DNA of 51,689 nucleotides, taken from contig JAHEYJ010000005.1 of the NCBI GenBank assembly GCA_023251675.1, positions 1-51,689 on the forward strand, read 5' to 3'. Every line of letters starts with the position of its first letter. Position 1 is the first letter of the stretch. Source of the DNA: Bacteroidota bacterium. Lineage in GTDB: Bacteria > Bacteroidota > Bacteroidia > Palsa-948. Positions 1 through 51,689 of the stretch are shown piece by piece. Below the pieces are notes generated by a model. The model searched no databases. It had not been told where the DNA came from and worked only from the letters and a program-made list of their open reading frames with translations. A program made the position numbers and the translations under genes.

Positions 1-867
1 CTTGCTGCAACGGCAAAACCACATTGGGAACTAGCGCAACAATATAATCTGATCGATTTTGAATTAGGTGTGAAACTCACTGGCGCCGGCTTTCCGGTGT
101 ATAAAGGTAAAGGCGCAAAACTCCAGCGCGCGCTAATCAATTTTTTTCTTGACAACGCGACCAAAGCCGGTTACCTGGAAATCGAACCGCCCATCCTGGT
201 GAACGAAGCCAGCGGATTCGGGACCGGCCAGCTGCCGGACAAGGAAGGACAGATGTATCATGTGACCGTAGACAATCTTTATCTCATTCCTACTGCTGAA
301 GTTCCAATCACCAATATTTACCGCGATACGATTTTGAAAGCGGAAGACCTTCCTGTGAAGAATTGCGGTTACACTCCTTGTTTCCGCAGGGAAGCTGGTT
401 CTTACGGAAAAGATGTACGCGGACTGAACCGTCTTCACCAGTTCGACAAAGTGGAGATCGTTCAGATCGCCCATCCGGATAAATCGTACGATACACTTGA
501 AGACATGCGGAACTATGTTGCCGGGATCCTGAGGCAGCTGGAACTGCCCTTCCGCATCTTAAAACTTTGTGGTGGCGATATGAGCTTTGCTTCTGCCCTG
601 ACCTATGATTTTGAAACGTATTCCGCCGCCCAGCAGAAATGGCTGGAAGTAAGTTCGGTCTCCAACTTTGAAGCGTTCCAGAGCAACCGTTCCAAAATAC
701 GGTTCAGGGATGTGAATGGAAAGCCGCAGCTGGCGCATACCCTGAACGGAAGCGCGCTGGCACTGCCTAGGATCGTTGCCACACTTTTGGAAAACAAACA
801 AACCGATAAAGGCATTGTTATTCCGAAAGCGCTTGTGCCGTATACAGGGTTCGAGATGATTTCCTGA
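1..867 (+). CDS. serS: Seryl-tRNA synthetase, 3' part (5' end outside window)
   Basis: Seryl-tRNA synthetase, which charges tRNA-Ser in the cytoplasm. The reading frame is open from base 1, so this is the C-terminal 288 residues of a protein usually about 425 long; the N-terminal tRNA-binding coiled coil lies outside the window. Class II aminoacyl-tRNA synthetase motifs are visible: motif 2 with FRREAGSYGKDVRGLNR near visible residues 128-145, and motif 3 with LNGSALALPR near residue 250. The segment PHWELAQQYNLIDFE at the start is typical of SerRS just before the catalytic core. It ends in TGA, followed by a pair of GACCCC palindromes and then gmhA. Nothing looks damaged in the visible part. 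Confidence 0.97.
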   Translation, partial: LAATAKPHWELAQQYNLIDFELGVKLTGAGFPVYKGKGAKLQRALINFFLDNATKAGYLEIEPPILVNEASGFGTGQLPDKEGQMYHVTVDNLYLIPTAEVPITNIYRDTILKAEDLPVKNCGYTPCFRREAGSYGKDVRGLNRLHQFDKVEIVQIAHPDKSYDTLEDMRNYVAGILRQLELPFRILKLCGGDMSFASALTYDFETYSAAQQKWLEVSSVSNFEAFQSNRSKIRFRDVNGKPQLAHTLNGSALALPRIVATLLENKQTDKGIVIPKALVPYTGFEMIS

Positions 868-878
868 CAAAAGCTGTT

Positions 879-946
879 CGACCCCGAAGGGGTCGCATGT
901 GAATAAATAAAATGCTTACTATTGACATACGACCCCTCCGGGGTCG
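879..946. repeat. Pair of GACCCC palindromes between serS and gmhA
   Basis: Two short palindromes, cgaccccgaaggggtcg at 879-895 and cgacccctccggggtcg at 930-946, are separated by 34 bases of AT-rich sequence. Each can fold into a 7-bp GC-rich hairpin, and the two can also pair with each other. This looks like a REP-type dispersed element. It could terminate or stabilise the serS transcript, but no T-tract follows. Confidence 0.7.
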
Positions 947-964
947 AACCACAAAAAACATCAA

Positions 965-1540
965 GTGAATAAAAATATCATCCACAAAAACTTCGCAGAG
1001 GCAACTGACATTCTTGCAGCGTTTGTTTCCAACCCTGAAAATCTTTCTGCGATTGAAAAAGCCGGAAACCTTTTAGTCGCTTCATTCAAAAAAGGGAACA
1101 AGGTAATTTCCTGCGGGAACGGCGGCTCCATGTGTGATGCCATGCATTTTGCAGAAGAGCTCTCCGGCCGATTCCGCGAAAACAGGAAAGCACTGCCTGC
1201 AATTTCCATTTCCGATCCTTCCCATATCTCCTGTGTTGCCAATGATTACGGATATGATTTTGTCTTTTCCCGATACGTTGAAGCGGTTGGACAACGGGGC
1301 GATGTGCTGCTCGCCATCAGTACCAGCGGGAATTCTAAAAATGTGATCAACGCTGTTGTCGCCGCAAAGAAGAAAGGAATGAAAGTGATCGGGCTTACAG
1401 GAAAAGGCGGTGGAAAGATGGCCGGACTCTGCGATGTGGAAATCCGCGCTCCTTTTTCAAAATATGCTGACCGCGCCCAGGAAATTCATATCAAAGTGAT
1501 CCACTCCCTGATTCACTGGGTGGAAGATCATTTGAAATAA
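965..1540 (+). CDS. gmhA: Sedoheptulose-7-phosphate isomerase GmhA
   Basis: Converts sedoheptulose 7-phosphate to D-glycero-D-manno-heptose 7-phosphate, the first step to the ADP-heptose used for the LPS inner core. The 191-residue length is normal for the family. The SIS-domain signature [17 protein letters not shown] (about residues 50-66) and the C-terminal [11 protein letters not shown] segment contain the His, Glu, Gln and His positions that bind the metal and substrate in characterised GmhA. The start is GTG at 965; no in-frame ATG gives a full N-terminus. Other LPS-core genes in the window (a family 9 glycosyltransferase at 8.2 kb and kdsB at 12.9 kb) are not adjacent, so the pathway is scattered here. 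Confidence 0.93.
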
Positions 1541-1552
1541 TTTTTTTCCTTA

Positions 1553-2794
1553 TTAAGCTATGGCTGATTTTTCTTTCACGTTTTGCTTATTCGTCATGTT
1601 CCGGCTCATGAACTTTTTGAATTTTTCCAACCCTTCCCGAATTTCTTTTTCATCAATTCCTGAATAAGCAAAACGTATATAAAAGTTTTTCTCTCCCGGA
1701 AGTACCTTCCCGAAATGCTGGCGCGTGCAAAATGAAACACCGGTGTTATGCAAAACATCTTTACGGAAAGTTTCGTAGTTATCGTAGCCATTCATTTTCA
1801 TGGCTTCGGTCACATTGGGGTAGAGATAAAAAGTGGCATGGGGCCGGTAGCAATGCACTCCGGGAATTGAATTCAGAATATCAACGGCTACATCTCTTCT
1901 TTTTTTCAGGACACCAAGCATGTCTTTCTCTTTCTTTTCAGAAGCAGCCATCCCTTCAATAGCTCCGTACTGAATGAAGTGGTTGGAGCAGGATTCGTTG
2001 TTCACATTTAATTTTGCGATCACATCAATGATCTCTTTCGGACCAATCGCAGCGCCCAGTCGCCATCCGGTCATTGCAAATTTTTTGGAGAACGTGTAAA
2101 GGATTAGCGTGCGTTCCGCCATTCCCGGCAGGGAAGCGATAGATTTGCTCAATCCTTCATACCGCATATCGAAATAGGCTTCATCGCTGAGTACGATCAG
2201 ATTATGTTTTTTGGCAAGGTTGGCAATGGCTCCATGTTCTTCAGGTGAACATTCTGCACCGGTTGGGTTATGCAGATTATTCAGGATAAAGAATCTGGTT
2301 CGGGAAGTTATTTTTTTCTCAATAGCATCCAGGTCAAGAATAAAATTTTCCTTTCCTTCAGAATATGAATAGGGCACAGCAATACCTCCATTGAATTCAA
2401 TTTGTGATTCATAGATCGGATAACCGGGATTCGGATACAGTACTTCATCGCCGGGATTCATCAACGCAAGAAAGAATTTCGTGATCACCGGCTTTCCGCC
2501 GGGCTGAATCGCCACATTATCCATTGTATAATTTGTCCCGCGCGCCGCATTGATATCGGCAGCGATCACTTCGCGGAGTTTTGGAATTCCGGCAGTCGGG
2601 CAATAACCGGTTTTTCCATCGCGGATCGCTTTCATGGATCCTTCCACTACCGAGGAAGGAGTAGAAAAATTCAGATCACCCAGGTGGAAAGGATATATTT
2701 TATTTCCCTTCGCTGCAAATGCCGCTGCTTCTGCCGAAACAGCAAAAGCTGTTTCTGTTCCCAGCAATTTAATTCTGTCTGCAATTCGTACCAT
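1553..2794 (-). CDS. Class I/II PLP-dependent aminotransferase
   Basis: Fold-type I aminotransferase of 413 residues. It carries the full PLP core: NLHNPTGA (residues 173-180), SDEAYFD (203-209) and TFSKKFAMTGWRLG, where Lys237 should form the Schiff base and Arg246 should bind the substrate carboxylate. The sequence resembles aspartate/LL-diaminopimelate-type aminotransferases, but the substrate cannot be set from sequence alone. It follows the split transketolase by 9 bases on the same strand and is probably co-transcribed with it. The last 20 residues, rich in Asn and Lys, look like a non-conserved tail. Confidence 0.88.
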   Translation of the reverse strand: MVRIADRIKLLGTETAFAVSAEAAAFAAKGNKIYPFHLGDLNFSTPSSVVEGSMKAIRDGKTGYCPTAGIPKLREVIAADINAARGTNYTMDNVAIQPGGKPVITKFFLALMNPGDEVLYPNPGYPIYESQIEFNGGIAVPYSYSEGKENFILDLDAIEKKITSRTRFFILNNLHNPTGAECSPEEHGAIANLAKKHNLIVLSDEAYFDMRYEGLSKSIASLPGMAERTLILYTFSKKFAMTGWRLGAAIGPKEIIDVIAKLNVNNESCSNHFIQYGAIEGMAASEKKEKDMLGVLKKRRDVAVDILNSIPGVHCYRPHATFYLYPNVTEAMKMNGYDNYETFRKDVLHNTGVSFCTRQHFGKVLPGEKNFYIRFAYSGIDEKEIREGLEKFKKFMSRNMTNKQNVKEKSAIA

Positions 2795-2803
2795 ATTATT
2801 TTA

Positions 2804-3199
2804 TTAATAAGTTAAAGTTGCTTTTTTATTTTTCTCTTTCAGGTATCCAAGAATGGCTTTGAACTGGCCTTCTCCGTTCAGGCCTGCTTCTTCGATCACG
2901 CTTTCCGCTTTTCCGCTTCCAAGAAAATGACCTTTCTTGAAAGGATACAACGAATGTTTTCTTCCAGCAGAAGATTGTATCCATCGGTACAAAGTCGGCA
3001 ATGTGAAACCGGTGATTCCCATGGCTACGCGCGCGATCTCTTCCGGAAATATTTTTTCCTGCTCTTCTTCTGAAAGCATATCGAATAACTCCACACTGGC
3101 GATATAATAAACGGCTACATCAATTTTTTCTTCCAGCAACATGGGCAGTGTTTGCTCAACAAAAGCATACGCCGCTTCGCTTCCCTGAAGAACGATCAC
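2804..3199 (-). CDS. Transketolase C-terminal domain, separated from the main body by an in-frame TGA
   Basis: 131 residues in the same reading frame as the preceding transketolase body, separated from it only by one TGA codon (3200-3202). The first residues, VIVLQGSEAAYAFVEQ, match the start of the third (C-terminal) domain of transketolase-like enzymes, and the rest keeps features of that domain (VAVYYIASVELFDML, then TLYRWIQSSAGR). GTG directly after the stop could serve as a restart codon. With the stop read as one residue, the whole protein would be 801 residues. Either the gene carries a fresh nonsense mutation or sequencing error, or the domain is made by readthrough or reinitiation. 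The domain itself shows no other damage, which argues against old decay. Confidence 0.8.
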   Translation of the reverse strand: MIVLQGSEAAYAFVEQTLPMLLEEKIDVAVYYIASVELFDMLSEEEQEKIFPEEIARVAMGITGFTLPTLYRWIQSSAGRKHSLYPFKKGHFLGSGKAESVIEEAGLNGEGQFKAILGYLKEKNKKATLTY

Positions 3200-5209
3200 T
3201 CAATCCGGACTTTCTTTTTCTGATTTTCTCAACAGATACATTCCTTTCGCTGCGTCTGAAGCCGGGGCAAGTCCAAGTTTTTTCCGGTCGATGATTTTTT
3301 CATTCGGTCGTGTCACAAATGGACAGATCACAGCCGGACGTTTGCTCAGTGCTGCAGAAACCACATACCACATTTCCTGCGGATCCCAAGGCGTAAGGGT
3401 AACAGAAGTTCCTTTCGGAAAATTTTCCTGCATCAGTTGTAATGGCTGCGGATCGGCATGTGTGGGGCCGTCTTCACCGGTTTTAATTCCCGCGTGAGCG
3501 CAAATCAAAAAGAAAGGATTGTACGGATTATTTACAATGGCGTGCTTTGACTGCCCGCCAATGGCGTGAAGCCGTGCCGGGATATGCCCAAGGGCGGCGA
3601 TGAATGCGCCGTACGACGAGCAAACACCGATGTGATGGCCGTAGGCCGATACGCCTGTCATGACGCCTGCCATTGCATCTTCGCAAATTCCGCCGATAGA
3701 TAAAGTACGTGACTGAGGATTTGTTTCTGCATTATAAAACCCGGCTCCAAAATCCTGTCCAACTAAATTCACGCTGGTTGATCCTAAAAGATCGGCTGCA
3801 GCAGTAAGAATGGCTCCACCGCTTTGTTTGTTATAATACTGCAATACTTTTCCTAATTCTGCCCGAAGGGTGCTTGATGATCCGATTTTTAACTGAAGAG
3901 ATACGGGAGGATTTGCTGAAGATGCTGAACCCTGCCCGTCCGGAAGGCAGGCAAGTTCAGCATAGATTTTTGAAACATCCGGATTATTTGCACGGGGTTT
4001 CCTGTCAAGTTTATCGAGGCGATCTTTTGCGCTGATGATATGTTCAGCAAGAGAAAGAGTCAGTGCTTTATTCTTTTCAAAAATTTCTCTTGCCACTAGC
4101 AACGTATCCCAATAACATTGCTCCAGTACGGTTGGATTTGACCCGCTGTTGCATTTTTCATCACCGAGACATTGTTTCAGGCCTTTTCCCGCCAGGTCAT
4201 AAAGTGGTTTTAACGCATTGTAATATTCAGTACTGCACAAACCATGTCCGCCGCCGTGTGATTTCTTTCCTTCAATGCCGTAGTTCCAGCCTTTGATCGT
4301 TTTGTAAACAATAGCCGTTGGCTGATTATTTTTTATTGTCATCGCTTTATTTTGCGCTGCAAACACCTGCTGAAAATCTTTTCCGTCGTTCACCATGATC
4401 ACATTCCAGTCGTGCAAATAAGCCAGTTCGGCCGGATTCCACTGCACATAATCGCCGGGTTTGGAGCCGTCGTTGCAAACATTATCCGAATCGATGGAGG
4501 CCTGGTTCCAGTCAATGTGCATAATCAGGTTTTTCAGGCAAGCTGTTCCTGCTGCCGCCATTGCTTCACTAACGCGGCCGGGGGTTAATCCACCTTCTCC
4601 TTCCACAATATGAATTACAGGAGCATTTTTTCCGTAATAATCCGCAGCACCAAATGCAAGCCCGATGGAAGAAGCATCACCCACTCCGGATGCGCCGGTT
4701 GAAAGTCGAAGGAAAGGTGTCGCTGGAGTAGGATGGCCATCCAATGCTTTTGATTTAAATTTTCTGAACAACGGAGTATTGTGAACCGGATTTCTTCTGA
4801 AGCCCAGAAGATCTTCCAGACGCAAGCGGTATTTTTCGTCTTTGGGAAGAAGATGCGGTGCAGCTATGCGCATGATCTCATCGCGCAGCGCCCAGTGAAC
4901 ATATAATCCTAGTGCTTTATGTCCTGCAGCGTAGGAAACTATGTCTGCTTCATCCCGGTCAGGGAAAGTAAAATCATAAAGAAGTGAATGATAAAGAAGA
5001 CCGGTTACAATCCTGCCCGATGATATGGATCCTCCCGGATGCCCGGAGAGAGGAGTAAAATTATAAAGCACCGCGCACAGCGAACGATAGATGGCATCAA
5101 ATGTTTCAAATGATTTTAATGCCGATGGGGATAGGGGTAATTCGTTTTCCGAAAATACAGACGGGATGACCGAATATACTGCGCGCCTGGGACTAAAAGA
5201 GACATTCAT
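3200..5209 (-). CDS. Transketolase-like ThDP enzyme, N-terminal and pyrimidine-binding domains
   Basis: Thiamine-diphosphate enzyme of the transketolase family, expected to move two-carbon units between sugar phosphates. The N-terminal PP domain has LSGHPGGSISSGR, an AAGHKALGLY segment and the Mg/ThDP motif GEGGLTPGRVSEA...DWNQASID (GEG where most have GDG). The pyrimidine domain has GGICEDAMAGVMTG, whose Glu is the expected cofactor-activating residue, and AHAGIKTGEDGPTHADPQ. At 669 residues it stops exactly at the linker to the C-terminal domain, which continues in frame after a TGA. It is the first gene of a leftward operon with the C-terminal fragment and an aminotransferase. A TATCTTTG box at 5257-5264 is its likely promoter. 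The longer-than-usual form fits the long Bacteroidota-type transketolases. Confidence 0.88.
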   Translation of the reverse strand: MNVSFSPRRAVYSVIPSVFSENELPLSPSALKSFETFDAIYRSLCAVLYNFTPLSGHPGGSISSGRIVTGLLYHSLLYDFTFPDRDEADIVSYAAGHKALGLYVHWALRDEIMRIAAPHLLPKDEKYRLRLEDLLGFRRNPVHNTPLFRKFKSKALDGHPTPATPFLRLSTGASGVGDASSIGLAFGAADYYGKNAPVIHIVEGEGGLTPGRVSEAMAAAGTACLKNLIMHIDWNQASIDSDNVCNDGSKPGDYVQWNPAELAYLHDWNVIMVNDGKDFQQVFAAQNKAMTIKNNQPTAIVYKTIKGWNYGIEGKKSHGGGHGLCSTEYYNALKPLYDLAGKGLKQCLGDEKCNSGSNPTVLEQCYWDTLLVAREIFEKNKALTLSLAEHIISAKDRLDKLDRKPRANNPDVSKIYAELACLPDGQGSASSANPPVSLQLKIGSSSTLRAELGKVLQYYNKQSGGAILTAAADLLGSTSVNLVGQDFGAGFYNAETNPQSRTLSIGGICEDAMAGVMTGVSAYGHHIGVCSSYGAFIAALGHIPARLHAIGGQSKHAIVNNPYNPFFLICAHAGIKTGEDGPTHADPQPLQLMQENFPKGTSVTLTPWDPQEMWYVVSAALSKRPAVICPFVTRPNEKIIDRKKLGLAPASDAAKGMYLLRKSEKESPD

Positions 5210-5256
5210 GATTTTCTATTCAAAAATTGATAATAAAAAAGTTTTTCTCAGCCGGA

Positions 5257-5264
5257 CAAAGATA
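5257..5264 (-). promoter_or_regulatory. -7 box TATCTTTG for the transketolase operon
   Basis: Matches the Bacteroidota housekeeping -7 consensus TAnnTTTG on the minus strand, with TTTA (5285-5288) 20 bases upstream as a possible -33 element. It lies 47 bases before the transketolase start. Confidence 0.65.
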
Positions 5265-5430
5265 TAATTATCTTTCCCCGCATTTAAATATGTATTCGGA
5301 TATTTTTAGGATGCAGGTCAAAAATAAGCTCGTATCATAGCAATCTATTCAACTTGTTCCCGCGATGCTGAAAGAGTCCCGAAGTTTGTATTAAATGGCC
5401 AACAACTTTATCCAATTTGTCAAAGAAAAC

Positions 5431-5438
5431 TACCTTTG
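5431..5438 (+). promoter_or_regulatory. -7 box TACCTTTG for comM
   Basis: Exact match to TAnnTTTG, with TTTA (5407-5410) 20 bases upstream as a possible -33 element. The comM start is 66 bases downstream, so this transcript would have a real leader. Confidence 0.65.
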
Positions 5439-5504
5439 ACTCCGACAGGAAGGGAAAAGGATTCTCTTCGTTCCTAGATACCAACTCAAAACTAACCTAT
5501 CGCC

Positions 5505-7043
5505 ATGTTAGTCAAGACGTTTGGCTGTGCCGTTCACGGCATTCATGCCACTTTAGTTACTGTAGAAACCAACATTTCAGGAGGCGTCTTCCTCTATATG
5601 GTCGGATTGCCTGACAGCGCCGTAAAGGAAAGCCAGCACCGCATCGGGGCCGCCCTTAAAAATATCGGGCTGAAGATCCCCGGCAAAGGCGTCACCATTA
5701 ACATGGCTCCTGCCGATATCCGCAAAGAAGGAACCGCTTATGACCTGACCACCGCGATAGGAATTCTTGCCGCGGATGACAAGGTCAAAAGCGAAAAACT
5801 TGAAAATTTTGTCATCATGGGCGAGCTTTCACTCGACGGAGAACTGCGGCCTATAAAAGGAGTGCTGCCGATCGCCATCGAAGCCAAAGAAAGAGGATTT
5901 AAAGGAATAATACTTCCGCTTCAAAATGCCCAGGAAGCTGCATCGGTCGGCGGACTGGAAGTTTATGGTATAGAAAATATCAGGGAGGTTATCAGTTTTC
6001 TGAACGGGGAAACAACGATAGCGCCGGTTAAGATCAATATACAGGAAGAATTCTTTTCACTGCTGGGAAAGTCTGATCTTGATTTTTCAGATGTAAAAGG
6101 CCAGGAAAACATAAAGCGGGCACTGGAGATCGCTGCTGCTGGCGGCCACAACGTGATCATGATCGGTCCGCCGGGTTCCGGAAAGACAATGATCGCAAAG
6201 CGCCTTCCTACCATTCTTCCTCCGCTGACCATTGAAGAGTCGCTTGAAACCACTAAGATCCATTCTGTTGCAGGAAAAATGGGAAAAGAAAAATCACTTG
6301 TAACCGCACGTCCATTCCGTTCACCTCATCATACAATCTCAGATGTGGCGCTTGTAGGAGGTGGAAGTTTTCCACAGCCGGGAGAAATTTCTCTTGCGCA
6401 TCACGGCGTTTTGTTCCTTGATGAACTTCCTGAATTTTCCCGCAATGTTTTAGAAGTCATGCGCCAACCGCTTGAAGACAGGGTAGTAACCATTTCCCGC
6501 GCAAAGTTTTCTGTTGAATACCCGGCCAGTTTTATGCTTGTTTCTGCCATGAATCCCTGTCCGTGCGGATATTACAATCACCCTGAAAAAGAATGTGTCT
6601 GTGCTCCCGGCATCGTTCAGAAATACCTCAATAAGATTTCTGGGCCGTTACTCGATCGGATCGACATTCATGTGGAAGTGACCCCCGTTGCCTTTAGTGA
6701 ACTTTCCAGCGAAAGAAAAGCAGAGCCAAGTGAAAAAATACGCGAACGGGTGATGAATGCCAGAAAAATACAATCGGGCCGTTTTGCCAATAATGCGGGG
6801 ACCTTTTGCAATGCTCAGATGAGTTCGAATACGCTGCGATCGATTTGCAAGATCGATGAAGGTGGACAAACCCTTCTGAAGAATGCCATGGAGAAACTCG
6901 GTCTTTCTGCGCGGGCCTACGACCGGATACTAAAAGTTGCCCGAACCATTGCTGACCTGGAATCGTCTGATACTATTCAAAATCAGCATCTTGCAGAAGC
7001 GATTCAATACAGGTCGCTTGACCGTGACAATTGGGGGGGATGA
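5505..7043 (+). CDS. comM: YifB/ComM family Mg-chelatase-like AAA+ ATPase
   Basis: Hexameric AAA+ helicase family; ComM promotes branch migration when transforming DNA is integrated. The 512-residue length is normal. Domain order: N-terminal ChlI/Lon-protease-like domain (about residues 20-145, with [20 protein letters not shown]), AAA core with Walker A GPPGSGKT at residues 221-228, Walker [10 protein letters not shown] near 305, a Cys cluster ([15 protein letters not shown]) near 350-365, and a C-terminal Mg-chelatase domain. All key residues are present. DprA, another transformation protein, is encoded at 19.0 kb, so natural competence is plausible, although ComM is also found in non-competent bacteria. 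The next gene begins 79 bases later under its own promoter. Confidence 0.95.
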
Positions 7044-7073
7044 AGAAAATCTTCTTTTATATATGAATTTTTA

Positions 7074-7081
7074 TACCTTTG
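7074..7081 (+). promoter_or_regulatory. -7 box TACCTTTG for the lipoprotein pair
   Basis: Exact TAnnTTTG match, 41 bases before the ATG at 7123. It supports 7123 rather than an upstream in-frame codon inside comM as the real start. Confidence 0.6.
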
Positions 7082-7122
7082 CAAATCTTTTTAACGAAAA
7101 ACCTCAACTAAAAAATTATCAA

Positions 7123-7722
7123 ATGAAAAAGACAATTACAATTTTAGCCAGCATTCTGATCTCTGGCTTAGGATTCTACGGATGTAAAAAAGGAGCCAAC
7201 GATCCCACACTTTCTTTCCACACTAGAAAAGGAAGAATTACCGGTGAATGGAAAATTTCATCAGGCACACACACGCAATCTTCAGGCTCTTCTGTATCAA
7301 CTGAAACCTGGACAGAAAACTCTGTTACAACAACTTCTGCTGGTGGTTCATCTGTTGGCACTAATGCACGCTACATCCTTACTATTGTAAAAGACGGAAC
7401 ATGGAAACTGGATCAAAGTGTTACGTATTCAATGGGTACCACTTCAGCCATTTACTCTACTGCAGCCAGCGGAACATGGAACTGGATTGGCGGTGTAGGT
7501 GATGCAAAGAAAAAATCTTCCATTGTTTTAAGAACTCTTCAGCAAACAGATACCAATGGTGGAACTGCAAGTGTTTCTACTTACACTGGTGATTCTGCTC
7601 CTACTGAGGTTTTCTACATTGATGAATTGAAAAACAAAGAATTAAAAATCACTGCTGACGGTACTTCGACTTCAGGAACTACTACTACTACTGATAAGTC
7701 AGAATATACGTTTATACAATAA
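7123..7722 (+). CDS. Lipoprotein of unknown function, Ser/Thr-rich
   Basis: 199 residues from the ATG at 7123, which directly begins a lipoprotein signal peptide (MKKTITILASILISGLGFYGC, cleavage before Cys21). The mature part starts with a short motif, LSFHTRKGRITGEWKIS, then a Ser/Thr/Gly-rich region with regularly spaced Trp residues, as in lipocalin-like small beta-barrel lipoproteins of Bacteroidota. The next gene has a similar start to its mature part (ISLKSKTARICREWVDA), so the two are probably diverged tandem duplicates. Same frame continues upstream into comM, but that extension has no signal peptide in place and the -7 box lies inside it. Function unknown. Confidence 0.8.
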   Translation: MKKTITILASILISGLGFYGCKKGANDPTLSFHTRKGRITGEWKISSGTHTQSSGSSVSTETWTENSVTTTSAGGSSVGTNARYILTIVKDGTWKLDQSVTYSMGTTSAIYSTAASGTWNWIGGVGDAKKKSSIVLRTLQQTDTNGGTASVSTYTGDSAPTEVFYIDELKNKELKITADGTSTSGTTTTTDKSEYTFIQ

Positions 7723-7749
7723 TTTTTAATTCACTAAAGACAATATATA

Positions 7750-8127
7750 ATGAAATCAATTGTAAAATTTTCTGTAATAGCGGTAATTGCGATTGCTGCT
7801 ACATTTTCTTCCTGCGGAAAATATTCTGATGGTCCGAAAATCAGTTTAAAATCCAAAACAGCAAGAATTTGCAGAGAATGGGTTGATGCAAACTGTTCGT
7901 CCAGCTGCGATGTTACCGAATTGAAAAAAGACGGTTCCATTGTGGTTAACGGCACAGCCTGGTCCGGAGCAAAATGGGCATTCTCAAGTGATAAAAAGAA
8001 TCTTGAAATGACCTATACTTTCGGAAGTGTCAGCACAACTTCTTCTTCTGAAATCACCCGTCTTACAAGCAAGGATTTATGGCTTAAAGACAGCGGGGGA
8101 ACAGTTACCAAAAACAAGGCAAAATAA
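7750..8127 (+). CDS. Small lipoprotein of unknown function, paralogue of the preceding gene
   Basis: 125 residues with a lipoprotein signal peptide ending AATFSSC (Cys24). The mature protein has ISLKSKTARICREWVDANC, then short beta-rich segments (VTELKKDGSIVVNG, WAFSSDKKNLEMTYTFG, LWLKDSGGTVTKN), typical of lipocalin-like domains that measure about 100 residues. It starts 27 bases after the previous gene and is followed by a strong terminator at 8149-8186, so the two form one transcription unit. No function can be assigned from the sequence. Confidence 0.8.
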   Translation: MKSIVKFSVIAVIAIAATFSSCGKYSDGPKISLKSKTARICREWVDANCSSSCDVTELKKDGSIVVNGTAWSGAKWAFSSDKKNLEMTYTFGSVSTTSSSEITRLTSKDLWLKDSGGTVTKNKAK

Positions 8128-8148
8128 TTAAGCTCTGTTTTCTTCAAA

Positions 8149-8186
8149 AACCCTCTTCGATTCGTATCGGAGGGGGTTTTTTGTTT
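8149..8186 (+). terminator. Intrinsic terminator after the lipoprotein pair
   Basis: A 12-bp stem (8149-8160 with 8067+100=8167-8178, two G:U pairs) with a 6-base loop is followed by six T, one G and four T. It ends just before the -7-like box of the next gene. Confidence 0.85.
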
Positions 8187-8194
8187 TAGTTTTA
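8187..8194 (+). promoter_or_regulatory. Possible -7 box TAGTTTTA for the family 9 glycosyltransferase
   Basis: Seven of eight informative positions match TAnnTTTG except the final base. It ends 4 bases before the ATG at 8199, the same spacing seen for hemJ, the ferredoxin gene and the sulfatase gene. Confidence 0.35.
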
Positions 8195-8198
8195 CCCA

Positions 8199-9206
8199 AT
8201 GAAGATTTTAATAATACGGTTCTCTTCAATAGGTGATATTGCACTTACTTCTCCTGTTATCCGTTGCATAAAACAACAAATTAAAGGAGTTGAGTTACAT
8301 TATCTATCGAAGAAACCGTTTTTACCTCAATTAGAAAACAATCCTTTTATTGACAAGATTCATACGATTGAGAAAAGAATTTCAGAAATCTCCGCTTTAC
8401 TAAAAAAAGAAAAATTTGATTTCATTGTGGACCTGCATCATAATCTTCGGTCTGCACAGGTAAAATCGTTACTTCAGAAAAAATCAAAATCTTTTTCAAA
8501 GCTCAATCTTGAGAAATGGCTGATGGTGAATCTGAAAATGAACCGATTGCCTTCTATTCATATTGTAGACCGGTATTTTGAGACGGTGAAATCATTAGGC
8601 GTTGTGAATGATGGAAAAGGACTGGATTATTTTATTCCCAAAAGCGACCATATAGACACGGAAACCCTTCCTACCGGGTTTCAGAATGGATATATCGGGT
8701 TTGTCATAGGTGCAAAACATTTCACAAAACAATTGCCCAAAGAGAAGATCCTTTCCATCATTCAGAAGATAGATATGCCGGTTATTTTGCTGGGAGGAAT
8801 GGAAGACCAGGAAAAAGGAAACTGGATAGAAAAAGAATTTAGAATTCAGTCCCGAAAGCTTTCGGGATCAGAATTTAGAATTTTAAATTCTTGCGGAAAG
8901 TATAATCTCAATCAGTCCGCATCGCTGGTGAAGCAGGCAAAAAAAATAATTACGCACGACACCGGCCTCATGCACATTGCGGCGGCTTTTAAAAAAGAAA
9001 TGGTTTCCGTGTGGGGAAGTACAATCCCGGAATTTGGCATGTATCCGTATTACGGAGAATTTCAAATCTTAAATCTTAAATCTCAAATCTTAAATTTATC
9101 CTGCAGGCCCTGCTCCAAAATCGGGTTTTCAAAATGCCCGAAGAAACACTTCCGGTGCATGCTTGAAATTAATGAAGAAGCAATCGTTCAATTCTTGAAT
9201 GACTGA
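8199..9206 (+). CDS. Glycosyltransferase family 9 (ADP-heptose:LPS heptosyltransferase type)
   Basis: 335 residues, GT-B fold. The N-terminus MKILIIRFSSIGDIALTSPV is the family 9 hallmark, and the C-terminal domain has HDTGLMHIAAAFKKEMVSVWG, the donor-binding segment of heptosyltransferases. It should transfer heptose from ADP-heptose to the LPS inner core on the cytoplasmic side of the inner membrane. Two stretches look inserted: residues about 213-228, made of a 13-bp direct repeat flanking an 18-bp palindrome, and FQILNLKSQILNL near residues 288-300, made of tandem AAATCTT-type repeats. Both keep the frame and lie in the C-terminal domain, probably in surface loops. The final ScrpCskig-like Cys-rich segment (CRPCSKIGFSKCPKKHFRC) is common in this family. 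Confidence 0.9.
   Translation: MKILIIRFSSIGDIALTSPVIRCIKQQIKGVELHYLSKKPFLPQLENNPFIDKIHTIEKRISEISALLKKEKFDFIVDLHHNLRSAQVKSLLQKKSKSFSKLNLEKWLMVNLKMNRLPSIHIVDRYFETVKSLGVVNDGKGLDYFIPKSDHIDTETLPTGFQNGYIGFVIGAKHFTKQLPKEKILSIIQKIDMPVILLGGMEDQEKGNWIEKEFRIQSRKLSGSEFRILNSCGKYNLNQSASLVKQAKKIITHDTGLMHIAAAFKKEMVSVWGSTIPEFGMYPYYGEFQILNLKSQILNLSCRPCSKIGFSKCPKKHFRCMLEINEEAIVQFLND
8834..8882 (+). repeat. Palindrome cassette inside the family 9 glycosyltransferase gene
   Basis: agaatttagaatt occurs at 8834-8846 and 8870-8882, flanking the perfect palindrome tcccgaaagctttcggga (8850-8867). The repeat period is 36 bases, exactly 12 codons. A related palindrome, tcccgatagttatcggga, lies between genes at 45295-45312. 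Confidence 0.85.
9062..9096 (+). repeat. Tandem AAATCTT-type repeat inside the same gene
   Basis: Four near-copies of aaatctta/aaatctca units in a row, translated as QILNLKSQILNL. The same ILNL wording appears in the signal region of the lipoprotein at 10385-11275. Confidence 0.75.
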
Positions 9207-9207
9207 A

Positions 9208-9723
9208 TCACTTTAGAAACAAGGCCTTTAATTCAGTTGCATCCTCTGCTTTCATTCTCCCGGCAAGTATTAAGGCCAGCTGTCTTCTGCGCAAAGCGCC
9301 GTCGAAGCGGCCTTTTTCCTCTTCGCTTTCCGGAATAACCGGTGGAACATGAAGAGGAGAACCCAACTGGTCAACCGCTACAAACGTTAAGATGGCTTCG
9401 TTGCATTTTTTCTTTCCTCCGCCGGTCGGACTTTCCACCCAAACATCTACAAAAACTTCGATCGAAGTATTAAATGCACGAGACACCTTTCCTTGCAACG
9501 TAACTACATCACCTAATTTTACCGGTTGGTCAAAAGACACATGATTCACAGAAGCGGTAACGCAAACTCTTCCGCAATGGCGGTGAGCTGCAATGCCTGC
9601 CGTAATATCCATCCACTGCATTAACCGGCCGCCAAATAATGTATTAAGGGGATTTGTATCATTGGGCAACACCTGTTCAGTAGTTAAACAGATACTTTCT
9701 TTTGGCGCTTTACCTTTTAGCAT
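9208..9723 (-). CDS. Acyl-CoA thioesterase (hotdog fold, YciA/BFIT-like)
   Basis: 171 residues from the ATG at 9723. Hydrolyses acyl-CoA to free acid and CoA in the cytoplasm; the natural acyl chain is unknown. The hotdog signature is clear: NPLNTLFGGRLMQWMDITAGIAAHRHCGRVCVTASVNHVSFDQPVKLGDVV, with Asn, Gly-Gly and Asp positions conserved in YciA-type enzymes. A longer frame reaches 9774, but its first codon overlaps the -7 box TATATTTG at 9772-9779, so the 9723 start is preferred. It diverges from hemJ, sharing a 76-base control region. Confidence 0.9.
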   Translation of the reverse strand: MLKGKAPKESICLTTEQVLPNDTNPLNTLFGGRLMQWMDITAGIAAHRHCGRVCVTASVNHVSFDQPVKLGDVVTLQGKVSRAFNTSIEVFVDVWVESPTGGGKKKCNEAILTFVAVDQLGSPLHVPPVIPESEEEKGRFDGALRRRQLALILAGRMKAEDATELKALFLK

Positions 9724-9771
9724 AATGAAAAGTTTTTCTCCGACAAAGTACGGAGTCCGAATATCATCGGA

Positions 9772-9779
9772 CAAATATA
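9772..9779 (-). promoter_or_regulatory. -7 box TATATTTG for the thioesterase
   Basis: Exact TAnnTTTG match on the minus strand, 48 bases before the ATG at 9723. It faces away from the hemJ box only 8 bases away, so the two promoters must share or exclude each other's polymerase footprint. Confidence 0.6.
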
Positions 9780-9787
9780 GAAATAGT

Positions 9788-9795
9788 TACCTTTA
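9788..9795 (+). promoter_or_regulatory. -7-like box TACCTTTA for hemJ
   Basis: Near-exact match to TAnnTTTG. It ends 4 bases before the hemJ ATG at 9800, implying a leaderless or almost leaderless mRNA. Confidence 0.5.
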
Positions 9796-9799
9796 CTAC

Positions 9800-10378
9800 A
9801 TGATAGCTTATGCTAATCCCTATCTTTTAGCCCTTCATATTATTTTTGTTATCATATGGTTTTCGGGTCTGTTTTATATCGTCCGGCTTTTTATTTACCA
9901 TGCGGAAGCCGAGAAAAAATCCCTTACTGAAAAGGATATTCTTCAAAGACAATTTAAAGTAATGGAGAAAAGATTATGGTATGGCATCACCTGGCCCGGA
10001 ATGATCGGTGCATATGTTTTTGGCTCCTGGATAGTGATTTTAAATTTTACTTTTTACATGTCTTCTCCATGGTTTATCCTGAAACTTGCTTTCGTTCTGG
10101 GATTGCTGCTTTATCACATCCAGTGCCATATCCTGTTCCTGCAATTTCAGAAAAACATTATTAAATATTCCTCCTTCAAACTCAGGATGTGGAATGAAGT
10201 GGCCACACTGTTCCTGGTTGCCATTTCATTCATCATCGTTTTGAAAGACACCTTTAATTTTATCTGGGGAATCGTAGGTTTACTGCTTTTCAGCGGAACC
10301 ATTCTGCTTGCTATCCGGATGTATAAAAAAAGCAGGGAGCATAAAGCAGAAGGTCCGGGTAAACAGCAACAGCGCTGA
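9800..10378 (+). CDS. hemJ: Protoporphyrinogen IX oxidase HemJ (CopD family)
   Basis: 192-residue integral membrane protein expected to oxidise protoporphyrinogen IX to protoporphyrin IX in haem synthesis. About four to five hydrophobic helices are visible. The first, NPYLLALHIIFVIIWFSGLFYIVRLFIYHAEA, carries the HemJ signature with a conserved His (residue 13) and WFSGLFY. RLWYGITWPGM and LLYHIQCHILFLQFQ follow in their usual places. The start is set at the ATG at 9800; an in-frame extension upstream runs antisense through the thioesterase gene and has no support. The last 20 residues are a charged, non-conserved tail. Confidence 0.92.
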   Translation: MIAYANPYLLALHIIFVIIWFSGLFYIVRLFIYHAEAEKKSLTEKDILQRQFKVMEKRLWYGITWPGMIGAYVFGSWIVILNFTFYMSSPWFILKLAFVLGLLLYHIQCHILFLQFQKNIIKYSSFKLRMWNEVATLFLVAISFIIVLKDTFNFIWGIVGLLLFSGTILLAIRMYKKSREHKAEGPGKQQQR

Positions 10379-10384
10379 TAGTCT

Positions 10385-11275
10385 TTATTTTATCTTAAAC
10401 ATCAGGATCACTTCCTCGGATTTATTGAACTTGTCAAGCAGAAGTTTTGGGTTGAGCACCGCACGATAACCGGCTACCTTTTTATTTTTGTTTAAAATCG
10501 GCTTGAGATCAGGATAAATATTTTTTGTAGATGCAGTAAGTTCTGCTACCGAATGGGGGCAGCTGGTATAATCGGTAAAATAAAACAACCTCGTGCTCAT
10601 AAAATTATTTTCCCAAAGGTCCATTTGCATAATTTCCCATCCATAAGGGGTGTTGAAGTTTAAAAAATACTTTCCGGAATATTTTGTCAGAACGGTATTG
10701 GGGCTCAATTGCAGAAGTGTATCCCTGACATTGTTGCCGGCAGAATCTAATCCAATAAAAAAAATCCGGTCGTAAGTTATTTTCAGGAACCCGACATCCG
10801 GTTTTACAGGGCCAATTTTGTCAATATCGTTTCCAAGCGATTCCGTGACCAGCTTGTTGAACTGGCAGATAGTTTTGAAAAGACTGTCACAATTTGAAAG
10901 GTCGGGCTTGGCTTTGGCAGAATCTTTTTTTACACCAATTAAATTATTCACTTCTTCATAATTCACTTCATTGGCCTTCTGATTTTTAAAATAAGCCGAA
11001 TCTTTAATAATTATCTTATCATACCTGATCTCATATCTATCAGAAAATTCTTTTTCCCCTTTATCGATCAAATCTTCTACAGGAAGGTAATTGCCGGCAA
11101 TCACTGAGTCAAATCCCTGTACTTTAATACCGATGGGTTTATCAAAATAGACCGGAAGCGGCTGCTTGCAGGAAACACCAAGAAAGCTGCAAATTCCAAG
11201 AACCAAATAACAAATAAATTTCAAATTCAAAATCCTAAAATCCGTACGAAAGTTCAAGAATATTTTTTTGAACAT
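10385..11275 (-). CDS. Putative lipoprotein of unknown function
   Basis: 296 residues. The N-terminus has a hydrophobic stretch ending GICSFLGVSCKQ, a lipobox with Cys36, but it is preceded by about 22 residues (FLNFRTDFRILNLKF) that look like repeat-derived sequence, making the signal peptide unusually long. If translation starts further in, no good Met is available. The mature part is mixed alpha/beta with a conserved-looking GWEIMQMDLWENNFMSTRLFYFTDYTSCPHSVAEL segment. I do not recognise a family. It is last in a leftward run with the SPOR gene, 51 bases after it, so an envelope role is likely but unproven. Confidence 0.75.
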   Translation of the reverse strand: MFKKIFLNFRTDFRILNLKFICYLVLGICSFLGVSCKQPLPVYFDKPIGIKVQGFDSVIAGNYLPVEDLIDKGEKEFSDRYEIRYDKIIIKDSAYFKNQKANEVNYEEVNNLIGVKKDSAKAKPDLSNCDSLFKTICQFNKLVTESLGNDIDKIGPVKPDVGFLKITYDRIFFIGLDSAGNNVRDTLLQLSPNTVLTKYSGKYFLNFNTPYGWEIMQMDLWENNFMSTRLFYFTDYTSCPHSVAELTASTKNIYPDLKPILNKNKKVAGYRAVLNPKLLLDKFNKSEEVILMFKIK

Positions 11276-11326
11276 TTGTATTTCAGGTTTCGAATTTACT
11301 TGTGATTTGAAATTTAGTGCTTTCTC

Positions 11327-12388
11327 TTAATTCCTCATCAGCCACACATCATTCTGCAGGTTGCGTATTTTTTCCATGGCCTCCAGGGCCTCCCCGCGTG
11401 TTGCAAAATTTCCATAGGAGACCAGGTGAAGTTTTCTATCTATGATCTGCGCATCGTATCCAAGTTTAATAAGTTTAGCGGCAAACTTTTCAGCGTTCTC
11501 AGGAACAGCGAAAGCTCCGCCAATAATATGAAAGGAACCTTTTGACCTGATCCGGATCGATTTTGTTTTTGCAACCGTAGTTTTGTCATCCTGCAAACTG
11601 ACTACGATCGGAACCGTTCCGTTAATCATTATTTTCAGGTAACGGGTGGTGTCGTTTATGCTGTTGGAAGCAATGAGTTCGCGTAAATTATCTTTTATCA
11701 CATCGTTTTCAGGCAGTGGAAATGATCCGGTATGATACATCACAACCGGTGCTTCGCCAAAAGGATTAAGATTGGCAAATCCATAATTTTTAAGCATGTC
11801 TGTTTTCAGAAATATTAAACCCAGTGCCGCAATTACCAGTAACGATGCTGCTGCCGATAGATAACGAACGACCGGCCTTCGTTTGTTTGTTAGGCTTTCT
11901 TTCTGATCCTTCGATGAAACAACCATCTTGTCTTTCAGTTTTCTTTCCATCTTCCTTTCAATAGGTTCGCGTTTAATAGCGGGAGAAGTAAAGGAAATCA
12001 GGCCGAACGATTCCGGCAGGTAATTCAGGTCTTCATTCTGTTCAAACAGGATCGTATTTTCCTTTCCATTATAAAACGTGCCAATATTTTTTAAGATACA
12101 GCGATTGCCGGACGCCAATGCTCTATTTATTTGTTCTGTATTTTCAGAAATAAAATTGTTTGCTTCCGTGTACGAAATTTTTTCTCCCTGTGAAATGCAG
12201 TTTGCCAATAGGCCATCATTGTTCCTGAGACTGCGGTTGAAAGAAATTTTTTTGAATGGAGGCGTAAATCGATTCTTCCCTTCCTGAATGCCTGCAGGAG
12301 CATAATTGCATACAAATCCTCCGAAACCGGGAATGATCACGCAATCGTGTTCAAAGAGAAGTTCACTTATGTATTCTTCCATTTTCAT
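11327..12388 (-). CDS. HU-CCDC81-like and SPOR domain membrane protein
   Basis: 353 residues. The N-terminal half (about 1-125) matches the paired HU/CCDC81-type domains of Bacteroidota (EYISELLFEHDCVIIPGFGGFVCNY at the start; RALASGNRCILKNIGTFYNGKENTILFE). A single membrane helix follows (YLSAAASLLVIAALGLIFLK, about 185-205), then a linker and a C-terminal SPOR domain (FHIIGGAFAVPENAEKFAAKL...LHLVSYGNFATRGEALEAMEKIR, about 275-350). SPOR domains bind denuded peptidoglycan at division sites, so the protein probably links a cytoplasmic HU-like module to the septal wall. The start could be Met1 or Met3; either fits. It lies 8 bases after the upstream lipoprotein gene. Confidence 0.88.
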   Translation of the reverse strand: MKMEEYISELLFEHDCVIIPGFGGFVCNYAPAGIQEGKNRFTPPFKKISFNRSLRNNDGLLANCISQGEKISYTEANNFISENTEQINRALASGNRCILKNIGTFYNGKENTILFEQNEDLNYLPESFGLISFTSPAIKREPIERKMERKLKDKMVVSSKDQKESLTNKRRPVVRYLSAAASLLVIAALGLIFLKTDMLKNYGFANLNPFGEAPVVMYHTGSFPLPENDVIKDNLRELIASNSINDTTRYLKIMINGTVPIVVSLQDDKTTVAKTKSIRIRSKGSFHIIGGAFAVPENAEKFAAKLIKLGYDAQIIDRKLHLVSYGNFATRGEALEAMEKIRNLQNDVWLMRN

Positions 12389-12396
12389 AGCTCCGA

Positions 12397-12891
12397 CTAA
12401 AGTACAAAATATACGTCATTATTTTTTCCTTTCTTAAAGTAATTATCAAATGTTGAAGGAACAATATTAATTTTCTTTTGAGAAACAACAATCTTTTCGA
12501 GATTAAAGATTCGCCCGTTGATAAAATACTGGTCGTGCTTTTCGTAGTTGTCATTTTGCAGCTGACCTATCTCAACGGCTGAGTGCGGCAAGATAGAAAA
12601 CCGGTAATGCGAAAAGTTTTCCAATGTATCGGACTTTACTTCTTCCGGTGTTTTTTCAAAGTTTACATTAATTTCTTTTTTTAATTCGTACCTGTATAAT
12701 TTCCCGTAATAATATTTCGGGTAATGAAAGATCGGGAAACTGCCCGGCGCATCCATCAGTTTCATTTCAATTTCAAGTGTTTCGTTCGTGGTGTTGGCAA
12801 TGAAAAACCTGCAAACCCATGAACAACCCTGTAACGGCAAAATACAGGTAGCAAGTATCAGGTAGCAAGCAGGAAGAAATAATTTTTTCAT
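12397..12891 (-). CDS. Small putative lipoprotein of unknown function
   Basis: 164 residues. The signal peptide MKKLFLPACYLILATCILPLQGC ends in a lipobox with Cys23; its core is encoded by a 14-base-period repeat (caggtagcaag at 12845-12855 and 12859-12869). The mature part begins WVCRFFIANTTNETLEIEMKL and is beta-rich; it has no family signature I recognise. It sits between kdsB (22 bases upstream) and the SPOR gene (8 bases downstream), suggesting a four-gene leftward unit of envelope proteins. Confidence 0.78.
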   Translation of the reverse strand: MKKLFLPACYLILATCILPLQGCSWVCRFFIANTTNETLEIEMKLMDAPGSFPIFHYPKYYYGKLYRYELKKEINVNFEKTPEEVKSDTLENFSHYRFSILPHSAVEIGQLQNDNYEKHDQYFINGRIFNLEKIVVSQKKINIVPSTFDNYFKKGKNNDVYFVL

Positions 12892-12913
12892 TAGGAGTCG
12901 TATAAAATGAAAA

Positions 12914-13675
12914 TTATTCCCTGGAAGATTTCAGTAAAGCATTTTTCAGATCCTCCGGTGTATCGATGGAATAGGATTCAAGGTCGGTCAGTTGAACCGT
13001 AATTTTATACCCGTTCTCCAGCCACCGCAATTGTTCCAGCGACTCCGCCATTTCAAGGGAAGAGGGTTCCAGTCTTGTGATCTCCGCCAGTATATCTGTA
13101 CGATAGCCGTAAATGCCAATATGTTTATAGTACACATGCATCTTAATCCATTCGGTAAAATCCTCGCCGCGGTAATAAGGAATAGCGGTCCGGCTGAAAT
13201 AAATTGCTTCCTTCTTTTTATTGATGACCACTTTCACCGTGTGGTGATTCGTTAGCTCATGAATACTCTTTATTTTCATCGCCAACGTTGCGAGCTGAAC
13301 ATTTTTATCAGAAAAACATTTTGCAACTTTCGTGATCTGATCGGGATGAATAAACGGTTCGTCGCCCTGGATATTGATCACCGCATCAAAGGAATCGCCC
13401 TTGTTAAGACGAAGCAATGTTTGCAGCGCTTCATAACACCGTTCTGTGCCGCTTTCATGTTTAGGAGAAGTGATGACTACTTTGCCTTTGAATTTTTTGA
13501 CGGCCTTTTCAATACGTTCGTCATCGGTGGCCACAATTACTTCGGTGAACAGTTTACATTTTTTTGCCTGTTCATACACGCGCTGAATCATGGGTTTTCC
13601 ATTAACTTCTGCCAGCGGCTTGCCGGGAAAACGGGTGGAAGCGTAACGGGCGGGGATTATTCCTATGATTCGCAT
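12914..13675 (-). CDS. kdsB: 3-deoxy-manno-octulosonate cytidylyltransferase KdsB
   Basis: Activates Kdo to CMP-Kdo for transfer onto lipid A, a cytoplasmic step of LPS core synthesis. The 253-residue length fits the family. Signature segments: IIPARYASTRFPGKPL (residues 6-21) with the CTP-binding Arg and Lys, VATDDERI, SGTERCYEAL, and NIQGDEPFIHP with the metal-binding Asp. All key residues are present. A TATCTTCG box (13681-13688) ends 5 bases before the ATG, so the mRNA is probably leaderless. It appears to head a run with a lipoprotein, the SPOR protein and a second lipoprotein. Confidence 0.96.
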   Translation of the reverse strand: MRIIGIIPARYASTRFPGKPLAEVNGKPMIQRVYEQAKKCKLFTEVIVATDDERIEKAVKKFKGKVVITSPKHESGTERCYEALQTLLRLNKGDSFDAVINIQGDEPFIHPDQITKVAKCFSDKNVQLATLAMKIKSIHELTNHHTVKVVINKKKEAIYFSRTAIPYYRGEDFTEWIKMHVYYKHIGIYGYRTDILAEITRLEPSSLEMAESLEQLRWLENGYKITVQLTDLESYSIDTPEDLKNALLKSSRE

Positions 13676-13680
13676 GAATG

Positions 13681-13688
13681 CGAAGATA
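13681..13688 (-). promoter_or_regulatory. -7 box TATCTTCG for kdsB
   Basis: TAnnTTCG variant of the Bacteroidota -7 element, 5 bases before the kdsB ATG. The region just upstream (13692-13706) is ggaaataaggaaata, a 15-mer that recurs inside pssA at 33457-33471. Confidence 0.55.
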
Positions 13689-13772
13689 AAAGGAAATAAG
13701 GAAATAGCGGAAATACATTTATGGTCTTTATATCCTCCCTGCCCATTATACCTTTATTTCTCGTAGTTTCGT

Positions 13773-14642
13773 ATGATGAATTTACCTTCCGGAATCAGGT
13801 ATGAGGTATCAGGTATTCTGATATTACTTGCCTGTTTCCTTTTCCCTGCCGCCTACTCGCCTCCACTGCCCAACTGCAAAGAGATCCTGCAAAACACCAT
13901 TGCCTCCGTTGAAAAAATCCAATCGCTGAAATTTCACCTGAAGTGTACCGAACGATTCAAAGGGAAACTTATTAATTCTGAATCACAGATAAAAATGAAT
14001 TCTGTTCCCAGAAAAATTTATATTTCTCTCCAGGGACCTGAAGTATTATGGGTGGAAGGACAAAACAATGGAAATGCGCTGGTGAACCCCGATGGATTCC
14101 CCTTCATGAATCTGAATCTCGACCCCATGGGTAGCATCATGCGTGAGAACCAGCACCATACCATTAATGAAGTGGGTTTCACTTATTTTGCTGACATCAT
14201 CCAAAATTCAATTACCCTGTCCGGAAACAAGTTTGACGATTATTTCAAATGCAGCGGAAGTATTCCGTTTGACGGCGCAGACTGCTGGTTTATCATAGCC
14301 GAATATCCTTACTTCAAATACATCGACTATACGGTGCAGAAAGGCGAATCACTGGTTACCATTGCCCAAAAATTTAAACTAAGCGATTATATGCTTCTTG
14401 AAATTAATTCGGGAAGGGCAAACCATTACAATGATGTGAAGGCTGGACAGAAAATAAAAATTCCGAATGTGTATGGCAACAAGCTCATTATTTACATAGA
14501 CAAAGTCCTTTTAGCGCCGCGTGTGATAAAAGTATATGATGAAAAAGGTTTATTTGAATCGTATGAATACCACGAACTGCTGGTAAACCCAAAGATACCT
14601 GCTGAAGAGTTTACAAAAGATTACAAGGGGTATGGGTTTTGA
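13773..14642 (+). CDS. DUF1571-type LolA-like protein with an internal LysM domain
   Basis: 289 residues with a signal peptide (hydrophobic ILILLACFLFPAAYS, about 16-30). Its early part, GIRYEVSGI, is written by a short repeat (atcaggtatgaggtatcagg). The main body resembles the LolA-like DUF1571 fold: ILQNTIASVEKIQSLKFHLKCTERFKGK, then VWVEGQNNGNALVNPDG-like strands. A LysM domain (YTVQKGESLVTIAQKFKL...AGQKIKIP, about 185-232) interrupts the fold; the typical closing strands (YIDKVLLAPRVIKVYDEKGLFESYEYHEL) come after it. LysM binds peptidoglycan, so it is probably a periplasmic or lipid-handling protein tethered to the wall. The exact role is unknown. Either of the two adjacent ATGs could be the start. 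Confidence 0.82.
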   Translation: MMNLPSGIRYEVSGILILLACFLFPAAYSPPLPNCKEILQNTIASVEKIQSLKFHLKCTERFKGKLINSESQIKMNSVPRKIYISLQGPEVLWVEGQNNGNALVNPDGFPFMNLNLDPMGSIMRENQHHTINEVGFTYFADIIQNSITLSGNKFDDYFKCSGSIPFDGADCWFIIAEYPYFKYIDYTVQKGESLVTIAQKFKLSDYMLLEINSGRANHYNDVKAGQKIKIPNVYGNKLIIYIDKVLLAPRVIKVYDEKGLFESYEYHELLVNPKIPAEEFTKDYKGYGF

Positions 14643-14723
14643 AAAACCTTTTTTGATCAGCATTTCATTATTCGAAGTTTAGCGCAGAATAACAACCTGC
14701 CTTCTTAACATATCACTAAAAAA

Positions 14724-16271
14724 TTACTCACAAAGCTTCAATGTATCCTTAATAAGGATTAAAGATGGATCGTTAATTAAGTAGTTAGGAATAGTATCGC
14801 CTATTGGATTAAATAATGCAACTCTTCTGCTCTTCTTCTTTAAGTCCAAATACTGTTCGTTAGTGGGTATAAAATTATACGCAGGCAATCCCGTATAAAA
14901 CATCGCTTCAACGTAATGCCTTCCGTTGACATTAAAGATAACGGCATTAGAAGGTAGATTCAAACTTTGAAATATTTTTTTGTTATGCTTGAGCATTGTA
15001 AAACAAGGATGCTCTTTTCCTGTAATGCCGTGTAATTCATTTAATGATTTAAGATCCATTCTAAACCAAAAAAGCAAAACAATTAAAATGAAAAATATAA
15101 TTTTATGCGCTAAAGTGGATACTTTGAATTTAGAAACTTGATTTTCTATATAATCAAACAAAAAAGCTAATGATATATATATCGGCAGTGCTAAAATAAT
15201 TGTGAACGAAGGCATCTTAGTAATAATGAGAGAAAAGAAAACATAGACAAAGACCACAGTTGAAATGATCGCCACACTAATTATTTTATAATTACTTTTT
15301 ATATAAAAAATAACAAGAGAAGGAATAAGTAAATATGCAGCCATAATTCCAAAAATTTCACTTATCATATTAAAGTGGTAATACCAAGCGCCCTCATGAC
15401 CGTCAACAGTCTCAAAAAAATGTGCCGAATTTAAAGCGTATGCGGCTTTCGCTTCTGTTGGATACCAATGAAGACACAGCAATTGCCAAGGCAAAGCAAC
15501 AATTGCAGTAATGATTATTGCCAAAATAATATCCCTATATTTTTTAAAATTTAATTTGTTTGCTAAAAGGGAATAAATGCCCCAGCATAAATAAACCAAT
15601 AACCCAACAAGCCATTTGCACAAAATAGCAAATCCCGAAAAAACTCCAATGAATACAATCCAGATTTTCTTTTTTGTATGAATGTATTCAATCCAAGACC
15701 ATAAACTTAATGAGATGTAAGACAAAAAAGAAATATCATTCTCATCTGTTTCCTGCCATCCGGAAAGCAATTGAAAAAGATAGAAAGAAGAAACAAATAA
15801 TAATGCAGCGTAATATCCTACACTATGATTACCAAGGATTTTGCCCGATCTATAAATTGCAAATACAGTCAAACAGCTAAGAAATACGCTTGGCAATCTA
15901 AGTGCAAATTCATTTACACCAAATATTTTATAGCTAAGAGCAATTTGCCACATGAAGAGGGGCTGTTTATGAAGCCATATATGAAATCTATCCCAGTTAT
16001 CATATGCCATATTAACAACAGGATCATCATAGAGCGTAGGCATTAAAGGATGGTTCATCAAGTTCTTTGCTACAAGAGCATGGAATCTTTCATCCCAAAC
16101 ATTCAGAAAAGGGTCTAATACGGCTGCAAATAAAAAAAGCAAAACTGCTGAACATAAAAGAAAAACAAGAGAATACTTTTCTTTTTTTGTTACATGATAA
16201 AAAATGCTGAGTAGAATAAAAAAAATGCCGATAGCAAACAAAATAACCTTCTCATTCAAATTACTGCTCAT
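14724..16271 (-). CDS. Membrane glycosyltransferase, family 39/ArnT type
   Basis: 515 residues from the ATG at 16271; a longer frame begins at 16307, but the -7 box TACTTTTG (16277-16284) lies within that extension and 5 bases before the shorter start. The protein is a multi-pass GT-C enzyme with 10 or more hydrophobic helices. The first periplasmic loop has DPFLNVWDERFHALVAKNL, with the Asp-Glu pair expected at the catalytic site, followed by HKQPLFMWQIALSYKIFGVNEFALRLPSV, typical of PMT/ArnT enzymes. It should move a sugar from a polyprenyl-phosphate donor to lipid A, glycan or protein; the acceptor is unknown. The gene is far more AT-rich than its neighbours, which suggests later acquisition. 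Confidence 0.85.
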   Translation of the reverse strand: MSSNLNEKVILFAIGIFFILLSIFYHVTKKEKYSLVFLLCSAVLLFLFAAVLDPFLNVWDERFHALVAKNLMNHPLMPTLYDDPVVNMAYDNWDRFHIWLHKQPLFMWQIALSYKIFGVNEFALRLPSVFLSCLTVFAIYRSGKILGNHSVGYYAALLFVSSFYLFQLLSGWQETDENDISFLSYISLSLWSWIEYIHTKKKIWIVFIGVFSGFAILCKWLVGLLVYLCWGIYSLLANKLNFKKYRDIILAIIITAIVALPWQLLCLHWYPTEAKAAYALNSAHFFETVDGHEGAWYYHFNMISEIFGIMAAYLLIPSLVIFYIKSNYKIISVAIISTVVFVYVFFSLIITKMPSFTIILALPIYISLAFLFDYIENQVSKFKVSTLAHKIIFFILIVLLFWFRMDLKSLNELHGITGKEHPCFTMLKHNKKIFQSLNLPSNAVIFNVNGRHYVEAMFYTGLPAYNFIPTNEQYLDLKKKSRRVALFNPIGDTIPNYLINDPSLILIKDTLKLCE

Positions 16272-16276
16272 GCCTG

Positions 16277-16284
16277 CAAAAGTA
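16277..16284 (-). promoter_or_regulatory. -7 box TACTTTTG for the GT39-like gene
   Basis: Exact TAnnTTTG match, 5 bases before the ATG at 16271. It decides the start codon of this gene. Confidence 0.65.
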
Positions 16285-16450
16285 AAAAAGGCAAACTCAT
16301 TGTTCACCTTCTTATTGAAATTAATCTTTCCTTAACTAATTACATGGTGTAATTTTAAAATTCCGGAAATAAAGAAAAAATAATATTTTCTTTCACAAGA
16401 GTGAATGTTTGCTGTACCAGAAAAAATAGTATAGGGAAAATTGGTATAAA

Positions 16451-18850
16451 TCAGATCCTTGCTCTTACCACCATCGCGATCGTTCTCGGCGGCTGAACAT
16501 CGCCCGGGCGGCCCATGCATTCGCGGTTGAGTAAATTGTTCACCACAACTGATATTCGTACGCCTTTTGCCATTTCATACGAGAAGCGTGCGTCAAAAAC
16601 AATGTCGCCGGTGTTGTGTTCTAAACGGTATTCTTTAAGCCCCGGAAGGATATATAATTTCCATGTAGGAAAAAGTTCTTCCAGCATGGAATTTTCAAAT
16701 TTGCGGTCGATGTTTTTCATGAATGAATTGTAACGGATGCTCATTCCGACACTGAATTTTTTGTAATCAGCCTGAACGTCGATTTTAGCAGTGTGTTCAT
16801 AGCGGTATTTCAGAACGTTTGCATAAACATACCGTTTGTCTTTATTAAAAAAGTGCGCGTAATCAATTACAGAATCAGGTTTGTTATAGGTTCCGCCGGA
16901 TACAGCTGAATCATAACTCAGATCGAGCGGTTTAATGTAGGTGTAACCGCCCAACACGGTTAGATTTACTTTCCCGATCTTTCCTTCTCCTGCCAAGACA
17001 ACTTCTGTTCCCATGATCCGCGCTCTTCCCACATTGATTGACTTGGCTCCGAAATATCCAGCCTTCTGAAATGGAGTTGGATTTCGAATGGTATCCGGAA
17101 CCCAATAATCAAAAGTAAACTCCATCATGTTCTTATATTCCTGCCAGAAACCGGCCAGGTCCAGGTAGCCCCGCCAGTTAGAGATCTTAAAAGCCTGCTT
17201 GGCTCCTATTTCGGCGCTCCACCCGGTTTCAGGCTGAAGTTTGGGATTCGGATAAAGGGTAAGCCCGCTTACTTTAGTGGAAATAAATTTTTCGGCAACA
17301 CTCGGAAAACGATACCCTTGCCCGAAAGAAGTGCGAAGGTGCGTGTACTTCGTGAGGCGGTAATTTAAACCCGCCCGTGCAACCGGATGAATGGGAATGA
17401 TGCTGGTGTCTTTCCCTAAAATAATTTTTGTTTTTGTTTCCGCTGTATCCACTTTGAAATATTCTCCGCGAACGCCCAGTGAAACATTCAGCCGGTTGAA
17501 TTTTTTGTCCGCCTGCGAAAAAATTCCAACGTTATCGCTGATATGATTTCCGTACATCGCTGCTGAAACGACTTGAGAAGTCGTGCCTGCAATACCGCTC
17601 GTGATGGTAAGTTCCTTTTTTAAGTGCATCTGGTACTGGTATTCTCCGTACCATACTTTTGAAATGGATTCCTGGTTCGTGTTGTTCTCGTTAGTAGCGA
17701 GGTAATAACGGGTTTTCAAACTGTGGCGGTGGCCTTTCGGGGTGAAATAGGTGATGAACGGGTCGATCGTTCTGCGAAGAACACGGTAATCGCTTACAGA
17801 ACCGCCCTGCGGGTAATACGCAGAATCGGCATTTTGCCAAAGTGTAAAATACCCCCCGTGACAATCCATAAGGTTTCCGTTCACGCCTATTGAGAGCCCT
17901 TTCACTTTCTGAAACCTATAACGCGTTCCGAAGTTGATGCGGTGGCGCTGTTCGATTTCAAGTTTCCGGTAACCGTCATCATAAAAAGCATCCCCGCCGA
18001 GAACAAGGTCTAAATTATTTACCTGGCGAGTGTGCATAACCGAAATATTGGTAATAGCCGGTCGGCTGGCATTATCCCACCATTGAAGTGAATCGCGTTT
18101 CGGAGTGCAATAGAACCCCTTCGACATATTGAATGTGGTATGGGCGCTGTCAGTCGGATAGGTTGTGCGGATATTGATCACGCCGTTCATTGCTGAAGAA
18201 CCGAATAGTGCCGAGGAGGCTCCTTTAATCACTTCCACCTGCTCGATATTTTCTGCCGGAATAAAATTCCATTTTACATCGCCTGCGTCGGCGGTTAGAA
18301 GAGGAAGGTCATCCACCAATACAAGAACCCGTGTGCCGGCACCATAACTGAATCCACTTCCTCCACGAATGTTCGCCTGGCCGTCAAGAATATTCACACC
18401 CGGGCATTGTTGCATCATGTCTTCCATGTTCACCGTATTCTTGTTCTCAATCAATGATTGCTTCATCACATCCATGGATACGGTGACTTCTTCCAGTTTC
18501 TGTTCAAACTTCCCTGCTGAAATGACCATGGTGCCGAGTTCGGTGGCTTCAATGGCAAGTGCGACATCCAGCTTTGTAATTTCATTTTCTTTTATTTCTG
18601 CTTTACGAACCGTTGTGCTGTAACCTATGAGTTTGAATTCCACAGAATGGTTTCCGGCAAGGCATTTTATTTCATACGAGCCATCAGCACCGGAAGAGGT
18701 AGCGCCTTTCCCGTCAATGTAGATGCTTACTCCGCCAAGTGTTTCTTTTGTTTTATCGTCTGTAATGATCCCGTGCAGGGTTCCCTGTTGGGCAGAAAGA
18801 ACAGCCAGCTGAAACATAAAATAAAAAAGGGTAAGTAATCGTATTGCCAT
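16451..18850 (-). CDS. TonB-dependent outer membrane receptor with carboxypeptidase-like N-domain
   Basis: 799 residues from the ATG at 18850, chosen because it begins a clean signal peptide (MAIRLLTLFYFMFQLAVLSAQ); a frame 21 residues longer has no signal character. Next comes a CarboxypepD_reg-like domain (GTLHGIITDDKTKETLGGVSIYI, about 22-105), a TonB plug domain (about 120-235, with VNILDGQANIRGGSGFSYG and VEVIKGASSALFGSSAMNGVINI), and a 22-strand-type barrel to the C-terminus. It imports a ligand across the outer membrane with TonB energy. No SusD partner lies beside it, so a cobalamin, siderophore or metal ligand is as likely as a glycan. A possible promoter lies at 19004-19011, beyond an ATTCGTAATTCG repeat. 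Confidence 0.9.
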   Translation of the reverse strand: MAIRLLTLFYFMFQLAVLSAQQGTLHGIITDDKTKETLGGVSIYIDGKGATSSGADGSYEIKCLAGNHSVEFKLIGYSTTVRKAEIKENEITKLDVALAIEATELGTMVISAGKFEQKLEEVTVSMDVMKQSLIENKNTVNMEDMMQQCPGVNILDGQANIRGGSGFSYGAGTRVLVLVDDLPLLTADAGDVKWNFIPAENIEQVEVIKGASSALFGSSAMNGVINIRTTYPTDSAHTTFNMSKGFYCTPKRDSLQWWDNASRPAITNISVMHTRQVNNLDLVLGGDAFYDDGYRKLEIEQRHRINFGTRYRFQKVKGLSIGVNGNLMDCHGGYFTLWQNADSAYYPQGGSVSDYRVLRRTIDPFITYFTPKGHRHSLKTRYYLATNENNTNQESISKVWYGEYQYQMHLKKELTITSGIAGTTSQVVSAAMYGNHISDNVGIFSQADKKFNRLNVSLGVRGEYFKVDTAETKTKIILGKDTSIIPIHPVARAGLNYRLTKYTHLRTSFGQGYRFPSVAEKFISTKVSGLTLYPNPKLQPETGWSAEIGAKQAFKISNWRGYLDLAGFWQEYKNMMEFTFDYWVPDTIRNPTPFQKAGYFGAKSINVGRARIMGTEVVLAGEGKIGKVNLTVLGGYTYIKPLDLSYDSAVSGGTYNKPDSVIDYAHFFNKDKRYVYANVLKYRYEHTAKIDVQADYKKFSVGMSIRYNSFMKNIDRKFENSMLEELFPTWKLYILPGLKEYRLEHNTGDIVFDARFSYEMAKGVRISVVVNNLLNRECMGRPGDVQPPRTIAMVVRARI

Positions 18851-18960
18851 TCTTTTATTTTTGCTCTTTGATTTACTCAACGCATTCAGGTTTCTGAACC
18901 AATAGGTATACAACAGATAATGAAAGAGCTACTTACGAATTAAAAACCAAAAAGGTTACC

Positions 18961-18984
18961 ATTCGTAATTCGTGAGTTCGTAAT
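18961..18984. repeat. ATTCGTAATTCG-family repeat upstream of the TonB receptor
   Basis: attcgtaattcgtgagttcg and flanking copies lie between the receptor start and its likely promoter. The same family recurs near 22.0, 28.1, 33.2, 34.0 and 43.7 kb. Confidence 0.7.
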
Positions 18985-19003
18985 AAGTAGTGAGTTTGTT
19001 ATA

Positions 19004-19011
19004 CAAAAGTA
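19004..19011 (-). promoter_or_regulatory. Possible -7 box TACTTTTG for the TonB receptor
   Basis: Exact TAnnTTTG match on the minus strand, inside the palindrome ttatacaaaagtataa. It is about 150 bases from the receptor start, so the leader would contain the ATTCG repeat. Confidence 0.4.
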
Positions 19012-19035
19012 TAAAAAGAGATCAAAGAAGGAAAC

Positions 19036-20151
19036 ATGCCGGAAACGCTCTTATATAACATAGGTATAACCCTCCTGCCGGGCGTTGGGGATGTGACCGC
19101 CAAAAACCTGGTTGCTTATTGCGGCAGTGCGGAAGCTGTTTTTAAAGAAAAGCGAACCCGACTGGAAAGAATTCCCGGTATCGGCAGCCTCACTGCTGCC
19201 ACTATTTCGAAAGGGGATGTCCTTAAAGATGCTTTATCAAGAGCGGAAGAAGAAATAGCCTTCATTCAGAAAGAAGGGATCACCCCTCTTTTCTTTACGG
19301 ATACAAATTATCCTTCCCGCCTAAAACAATGCGATGATTCGCCGATAATGCTGTACGCAAAAGGGAAAATGAACCTGAACACTGAAAAAATTGTAAGCAT
19401 CGTCGGGTCACGGAAATCAACGGAATACGGGAGAAAGATATGCGAACAGATCGTTGAATCGCTTGCTCCGTACAACGTGATGATCACTAGCGGACTTGCT
19501 TACGGAATTGATATCCTAGCGCACCGTTCATCCCTGAAAAATAATTTGACTACCGTTGGTGTTCTTGCACACGGACTTGATCTCCTCTACCCAGGCGAGC
19601 ATACCGGCACGTCAGAAAAAATGATCAGGAACGGCGGATTGCTGACGGAATTCCTGAGTAAAACAAAGATGGCACCTGAATATTTTCCGAAGCGAAACCG
19701 GATCGTGGCCGGAATGGCCGATGCCACGATCGTTATTGAAGCTTCGGTGAAAAGCGGGGCATTGATCACCGCTGAAATTGCCAACTCGTACAACCGTGAT
19801 GTATTTGCCGTTCCGGGCAGAATGGATGATCCTTCTTCAGAAGGCTGCAACCTGTTCATCAAAGCCAACAAAGCCATGCTGATCCAGTCGGCAGACGATG
19901 TGATCAAGGCAATGAACTGGGATGTGGAGAGTAAGAAACCCAAACCGGTTCAGGCAAGGCTCTTTGCCCATCTTTCTCCTGAAGAAGAAACGCTTGTCAG
20001 CCTGCTGAAAGAAAAAGACAAGATCCATATAGACGATCTATGCCTCGCTTCACAATTGACAATGAGCCGCGCCGCCGCCGTTCTGCTCAACCTGGAATTC
20101 TCAGGCACCGTAAAATCACTTCCCGGAAAGATGTATTCATTAAACAATTAG
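19036..20151 (+). CDS. dprA: DNA-processing protein DprA
   Basis: Loads RecA on incoming single-stranded DNA during natural transformation. 371 residues in three parts: an N-terminal helix-hairpin-helix/SAM-like region (GITLLPGVGDVTAKNLVAYCG, IPGIGSLTAATI, residues 9-60), the Rossmann-like DprA domain (about 75-290) with VSIVGSRKSTEYGRK, ITSGLAYGIDILAHRSSL, FPKRNRIVAGMADATIVIEA and FAVPGRMDDPSSEGCN, and a C-terminal winged-helix domain (about 310-371, IHIDDLCLASQLTMSRAAAVLLNLEFSG). All conserved segments are present. It occurs in the same window as comM but not beside it. Confidence 0.95.
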   Translation: MPETLLYNIGITLLPGVGDVTAKNLVAYCGSAEAVFKEKRTRLERIPGIGSLTAATISKGDVLKDALSRAEEEIAFIQKEGITPLFFTDTNYPSRLKQCDDSPIMLYAKGKMNLNTEKIVSIVGSRKSTEYGRKICEQIVESLAPYNVMITSGLAYGIDILAHRSSLKNNLTTVGVLAHGLDLLYPGEHTGTSEKMIRNGGLLTEFLSKTKMAPEYFPKRNRIVAGMADATIVIEASVKSGALITAEIANSYNRDVFAVPGRMDDPSSEGCNLFIKANKAMLIQSADDVIKAMNWDVESKKPKPVQARLFAHLSPEEETLVSLLKEKDKIHIDDLCLASQLTMSRAAAVLLNLEFSGTVKSLPGKMYSLNN

Positions 20152-20280
20152 TTCATTCGAAAAGTTTTCAGAAGCATTCTCTTTTTGTTCATAACTAAGC
20201 GTAAAAGTTGGATGTAAAATTTTCAAAACAAATTAGTTTTTTGAAACCTTTGCAGGTATTCAGAACTAATTAATTCTTCT

Positions 20281-21219
20281 ATGAACCCATCCGCTGAACC
20301 CATCCTTCAGGAAAATAAAGACCGATTCGTAGTATTCCCGATCCAGCACCAGGATCTGTGGGACCTGTACAAGAAAGCAGAAGCCAGTTTCTGGACGGCA
20401 GAAGAAATCGATCTTTCTGCTGACTTCCGTGACTGGGAGAACAAACTCACCAGTGATGAAAAGCATTTTATTAAACACGTGCTGGGATTCTTCGCGGCCA
20501 GCGACGGTATCGTTAATGAAAACCTGGCGGTTAACTTCCTTCACGAAGTGCAATGGCCGGAAGCACGTTCCTTTTACGCATTTCAGATCATGACTGAAAA
20601 TATTCATTCTGAAACGTATTCCTTATTAATAGACAGCTATATAAAAGATCCGAAAGAAAAAGACCGTCTGCTGCATTCCGTTGAAACAATTCCTTCCGTT
20701 GGAAAAAAAGCGGAATGGGCCTTGAAATTCATCCGCAGCGGAAGTTTTGCTGAACGCCTTGTTGCCTTTGCTGCCGTAGAAAGTATTTTCTTTTCCGGAA
20801 GTTCCTGCGCCATTTTCTGGCTGAAGAAGAACGGGCTGATGGCGGGTTTGAGTTATGCCAACGACCTCATTTCAAGAGATGAAAAACTACACTCCGATTT
20901 CGCCTGCCTGCTTTATTCCAAATTGAAAAATCAATTGACTAAAGAAAAAGCAACTGAAATAATTACCAGCGCTGTTACTGCTGAATGCGGTTTTATTCGC
21001 GATGCAATCCCTGTAAAACTCATCGGAATGAATGACGAACTGATGTGCAAGCATGTTGAGTTTACGGCTGACCATTTGCTATCAGCGTTTGGCTGTGAAA
21101 AAATTTATCATACCGTCAGTCCCTTCGACTTTATGGAAAAATCTTCACGGGGAAATTCAACAATTAACCAAAGGCGAATGGCTGAGTTTCAGAAAGAAGG
21201 CATTCGCCTGGGCAAGTAA
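20281..21219 (+). CDS. nrdB: Ribonucleotide reductase class I small subunit NrdB
   Basis: Carries the di-iron tyrosyl radical used to reduce ribonucleotides. Expected metal ligands are all visible: Asp44 (AEEIDLSAD), Glu106 and His109 (TENIHSETY), Glu167 (AVESIFFSG), Glu201 and His204 (SRDEKLHSD); the radical Tyr is Tyr113. At 312 residues it is short, and it ends at RRMAEFQKEGIRLGK with no acidic, Phe-ending tail of the type (FTLDADF-like) that docks NrdB into NrdA. nrdA is not in the window. A near-consensus AACCTTTG (20245-20252) may be its -7 box. Probably functional in metal assembly, but subunit docking deserves a check. Confidence 0.93.
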   Translation: MNPSAEPILQENKDRFVVFPIQHQDLWDLYKKAEASFWTAEEIDLSADFRDWENKLTSDEKHFIKHVLGFFAASDGIVNENLAVNFLHEVQWPEARSFYAFQIMTENIHSETYSLLIDSYIKDPKEKDRLLHSVETIPSVGKKAEWALKFIRSGSFAERLVAFAAVESIFFSGSSCAIFWLKKNGLMAGLSYANDLISRDEKLHSDFACLLYSKLKNQLTKEKATEIITSAVTAECGFIRDAIPVKLIGMNDELMCKHVEFTADHLLSAFGCEKIYHTVSPFDFMEKSSRGNSTINQRRMAEFQKEGIRLGK

Positions 21220-21270
21220 GGCGCGGCTTATTCCATTTGAAAATCGTGAATCCGTAAAAAGCGGATTTTG

Positions 21271-21278
21271 TATATTCG
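21271..21278 (+). promoter_or_regulatory. -7 box TATATTCG for frr
   Basis: TAnnTTCG variant, 24 bases before the frr ATG at 21303. Part of the leader (gaaattcgtaatac) resembles the ATTCG repeat family. Confidence 0.5.
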
Positions 21279-21302
21279 CTGAAATTCGTAATACATATAG
21301 TC

Positions 21303-21866
21303 ATGAATCCGAATGCACAATTTGCAATAGACACCACAAAAGAAAAGATGGACAAAGCCATCTCCCATCTTGAAAACGAACTCACCAAAGTGAGAACCGG
21401 CCGGGCCAACCCCAGTATGCTGGAAGGTGTCCGGGTGGATTATTATGGAAACATGACGCCGCTCAACCAGGTGGCCAATGTGAGCACGCCGGATGCTCGT
21501 TCGCTGATGATCCAGCCATGGGAAAAAAGCATGATCGAGCCGATACAAAAAGCCATTCAGGCAGCCAATCTCGGATTTAACCCGGGTAACAACGGAAATA
21601 CAGTCATCATCAATGTACCTGCCCTTACGGAAGACAGGAGAAAAGACCTTGTAAAGAAAGCAAAATCAGAAGGCGAGAATGCAAAAGTGGGCATACGTAA
21701 AGCACGCCAGGAAGGAAATGAAGCCGTAAAAAAAATAACTAAGCCGACTCTTACGCTGGATGAAACAAAAGAAGCGGAAGCAAAAATCCAGGAGCTTACC
21801 GATTCGTATATTATGAAAGTAGACAAGCACCTGGAGCAGAAGGAGAAGGAGATCCTTACTGTCTAA
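21303..21866 (+). CDS. frr: Ribosome recycling factor
   Basis: Splits post-termination ribosomes together with EF-G. The 187-residue length is standard. Family signatures: KAISHLENELTKVRTGRANPSMLEGVRVDYYG, PLNQVANVSTPDARSLMIQPW, and the C-terminal helix with RKDLVKKAKSEGENAKVGIRKARQEGNEAVKK. All segments are intact. It is usually next to pyrH or tsf; here it stands alone after nrdB, under its own likely promoter, and is followed by a GC-rich palindrome before a convergent gene. Confidence 0.96.
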   Translation: MNPNAQFAIDTTKEKMDKAISHLENELTKVRTGRANPSMLEGVRVDYYGNMTPLNQVANVSTPDARSLMIQPWEKSMIEPIQKAIQAANLGFNPGNNGNTVIINVPALTEDRRKDLVKKAKSEGENAKVGIRKARQEGNEAVKKITKPTLTLDETKEAEAKIQELTDSYIMKVDKHLEQKEKEILTV

Positions 21867-21881
21867 GAGGCCCCACCCCTA

Positions 21882-21900
21882 CCCTCCCCAAAGGGGAGGG
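21882..21900. repeat. Palindrome ccctcccc-aaa-ggggaggg between convergent genes
   Basis: Perfect 8-bp arms around a 3-base loop, lying between frr and the leftward propeller gene. It may act as a two-way transcript end, although no long T-tract follows. The same style of element (CCCTAAAGGG) occurs between groES and groEL. Confidence 0.65.
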
Positions 21901-21916
21901 AGCCAGAGCCCAAAAT

Positions 21917-24430
21917 TTATTTCTGAATTATTATTTTTTTGACAGCGTTTCCGATTTTTACGAAGTAAATTCCATTGGGAAGATTTCCACTACCAATTAC
22001 GAATGAATCCGAATTACGAATAACTTCAGGATACAGTTGTTTCCCCATCACATCAAAAAATTTTATATCATCAATTCGTAATTCGTTCGAATTCGTAATT
22101 CGTAGAATAGCGGTTTCGCTAAAAGGGTTCGGATACACAGAAATTTTTTCCTGAGAAAATTCAGCAACACCCATTGGATTCATAAGTCCCATCTTCATTC
22201 CGTTCCCAAAACTGGAAACCCAGATCTCATTTGTGTTGAAAGGATTAAAGTAAACCCGTTCCGGCTGGCGGAATGGATAATTGCTGACGTTTGAAAAAGT
22301 TGGCGTGCCGGAATTGATATTACTGCTCATCCATAATCCCTGTGTTTCGGTGGTCAGATAAATTTGATTTGCGTTAGCAGGATTGAACGTGCAGGAAGTT
22401 ACCCTGTCCAACGTTGTTCCCGTAAGTTTGGTCCATGAGGTTCCGCGGTTGGTGGTTTTGTACAAGCCGCCCAGGTTTTGAGGAATACTTCCCCATCCGC
22501 TGAAAACGCCAGCGTACCAGGTATTTTGCGTTGCATCGTTCGGATCAACTACAATATCTTTTGTCCAGTAATCCATTCCTGCATCGGAAACATCCGTCCA
22601 GGAATTTGTTGCCGGGTTATAAATATAACATCCGGAGCTTTGCGTGAAAACCGTAGTGCGCCTGCCCGAAAATGTAGCAACTAATTTTCCATCATTGAGA
22701 ACAGTGAGACAAGCCGGGTGTCCTTCCGTTCGCGGAGGAGTTGGTGTCAGCGTCCATGTGGAAGTTGCCAATGAACTTAAGTTATCGCAGCGATAAACAC
22801 CGCCTGCCACTCCCGATCCTGCATGATTGATCACACTTGCATACGCGCGGTTCGTATTGTTCGGATCGAGCGCCACCCAAAACACCGGGTGACCGAAAGA
22901 ATGCAGCTGCGTCCATGTTAATCCATTATCTGTTGAGTAAACAATTTTTCCATTTGCATCGGCAGCATCCAGTTGCGCATCTGCCAAACGCGTGCTTTGG
23001 TACATGTCGTGAATGTTGGAAGTTCCGGCGTACATTGTTCCGTTTGTGCCTATCGCCACCCGGTACGTTGAGTTCACAGAATTTCCGGTATAGTTGAACG
23101 ACCATGCATTTCCTCCGTCGGTGGAACGGATTCCTCCTATGTCAGAGTAACTTGCCCACATTGTTGATGCATTCGCCCACGACACCTGCCAGCAAGTCGT
23201 ATTCTCCATACCAATACTGTTATAGTTTTGTTTTTTAGGCGTCAGTGCATTGGCAGGATGCTCGTTTGAAGTATTCACATACGCCTGTTTCCAGGTGCTC
23301 CCTCCGTCGTTTGTTTTATGGCAAAATCCAAAATCTCCGAAGATCACTTCCTCTTTATTATTTGCAGCTACATCAAAACCAAACGGGCATTCTCCCCAGC
23401 TCCAATCTTTGTCGCCGCCTGTTCCGCTCCAGCCGGTGATGATGTTCAGATTGTTTGCCGTGTTGAAGGTGTGTGTCCACGAAGTTCCGGCATTCGCGGT
23501 TTTCATAATGTTCGGATATCCATTCGCATCGCTTCCTGCGAGATAAGCCGTGGTGATGTCATTTTGCGCCATGTCGACGTACATGATATAATCTGTTCCT
23601 AATGTAACGCCGCTCATCTTCGAAACCCATTGCGTAGTTCCGTAATCGCAGGAATAAACGCCGGCGAGGAAACCGTTGTAATCGCTGCCTACCAAACCAA
23701 CATACATATTCGCTGCGGTTCCAGTGGTACAGAAAAAGCGGGTCGTGGCTCCGACCTTCGCGCCGGTGAAAGAAAAGATCGCTTCCGCAGCCGGAATTCC
23801 GGTGATCGTGGCGGTGATCCATGATGTTCCTCCATTAGCAGAGACCAGAACGCCGTCATTTGTTCCGATGTAAATATTATTCCCATCCCAGAAAACTCCG
23901 CCGACAATATTTCCGCTTCCGGAATTCAGCGCCGTATGAATGAGCGTAAAGGTGGTTCCGCCGTTGCTGGAAAAATAAATTTCCCCATAGAACGAAATGA
24001 TCACACGCTGGCCGTTATTATAATCCACATCAATCGTATAAATATCGGATGTCGCATCCGGATTTCCCGCGAGCGGAGTCCAGGTTACTCCGTTGTCCGT
24101 GCTTTTCACAGGAAGTGCAACCTGAGCAGGATCGGGATAGCTGATGCTGTACAAAAGATTTGTGGTGGAAGTAAAACACATTTTAGAATTATGTCCGCCG
24201 ACGAACTGTGAAAAGTTCAGTTGAGAATAAGTAAGTCCGAAATCCGTAGTGTGAAACAGTTCGCTCATATCGCAAGCGATGTAATATTCGTTGTTGTTGC
24301 CGGGATTGATACTGGGCGAGAACAATGCGCCGCCGCCGCCGATGCCGCGGGGAGACCAGGTTGTAGGTTGCGTGAATGAGTAGGCAATAGGCAATAAGCA
24401 ATAGGCAATGATGAGAAAATGTTTTTTCAT
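21917..24430 (-). CDS. T9SS-secreted beta-propeller protein with type A sorting tail, GH74-like
   Basis: 837 residues. The signal peptide MKKHFLIIAYCLLPIAYSFTQ is partly written by tandem ggcaata repeats. The body has many Asp-box motifs (for example STDNGVTWTPL, SANGGTSWITA, TNDGGSTWKQAY, STDGGNAWSF, STDNGLTWTQL, TTNRGTSWTKL), as in BNR/sortilin-type propellers. The first blade, GIGGGGALFSPSINP...YIACDMSELFHTTD, resembles the start of GH74 xyloglucanases, including an Asp where that family has a catalytic one; enzyme activity is unproven. The last about 80 residues (VYPNPFSETAIL...LPNGIYFVKIGNAVKKIIIQK) are a type A T9SS sorting domain, so the protein is exported and probably anchored on the surface. 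Two ATTCG-type repeats encode loops in that tail. It starts 12 bases after the radical SAM gene. Confidence 0.88.
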   Translation of the reverse strand: MKKHFLIIAYCLLPIAYSFTQPTTWSPRGIGGGGALFSPSINPGNNNEYYIACDMSELFHTTDFGLTYSQLNFSQFVGGHNSKMCFTSTTNLLYSISYPDPAQVALPVKSTDNGVTWTPLAGNPDATSDIYTIDVDYNNGQRVIISFYGEIYFSSNGGTTFTLIHTALNSGSGNIVGGVFWDGNNIYIGTNDGVLVSANGGTSWITATITGIPAAEAIFSFTGAKVGATTRFFCTTGTAANMYVGLVGSDYNGFLAGVYSCDYGTTQWVSKMSGVTLGTDYIMYVDMAQNDITTAYLAGSDANGYPNIMKTANAGTSWTHTFNTANNLNIITGWSGTGGDKDWSWGECPFGFDVAANNKEEVIFGDFGFCHKTNDGGSTWKQAYVNTSNEHPANALTPKKQNYNSIGMENTTCWQVSWANASTMWASYSDIGGIRSTDGGNAWSFNYTGNSVNSTYRVAIGTNGTMYAGTSNIHDMYQSTRLADAQLDAADANGKIVYSTDNGLTWTQLHSFGHPVFWVALDPNNTNRAYASVINHAGSGVAGGVYRCDNLSSLATSTWTLTPTPPRTEGHPACLTVLNDGKLVATFSGRRTTVFTQSSGCYIYNPATNSWTDVSDAGMDYWTKDIVVDPNDATQNTWYAGVFSGWGSIPQNLGGLYKTTNRGTSWTKLTGTTLDRVTSCTFNPANANQIYLTTETQGLWMSSNINSGTPTFSNVSNYPFRQPERVYFNPFNTNEIWVSSFGNGMKMGLMNPMGVAEFSQEKISVYPNPFSETAILRITNSNELRIDDIKFFDVMGKQLYPEVIRNSDSFVIGSGNLPNGIYFVKIGNAVKKIIIQK
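21996..22106. repeat. Two ATTCGTAATTCG clusters inside the T9SS tail coding region
   Basis: Clusters at 21996-22023 and 22072-22106 belong to the dispersed ATTCGTAATTCG family. On the coding strand they give VIRNSDSFVI and LRITNSNELRI, both in variable loops between the conserved tail motifs. Confidence 0.75.
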
Positions 24431-24442
24431 GGTGATATAATT

Positions 24443-25456
24443 TTAAAGAAATACATTAATTCCTTCGGAACAATTCCGGCAAATATCAATTTCTTTTCGG
24501 GATTTCAAAAGCGAAGTGCGGAATTTTTTATACGAATCGTTTTGCCATATCTCTTTAAATGTTTTCTCCTGTAAATTTCCCAGCTGATGCTTTGCATCCT
24601 TGTCAAAACAGCAGGGAACTACATTGCCGTCCCAGGTGATGACGCAACTGTTCCACATTTTCCAGCAACCGAGTAATTGAGAATTGAGAATTGAGAATTG
24701 AGAATTGGTTTTCTTATACCGTGAGAATTTTTCATTTATCGGAATTCTGTCATTGCCTTGAGTATAATCGTATATCTGCGCTGTTTTGATCTTTACTTCA
24801 TCAACGCCTAATTGCTTGCCGAGTTTTTTTATTTCTTCCACTTCGTTCTCGTTCTGGCGGAAGACCACGAACTGAAAGATCACGTGCGGCGTTTTTGATC
24901 GTAGTTCTTTTTTCCACTTCAGAATATTCTTTGTTCCGTCAATTACTTTTTGCAGGTCGCCTCCGATGCGGTACGATTGATATGATTCCTGCGTGGTTCC
25001 GTCAACAGAAATTATTAACCGGTCCAAACCTGACTCTACAGTTGCTTTTGCATTTGCATCATCCAGGTAATGTGCGTTGGTGGAAGTAGCCGTGTAAATA
25101 TTTTTTTCCGAAGCGTATTTCACCATCTCCAGGAACTTCGGGTTCAGGTACGGTTCTCCCTGGAAATAAAAAGTGAGGTAAAAAATATCTTTGTACAGTT
25201 CGTCGATGATCTTCCGGAAAAAAGATTCTTCGAGCATTCCGGTCGGCCGTGAGAAGCTGCGAAGTCCGCTCGGGCATTCGGGGCAGCGCAAATTGCAACT
25301 CGTGGTCGGCTCAATGGCAATGCTGACGGGCATTCCCCATTGGTACGGCTTCTTTGTCCATTTTGAAAAATAATATCCGGCCAGGACCTTGCCGGCATTT
25401 ATTACTCTTCGGAAAGTAACTTTGAAAACGAGGTTCTTTTTGTCTGCAATGTTCAT
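24443..25456 (-). CDS. Radical SAM/SPASM domain protein
   Basis: 337 residues. The N-terminal radical SAM domain has CNLRCPEC with Cys54, Cys58 and Cys61 (CxxxCxxC) to bind the 4Fe-4S cluster and SAM. The C-terminal SPASM-type region (about 275-337) has CWKMWNSCVITWDGNVVPCCFDKDAKHQLGN and a final CRNC, enough Cys for auxiliary clusters. Related proteins modify peptides or sugars, or act in surface glycan and cofactor pathways; the substrate is unknown. It precedes the T9SS propeller gene by 12 bases on the same strand, so a functional link is possible. Residues NSQFSILNSQLL are encoded by a 7-base tandem repeat. A TACTTTCG box (25466-25473) lies 9 bases before the ATG. Confidence 0.87.
   Translation of the reverse strand: MNIADKKNLVFKVTFRRVINAGKVLAGYYFSKWTKKPYQWGMPVSIAIEPTTSCNLRCPECPSGLRSFSRPTGMLEESFFRKIIDELYKDIFYLTFYFQGEPYLNPKFLEMVKYASEKNIYTATSTNAHYLDDANAKATVESGLDRLIISVDGTTQESYQSYRIGGDLQKVIDGTKNILKWKKELRSKTPHVIFQFVVFRQNENEVEEIKKLGKQLGVDEVKIKTAQIYDYTQGNDRIPINEKFSRYKKTNSQFSILNSQLLGCWKMWNSCVITWDGNVVPCCFDKDAKHQLGNLQEKTFKEIWQNDSYKKFRTSLLKSRKEIDICRNCSEGINVFL
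24675..24707 (-). repeat. 7-base tandem repeat inside the radical SAM gene
   Basis: Four exact copies of aattgag and a partial fifth. Because 7 is not a multiple of 3, gain or loss of one copy would shift the frame of the SPASM domain. Confidence 0.9.
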
Positions 25457-25465
25457 CTATAAATA

Positions 25466-25473
25466 CGAAAGTA
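25466..25473 (-). promoter_or_regulatory. -7 box TACTTTCG for the radical SAM gene
   Basis: TAnnTTCG variant, 9 bases before the ATG at 25456. Confidence 0.5.
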
Positions 25474-25504
25474 CGAAAACAACTTATGATTTATTGATGG
25501 AACT

Positions 25505-25585
25505 CTTAGTGCACTTTCGTGGCCTGAGTGGTTAGTGGTGAAATTTTTTACCACTAAGACACTCCGAACACTAAGAAACACTAAG
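25505..25585. repeat. Inverted repeat with CACTAAG units
   Basis: ttagtggt (25532-25539) pairs with accactaa (25550-25557), and an outer cttagtg (25505-25511) can pair with cactaag at 25569-25575 or 25579-25585. It fills most of the gap between two divergent genes and leaves the MMPL promoter just outside. Confidence 0.65.
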
Positions 25586-25613
25586 TTAAATCCTATCAAC
25601 TAATCCACTTTTG

Positions 25614-25621
25614 TATCTTCG
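25614..25621 (+). promoter_or_regulatory. -7 box TATCTTCG for the MMPL/RND gene
   Basis: TAnnTTCG variant, ending 6 bases before the ATG at 25628; this implies a leaderless mRNA. Confidence 0.55.
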
Positions 25622-25627
25622 CAGCCT

Positions 25628-28051
25628 ATGTGGCAGCGGTTTAGCACTATAATTTTAAGGAACAGGCTTTCCTTTCTCATCGGGTTAGGACTGGTGACAG
25701 TATTTTTCGGCTGGCGCGCATCCAAAACCGAACTTTCTTACTCCTACGCACGCACATTACCCGTTAAAGACACGGCTAATATTGAATATGAAAAGTTCAA
25801 GCAGTTGTACGGCGAGGATGGAAGCGTAATGGTGCTGGGCTTCAGCGACAAGGATTTCTTTACGCTGAAAAAATTCAACGGATGGTACGATCTCGGTGAA
25901 AAGATAAAATCCATTGCCGGGATCAAGGATGTGCTTTCGGCCGGCACGCTCTACAATATCAAACGCAACGACAGCCTGAGCAAATTCGATTTCGTTCCGC
26001 TGCTGAAAGCAAAGCCAACAACACAGGCCGATCTGGACAGCATTCATCGGATTATCCAGTCGCTGCCATTTTATGAAGGCCTGATCTTTAATTCCGATTC
26101 CAATGCCACGCTCATGGCCATCACGTTCGACAAGCAGCATCTGAATTCAAAGGACCGGATCACGATCGCACAGGATATTCAAAAACTGGGTGATGAATTC
26201 GCGAAAGAAAATAACATATCCATACATTATTCGGGAATGCCGTATATACGTACGGTATTCATGAAAAAAGTTTCCAGCGAAATGGTGCTCTTCCTTCTGC
26301 TGGCGATCGCTGTTACTTCCATTATTCTTTTTCTTTTTTTCCGCTCCTACCTTGCGGTTGTCTTTTCAATCCTTGTCTGCCTGGTGGGCGTTGTGATTTC
26401 AGTGGGAACCCTGGAACTCTTTGGCTATAAGATCACCATTCTTTCGGGCCTGATCCCTCCGCTGATCCTGGTCATCGGCGTACCCAATTGCATTTTCATC
26501 ATCAACAAGTACCAGGAAGAACTGGTGCGCCACGGAAATAAAATGAAAGCCCTCGCCCGGGCAGTACAAAAAGTGGCGATGTCGAATTTTCTCGCCAACG
26601 TGACCACCGCCATCGGTTTCGGCGTTTTTTATTTCACCAACAGTTCGCTCCTTGTTGAATTCGGAATTGTGGCAGCGCTCAATGTGATGTCTACTTATGT
26701 TATCGCACACATTCTTCTTCCCATCTTTTACAGCTACCTGCCTGCCCCAGCTCCGCGCTATACAAAACATTTGCAGAACAAATTCATTTCACGCATCATG
26801 GGTGTGGTGGATAACCTGGTTCACCATCACCGGCCTGCCATTTATATTACGATTGCAATTGTTACTGCGGTTTCCATTTTCGGCATGATGAAAATAAAAG
26901 TCATCGGCTACCTGGTGGATGACCTTCCCAAAAAAGACCCTGTGTATGAACACCTTCATTTCTTTGAACGAAATTTTCACGGAGTGATGCCCTTTGAGAT
27001 CAATATTGATACGAAAAAACCAAATGGGGTATTTGCCGACCGCGGCGGTTCTGCCATTGCCACTTTATATAAGATCCAGTCGCTGCAGCGCATGATCAAA
27101 AAATACGGCGCTTTCTCAAAACCGCTCTCTGTTGTGGAAGGTCTGAAATTCGCTTACCAGGCCTATAGTGATGGGGATCCGAAAAAATATAAAGTGCTTC
27201 CCGGTGCTATGGACCTGGCAAAGCTCCGCGACTACACGCAAACCATCAAGGGGAAAGAAAATAAGCTGACTGCATTTATGGACAGCACGAAACAGTTTAC
27301 CCGCGTAAGTTACCAGATGGCTGATGTAGGTACAGATTCACTGCAGAAACTAATTAACGAAATCCGGCCTCGTGTAGATTCTATTTTCAATTATAACCAC
27401 GAGGCCAATGCATGGTCTGCTGACAGCCTGAAATACCATGTGTCCCTCACCGGTCTCAGCCAGGTATTCATGAAAAGCAATGCCTATCTCTTTCATCATC
27501 TTTTTATCAGCTTGCTGATCGCCATCGGATTAATTCTGATTATAGGAATCGTCCTGTTCCGTTCCGTATGGATCATTGTTTTGTCAAAACTTCCCTGCCT
27601 GATCCCGCTGGCCATCACGGCAGGGATCATGGGCTTTGCCGGAATCCCGTTCAAGCCGAGCACGATCCTGATCTTCAGTATTGCCTTTGGTATTGCTTCT
27701 GACGGTACCATATACATCCTGACAGAATACAGGCACCAGCTTCGCAAACTGCATGAAGACCGGTCAAAAGCCATTTCAAGGACCGTTCATGAACTCGGAA
27801 CCAGTATGATCTATACCAACACTATTTTATTTTTCGGTTTTTCCATTTTTGCCGCTTCCACTTTCGGCGGAACGGTAGCGATGGGAATTCTGATCTCCAT
27901 TACGCTTCTTGTTTCGCTCACCACCAATCTTCTTTTGCTTCCTTCCATTCTACTTTCACTGGAAAAACGCATTGCCACAAAAGACATCCTTGAAAAACCG
28001 CTGATCGAAGTGGAGGAGGAAGAAGAAGAGGAAGAAGAAGAAAAAAAGTAG
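25628..28051 (+). CDS. MMPL/RND family exporter (HAE3-like)
   Basis: 807-residue inner membrane protein with the two-fold RND plan: one N-terminal helix (about 14-30), a periplasmic loop, five to six helices (about 215-380), a second single helix near 400, a second loop, and the last helices (about 620-785). The helix blocks have the SSD/MMPL wording ILSGLIPPLILVIGVPNCIFIINKYQEE and ILIFSIAFGIASDGTIYILTEY. Such proteins export lipids, hopanoids or drugs using the proton gradient; the cargo here is unknown. No membrane fusion protein or outer channel gene is adjacent. The C-terminus is an acidic run (EVEEEEEEEEEEEKK) encoded by GAA/GAG codons, likely a slippage-prone tail. Confidence 0.88.
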   Translation: MWQRFSTIILRNRLSFLIGLGLVTVFFGWRASKTELSYSYARTLPVKDTANIEYEKFKQLYGEDGSVMVLGFSDKDFFTLKKFNGWYDLGEKIKSIAGIKDVLSAGTLYNIKRNDSLSKFDFVPLLKAKPTTQADLDSIHRIIQSLPFYEGLIFNSDSNATLMAITFDKQHLNSKDRITIAQDIQKLGDEFAKENNISIHYSGMPYIRTVFMKKVSSEMVLFLLLAIAVTSIILFLFFRSYLAVVFSILVCLVGVVISVGTLELFGYKITILSGLIPPLILVIGVPNCIFIINKYQEELVRHGNKMKALARAVQKVAMSNFLANVTTAIGFGVFYFTNSSLLVEFGIVAALNVMSTYVIAHILLPIFYSYLPAPAPRYTKHLQNKFISRIMGVVDNLVHHHRPAIYITIAIVTAVSIFGMMKIKVIGYLVDDLPKKDPVYEHLHFFERNFHGVMPFEINIDTKKPNGVFADRGGSAIATLYKIQSLQRMIKKYGAFSKPLSVVEGLKFAYQAYSDGDPKKYKVLPGAMDLAKLRDYTQTIKGKENKLTAFMDSTKQFTRVSYQMADVGTDSLQKLINEIRPRVDSIFNYNHEANAWSADSLKYHVSLTGLSQVFMKSNAYLFHHLFISLLIAIGLILIIGIVLFRSVWIIVLSKLPCLIPLAITAGIMGFAGIPFKPSTILIFSIAFGIASDGTIYILTEYRHQLRKLHEDRSKAISRTVHELGTSMIYTNTILFFGFSIFAASTFGGTVAMGILISITLLVSLTTNLLLLPSILLSLEKRIATKDILEKPLIEVEEEEEEEEEEKK

Positions 28052-28066
28052 AGCTTGAAATTTCTT

Positions 28067-28099
28067 TATTCGTAAATTCGTTACCAATTCGTTATTCGC
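28067..28099. repeat. ATTCGTAATTCG-family repeat before rfbA
   Basis: attcgtaaattcgttaccaattcgttattcg-like units fill the gap between the exporter and rfbA and end 4 bases before the rfbA ATG. The final ttattcg may double as part of a promoter. Confidence 0.55.
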
Positions 28100-28103
28100 A
28101 CCC

Positions 28104-28967
28104 ATGAAAGGAATTATTTTAGCAGGAGGTTCAGGCACGCGGCTTCATCCGCTCACACTCGCTGTCAGCAAACAGCTGATGCCGGTTTATGACAAACCCA
28201 TGATCTATTACCCGCTTTCGGTTCTCATGATGGCCGGAATAAACGAGGTGCTGATCATTTCCACACCGCACGACCTGCCCAGTTTTCAAAAATTATTGGG
28301 TGATGGAAAAAGTCTCGGCTGTAAATTTTCTTATGCGGAACAGAAAATTCCCAACGGGCTGGCACAGGCTTTTGTGATCGGCGAAAAATTCATCGGTAAA
28401 GATCCGGCTGCGCTGATACTCGGCGATAATATTTTTTATGGCTCCGGGCTTGGGAGATTGCTGAAACAACACCAAAACCCTCAGGGAGGTGTTGTGTTCG
28501 CTTATCACGTTTCCGATCCCGAGCGGTACGGCGTGGTGGAATTTGATAAAACAGGAAAGGCCATTTCCATAGAGGAAAAACCAAAAGAACCCAAATCGCA
28601 TTATGCGGTTCCCGGTTTATATTTTTATGACAATTCAGTAGTTGAGGTTGCTAAAAATCTAAAACCCAGCGCCCGCGGGGAATATGAAATAACGGATGTG
28701 AATAAAGAATACCTGAAAAAAGGGAAACTTAAAGTAGGAATCCTTGACCGGGGAACCGCCTGGCTCGATACCGGAACCTTTTCTTCGCTCATGCAGGCCA
28801 GCCAGTTCGTACAAGTGATCGAAGAGCGGCAGGACCTGAAGATCGGGTGTATAGAAGAAGTCGCTTTCCGGATGGGTTTTATCAATAAATCGCAATTGAA
28901 AAAAATTGCCGAACCATTAATGAAAAGCGGCTATGGAAATTATCTTGTAAAGCTAACGGAGGAATGA
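28104..28967 (+). CDS. rfbA: Glucose-1-phosphate thymidylyltransferase RfbA/RmlA
   Basis: Makes dTDP-glucose from dTTP and glucose 1-phosphate, the entry to dTDP-linked deoxysugars for surface glycans. 287 residues, standard length. Signature [11 protein letters not shown] (residues 8-18) is the nucleotide-binding loop, followed by [21 protein letters not shown] and LGDNIFYG with the metal-binding Asp; [11 protein letters not shown] is also typical. The stop overlaps the next start (ATGA), so an epimerase is co-translated. RfbB, C and D, which would complete dTDP-rhamnose, are not in the window. Confidence 0.96.
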
Positions 28968-29926
28968 AAAAGATCTTAATCACAGGCGGAGCCGGTTTTA
29001 TTGCAAGCTGCCTTGCAGAAAAACTTTCTGAGAACGCGGAGAATCATATTGTCATTGTAGATGACCTTTCCACAGGCAGTATTGAAAAAATTCCTCAGTC
29101 CAAACACGACAATATCCGGTTTATCAAAGCCGATGTAAATGTATTCGAAGACATTTCCAACATTTTTTTTTCTTTCCAGCCCGATTATGTATTTCATTAT
29201 GCTGCCCTGGTCGGCGTAAAACGCACACTCGATAACCCGGTGAAAGTGCTTAACGACGTTTCAGGAATAAAAAATATTCTGAACCTTTCTAAAAGTACAG
29301 GAGTAAAAAGAGTTTACTATTCTTCTTCTTCCGAAGTATACGGCGAACCGGTTGAACTTCCACAGCACGAAGAAACTACCCCGTTAAATTCACGCCTTCC
29401 TTATGCCATTGTGAAAAATATCGGCGAAGCCTATCTGAAGGCGTATAAAAAAGAATTCGGGCTTGACTTTACAGTATTCCGTTTCTTCAATACATACGGA
29501 CCAAAACAAAGCAAGGATTTTGTTATTTCAAAATTCATCAACCGCGCGTTGACAAATACAGACATTGGCGTTTTTGGAGATGGCAGTCAGACCCGCACTT
29601 TTTGCTATGTTAACGATAACATAGAAGCAACCACAAATGCCTTCTATAAGAATCTGTTCATTGACGATGTAGTGAATATCGGAAGCGATATTGAAATGAC
29701 CATTCTTGATCTGGCCAAAACCATCGTCCGCCTTACAGGATCAAAATCAAAAATTGTCCATCTCCCGCCGCTCGCTGAAGGCGACATGACACGCAGGCAG
29801 CCCGATGCGACTAAAATGAAACAGCTCCTCAACAAAAATTTTATTCCCCTTGAAGATGGGTTGAAAAAAATTCTTGCCGATACACGTTATATACTGAGTG
29901 ATTTCCGCTCACAGGAAAAAGATTAA
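28964..29926 (+). CDS. NAD-dependent sugar epimerase/dehydratase (extended SDR)
   Basis: 320 residues. The Rossmann motif is [14 protein letters not shown] (residues 7-20, GxxGxxA), the catalytic Tyr-x-x-x-Lys is YAIVK, and [10 protein letters not shown] gives the Ser/Thr of the active site. It resembles UDP-sugar 4-epimerases and UDP-glucuronate decarboxylase-like enzymes more than RmlB, because the RmlB-type AESHVDRS segment is replaced by [12 protein letters not shown]. Overlap with rfbA by 4 bases (ATGA) means translational coupling, so the substrate may be a dTDP-sugar, but this is inference. The stop is followed closely by the polyprenyl synthase. Confidence 0.88.
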
Positions 29927-29936
29927 TTCATTTTGT

Positions 29937-30920
29937 GTGATTGAAAAATTCCAGCATACCATAAAAGAAGAAATAGAAAAACTTTCTGCTGACTATTCTC
30001 TGCCTCCTTCCGAACTCTATGAACCCATCCGTTATATGTTTGACATGGGTGGAAAAAGGATCCGTCCGCTGTTTGTTTTACTTGCCTGCGATATTTATGG
30101 GGGAAGAACAGAAGAAGCGGTTGCTGCCGCGCTTGCCCTTGAGCTCTTTCATAATTTTTCGCTGGTGCATGATGACATCATGGACAACGCACCGATGCGG
30201 AGAAATCATCCTACAGTACACCAGAAATGGAATTCCTCCACGGCCATTCTCAGCGGCGATGTAATGCTCGTGAAAGCCTACCAACTGGTGCAAAAAAGCA
30301 AGATAGCCGAACGGATCCTTCCTGTCTTCAGCGAAATGGCGGTGAAGGTCTGCGAAGGCCAGCAATGGGACCTGAATTATGAAAAAGTTAAAACAATTTC
30401 TGTTGCTCAGTATTTTGAAATGATCGGGTTGAAAACCGCCGCATTGATCGCTGCCAGCATGAAGATCGGCGCGCTGCTTGGCGGTGCGGATAAAAACAAT
30501 GCGGAGCTGATGAATGAATTCGGTTACAATACAGGAATGGCCTTTCAGCTGCAGGACGACCTGCTGGATGTTTACGGAAATGAAAAGAAATTCGGTAAGC
30601 AAAGCGGCGGAGATATCATCGCCAACAAAAAAACGTATCTCCTGATCAAGGCCATTGAACTCTCGGCCATTAACCGGTACAAGAAAGAAGAACTGGAACA
30701 ATGGTTATCGTTCGTTCCGAAAGAAGAAAAAGACATTGCCGAGAAAATTCATGGAGTGAAAAGCATTTATGATTTTGTAAAGGTGAAGGAGATCACAGAA
30801 AGAGAAATTAATTTATTCCACAAGAAAGCGGTCGCCTCGCTTGAAAAAATTTCAGCACCTGCTGACAAAAAGAAAGTGCTGGCAGATTTTACTTCTAAAC
30901 TTCTTTTGCGCGAATCCTGA
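29937..30920 (+). CDS. Polyprenyl diphosphate synthase
   Basis: 327 residues from GTG at 29937. An in-frame ATG at 29898 lies inside the epimerase gene and adds 13 residues with no family match; the family N-terminus starts at about IEKFQHTIKEEIEKL. It elongates isoprenoid diphosphates for quinones or lipid carriers. Both Asp-rich motifs are present: LVHDDIMDNAPMRR (first DDxxD) and QLQDDLLDVYG (second), plus GGKRIRPLF and the Lys/Thr segment GLKTAALIAASMKIGA. Chain length cannot be read safely. It follows the epimerase by 10 bases, so may share its transcript. Confidence 0.92.
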   Translation: MIEKFQHTIKEEIEKLSADYSLPPSELYEPIRYMFDMGGKRIRPLFVLLACDIYGGRTEEAVAAALALELFHNFSLVHDDIMDNAPMRRNHPTVHQKWNSSTAILSGDVMLVKAYQLVQKSKIAERILPVFSEMAVKVCEGQQWDLNYEKVKTISVAQYFEMIGLKTAALIAASMKIGALLGGADKNNAELMNEFGYNTGMAFQLQDDLLDVYGNEKKFGKQSGGDIIANKKTYLLIKAIELSAINRYKKEELEQWLSFVPKEEKDIAEKIHGVKSIYDFVKVKEITEREINLFHKKAVASLEKISAPADKKKVLADFTSKLLLRES

Positions 30921-30922
30921 TG

Positions 30923-30956
30923 ATCCGTCTGAATCTGTCTGTCTCCGTTTGAATCT
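30923..30956. repeat. CCGTCTGAATC repeat before lepA
   Basis: atccgtctgaatc (30923-30935) recurs exactly at 46329-46341 before secG, and the neighbouring gtttgaatctg appears there as its inverse, cagattcaaac (46295-46305). The TTTG of this copy (30948-30951) lies where a -33 element of lepA would be. Confidence 0.65.
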
Positions 30957-30973
30957 GCTTCCCTTTTTTTAGT

Positions 30974-30981
30974 TACTTTCG
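30974..30981 (+). promoter_or_regulatory. -7 box TACTTTCG for lepA
   Basis: TAnnTTCG variant with TTTG 22 bases upstream (30948-30951) as -33. It ends 8 bases before the ATG at 30990. Confidence 0.6.
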
Positions 30982-30989
30982 CACCCCAA

Positions 30990-32786
30990 ATGGCACTCGA
31001 GCAAAAAAACATACGCAACTTCTGCATCATTGCCCATATTGACCATGGAAAAAGCACACTGGCTGACCGTTTGCTTGAAATTACCAAGACCATCAACAAG
31101 CGCGATATGATGGCGCAGGTGCTGGATGACATGGATATTGAACGCGAGCGAGGCATCACCATCAAGAGCCATGCGATCCAGATGGAATATTCTTACAAGG
31201 GAGAGAACTATTATCTCAACTTAATTGATACGCCCGGCCACGTGGATTTCTCCTATGAAGTTTCCCGCGCCATCGCTGCCTGTGAGGGCGCGTTGCTTTT
31301 GGTCGATGCGTCCCAGGGAATCCAGGCGCAGACCATTTCCAACATGTACCTGGCGTTGAACAACAACCTGGAAATTATTCCGGTGATGAACAAGATCGAT
31401 ATGGATGCCGCCAAGCCGGAGGAAGTCGCCGACCAGATGGTGGACATCATCGGCTGCAAGCACGAAGATATCATGAAGGCAAGCGGAAGAACGGGTGAAG
31501 GTGTGGATGAAATTTTGAAAGCCATCGTTGAAAGGATCCCGCCGCCGAAAGGAAAAACAGATGCTCCCCTGCAGGCGCTTATTTTTGATTCTATGTTCAA
31601 CACGTTCAGGGGAATTGTCGCTTACTTCCGGGTGTTCAACGGGGAAATAAAAAAAGGAGATAAAATAAAATTCGCTGCTACCGGGAAAGAATATTTTGCT
31701 GAAGAAGTTGGGATCTTTAAATTAAAACAAACTCCCAAAGACGTTATCGAAACAGGAAATGTAGGATACGTTATTTCCGGGATCAAGCAGGCCAGCGAAG
31801 TAAAGGTGGGCGATACGATCACGCTTATTTCCAATCCCGCCGAGCCGATCCAGGGATTTGAAGATGTGAAGCCGATGGTGTACGCCGGAATTTATCCTGT
31901 GAGCACGGATGATTTTCCTGAACTCCGCGATGCAATGGAAAAATTACAACTCAACGATGCCTCCCTTACGTGGGTGCCGGAAAGTTCTGCCGCGCTGGGT
32001 TTTGGTTTCCGCTGCGGATTCCTTGGATTGCTTCACATGGAAATTGTACAGGAGCGCCTGGACCGCGAGTTCAACATGAATGTGATCACTACCGTTCCGA
32101 ACGTAAGCTATAAATTGTATGACACGAAGGGCGTGATGCGGATCATTAATAATCCGTCCGAGATGCCCGATCCTACACAGATGGAAAAAGTGGAAGAGCC
32201 GTACATCATCGCGAACATCATTACCAAAGTAGAATTTGTTGGAAATATCATGAGCCTTTGCATGGGAAAAAGAGGCGTGATAAAAAATCAGGTATACATC
32301 ACCACCGATCGGGTTGAACTGACCTTTGAACTACCGCTGGGTGAAGTGATCTTTGATTTTTACGACAAGCTGAAAAGCATTTCAAAAGGATATGCTTCTT
32401 TTGATTATCACCCGATCGATTTCCGCGAATCAGAACTGGTAAAGCTGGATATTCTTGTGAACGGCGACCAGGTTGATGCCCTCTCCGCGCTGATCCATAA
32501 AAGCCACGCGCATGATTTCGGACGAAAGATCTGCGAAAAGCTGAAAGAACTGATCCCCCGGCAGCAATTCCAGATCGCGATCCAGGCAGCCATCGGCGCA
32601 AAGATCGTTGCCCGCGAAACACTTTCCGCTATGCGGAAGGATGTTACGGCAAAATGTTACGGCGGTGATATTTCCCGTAAACGAAAACTCCTGGAGAAAC
32701 AGAAAGAGGGAAAAAAGAAAATGAAACAGATCGGCAACGTGGAGATTCCCCAGAGCGCGTTTATGGCGGTGCTGAAATTAGATTGA
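30990..32786 (+). CDS. lepA: Elongation factor 4 (LepA)
   Basis: Translational GTPase that back-translocates or remodels stalled ribosomes. 598 residues, standard length. G1 is [14 protein letters not shown] (residues 15-28), G2/G3 are ERGITIKSH and [15 protein letters not shown], and NKIDMDAA is G4. Domain 2, EFG-like domains III and V, and the LepA-specific C-terminal domain with [22 protein letters not shown] are all present. It overlaps nothing and is followed by a 119-base gap with a weak ccgaa/ttcgg inverted repeat before the convergent purS. Confidence 0.97.
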
Positions 32787-32905
32787 CACGCTACCTGTCA
32801 GCCGGAACAGTCATACCCAATACCTGCCCCGAATTTATTTCGGCGGTTTCGGCATCTATTCTTACTATGCAAGAATAAGAAATAAAGAAGGAGTCCGCAA
32901 GTAAA

Positions 32906-33160
32906 CTACTTGCTTTCTTCTATCGTAAACTCAAAATACTCCATAATGGGATTGGCAAGGAGTTTTTTGCAGGCTTCTTCCACCTTTTTTTGAGCGGCTT
33001 CTTTTGTTGTTGATTCGATCTCTAAGGAAATATGCTTGCCGATGCGCACGTTCAGAATTTCCTGCAATCCGATATTTTTCATACTTCCGGTTACTGCTTT
33101 TCCCTGCGGATCGAGAAGCGCCTTGAGCGGCATTACGTTTATTTCTGCTTTGAATTTCAT
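32906..33160 (-). CDS. purS: Phosphoribosylformylglycinamidine synthase subunit PurS
   Basis: 84 residues, the normal size for PurS, which bridges PurQ and PurL in the three-part FGAM synthase of purine synthesis. KFKAEINVMPLKALLDPQGKAVTGSMKNIG is the family N-terminus (an LDPQG motif and a Lys/Arg-rich strand follow), and the C-terminal NPIMEYFEFTIEE is also typical. purQ and purL are not in the window. It follows pssA on the same strand after an ATTCG repeat cluster. Confidence 0.93.
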   Translation of the reverse strand: MKFKAEINVMPLKALLDPQGKAVTGSMKNIGLQEILNVRIGKHISLEIESTTKEAAQKKVEEACKKLLANPIMEYFEFTIEESK

Positions 33161-33165
33161 AGTAC

Positions 33166-33238
33166 TACGAATTACGAATGTCCGCGAATTACGAATTATT
33201 TATTACGAAGTGATTCGTAATTCGTTTATTCGTAATTA
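33166..33238. repeat. ATTCGTAATTCG hairpin cluster between pssA and purS
   Basis: Several copies in both directions: cgaattacgaa (33185-33195) can pair with ttcgtaattcg (33213-33223). The cluster runs into the end of pssA and supplies its last codons (N-Y-E-stop), so the pssA 3' end appears to have been written or moved by the repeat. Confidence 0.75.
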
Positions 33239-33978
33239 GCAGGGATCTTTTTTGATATTAAATTATTTATTACAGATAAACTGATGTACAAAATTATAAT
33301 TAAAGGAATACCTGCGAACCGGAATACGATCAACAGGATAAGTGCAAGTGCCAGGAAAATGAAGCGTACTTTATTATCTGCCCAGGTAAAATTTTTGAAC
33401 TTGAGTGCAAAAAGCGGAACCGGGGCCACGAGGAGGAATGAGGAGATAAGGGATAAGGAAATAAGGAAATAAGGATTAAGAATGATCCGATCAAAAGATT
33501 CACCAAAAGAATTAAAATGCACAATCAGCGGAATGGAAACAATGAAGAATGTATTTGCGGGAGTTGGAAGCCCGATGAAAGAATCGGTCTGCCGGGTATC
33601 GATGTTGAACTTCGCAAGACGTATTGCAGAAAAAACAGTGATCAAAAATCCTGAATAAGGCAACAGCAATAAAGGGTTTGTTGAAATGGTATGTTCTGCG
33701 GAAGTCAAATTGACAGCATGCTGGATCATATTGAACATAACCGCGCCGGGTAAAACTCCGAACGAAACCATATCCGCCAGCGAATCGAGCTGTTTGCCAA
33801 TCTCCGAATACGCTTTAAGTATACGCGCCGCCATTCCGTCCATGAAATCAAAAACACCTGCGATGCCGACCAAGTAAGCGCTGAAAATTAAATTTCCCTT
33901 GAAAGCATAGACAATCGCAACGCATCCGCAAAGCAAATTGCAAAGCGTAAGAAAGTTGGGAATGTTTCTCTTGATCAT
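33226..33978 (-). CDS. pssA: CDP-diacylglycerol-serine O-phosphatidyltransferase PssA
   Basis: Makes phosphatidylserine, precursor of phosphatidylethanolamine, in the inner membrane. 250 residues with about six to eight helices. The CDP-alcohol phosphotransferase motif DGMAARILKAYSEIGKQLDSLAD (D-G-x2-A-R-x8-G-x3-D-x3-D) is complete in the second helix region. One later helix, FLISLSLISSFLLVAP, is encoded by an imperfect ggaaataagg-type repeat (33433-33474). A TATATTCG box (33996-34003) is 17 bases before the ATG, inside an ATTCG repeat. The C-terminal NYE is also repeat-derived. Confidence 0.94.
   Translation of the reverse strand: MIKRNIPNFLTLCNLLCGCVAIVYAFKGNLIFSAYLVGIAGVFDFMDGMAARILKAYSEIGKQLDSLADMVSFGVLPGAVMFNMIQHAVNLTSAEHTISTNPLLLLPYSGFLITVFSAIRLAKFNIDTRQTDSFIGLPTPANTFFIVSIPLIVHFNSFGESFDRIILNPYFLISLSLISSFLLVAPVPLFALKFKNFTWADNKVRFIFLALALILLIVFRFAGIPLIIILYISLSVINNLISKKIPANYE
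33433..33474 (-). repeat. GGAAATAAGG repeat inside pssA
   Basis: Tandem imperfect units encode part of a membrane helix. The 15-mer ggaaataaggaaata (33457-33471) is also found upstream of kdsB (13692-13706). Confidence 0.8.
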
Positions 33979-33995
33979 CGAAAAACGAATGGGTA

Positions 33996-34003
33996 CGAAT
34001 ATA
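33996..34003 (-). promoter_or_regulatory. -7 box TATATTCG for pssA
   Basis: TAnnTTCG variant lying inside an ATTCG-type repeat, 17 bases before the pssA ATG. Confidence 0.45.
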
Positions 34004-34031
34004 CGAATTACGAATCAGGCCGTTGTTTTCC

Positions 34032-34039
34032 TACCTTTG
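34032..34039 (+). promoter_or_regulatory. -7 box TACCTTTG for the GT-C-like pair
   Basis: Exact TAnnTTTG match, 11 bases before the ATG at 34051. Confidence 0.6.
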
Positions 34040-34050
34040 ATTTCATTATC

Positions 34051-35700
34051 ATGAAGGAAAAAATCTTCGTCTTCCTGGGTTTAGCCGCTGCTGCATTTAT
34101 TGCCTACCGGAACTGTTTCGGAATTGATATTCCCACCGATTCGTATCCGCTGCTGATGACGTTCCAGAAATTCGGAGCGGCCGGCTTGTTCCATAATTTT
34201 TATGATGTGGGAATGGCTCCATTCGCTGATTCAATAATATTTATTCTATACAAACTTATCGGAACAAATGGCTCCTGGTGGATCTTTACATCCCTCCTGC
34301 TTCATGTTAACAATGCATTCCTTCTCCACATTGCCGGGAAATATTTTTTTCAAAAAGCCGGAATAAAACACGCTTTGCAGCTCAGCCTGTTCTCCTCATT
34401 GCTGTTCCTGCTCTCTCCTTTCCAGACCGAAGTGATTCTGTGGGCCCCTCGCATGTTCAATTATCATATTGCAACCGGCTTATTCATTCTTTCATTTTAT
34501 TTTTTAACAAAATATCATTCGGAGCCGTCCAAAAAACATTTTATCCTATTACACGGATCATTCATTCTTGCTATTCTTTCGTTTGAATCTACGCTGACTT
34601 TTCCATTGGCAAGTATTTTCTTTTTTGTCTTCTTCCGGCTAACAGGATCCAATGCGTTACCACTGAAAAGGTTTGCCACCCATGTTTTTATCCCTCAATG
34701 GGCCATCATTGCTTCTTATTTTCTGGCATGCAAAATATGGCTTGGATCCTGGATCTTGCATTACGGCGCTTCCACACATTTGCTATTCTCCATTCCGCTG
34801 ATGATGACCAATTATGTAAAATACGTTGCAAAATTTTTTCTCTTCTACCGATACCTCCCGGCTTCCAGAAGTGATTTTCTCCACTCCTTTCTTCACATAG
34901 ATATAAACAACAAGTTGACGGCCTTGTTCCTGATCTCGATTTCAATTGTTTTACTTGGAATCTTATTTTATCGTCTCTTCAAGAAAAACCGTGAAGGTTC
35001 TTTTGCGCTGCTGATCTTAATGGGCATCTTTTTAATATCTCTTCTTCCTGTGATCAATCTCGATACTTCCTTTGTTGGAGCAGTGATCTCTGACCGATAC
35101 GGATATCTTCCATCGGTTTTATTTTATCTTTTTATCGTTCTTTTTATTTATTTATTATTCGGGAAGATCTCTGTTTTTGCGAACTCCATGCTGGTTGTGA
35201 TTTCTGTTTTTTGCTTAACGCAAACCGTCCCTCTTTGGATCAAAGCGGATGCGTATTGCAAGCGGCTGATCAATAATTTCTCACCTCTGATTAAAACGAA
35301 TCAAAAAATATATGTATTGAACATGCCTGATAACTACAACTGGATCTTAAATTTCCGAAACGGGTTCAGCGATTATTTCTTTTTGAAAAAGAATGAAGAC
35401 CTGTTTGAAAGAGTGGATGTGATTGCAGGGTTTTTTGTCAGCTCCGAACATGATTCTGTTCTTTTCACTCAGCAATCAGCTAATGAATTCCTGGTTCAGG
35501 CAGCCAATTCTTCATCGCCAAAGTTCCTTCATCATGGAATATGGATAAAATCCTATTCAACAAAAGATTATTCCGTAAAGCCCGGCAGCGATTGTGCGTC
35601 CTATACATTGCGGTTTGAACCCGGAATTTCAAACCCGATTCTTGTTTACATTGCCGGCGATCAATGGCGGAAAGCAAAACCGACAACTGGGGAACAATGA
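34051..35700 (+). CDS. Multi-pass membrane protein, GT-C glycosyltransferase-like (copy 1)
   Basis: 549 residues with about 10-12 hydrophobic helices and a C-terminal soluble part (about 430-549). FIAYRNCFGIDIPTDSYPLL near the start places an acidic residue in the first loop, LLHVNNAFLLH, LLFLLSPFQTEVILWAPRM and SDRYGYLPSVLFYLF match the layout of TMTC/PMT-like GT-C proteins, whose catalytic acidic residue lies in that first loop. Activity and substrate are not known. The stop overlaps the start of a second, clearly related gene (ATGA). The soluble tail looks like a small beta-rich domain, not a TPR domain as in TMTC proteins. Confidence 0.78.
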   Translation: MKEKIFVFLGLAAAAFIAYRNCFGIDIPTDSYPLLMTFQKFGAAGLFHNFYDVGMAPFADSIIFILYKLIGTNGSWWIFTSLLLHVNNAFLLHIAGKYFFQKAGIKHALQLSLFSSLLFLLSPFQTEVILWAPRMFNYHIATGLFILSFYFLTKYHSEPSKKHFILLHGSFILAILSFESTLTFPLASIFFFVFFRLTGSNALPLKRFATHVFIPQWAIIASYFLACKIWLGSWILHYGASTHLLFSIPLMMTNYVKYVAKFFLFYRYLPASRSDFLHSFLHIDINNKLTALFLISISIVLLGILFYRLFKKNREGSFALLILMGIFLISLLPVINLDTSFVGAVISDRYGYLPSVLFYLFIVLFIYLLFGKISVFANSMLVVISVFCLTQTVPLWIKADAYCKRLINNFSPLIKTNQKIYVLNMPDNYNWILNFRNGFSDYFFLKKNEDLFERVDVIAGFFVSSEHDSVLFTQQSANEFLVQAANSSSPKFLHHGIWIKSYSTKDYSVKPGSDCASYTLRFEPGISNPILVYIAGDQWRKAKPTTGEQ

Positions 35701-37316
35701 GAAGAGAAAATTTACTGGCACTCATCCTTTTAACCGCTGTCGGTTTTATTGCCTACAGGAACTGTTTTGACATTTTCATTCCTGCCGATAATTACACACA
35801 GTTTTATTTTTTCGATAAGGGATTTGCTGCCGGGTTTCTTGAAAGCGCCCGCAGTGCGGCTCCTTATCTTTCTGGATTACCTTTTCTTTATCTTCTTTAC
35901 CTTCTGCTAGGCGCTTCTCCTGCGGGATGGGTGCTCACTTGCCTTCTTTTGCATATTACCAATTCATTTATAATTTTTTTGATCGCCAAAAGACTGACAA
36001 ACGTCTTTTCGCCACAATTAAAATTTCTTTCGGCATTTTTTTCTGCCGTTTTGTTTTTACTGTCTCCTTACCAGGCAGAAACGGTGCTTTGGGGAACGGT
36101 CGGCGCGCGATGGCTGTTCCATTCATTAAATGTATTTGCCGGAATTTTTCTTTTTCTGCTTTATCTCGAAAAACCAACTGCAAAAAAACTATACTTTCTG
36201 CATCTCCTGTTTTTAATTGCTTTGTTTTCAAATGAAACGGCGCTTGTGATTCCGGCAATATATATTTTACTTTATTTCACTTATAAATTTCTGACTAAAA
36301 CCACCGCCTCTTCCAATTTATTTTTTACAAGGATTATTTCCATCCAGGCTGGTTTTATCCTGGCGTTATTCGTTTTCACAAAATTATATATGGGCCACTG
36401 GTTCTGGCACGGAGGAACAATTGAACACATTACCGGATCATCCGGCTATATAAAAACATTGATAAAATATTTTGCCAAATTTTTTCTTCTTTACCGCTAC
36501 TTGCCTAATGAATCCATGAATAGTTTCTTGAGAATACTTTCTAAAAATAATTTATATATAATTCTTTTGTTCTGTTCCGGCTCGGCTTTACTTTTTTTTA
36601 TTCTTCGGCACCTTCTGAAGGCAAAAAAAGAAACCGGGTATCTATTGAGCGTGTCTATCCTTTGTTTTGTTGTCTCCCTTCTTCCCGCCCTGCCGCTTGA
36701 TTCCAGTTTTCTGAGCTATGATTACCCCGACCGTTACGGCTACATTGCTTCTGCATTCTTTTACATTTTTATTTCATTTGGAATATTTACTTTGCCTGGA
36801 AAGTTTGCCGTCCCCATAATTTCTTTGTATGCCGCTGCAGGCTGGATCTTTCTATACGGCACTATTTCCCTTTGGCATTCAAGCAACGAATATTGCCATC
36901 AGCTTATAAAAAACTATTCTCCATATTTAAAATACGATCATGTATATGTGCTGAATGAACCTGCGTATTTCAAAGGCGTGGTGGCCCTTCGGTCTGATCT
37001 TCGTGCTGCCGTTTATTACGCACACGATCATTCACCGGTCGATAAAATAAGGATCGTCTCCGGTTGTTACCAGGAATCGCTGAACGATTCGTTGATTTCT
37101 GTGAAAGTGAACGGACAGACCGTTGAAGTGAATGGCCAAAAAAAAAGCACTCCGCATTTCTGCACGACTGGCTGGGCGAAAACCTATTCAACGGATGAAT
37201 ACGATGTTATTTTTGATCTGTCGGGCTGCTCTTATGTGATCAAATTCAAAAAGGAAATCCCTCCCAATTCTGCCTTTATCTACGCGGTGAAAGGAAACTG
37301 GAAAAAAACCGGATGA
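35697..37316 (+). CDS. Multi-pass membrane protein, GT-C glycosyltransferase-like (copy 2)
   Basis: 539 residues from the ATG at 35697, which overlaps the preceding stop by 4 bases and gives an N-terminus matching copy 1 (FIAYRNCFDIFIPADNYTQF). A Met 11 codons earlier has no counterpart in copy 1. Other matching segments: LLHITNSFIIF, VLFLLSPYQAETVLWG, KYFAKFFLLYRYLP, DYPDRYGYIASAFFYIF and the C-terminal KTYSTDEYDVIFDLSGCSYVIKFK. The two copies are diverged duplicates, kept in one coupled operon, which suggests two related but different transfer steps or a heterodimer. Function unknown. Confidence 0.78.
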   Translation: MRRENLLALILLTAVGFIAYRNCFDIFIPADNYTQFYFFDKGFAAGFLESARSAAPYLSGLPFLYLLYLLLGASPAGWVLTCLLLHITNSFIIFLIAKRLTNVFSPQLKFLSAFFSAVLFLLSPYQAETVLWGTVGARWLFHSLNVFAGIFLFLLYLEKPTAKKLYFLHLLFLIALFSNETALVIPAIYILLYFTYKFLTKTTASSNLFFTRIISIQAGFILALFVFTKLYMGHWFWHGGTIEHITGSSGYIKTLIKYFAKFFLLYRYLPNESMNSFLRILSKNNLYIILLFCSGSALLFFILRHLLKAKKETGYLLSVSILCFVVSLLPALPLDSSFLSYDYPDRYGYIASAFFYIFISFGIFTLPGKFAVPIISLYAAAGWIFLYGTISLWHSSNEYCHQLIKNYSPYLKYDHVYVLNEPAYFKGVVALRSDLRAAVYYAHDHSPVDKIRIVSGCYQESLNDSLISVKVNGQTVEVNGQKKSTPHFCTTGWAKTYSTDEYDVIFDLSGCSYVIKFKKEIPPNSAFIYAVKGNWKKTG

Positions 37317-37396
37317 TCGACCCTTTTCAGTCAGAAATACACAATAATCCGGTCGAAAATCAGTTACGTGGCTGTTGGTTTCCTCTAAAATAATTT

Positions 37397-37404
37397 TATC
37401 TTTA
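37397..37404 (+). promoter_or_regulatory. Possible -7 box TATCTTTA for the PorV-like/C25 operon
   Basis: Seven of eight positions agree with TAnnTTTG apart from the last base. It ends 8 bases before the ATG at 37413. Confidence 0.4.
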
Positions 37405-37412
37405 TCCTCAGT

Positions 37413-38510
37413 ATGAAAAAAATTAAATTTCCGTTTGCAATAATTGTTGCATGTTGCTTATTGCCAACCGCCTACTCTTTTTCACAGGCCCCGAAATACA
37501 GCAACGAATTCCTGGCTATCGGGATCGGAGGCAGGTCGCTCGGAATGTCCAATGCCTGTGTATCATCCGTTAACGATGTAACTTCCGGATATTGGAATCC
37601 TTCAGGGCTTCTCGGAATAAAAAATGACATGCAGATCGGACTTATGCATTCGGAATATTTTGCCGGAATTGCTAAATACGATTACGGGGCTATAGCAAGG
37701 AAACTAGACAGCACCAGCGCTTTCGCCCTGAGCTTTATCCGTTTCGGAGTTGATAACATCCCCAACACTACGGAACTGATTGATGCCGCAGGAAATGTGG
37801 ATTACGATAAGATCACACAGTTCTCCGCCGCGGATTATGCATTCCTGGTCTCCTATGCCCGCAATTCCAAGATCAAAGGACTTCATCTTGGGGCAAACGC
37901 AAAGATCATCCGCAGAATTGTTGGTGATTTCGCCGGCGCCTGGGGATTCGGCCTGGATGCAGGCGCACAATATGAACTCAAAGGATGGAAATTCGGAGCG
38001 ATGGCCAGGGATATCACTTCTACCTTCAATGCCTGGAGCTACAACCTTTCGGATCAGATGAAAGAAGTCTTTACGATGACCGGGAATGACATTCCTGCCA
38101 ATTCCATTGAACTTACTTTACCCCGGGTGATCGTTGGCGTCTCAAAAAAAACAAACCTGATGAAAGACCTTACTTTAATGGGAGAATTAAATGCCGACTT
38201 TACTTTTGACGGAATGAGAAATGTGCTCTTCCAGGGAAATCCAGTAAGCGCTGATCCACATTTAGGACTTGAGTTCGGATATAAGGACCTGTTATTTTTA
38301 AGAGGGGGCGTTATGAATATCCAAAGGGAGAAAGATGTCACCGGGAAAAAGATGATCACTCTTGAGCCCAACTTCGGAGTCGGCGTAAAGATCAAACGCA
38401 TCAGCATTGATTATGCAAGAACCGACATCGGCGACCAGTCGGTTGCGCTTTATTCAAATATTTTCTCGTTGCGATTCGACATCAACAAGCAGATAAAAAA
38501 AGCTGAATGA
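37413..38510 (+). CDS. PorV/PorQ family outer membrane protein
   Basis: 365 residues: signal peptide (IIVACCLLPTAYSFSQ, residues 10-25) then a beta-barrel of the PorV/PorQ (UPF0164) family. The start of the mature part, NEFLAIGIGGRSLGMSNACVSSVNDVTSGYWNPSGLLG, is the family signature, with repeated GLxxGAxAKxIRRIVGDF-type strands after it and a final aromatic strand. PorV escorts T9SS cargo from the translocon to the sortase PorU on the outer membrane. The stop overlaps the start of a C25 peptidase gene by ATGA, matching the known PorU-PorV partnership. Which of PorV, PorQ or another paralogue this is remains open. Confidence 0.85.
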   Translation: MKKIKFPFAIIVACCLLPTAYSFSQAPKYSNEFLAIGIGGRSLGMSNACVSSVNDVTSGYWNPSGLLGIKNDMQIGLMHSEYFAGIAKYDYGAIARKLDSTSAFALSFIRFGVDNIPNTTELIDAAGNVDYDKITQFSAADYAFLVSYARNSKIKGLHLGANAKIIRRIVGDFAGAWGFGLDAGAQYELKGWKFGAMARDITSTFNAWSYNLSDQMKEVFTMTGNDIPANSIELTLPRVIVGVSKKTNLMKDLTLMGELNADFTFDGMRNVLFQGNPVSADPHLGLEFGYKDLLFLRGGVMNIQREKDVTGKKMITLEPNFGVGVKIKRISIDYARTDIGDQSVALYSNIFSLRFDINKQIKKAE

Positions 38511-41500
38511 AGAAACCTTTACAAATATTTATTTTCTTTTTTACCATTTGTTTTTTTTCTTCGACTTATTGTTTTTCACAAATTGATCCTTACTGGAATG
38601 GCTGGATCGATTTCTCACAGAAATATTATAAGATCCCCATAGCGCAGAACGGCGTTTACCGGCTTGATTCAGCCTCTCTTGCCAATGCCGGAATTCCGGT
38701 TACTTCAATAAACCCGAAAAACTTCCAGCTTTTTTTCAGAGGAAAGGAACAATACATTTACATTAAAGGAGAAGCCGACGGTGTTTTAAATTCTTCCGAC
38801 TACATTGAATTCTACGGAAAGAAGAACGACGGCGAGCTGGATACAATGCTGTACAAAGGCGACCTCTACGATCAGCCGGTGCGGCAGCCCAATCCCTATT
38901 ACAGCCTGTTCAATGATACCTCTGCCTATTTTCTAACCTGGAACAATTCTTTTTCCAACAACCGGATCGTGGATGTGCCGGATACAAATTATATTGCCTA
39001 TTCGCTCACCGGTTATTTTATGAAAGAAGATATAATTGAGAACCATACCAATTATTATTACGGGCGCAGAACTACTACGAACATTCCTTTTCCTGAATAC
39101 CATGAATCTGAAGGATGGTCGGGAACGGGTTTTTATCAGGGGAGCAGTTACACAGCAACATTCAACACATCCAATTTATATTCAGCAGCACAAGACAGTG
39201 TCGAGGTGAAACTGGCTGTGATCGGAGCAAATAACGACACCCATGCAACCCCTAACCATAATTGGGAAATGAAATACAAAAGTATTTCCGGCAACTATGT
39301 GGTGTTTGATGATACCGCTTTTGATGGATACCGCCTAGTCGATAAGAAATATAAATTTCCTGCTTCTTCTTTCGGCATTTCATCAGCAACCGGCATCATG
39401 GTCACTGCACTTCCCTGGGCTTTCTCCAGCCTAAACACAGTACCGTATGTTGTATTGAAATATCCACATAATCAATATTTAGAGAGCAAAAGTTATTATG
39501 AATTATTTGTTCCGGATAACACTACTCAGCCAAAAACGATCTTCAGTTTCACAGGAGTCAATGATATGGGTGCTAAAGTTTATCTGTATGATTTCACCAG
39601 CCACACAAGAGTGCCTGCCAAGAAAGTGGGCAACAGCTACAAAGTGGTTGTTGCAAATTCTACAGCCGGTTCTGAAAAATTCTGCACGATCAAATCAGAA
39701 AATAATTATTTAGTTCCTTCCGCAATAGTACCTATTCACGGAAACGGGACCTTCACGAACTATTTATCTCTCGCAGCCGATTCGGCGTATATCATAATTA
39801 CGAATAAAAGTTTGTGGAGCGGCGCCAACGCCTATGCAAACTACCGCGCAGGCATTTTAGGCGGAAGCCACAACACCTTAATGGTTGATATGGATGAACT
39901 TTACGATCAGTTTGCCTGGGGAATTCCCAAACACCCGTTTGCCATCCGCCACTTTGCTGCATTTTGCCTTGATAAATTTCCTACCGAACCGCAGGACCTT
40001 TTTCTTATAGGCAAATCCATTCAACCTGATCTTTGCAGGAATATCTATTCTGATCCTAATGGAACGAATTACAATAACTCTCTTGTTCCTTCCATCGGTT
40101 ACCCGCCCTGCGACAACATGTTGGTGGACGGAATAAACGGAAACAAACTGAAACCGGCCATTCCTATCGGAAGGCTGGCAGCAACCGACAATGTGGAAGT
40201 TGCCACCTACCTTAATAAGGTGAATGAATACGAGCATCCGCTTCCCGATCCGGATGAATGGATGAAACACGTTATTCATATGGCGGGCGGCAATACTTCC
40301 AGCCTGACTACCGCGCTTGCTGCTTACGAACATGAATGGGAAACCATAATTGAGGATACCAGTTTCGGAGGATATGTGCATTCGTTCCAGAAAAATTCTT
40401 CCTCCCCTACCCAGATCTCGTATTCCGATTCCATCAGGGATCTGATCAATCATGGAGTTTCCATTATTGCATTTTTCGGTCACAGCTCCGCTTCGGTGTT
40501 TGATTTTAATCTTTTACCTCCGGATCAATACAGTAATACGAACGGGAAATATCCTTTTTTCTGCGCCATTGGATGTTATGCCGGCGATATTCATCAGCCG
40601 ATTGTAGGTGGAATAAGTTCCAGCGAGATATTTACGCTTTCCCCGAAAGGGACTATCGCATTTTTAGCTTCTTCCGGCCCCAGCACCATATATGAATCCA
40701 GCGAGGTTACTAAATACCTGTATAAAAATATCGGGCAATTGAACTATGGGAAACCGATCGGGAAATGTATCCAGGAAGCGATCGGGGCTGTTGAAGGAAC
40801 CGCAACCGATCCATACATGAATGCCGCATGCCTTGAAATGACCTTGCACGGTGACCCGGCCATCGTCATTCATGCAAACAAGCTGCCGGATTTCGCAGTG
40901 AACCATTCTTCCGTATTTTTTAATCCCTCCTATGTTTCTACCGACCTGGCAACTTTTGATGTGAATGTGGTGGTGGCAAATATCGGCAAAGCAACCAACG
41001 ACAGTGTCGTGGTAAGTATCAAACGGACATTTGTAGATGGCACTTCCGTTTCGTATTCAGATACAGTGCCCTCTATTCATTACAAAGACACGCTGACCTT
41101 CAGGCTGCCCGTTGATCCGGTACGCGGGCCCGGACTGAATAAATTTGAAGTACGGGTTGACCCATTTTATAAAGTGACGGAACTCGATGAGAATAATAAT
41201 AACCTGGTGGCTCCGAATGATGAAGTTTCGCTAATGATCTATTCCGGCGATATCATTCCGGTCTATCCATACAAATACGCGATCATTCCCAACAATACGG
41301 TAACGCTTAAAGCCTACACGGCAAATCCGTTTGCTCCATCGGCAAAATATATTTTTGAAATTGATACCACCGATCTGTTCAACAGTCCGCTTTTTTTAAA
41401 AACGCAGGTTACAGCGCCGCAGATAGGAGCCGTCGTTAAGATGCCTTCCAATGGATGGCCATCTCCTTTGGTATTGCAAGACAGCATGGTCTATTTCTGG

Positions 41501-43639
41501 CGCGTGATGCGCGACACCACCGATACGATTAATTTCAAGTGGAGAGAAAGTTCATTCCAGTATATTTCTAATAAAAGCGGTGCGGGACAATCGCATTTCT
41601 TCCAGTTCCTGAAAGGCGACCGGTATAAATACGTGAATCCCCTCCGGCCAAGAAGATATTTTGATCTGGAATACCAAAGTTCTACTTTAGAAGTTCAGGC
41701 GCTCAATTATACTGCGTCCGGAGGAGGTAATAATTTTGCTTTGACATTTGTTCATCTTGATGGAAATCCCATATCAACTTCCTCCTATCTTTCCATTTGG
41801 AATCCCGGTAATGTTCCTCCTCATGTTCTTATATCGGTAGTGGATCCCGTTACCGGCGCTTTCTGGGTGAATAACGGCAACGGCCCTTATGGCAGCTATG
41901 CTTTTTCACGTTTTGAACACAGGTTCGAGTTTTATACAAGCACTCCTGCTCAACAGGAAATATTAAGAAGGTTTCTGCAGGATACCATTCCCTGCGGAAG
42001 CAAAGTAATTATATCTGCTGCGGATAATCACAATCTCGGAGATATTTTAAGCGGCAACAGCCCCAATACAAATCCCGGGCTCGTTCAGGCGCTGCAGTCG
42101 GTGGGCGGAACACAGTTCACCAATATCCATAACAACCTGCCGTATATTTTGATTGGAAGAAAATGCGGAACAGCGATAGAAAAGATCGGCAATGCGGATA
42201 CTTCTAAAATATTCCTTTCTGATTCGGTCAGGATAAAACGCGAAAGCGGTTACATCTATTCGGAAAATTTCGGCCCGGCATCACTGTGGAAATCGCTGCA
42301 CTGGAATTTCCGTTCGCCGGAAGCAATCTCAAATCCCGCCATGGCAGCTTTGGATACAATCAAGATTTCCGTCATCGGAATAAAAAATAATGGCGATACC
42401 GCTATGCTGATGAATAATATTTCTAAAGATTCGCTCGACATTTATAATCTTGACAACATCATCAATGCTTCCATTTATCCTTACGTTCGGCTCCAGGCAT
42501 GGGTGAAGGACAGCCTACTCCGCACCCCTGACCAGTTAAAATACTGGAGGCTCTATTTTGACGGGGTTCCGGAAGCTGCGCTGAACCCGGTAAAACAATA
42601 TTCATTTTATAATTCTTCTGTCCAGCAGGGCGACAGTATTAAAATGAAAATTGCTGTAGAGAACATCGGCGATTATAACATGGATAGCTTGTGGGTGAAT
42701 TTCTGGGTGATTGATGCCAATCGGAACATAGCGATTAAAGATTCGGTGAAAATGAAACCTCTTTTGATCGACAGCATTGTTGTTCCTTCTGTAAAATTTT
42801 CTACTGCAACCATTACCGGCGGGCTGAACAGTTTATGGGTGGAAGCCAACCCGTATAACACCCAGCACCAGGCTGAACAATATCACTTCAACAATATCGG
42901 AACGATCCCTTTCAACGTTGCCACCGACAAAATAAATCCGCTGCTGGATGTTACGTTTGACGGCGTTCATATCATGAACGGCGATATTGTCTCGGCAAAA
43001 CCTTCCATTCTTATTAAACTCAAAGATGAAAATACATTCCTTGCTTTAAATGATCCTTCCGATTTTGATGTTCACATAAAACGCCCCGGCCATACAACGT
43101 ACGATACCATTTCTTTCGGAAACAATATGATCTTTGAGCCAGCCGCGCTTCCAAATAACAGCTGCAAAATAAAATATACGCCTGCCCTTCCTGACGGCAT
43201 TTATTATCTGAAGGTAAAAGCGAAAGACCGCTCCGGTAACAATTCAGGAAATGTGGAGTACACCATATCGTTTGAAGTGATCAACAAACCTACGGTTACC
43301 AACGTGTTGAATTATCCGAATCCGTTCTCGACTTCCACTAAATTTGTATTCACCCTCACCGGTTCTGAAGTGCCGGATTATTTCAAAATTCAGATCCTCA
43401 CGGTTTCCGGAAAGATCGTCCGTGACCTGAGTAAATACGACCTGGGGCCGATCCATATCGGAAGGAACATCACTGAATATGCATGGGATGGAAAAGATGA
43501 ATACGGCGATCAGCTTGCAAACGGGCTTTATCTCTACCGGATCATTACCCAGCTGGATGGAAAATCCCTTGAACACCGCGAAAGCGCAGCAGATCCTTAT
43601 TTCACCCAGGGATATGGAAAAATGTACCTGATCCATTAA
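38507..43639 (+). CDS. Long C25 family cysteine peptidase, PorU-like T9SS sortase
   Basis: 1710 residues. Signal peptide (IFIFFFTICFFSSTYCFSQ, about 7-25), an N-terminal domain with DPYWNGWIDFSQKYYKIPIAQNGVYRLD, then a gingipain-type C25 domain (about 435-800) with the catalytic pair His659 (FFGHSSAS) and Cys690 (AIGCYAGD). A CARDB-like domain follows (PDFAVNHSSVFF...VTELDENNNN, about 805-905), then long beta-rich regions, and a C-terminal FlgD-Ig-like T9SS tail (LNYPNPFSTSTKFVF...WDGKDEYGDQLANGLYLYRI). PorU cuts off cargo sorting tails and attaches the cargo to a lipid anchor. The size is larger than classical PorU (about 1150-1200) and fits the long paralogue often called PorU2. Coupling to the PorV-like gene supports a secretion role. 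Confidence 0.86.
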   Translation: MKKPLQIFIFFFTICFFSSTYCFSQIDPYWNGWIDFSQKYYKIPIAQNGVYRLDSASLANAGIPVTSINPKNFQLFFRGKEQYIYIKGEADGVLNSSDYIEFYGKKNDGELDTMLYKGDLYDQPVRQPNPYYSLFNDTSAYFLTWNNSFSNNRIVDVPDTNYIAYSLTGYFMKEDIIENHTNYYYGRRTTTNIPFPEYHESEGWSGTGFYQGSSYTATFNTSNLYSAAQDSVEVKLAVIGANNDTHATPNHNWEMKYKSISGNYVVFDDTAFDGYRLVDKKYKFPASSFGISSATGIMVTALPWAFSSLNTVPYVVLKYPHNQYLESKSYYELFVPDNTTQPKTIFSFTGVNDMGAKVYLYDFTSHTRVPAKKVGNSYKVVVANSTAGSEKFCTIKSENNYLVPSAIVPIHGNGTFTNYLSLAADSAYIIITNKSLWSGANAYANYRAGILGGSHNTLMVDMDELYDQFAWGIPKHPFAIRHFAAFCLDKFPTEPQDLFLIGKSIQPDLCRNIYSDPNGTNYNNSLVPSIGYPPCDNMLVDGINGNKLKPAIPIGRLAATDNVEVATYLNKVNEYEHPLPDPDEWMKHVIHMAGGNTSSLTTALAAYEHEWETIIEDTSFGGYVHSFQKNSSSPTQISYSDSIRDLINHGVSIIAFFGHSSASVFDFNLLPPDQYSNTNGKYPFFCAIGCYAGDIHQPIVGGISSSEIFTLSPKGTIAFLASSGPSTIYESSEVTKYLYKNIGQLNYGKPIGKCIQEAIGAVEGTATDPYMNAACLEMTLHGDPAIVIHANKLPDFAVNHSSVFFNPSYVSTDLATFDVNVVVANIGKATNDSVVVSIKRTFVDGTSVSYSDTVPSIHYKDTLTFRLPVDPVRGPGLNKFEVRVDPFYKVTELDENNNNLVAPNDEVSLMIYSGDIIPVYPYKYAIIPNNTVTLKAYTANPFAPSAKYIFEIDTTDLFNSPLFLKTQVTAPQIGAVVKMPSNGWPSPLVLQDSMVYFWRVMRDTTDTINFKWRESSFQYISNKSGAGQSHFFQFLKGDRYKYVNPLRPRRYFDLEYQSSTLEVQALNYTASGGGNNFALTFVHLDGNPISTSSYLSIWNPGNVPPHVLISVVDPVTGAFWVNNGNGPYGSYAFSRFEHRFEFYTSTPAQQEILRRFLQDTIPCGSKVIISAADNHNLGDILSGNSPNTNPGLVQALQSVGGTQFTNIHNNLPYILIGRKCGTAIEKIGNADTSKIFLSDSVRIKRESGYIYSENFGPASLWKSLHWNFRSPEAISNPAMAALDTIKISVIGIKNNGDTAMLMNNISKDSLDIYNLDNIINASIYPYVRLQAWVKDSLLRTPDQLKYWRLYFDGVPEAALNPVKQYSFYNSSVQQGDSIKMKIAVENIGDYNMDSLWVNFWVIDANRNIAIKDSVKMKPLLIDSIVVPSVKFSTATITGGLNSLWVEANPYNTQHQAEQYHFNNIGTIPFNVATDKINPLLDVTFDGVHIMNGDIVSAKPSILIKLKDENTFLALNDPSDFDVHIKRPGHTTYDTISFGNNMIFEPAALPNNSCKIKYTPALPDGIYYLKVKAKDRSGNNSGNVEYTISFEVINKPTVTNVLNYPNPFSTSTKFVFTLTGSEVPDYFKIQILTVSGKIVRDLSKYDLGPIHIGRNITEYAWDGKDEYGDQLANGLYLYRIITQLDGKSLEHRESAADPYFTQGYGKMYLIH

Positions 43640-43693
43640 TTCATGCAAGCCTTTTTTCAATGTTATACTATATTAGATATAATTCACCCTACT

Positions 43694-43757
43694 AATTACG
43701 AATTGGCGAATTACGAATAAAATGTAAATGCTCCTTACGAAAACATTCGTAATTCGT
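43694..43757. repeat. ATTCGTAATTCG hairpin cluster
   Basis: cgaattacgaat units on the left can pair with attcgtaattcg on the right across about 30 bases. It lies between the C25 gene and the ferredoxin gene, just upstream of the latter's -7 box. Confidence 0.75.
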
Positions 43758-43785
43758 AGTAGGTCCTGAATAGGCGCATTTAATT

Positions 43786-43793
43786 TACTTTTG
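43786..43793 (+). promoter_or_regulatory. -7 box TACTTTTG for the 2Fe-2S protein
   Basis: Exact TAnnTTTG match ending 4 bases before the ATG at 43798; implies a leaderless mRNA. Confidence 0.65.
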
Positions 43794-43797
43794 TCTC

Positions 43798-44124
43798 ATG
43801 CTTAAATTTGATAAACATATATTCATCTGCACCAATCAACGGGCGGGCAAACCCGGCGAAAAACCATCTTGCGGCGAAGCTCACGGAATGGAGATCGTGG
43901 AAGCATTTAAAACAAAGCTGAATGCAAAAAAACTTTCAATAAAAGTCCGTGCTCAAAGATCCGGATGCCTTGGCGTTTGTCTGTACGGACAAACCGTGGT
44001 CGTTTATCCCGAAGGAATTTTTTATGTGGGTGTTGAATTGAAAGATGTGGATGAGATCATTGAAGAACATATTATAAATAATCGTCCAGTTCAGCGCCTG
44101 GTCCTCTCTTCTGACAAATATTAA
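43798..44124 (+). CDS. Thioredoxin-like [2Fe-2S] ferredoxin
   Basis: 108 residues. Four Cys in the order of thioredoxin-fold 2Fe-2S proteins: Cys11 (IFICTNQR), Cys25 (KPSCGEAHG), Cys57 and Cys61 (RSGCLGVCLYG). The C-terminal VYPEGIFYVGVELKDVDEIIEEHI completes the fold. It is a small electron carrier; its partner is not in the window. The promoter box sits directly before the ATG and a 150-base foldback repeat follows the gene. Confidence 0.9.
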   Translation: MLKFDKHIFICTNQRAGKPGEKPSCGEAHGMEIVEAFKTKLNAKKLSIKVRAQRSGCLGVCLYGQTVVVYPEGIFYVGVELKDVDEIIEEHIINNRPVQRLVLSSDKY

Positions 44125-44126
44125 AT

Positions 44127-44272
44127 CCATAAATAACAAATAATAAAATCCAAATGACAAATAAATTCCAATTTTCAAAAATCAAAAATTCAAACTGAGA
44201 ACCCGTTTCGAATTTGATTTTTTGGCTTTTGTAGTTTATTTGGAATTTATTATTTGTATTTTTGAATTTCCC
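44127..44272. repeat. Long AT-rich foldback repeat
   Basis: The left arm (about 44131-44197) reads aacaaataataaaatccaaat and on to aaaaattcaaactgag; the right arm (about 44203-44272) is its imperfect inverse, ending in gaatttattatttgtatttt. The two arms could fold into a stem of about 65 bp. It fills the gap between the 2Fe-2S gene and the next small gene and contains no open frame of note. Confidence 0.75.
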
Positions 44273-44276
44273 ATTC

Positions 44277-44633
44277 ATGACCGATATATCTCCTTATCTC
44301 AACCGTCCCGACATTCTCAGCGACACCGCCAGGCAGGTCATCAAGGATTTTGGAATGCAGGGAATGGAAATTAATTTTTCAGGGAATACAGGTAATACGT
44401 ACGACGAATTATTTTCACAGATTCTCCCGCACATTGATAAACTTCTCAAAGCAGATCCGGGAAAATTTTATAACCTGATGTACCGTATCGATATAAGCGA
44501 AGTTCAGATCAAAAAAGCGGTTGAACAGGCCGCTGATAAATCTTTCTCTGAGGTCGTGACCGACCTGATCCTGAAGCGGGAACTGCTGAAAGTGGTGATG
44601 AGGAAAAATTATTCGTTGGGAAAAGAGCGATAA
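44277..44633 (+). CDS. Small protein of unknown function
   Basis: 118 residues from the ATG at 44277; an upstream TTG would add five residues from the foldback repeat and is unlikely. The protein is mostly helical and soluble: YLNRPDILSDTARQVIKDFGMQG, then TYDELFSQILPHIDKLLKADPGKFYNLMYRIDISEVQIKKAV, then VVTDLILKRELLKVVMRKNYS. No metal site, signal or known domain can be seen. The even, conserved look and the place next to lptE suggest a real gene. Function unknown. Confidence 0.75.
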   Translation: MTDISPYLNRPDILSDTARQVIKDFGMQGMEINFSGNTGNTYDELFSQILPHIDKLLKADPGKFYNLMYRIDISEVQIKKAVEQAADKSFSEVVTDLILKRELLKVVMRKNYSLGKER

Positions 44634-44663
44634 CCTTTCCCTGGGAGCCGGTGGTTTTCTCAT

Positions 44664-44671
44664 TATCTTTG
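44664..44671 (+). promoter_or_regulatory. -7 box TATCTTTG for lptE
   Basis: Exact TAnnTTTG match, 15 bases before the ATG at 44687. It supports this start over a frame that opens at 44651, before the box. Confidence 0.6.
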
Positions 44672-44686
44672 GCGGGTCATTTTAAA

Positions 44687-45202
44687 ATGAAACCTACATT
44701 TTCATATTGCCTGTTGCTTATTGCCTGTTGCCTGCTTGCATTTCCTTCCTGCAAGATCCATTATTCATTTTCCGGCGCTTCGGTATCTCCTGATATAAAA
44801 ACTGTTTCCATCCAGTATTTTAAAAATAATGCCACCCAGGCCAAACCTACCATCAGCCAGTCGTTCACGGAAGCACTCAAAAATATTTTTACGTCACAGA
44901 CAAACCTGGGTATTGTTTCCCAGAATGGGGACCTGAATTTTGATGGAGAAATTGTAAACTATGTCGTTTCTCCTGCCGCCATCCAAAGCAATGACCTGGC
45001 CGCTCTCAACCGCCTCACCATTACGGTGAATGTAAAATTCACCAACACAAAAAATGAAAAGCAAAACTTTGAAACCTCTTTTTCACGATACGCTGATTAT
45101 CCAAGCACAAAAAGTTTGAGTGAAGTTGAAGAGAATCTGATCAGCCAGATTAATGAACAGCTGGTGCAGGATATTTTTAACCGGGCCATGATCAACTGGT
45201 GA
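44687..45202 (+). CDS. lptE: LPS-assembly lipoprotein LptE
   Basis: 171 residues from the ATG at 44687, which starts the lipoprotein signal peptide MKPTFSYCLLLIACCLLAFPSC (Cys22). Its core is encoded by attgcctgttgc repeats. The mature part, KIHYSFSGASVSPDIKTVSIQYFKNNATQAKPTISQSFTEALKNIF, is the Bacteroidota LptE pattern, with FDGEIVNYVVSP and a C-terminal helix. LptE plugs the LptD barrel and helps insert LPS into the outer membrane. The order with a TPR gene, secG and groESL is common in Bacteroidota and supports the call. Confidence 0.88.
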   Translation: MKPTFSYCLLLIACCLLAFPSCKIHYSFSGASVSPDIKTVSIQYFKNNATQAKPTISQSFTEALKNIFTSQTNLGIVSQNGDLNFDGEIVNYVVSPAAIQSNDLAALNRLTITVNVKFTNTKNEKQNFETSFSRYADYPSTKSLSEVEENLISQINEQLVQDIFNRAMINW

Positions 45203-45256
45203 AACAAACAGCAGCATCGGCAGTGGCAGAAAACAGTCAACAACAATATTATTGTC

Positions 45257-45312
45257 ACGCGAGCGAAGTCGAAGCGCCTATTTCGTATTTTTCGTCCCGA
45301 TAGTTATCGGGA
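45257..45312. repeat. Dispersed-repeat cluster before the TPR gene
   Basis: cgcgagcgaagtcgaagcgc (45257-45276) is followed by the near-palindrome tcccgatagttatcggga (45295-45312), of the same family as the perfect palindrome inside the family 9 glycosyltransferase gene (8850-8867). Confidence 0.7.
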
Positions 45313-45331
45313 TTTATTTTTCGAAGATTCA

Positions 45332-46270
45332 ATGACCAAACAGGATTTCATACAATATCTCTCCCATCCGGAAAATCTAAACGACAGTTCCATGGGCAAA
45401 CTGGAGAAATTAGTTCAGGAGTATCCCTATTTCCAGTTGGGCAGAATGTTATACCTGAAAAACCTTCATAATGAGAATAGCATTGATTACGAAAAAAATC
45501 TTCATATCACTTCCGCTTACGCTTCCAACGGAAAGGTTCTCTATAATCTTATTAAGAAAAAGAAAGAAGAAAGACCGGAGGTCATAATGCAGAAGCAGGA
45601 GACAGAACAAACGGTTTTCATTAACCCGCTTTCAGAAATACATATAGAAGCAAAAACCGAAAAAGAGATCATTCCAAAACTTGAACCGGTTGCCCTGTTA
45701 CAGGAAATGCCAATGGCCACAAAAGAAGTGAAGAAGGACGAATACGATGAATTGGAAGTGCTGGAAAAAGAAATGCTGAGGGAGGTTTATCGAACCTCAA
45801 TGACGATTGATTTGATTGAGGGAAAAGAGGCAGAAGATAAAGTTCAGGAGGCAAGAGAAAAACCATCATCCATTAGCCATCCTCCATCCTCCATTTCTCA
45901 GACTTATTCCTTTAATGACTGGCTAAAAGTTATTAGCGGTAATACTCCCGAATCGGTTATTGAGGAAAAAACCATTCAGAAAAAACAAAAGAGCGAGATC
46001 ATTGACAAGTTCATACTTGAAGAAACAGTTAAAATTGCGCCCAAACCCAAAGCTGAATTCTATTCGGCTGAAGGAATGGCAAAGAAAAGCATTCAGGACA
46101 ATGAAGTCTTTGTATCTGAAACCCTGGCCAGCATTTATTTAAAGCAGGGCAACCTTCCAAAAGCGCTCCGTGCCTATGAAATTTTACTTGTGAAGCATCC
46201 CGAAAAGTTTCATATATTCGCTCCCCTTTTGGAGAAAATAAAAAAGCTCCTTAAGGACCAAAAACAATAA
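45332..46270 (+). CDS. TPR-containing protein of unknown function
   Basis: 312 residues. N-terminal helical region (TKQDFIQYLSHPENL...LVQEYPYFQLGRMLYLKNLHNENSIDYEKNLHITSAYASN), a long Lys/Glu-rich, low-complexity linker (about 75-250, including the repeat-derived SSISHPPSSISQ), and a C-terminal single TPR-like helix pair (ETLASIYLKQGNLPKALRAYEILLVKHPEK, about 268-298). No signal peptide, so probably cytoplasmic. Located between lptE and secG in many Bacteroidota. Function unknown; a link to secretion or envelope assembly is inferred only from place. Confidence 0.8.
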   Translation: MTKQDFIQYLSHPENLNDSSMGKLEKLVQEYPYFQLGRMLYLKNLHNENSIDYEKNLHITSAYASNGKVLYNLIKKKKEERPEVIMQKQETEQTVFINPLSEIHIEAKTEKEIIPKLEPVALLQEMPMATKEVKKDEYDELEVLEKEMLREVYRTSMTIDLIEGKEAEDKVQEAREKPSSISHPPSSISQTYSFNDWLKVISGNTPESVIEEKTIQKKQKSEIIDKFILEETVKIAPKPKAEFYSAEGMAKKSIQDNEVFVSETLASIYLKQGNLPKALRAYEILLVKHPEKFHIFAPLLEKIKKLLKDQKQ

Positions 46271-46357
46271 TAACAGGAGGCAAGCGGATGAATACAGATT
46301 CAAACAGAATCTGCCTGAAGCTAAAACAATCCGTCTGAATCCAAGAATCTTAAAAGT

Positions 46358-46720
46358 ATGGCAACGTTTCTTTCAATCCTCATCATCATTGTATGTGTTC
46401 TGCTGGTACTCGTTGTACTCATTCAGAATCCGAAAGGAGGAGGAATAGCCTCTAACTTTATGTCCACAAACCAGTTCATTGGCGCGCGCCAGCAGGTCGA
46501 ACTCATTGAGCAGATCACATGGGGATTTGTAGGCGGCCTTGTTGTTCTCTGTATTGCTTTTGCAGCCATCGTTGGAACCGGCAGCGGTAAAACAGAAACC
46601 AACGAATCTATTGTAGGAAAATCAGAAATGCCAATGCCCGGCTCTGGAGCCACCATGCCTGTTCAGCAACAAGGCCCTGCCAAACAACCTGTTTCTAACC
46701 CTGCACAGCAGCCTAAATGA
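46358..46720 (+). CDS. secG: Preprotein translocase subunit SecG
   Basis: 120 residues: two membrane helices (FLSILIIIVCVLLVLVVLIQ, 4-23, and WGFVGGLVVLCIAFAAIVG, 56-74) around the cytoplasmic loop NPKGGGIASNF, the SecG signature. The Pro/Gln/Met-rich C-terminal tail (about 85-120) is a Bacteroidota-style extension. SecG assists SecYE in export. Upstream is a 87-base gap that holds a CCGTCTGAATC repeat. Confidence 0.93.
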   Translation: MATFLSILIIIVCVLLVLVVLIQNPKGGGIASNFMSTNQFIGARQQVELIEQITWGFVGGLVVLCIAFAAIVGTGSGKTETNESIVGKSEMPMPGSGATMPVQQQGPAKQPVSNPAQQPK

Positions 46721-46727
46721 GCCAACC

Positions 46728-46746
46728 TGTCATCAGAAGTCTGACA
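46728..46746. promoter_or_regulatory. Candidate operator TGTCA-N9-TGACA upstream of groES
   Basis: tgtcatcagaagtctgaca is an inverted repeat with 5-bp arms, 128 bases before groES and just after the secG stop. There is no CIRCE element (TTAGCACTC-N9-GAGTGCTAA) in the gap, so heat-shock control would need another site; this is a candidate only. Confidence 0.35.
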
Positions 46747-46873
46747 TCATTTGCTGGCTGGTATTTTATTGCTGAAAAATTGTCTTATTATAAAGAAAAT
46801 TCGACCGCTGGCATAACTTATGACAAAGGCGAGTCACTCAATTAAACATCAATTACTAACTAAATAAAAAAAC

Positions 46874-47158
46874 ATGGCAAAAGTTAAATTTCAACCACAG
46901 GGAGACCGGGTTCTTGTAGAAGCAGCTCCCGCAGAAGAAAAAACAGCTGGCGGAATCATTATTCCCGACACAGCAAAAGAAAAACCACAGAAAGGAACGA
47001 TCGTAGCCGTTGGGCCGGGTAAAAAGAAAGATGAACCCATGACAGTAAAAGTGGGCGACACTGTTTTCTACGGAAAATATTCCGGAACTGAGATCACTGT
47101 TGACGGAAAAGAATTTCTCATCATGCGCCAGGACGATGTGTTTGGTGTGATTGGATAA
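46874..47158 (+). CDS. groES: Co-chaperonin GroES
   Basis: 94 residues, standard length. [42 protein letters not shown] contains the mobile loop (residues 17-33) that caps GroEL, and [32 protein letters not shown] is the usual C-terminal half. Forms a heptameric lid for GroEL. It precedes groEL by 86 bases with a hairpin element in between. Confidence 0.97.
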
Positions 47159-47172
47159 AAATAAAAACAACA

Positions 47173-47225
47173 TGCCCCTTCCCTAAAGGGGGAAATACAT
47201 ATACAGCTCCCTTTAGGGCGGGGGC
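47173..47225. repeat. Inverted CCCTAAAGGG element between groES and groEL
   Basis: gccccttccctaaaggggg and ctccctttagggcgggggc face each other around a short AT spacer. It may fold into a hairpin inside the groESL message, where it could act as a processing or stabilising site. Its unit resembles the palindrome after frr. Confidence 0.7.
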
Positions 47226-47244
47226 TACAAAATCTAAAAATCAA

Positions 47245-48879
47245 ATGGCAAAAAAAATAACTTACGATACCGATGCTCGCGATGCGATGAAGCGCGGTGT
47301 TGACGCATTGGCAAATGCAGTAAAGGTGACACTCGGACCGAAAGGCCGCAATGTTATCATTGACAAAAAATTTGGTGCACCTCAGATCACTAAAGACGGT
47401 GTAACCGTTGCAAAGGAAATTGAATTGCAGGATGCAGTAGAAAATATGGGAGCACAACTTTTAAAAGAAGTGGCTTCTAAAACTGCTGATATGGCAGGTG
47501 ACGGAACGACTACCGCTACGGTGCTCGCGCAAGCGATCGTAACTGCAGGTCTGAAGAACGTTGCCGCCGGTGCCAATCCGATGGATCTGAAACGCGGTAT
47601 CGATAAAGCGGTTGAAGCCGTTGTTGCTGACCTGAAAAAACAATCCAAATCGGTTGGCGATGACAACAAAAAGATCGAACAGGTTGCTACCATCTCTGCA
47701 AACAACGATTCAACAATTGGAAAACTGATCGCGCAGGCAATGCAGAAGGTGAAGAAAGAAGGCGTTATCACTGTGGAGGAAGCAAAAGGTACTGAAACCA
47801 CTGTAGAAGTGGTAGAAGGTATGCAATTCGACCGCGGATATGTTTCTCCTTATTTTGTTACGAACGCTGATAAAATGGAAGCCGTACTGGACAGCCCGTA
47901 CATTCTTCTTTACGACAAGAAATTGTCTACGATGAAAGAATTACTTCCTATCCTCGAAAAAGCAGCTCAAACCGGAAAGCCTCTTCTCATCATTTGCGAA
48001 GACTTAGACGGAGAAGCGCTTGCTACTCTTGTTGTAAATAAAATTCGTGGTGCGCTGAAAATCTGCGCTGTGAAAGCTCCGGGCTTTGGCGATCGCAGAA
48101 AGGAAATGATGCAAGACCTTGCCACATTAACCGGCGGAACGTTGATCTCTGAAGAAAGAGGTTTTAAACTGGAAAATGCTGATCTTTCTTATCTCGGAAC
48201 AGCGGAGAAAGTGACGATCGACAAAGACAATACAACGCTCGTTGGAGGTGCAGGTAAAAAAGCCGATATCACGGCACGTGTGAACCAGATCAAAGCGCAA
48301 ATTGAATCCACTACTTCCGATTACGACAAAGAAAAATTGCAGGAACGTCTTGCTAAATTAGCGGGCGGTGTTGCAGTTCTTTATGTGGGAGCAGCTTCTG
48401 AAGTGGAAATGAAAGAAAAGAAAGACCGTGTGGATGACGCGCTTCATGCTACCCGCGCTGCTGTGGAAGAAGGCATCGTTGCAGGTGGTGGAGTTGCATA
48501 CATTCGTGCAATTGATACGATTGAAAAAATGAAAGGATCTAACGAAGACGAAGCAACGGGAATTGCAATCGTCAGACGCGCATTGGAAGAACCGCTCCGC
48601 CAGATCGCTGAGAACGCAGGCGTGGAAGGTTCCATTGCTGTACAAAAAGTACGCGAAGGCAAAGGCGACTTTGGTTTCAACGCACGCACCGATGTGTATG
48701 AAAATCTCATCGCAGCCGGCGTAATTGATCCTACTAAAGTTGTTCGTGTTGCCCTGGAAAATGCAGCTTCTGTTGGAGGAATGATCCTTACGACGGAGTG
48801 CGTTCTTGCAGACATCAAAGAAGAAAAATCTGCTATGCCCCCAATGCCGGGCGGCATGGGCGGTGGAATGGATTACTAA
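47245..48879 (+). CDS. groL: Chaperonin GroEL
   Basis: 544 residues, standard length. ATP site residues are in [30 protein letters not shown] and [10 protein letters not shown]; the apical substrate-binding face and hinge are intact. It ends in the usual Gly-Gly-Met tail ([13 protein letters not shown]), which lines the folding cavity. The gene is part of the secG - groES - groEL order and is followed by a strong terminator. Confidence 0.98.
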
Positions 48880-48911
48880 GAGAACAAAGACTCAAGTTAA
48901 AAGTCAAAAGA

Positions 48912-48947
48912 AAGCCCTTCCCGATTTATCGGGAGGGGCTTTTTATT
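48912..48947. terminator. Intrinsic terminator after groEL, overlapping the end of the sulfatase gene
   Basis: A 13-bp stem with one G:U pair and a ttta loop (48912-48941), followed by a T run. The convergent sulfatase gene stops at 48943, within the tail, so the hairpin probably ends both transcripts. Confidence 0.85.
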
Positions 48948-50436
48948 TTCCTTTAAGCTCAGTATTGAAGGCTTCGTCTTTCAACAATGGAAGCGAAGTT
49001 CCAAAGCAGGTATTGAATACAACCCGGAAAGAATTCACAGGAGAAATAGAATCATAAAGCGACCTTTCACTTGTACTGTCAGGAAAAAGATACACATTGA
49101 AAATAGTGGATGCTTCTGAAAGTCGTTCTTCATAGGGAATTTCTTTCAGATCGCGGAATCCATGATCGCCCTGGATAATGATAATTGGCTTTCCCTTTTC
49201 ATGAGCGAGAATATTGTCGATCGCATTCATCAGCAGTTGATTCGTGTACTTTAATTGTTTCAGGTATTTTTCTTTTCTGCTCTCCTCGTTACGGGCATAT
49301 TCTTCGCTCATTTTATTGCCCCGTTCATCATAAAAAAAAGGCAAATGGGGCATCATCAGATGTGCATAACAAAAAACAGGTTGTATATGCTGTAATTCGA
49401 TGGAATTCAATCGGGAGAATATTTTCAGGTTTTCCTCCCCCAGATTCCTGGTTAATGCATCTTCATCCGTAATGTTTAATTTTTCAGTGAAAAGGAAAAA
49501 CACAGTCCGGTCAAATAAATTTATCTGGTGATAATTAGGATCATTATATAAGGCTGTTTTTCCACCCAGATCAAAAATTGATTGGTTGATTATTCTGTAT
49601 CCGTTTTCGGCAAATGTTCTGACAACAACAGAATTATTAACCAAATCATATACTTGAGATATTTGCACCTTTTGTGCTTCTTCGTAAGACTTCAAATTCA
49701 AATAGGACAGATTGAGTGTTGAAGCAATGCTGAACGGCGTTGAATTATAGTTGCTCCTGCTTTTTTCAGCCACAAAAAAACCCTTGTCTTTTAGAAAACC
49801 AGTCAGCTCTTTATTATCATAGTTCCAGAATTTTTTAAGGTTCGGCGAACCGGTGTAGGCATCGAGAACGATGAAATACACATTTCGTCTTTTCTCCTGT
49901 TGAATTTTTATCGAGGAAGTGTTGATTTTATCTTGCAGCTTAACTGCAAAAAGATTTTGAAAAGCAAATTGATAAATTTCCCAAAGCAGGAATAAGGCAA
50001 AGATGAGATTGAGGTAGTTGTTCAGTCCGGTTAATTTTCCTTTTGCTCTTTTCAACAATAAAAAAACCGTAAAAACCAGCAACCCCATAAGCAGAAACAA
50101 AACAATATGAAACTTCTGAAAGAGGTTGTAATAAACCAGGTTATAAATAAATTTGATCCCAAACAAAGAATAGTAAATATCAAAATAGAAAAGCGAAAAG
50201 AGGAGCACGAACAAAGCGACGATCCCTCCCCGTATTTTTTCTTTACAGGCCTTGCTGAAAATGAATTGTACCAGGAGCCAGAAAACAAGGACGAAAATTA
50301 AAAAAACGGCTTCTCTCTTCAGTTCAAGTGGAGCGAACAATAACTTGCGACGAAATGTATTGAAAACGAATAGCAGAAGAAGAAAAAAAGGATAAAGCAC
50401 AAACGGGCCTGAAGGTCTTTGTATTTTCAGTTTCAT
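48943..50436 (-). CDS. Membrane sulfatase-fold protein (phosphoethanolamine/LTA-synthase type hydrolase fold)
   Basis: 497 residues from the ATG at 50436; a GTG/ATG five codons earlier lies inside the -7 box TATGTTTG (50441-50448), so this start is preferred. Four to five N-terminal helices (about 10-165), then an alkaline-phosphatase/sulfatase fold: VYFIVLDAYTGS (metal-binding Asp and the Thr nucleophile position), FCYAHLMMPHLPFFYDERG, and IIIQGDHGFRD with the second metal pair. Such proteins transfer phosphoethanolamine or glycerol-phosphate, or cleave sulfate; the substrate is unknown. It follows RNase G/E and is read away from it, with its own promoter. Confidence 0.82.
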   Translation of the reverse strand: MKLKIQRPSGPFVLYPFFLLLLFVFNTFRRKLLFAPLELKREAVFLIFVLVFWLLVQFIFSKACKEKIRGGIVALFVLLFSLFYFDIYYSLFGIKFIYNLVYYNLFQKFHIVLFLLMGLLVFTVFLLLKRAKGKLTGLNNYLNLIFALFLLWEIYQFAFQNLFAVKLQDKINTSSIKIQQEKRRNVYFIVLDAYTGSPNLKKFWNYDNKELTGFLKDKGFFVAEKSRSNYNSTPFSIASTLNLSYLNLKSYEEAQKVQISQVYDLVNNSVVVRTFAENGYRIINQSIFDLGGKTALYNDPNYHQINLFDRTVFFLFTEKLNITDEDALTRNLGEENLKIFSRLNSIELQHIQPVFCYAHLMMPHLPFFYDERGNKMSEEYARNEESRKEKYLKQLKYTNQLLMNAIDNILAHEKGKPIIIIQGDHGFRDLKEIPYEERLSEASTIFNVYLFPDSTSERSLYDSISPVNSFRVVFNTCFGTSLPLLKDEAFNTELKGK

Positions 50437-50440
50437 CTGC

Positions 50441-50448
50441 CAAACATA
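50441..50448 (-). promoter_or_regulatory. -7 box TATGTTTG for the sulfatase-fold gene
   Basis: Exact TAnnTTTG match ending 4 bases before the ATG at 50436 and lying just after the RNase G/E stop. It decides the start codon. Confidence 0.6.
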
Positions 50449-50452
50449 CAAA

Positions 50453-51689
50453 TCAGATCTTTATTTCTTCCTCGTTCTTATTGAAGAAATGATATTCAAG
50501 AATTTGCTGTGAAGAAACAGGTTTCACATTCACCTTCCTGCCGTATTTCAAAAACCATTTTTGTTTGCGGCTGGGCAACCCTTTAGTGAAATACGCTTCT
50601 ATAAACGGATGAACCGCAAGAGTCAGGTTTCGCTGATTCTGCTCTTTCATTAAATAATTCAAATCCTTTTCAATCTGATCGGCAAGCAGGATGCTTGACT
50701 GCACCTCTCCTGTTCCGCCGCACGACGGACATTTCTCAGTAGTAATTTCTTTCACCTGCGGACGAACCCGCTCACGGGTGATCTGCACCAATCCGAATTT
50801 GCTTGGAGGAAGAATGGTATGGGTGGCCGGGTCATTCTTCATGGCATCTTTCAGCCGTTCAAAGAGCGTTTTGCGATGACTTGGGTTTCGCATATCAATG
50901 AAATCACATACAATGATTCCACCGATATCACGAAGACGAAGCTGACGGGCAATTTCTTCAGCTGCTTCCAGGTTCATTTCGAGTGCATTTGCGTCCTGGT
51001 CCTTGTTGGAATGCGCGCGATGCCCGCTGTTCACATCAATCACATGCAGGGCTTCGGTATGTTCCAGGATCAGGTAACCGCCCGATTTGATATTTACGAT
51101 TTTTCCAAAAGAAGCTTTTATCTGCTTGTCAATACCGAAATGCTCAAAAATGGGCAAGTTACCCTTGTAAAACTTAACTATACTTTCTTTGTCAGGAGCT
51201 ATTGTATGGATGTAGGATTTAATATCATTGTAAAGATTTTGGTTGTTTACGAAAATTCCGGAGAAGGATGCGTTGAGTATATCCCGAAGAATGGTAATGG
51301 AACGGTTCATTTCTCCCAGCATAATTTTCGGAGGCGTAGAGCCTTTAAGTGCATGAAACATTTTCTCCCATTTTTCCGAAAGATCTTTCATATCTGTATC
51401 CAGTTCGGCTACCGTTTTGTTTTCCGCAACGGTCCTTATAATTACGCCGAAGTTTTTTGGTTTAATGCTCTGCACCAGCCTGCGCAAACGTTCGCGCTCA
51501 TCCAATCTTCTTATCTTTTGAGAAATGGATATTTTATCTGAGAATGGAATGAGTACCAGAAATCTTCCCGGAAGAGAAATATCGGCAGTCAGGCGCGGGC
51601 CTTTGTTGGAGATCGGCTCTTTCATGATCTGCACCAGCATGTTCTGGTTGTTGTGCAGCACTTTGGTCACCTTGCCGGACTTCACAATA
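50453..51689 (-). CDS. rng: Ribonuclease G/E, C-terminal part (5' end outside window)
   Basis: Endoribonuclease for rRNA and mRNA processing. The frame runs off the window edge, so the N-terminus and the start of the S1 domain are missing; about 411 of roughly 515 residues are visible. Catalytic metal ligands lie in LHVIDVNSGHRAHS and IIVCDFIDMRNP (two Asp). The zinc-link motif CPSCGGTG is present near visible residue 328. The end of the S1 region (KVTKVLHNNQNMLVQIMKEP) is visible at the edge. Nothing looks broken. Confidence 0.95.
   Translation of the reverse strand, partial: IVKSGKVTKVLHNNQNMLVQIMKEPISNKGPRLTADISLPGRFLVLIPFSDKISISQKIRRLDERERLRRLVQSIKPKNFGVIIRTVAENKTVAELDTDMKDLSEKWEKMFHALKGSTPPKIMLGEMNRSITILRDILNASFSGIFVNNQNLYNDIKSYIHTIAPDKESIVKFYKGNLPIFEHFGIDKQIKASFGKIVNIKSGGYLILEHTEALHVIDVNSGHRAHSNKDQDANALEMNLEAAEEIARQLRLRDIGGIIVCDFIDMRNPSHRKTLFERLKDAMKNDPATHTILPPSKFGLVQITRERVRPQVKEITTEKCPSCGGTGEVQSSILLADQIEKDLNYLMKEQNQRNLTLAVHPFIEAYFTKGLPSRKQKWFLKYGRKVNVKPVSSQQILEYHFFNKNEEEIKI

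Follow-up and report, generated by a model that had tools for sequence, protein, structure and literature searches.

An in-frame TGA in an accessory transketolase-type gene of a Bacteroidota bacterium, very probably an ordinary nonsense change or an assembly error

Transketolases comprise 620-700 aa and share the domain order PP-Pyr-TKC. Split-gene versions of the enzyme are also known, and in that of Carboxydothermus hydrogenoformans the cut lies between the PP and Pyr domains (PMC7661550). In-frame UGA codons occur in bacterial selenoproteins; selB and selC together are the signature of selenocysteine (Sec) decoding, and selD and ybbB have been described as neighbors in organisms without Sec (Romero et al., PMC1273633). 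Genes interrupted by an ordinary nonsense change, or by an error in the consensus sequence, were compared as well. Here, we analyzed a stretch of 51,689 nucleotides (GenBank contig JAHEYJ010000005.1, our contig C115; hereafter the window) of the Bacteroidota assembly GCA_023251675.1, which amounts to 3.41 Mb in 250 contigs and is 96% complete.

A transketolase-type frame and its single TGA

The minus-strand frame running from position 5,209 to 2,804 of the window is open apart from one TGA at positions 3,200-3,202. This codon, corresponding to position 670 when read through, separates a body of 669 codons (3,203-5,209, minus strand), which bears the thiamine-diphosphate-binding and pyrimidine domains, from the remainder of the C-terminal domain (2,804-3,199, minus strand), which has 131 codons and starts with GTG. 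A preliminary description of the window had already regarded the two parts as one transketolase frame split by the TGA alone, and we found its coordinates and frame to be right: the joined read-through product could be aligned over its whole length, across the stop, with 13 uninterrupted homologues (~780-795 aa; 51-70% identity). In the Pfam search, both Transketolase_N (PF00456) and Transket_pyr (PF02779) matched the 669-codon body above the cut-off. The best PDB matches were transketolases throughout, regardless of whether they were sought by sequence or by the fold of an AlphaFold2 model (mean pLDDT of 70.6, based on a shallow alignment). Among the 182 columns invariant in the other homologues, the body deviated at just two. 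Judging from the PP and Pyr domains and the invariant residues retained in the sequence, the product most likely belongs to the transketolase-type ThDP enzymes. Nevertheless, it differs from transketolase in its size of ~800 aa and scored far below every NCBIfam transketolase cut-off. We regard the large transketolase as a member of a divergent paralogue family, which is scattered over several phyla, apparently uncharacterised, and travels with an aminotransferase.

The stop had been placed at a domain boundary, but this turned out to be not exactly the case. Transketolase_C_1 was reached by the joined protein alone (27.6 bits against the Pfam cut-off of 27; residues 656-730), and neither a Pfam nor an NCBIfam model matched the 131-codon tail on its own. 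As the Pfam domain starts at residue 656, the stop resides ~14 residues inside it. In the AlphaFold2 model, the first strand of the C-terminal domain spans residues 657-661 and residue 670 opens the strand of residues 670-675. Thus, a tail begun at the GTG would be without the first strand of the domain.

The 13 full-length homologues comprise a single sequence from the same class (G013, ~70% identity, the closest relative), four from elsewhere in the phylum, and eight from MAGs of other lineages, and none of them contains an internal stop. When we ran the alignment with relatives that had been recommended as a check, a sense codon was found at the stop position in all 13: Cys (TGC) in the closest relative, Gly (GGC or GGT) in ten, Ala in one, and Val in one. 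The earlier expectation of Gly holds for these ten homologues but not for the closest relative. The proposed origin of the TGA from GGA found no support, as GGA was absent from the aligned position of every homologue; TGA is one base away from TGC and two bases away from GGC or GGT. The variability of this position implies that no special residue is required there.

The portion downstream of the stop is as conserved as the portion upstream. Both the body and the tail showed an identity of 70.2% to the closest relative, with differences by codon position of 25/14/57% and 22/15/54%, respectively, and none of the 18 tail columns invariant among the other homologues was broken. No consistent excess, which would indicate an acceleration of this lineage, was found in relative-rate counts with four outgroups. 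Since the tail has not drifted, three explanations remain: a very recent stop, a sequence error, or continued translation of the tail. An old pseudogene was rejected, as the tail displays no decay.

Genomic setting and a second premature stop

In five genomes of the same genus, serS, gmhA, and the comM/yifB gene follow one another directly. In the genome studied here, ~3.9 kb containing an aminotransferase gene and the transketolase-type gene lies between gmhA and comM, and comparison with the neighbors in the five genomes puts the extent of this inserted two-gene cassette approximately at 1,541-5,504. The class I/II aminotransferase gene (1,553-2,794, minus strand) is directly downstream of the transketolase-type gene. 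In the closest relative, these two genes are likewise neighbors (73% identity for the aminotransferase), and an aminotransferase gene is also adjacent in several distant relatives. On the other hand, the transketolase-type gene was absent from all six same-genus genomes examined. These arrangements suggest that the pair is an acquired cassette. Similar pairs of an aminotransferase and a large transketolase were also observed at the loci L235, L032, L033, L035, L036, and L038.

The genome also carries the split transketolase typical of the genus, of which the N-half is interrupted by an assembly gap of 10 Ns alone. This gap (L107, G000:C234 ~3080) mimics a frameshift plus a stop, and the apparent stop in the N-half was rejected on this ground. 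The loss of the sole transketolase was likewise rejected. As the split transketolase exists in the same genome, the accessory gene is probably dispensable.

Besides the TGA, a second premature stop was found outside the window, namely a TAA at G000:C5:11107-11109 (L207, minus strand) in an otherwise intact gene for an MBL-fold hydrolase. The corresponding residue is Glu in five of the six genus orthologues and Ala in the other. No further mid-gene stop was detected in a screen of ~0.74 Mb against genus orthologues, in which four flags were raised: a single natural C-terminus accounted for two of them, and the other two looked like antisense frames on inspection. The assembly is thus not grossly error-prone. 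A separate screen for nonsense-split genes by codon usage discriminated weakly and was swamped by antisense frames, and the MBL-fold hydrolase gene was its one confirmed case. To yield two cases in 0.9 Mb, errors or fresh changes would have to number only ~5 per 100 kb, a rough estimate that stems from an incomplete screen and assumes that ~4% of random sense-codon substitutions make a stop. The two stops differ in codon (TGA and TAA), which argues against anything specific to TGA.

Alternative readings of the TGA

We consider it very probable that the TGA is an ordinary nonsense change or an assembly error in an accessory transketolase gene acquired together with the aminotransferase gene. 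Horizontal transfer would have brought a full-length gene for a transketolase-type protein of ~800 residues and the downstream aminotransferase gene, and the former would then be interrupted by a single-base nonsense change. The change may be a real mutation that struck a dispensable accessory gene very recently, or it may be a one-letter consensus error, or the trace of a strain mixture, in a draft assembly of the metagenome type. The consensus alone does not separate the two. If the TGA is real, translation would end at residue 669, leaving a protein that lacks the larger part of its C-terminal domain. We infer in which direction the change went and how recent it is, as well as the dispensability of the gene and the effect on the protein. 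A fresh mutation or assembly error was among the options of the preliminary description, and it agrees with the intact relatives, the unchanged tail, the second nonsense, and the dispensable-looking nature of the inserted gene. Among the features tested, there was no difference from an ordinary nonsense-interrupted gene or consensus error: a single stop, the rest of the frame intact, the relatives intact, and a further instance in the assembly.

What counts against the nonsense change or error is that the orthologue screen gave no other mid-gene stop and that an unchanged tail is also the pattern expected of a tail that is still translated. The body could end at the TGA, with stop-start reinitiation at the neighboring GTG producing the C-terminal domain as a second protein, which would yield a functional split enzyme as suggested earlier. 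The GTG directly follows the TGA and opens an intact 131-codon frame of normal conservation; moreover, split transketolases exist (PMC7661550), and the genus of this genome has one. As in C. hydrogenoformans, the work of a single chain could in principle be shared between two polypeptides. However, the interruption here falls inside the C-terminal domain, leaving the first strand on the other piece, and not between the PP and Pyr domains as in the known split transketolases, and it is found in one copy only, with no homologue (0 of 13) split at the position. We thus judge reinitiation to be unlikely. Within the literature searched, no decisive evidence emerged on whether transketolase is active when its C-terminal domain is missing. 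To our knowledge, no transketolase split within its C-terminal domain has been described previously; if true, the body and the C-terminal domain would reassemble as two proteins into an active enzyme with such a split.

The tail could also be translated through the TGA. The frame is open on both sides of the stop and the tail is conserved, as programmed or suppressor readthrough without selenocysteine would predict, but this is very unlikely. None of the 39 tRNA matches in the genome has the UCA anticodon, tRNA-Trp being of the CCA type; no downstream recoding structure was found beyond chance (z of about +0.3), and no Rfam family in the window; the stop is shared with none of the 13 homologues; and the other nonsense found in the assembly is a TAA. 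The reassignment of UGA and a suppressor tRNA were rejected, as no tRNA able to read UGA was found, in agreement with the earlier view that many genes here normally end in TGA and the code is unchanged. Programmed readthrough, another of the earlier options, finds no support, given the same tRNA set together with the lack of Sec machinery, of an RNA structure, and of a conserved residue.

Two hints point to the insertion of selenocysteine, namely the alignment of the TGA with the Cys codon (TGC) of the closest relative, which is the classic Sec/Cys pattern, and the presence of SelD in the genome (431 bits). We regard it as exceedingly improbable even so. SelA had no match in the 96%-complete genome. 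No SelB exceeded the cut-off, and the best match (183 bits) was to a frame of 402 codons, the size of EF-Tu, that is surrounded by tRNA genes. No tRNA-Sec was found above the cut-off either, the best candidate being a tRNA-Leu. The predicted fold of the RNA downstream of the TGA was no better than those of shuffled sequences (z of +0.32 to +0.35), leaving no SECIS-like structure, and Cys is present in only one of the 13 homologues. SelD adjoins MnmH, a tRNA 2-selenouridine synthase, implying that SelD serves the selenouridine of tRNA; the two genes are adjacent at L100:2277-4422 (G000:C108). Selenium use in this genome thus appears to be selenouridine only, and Sec decoding is strongly, albeit not absolutely, ruled out by gene content, within the limits of a genome that is 96% complete.

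Single stops are ordinary in the accessory genes of draft genomes and carry little weight alone. The locus also calls for caution, because a TGA aligned with Cys in a genome bearing selD mimics a selenoprotein until selA, selB, selC, and the neighbor of selD are checked.
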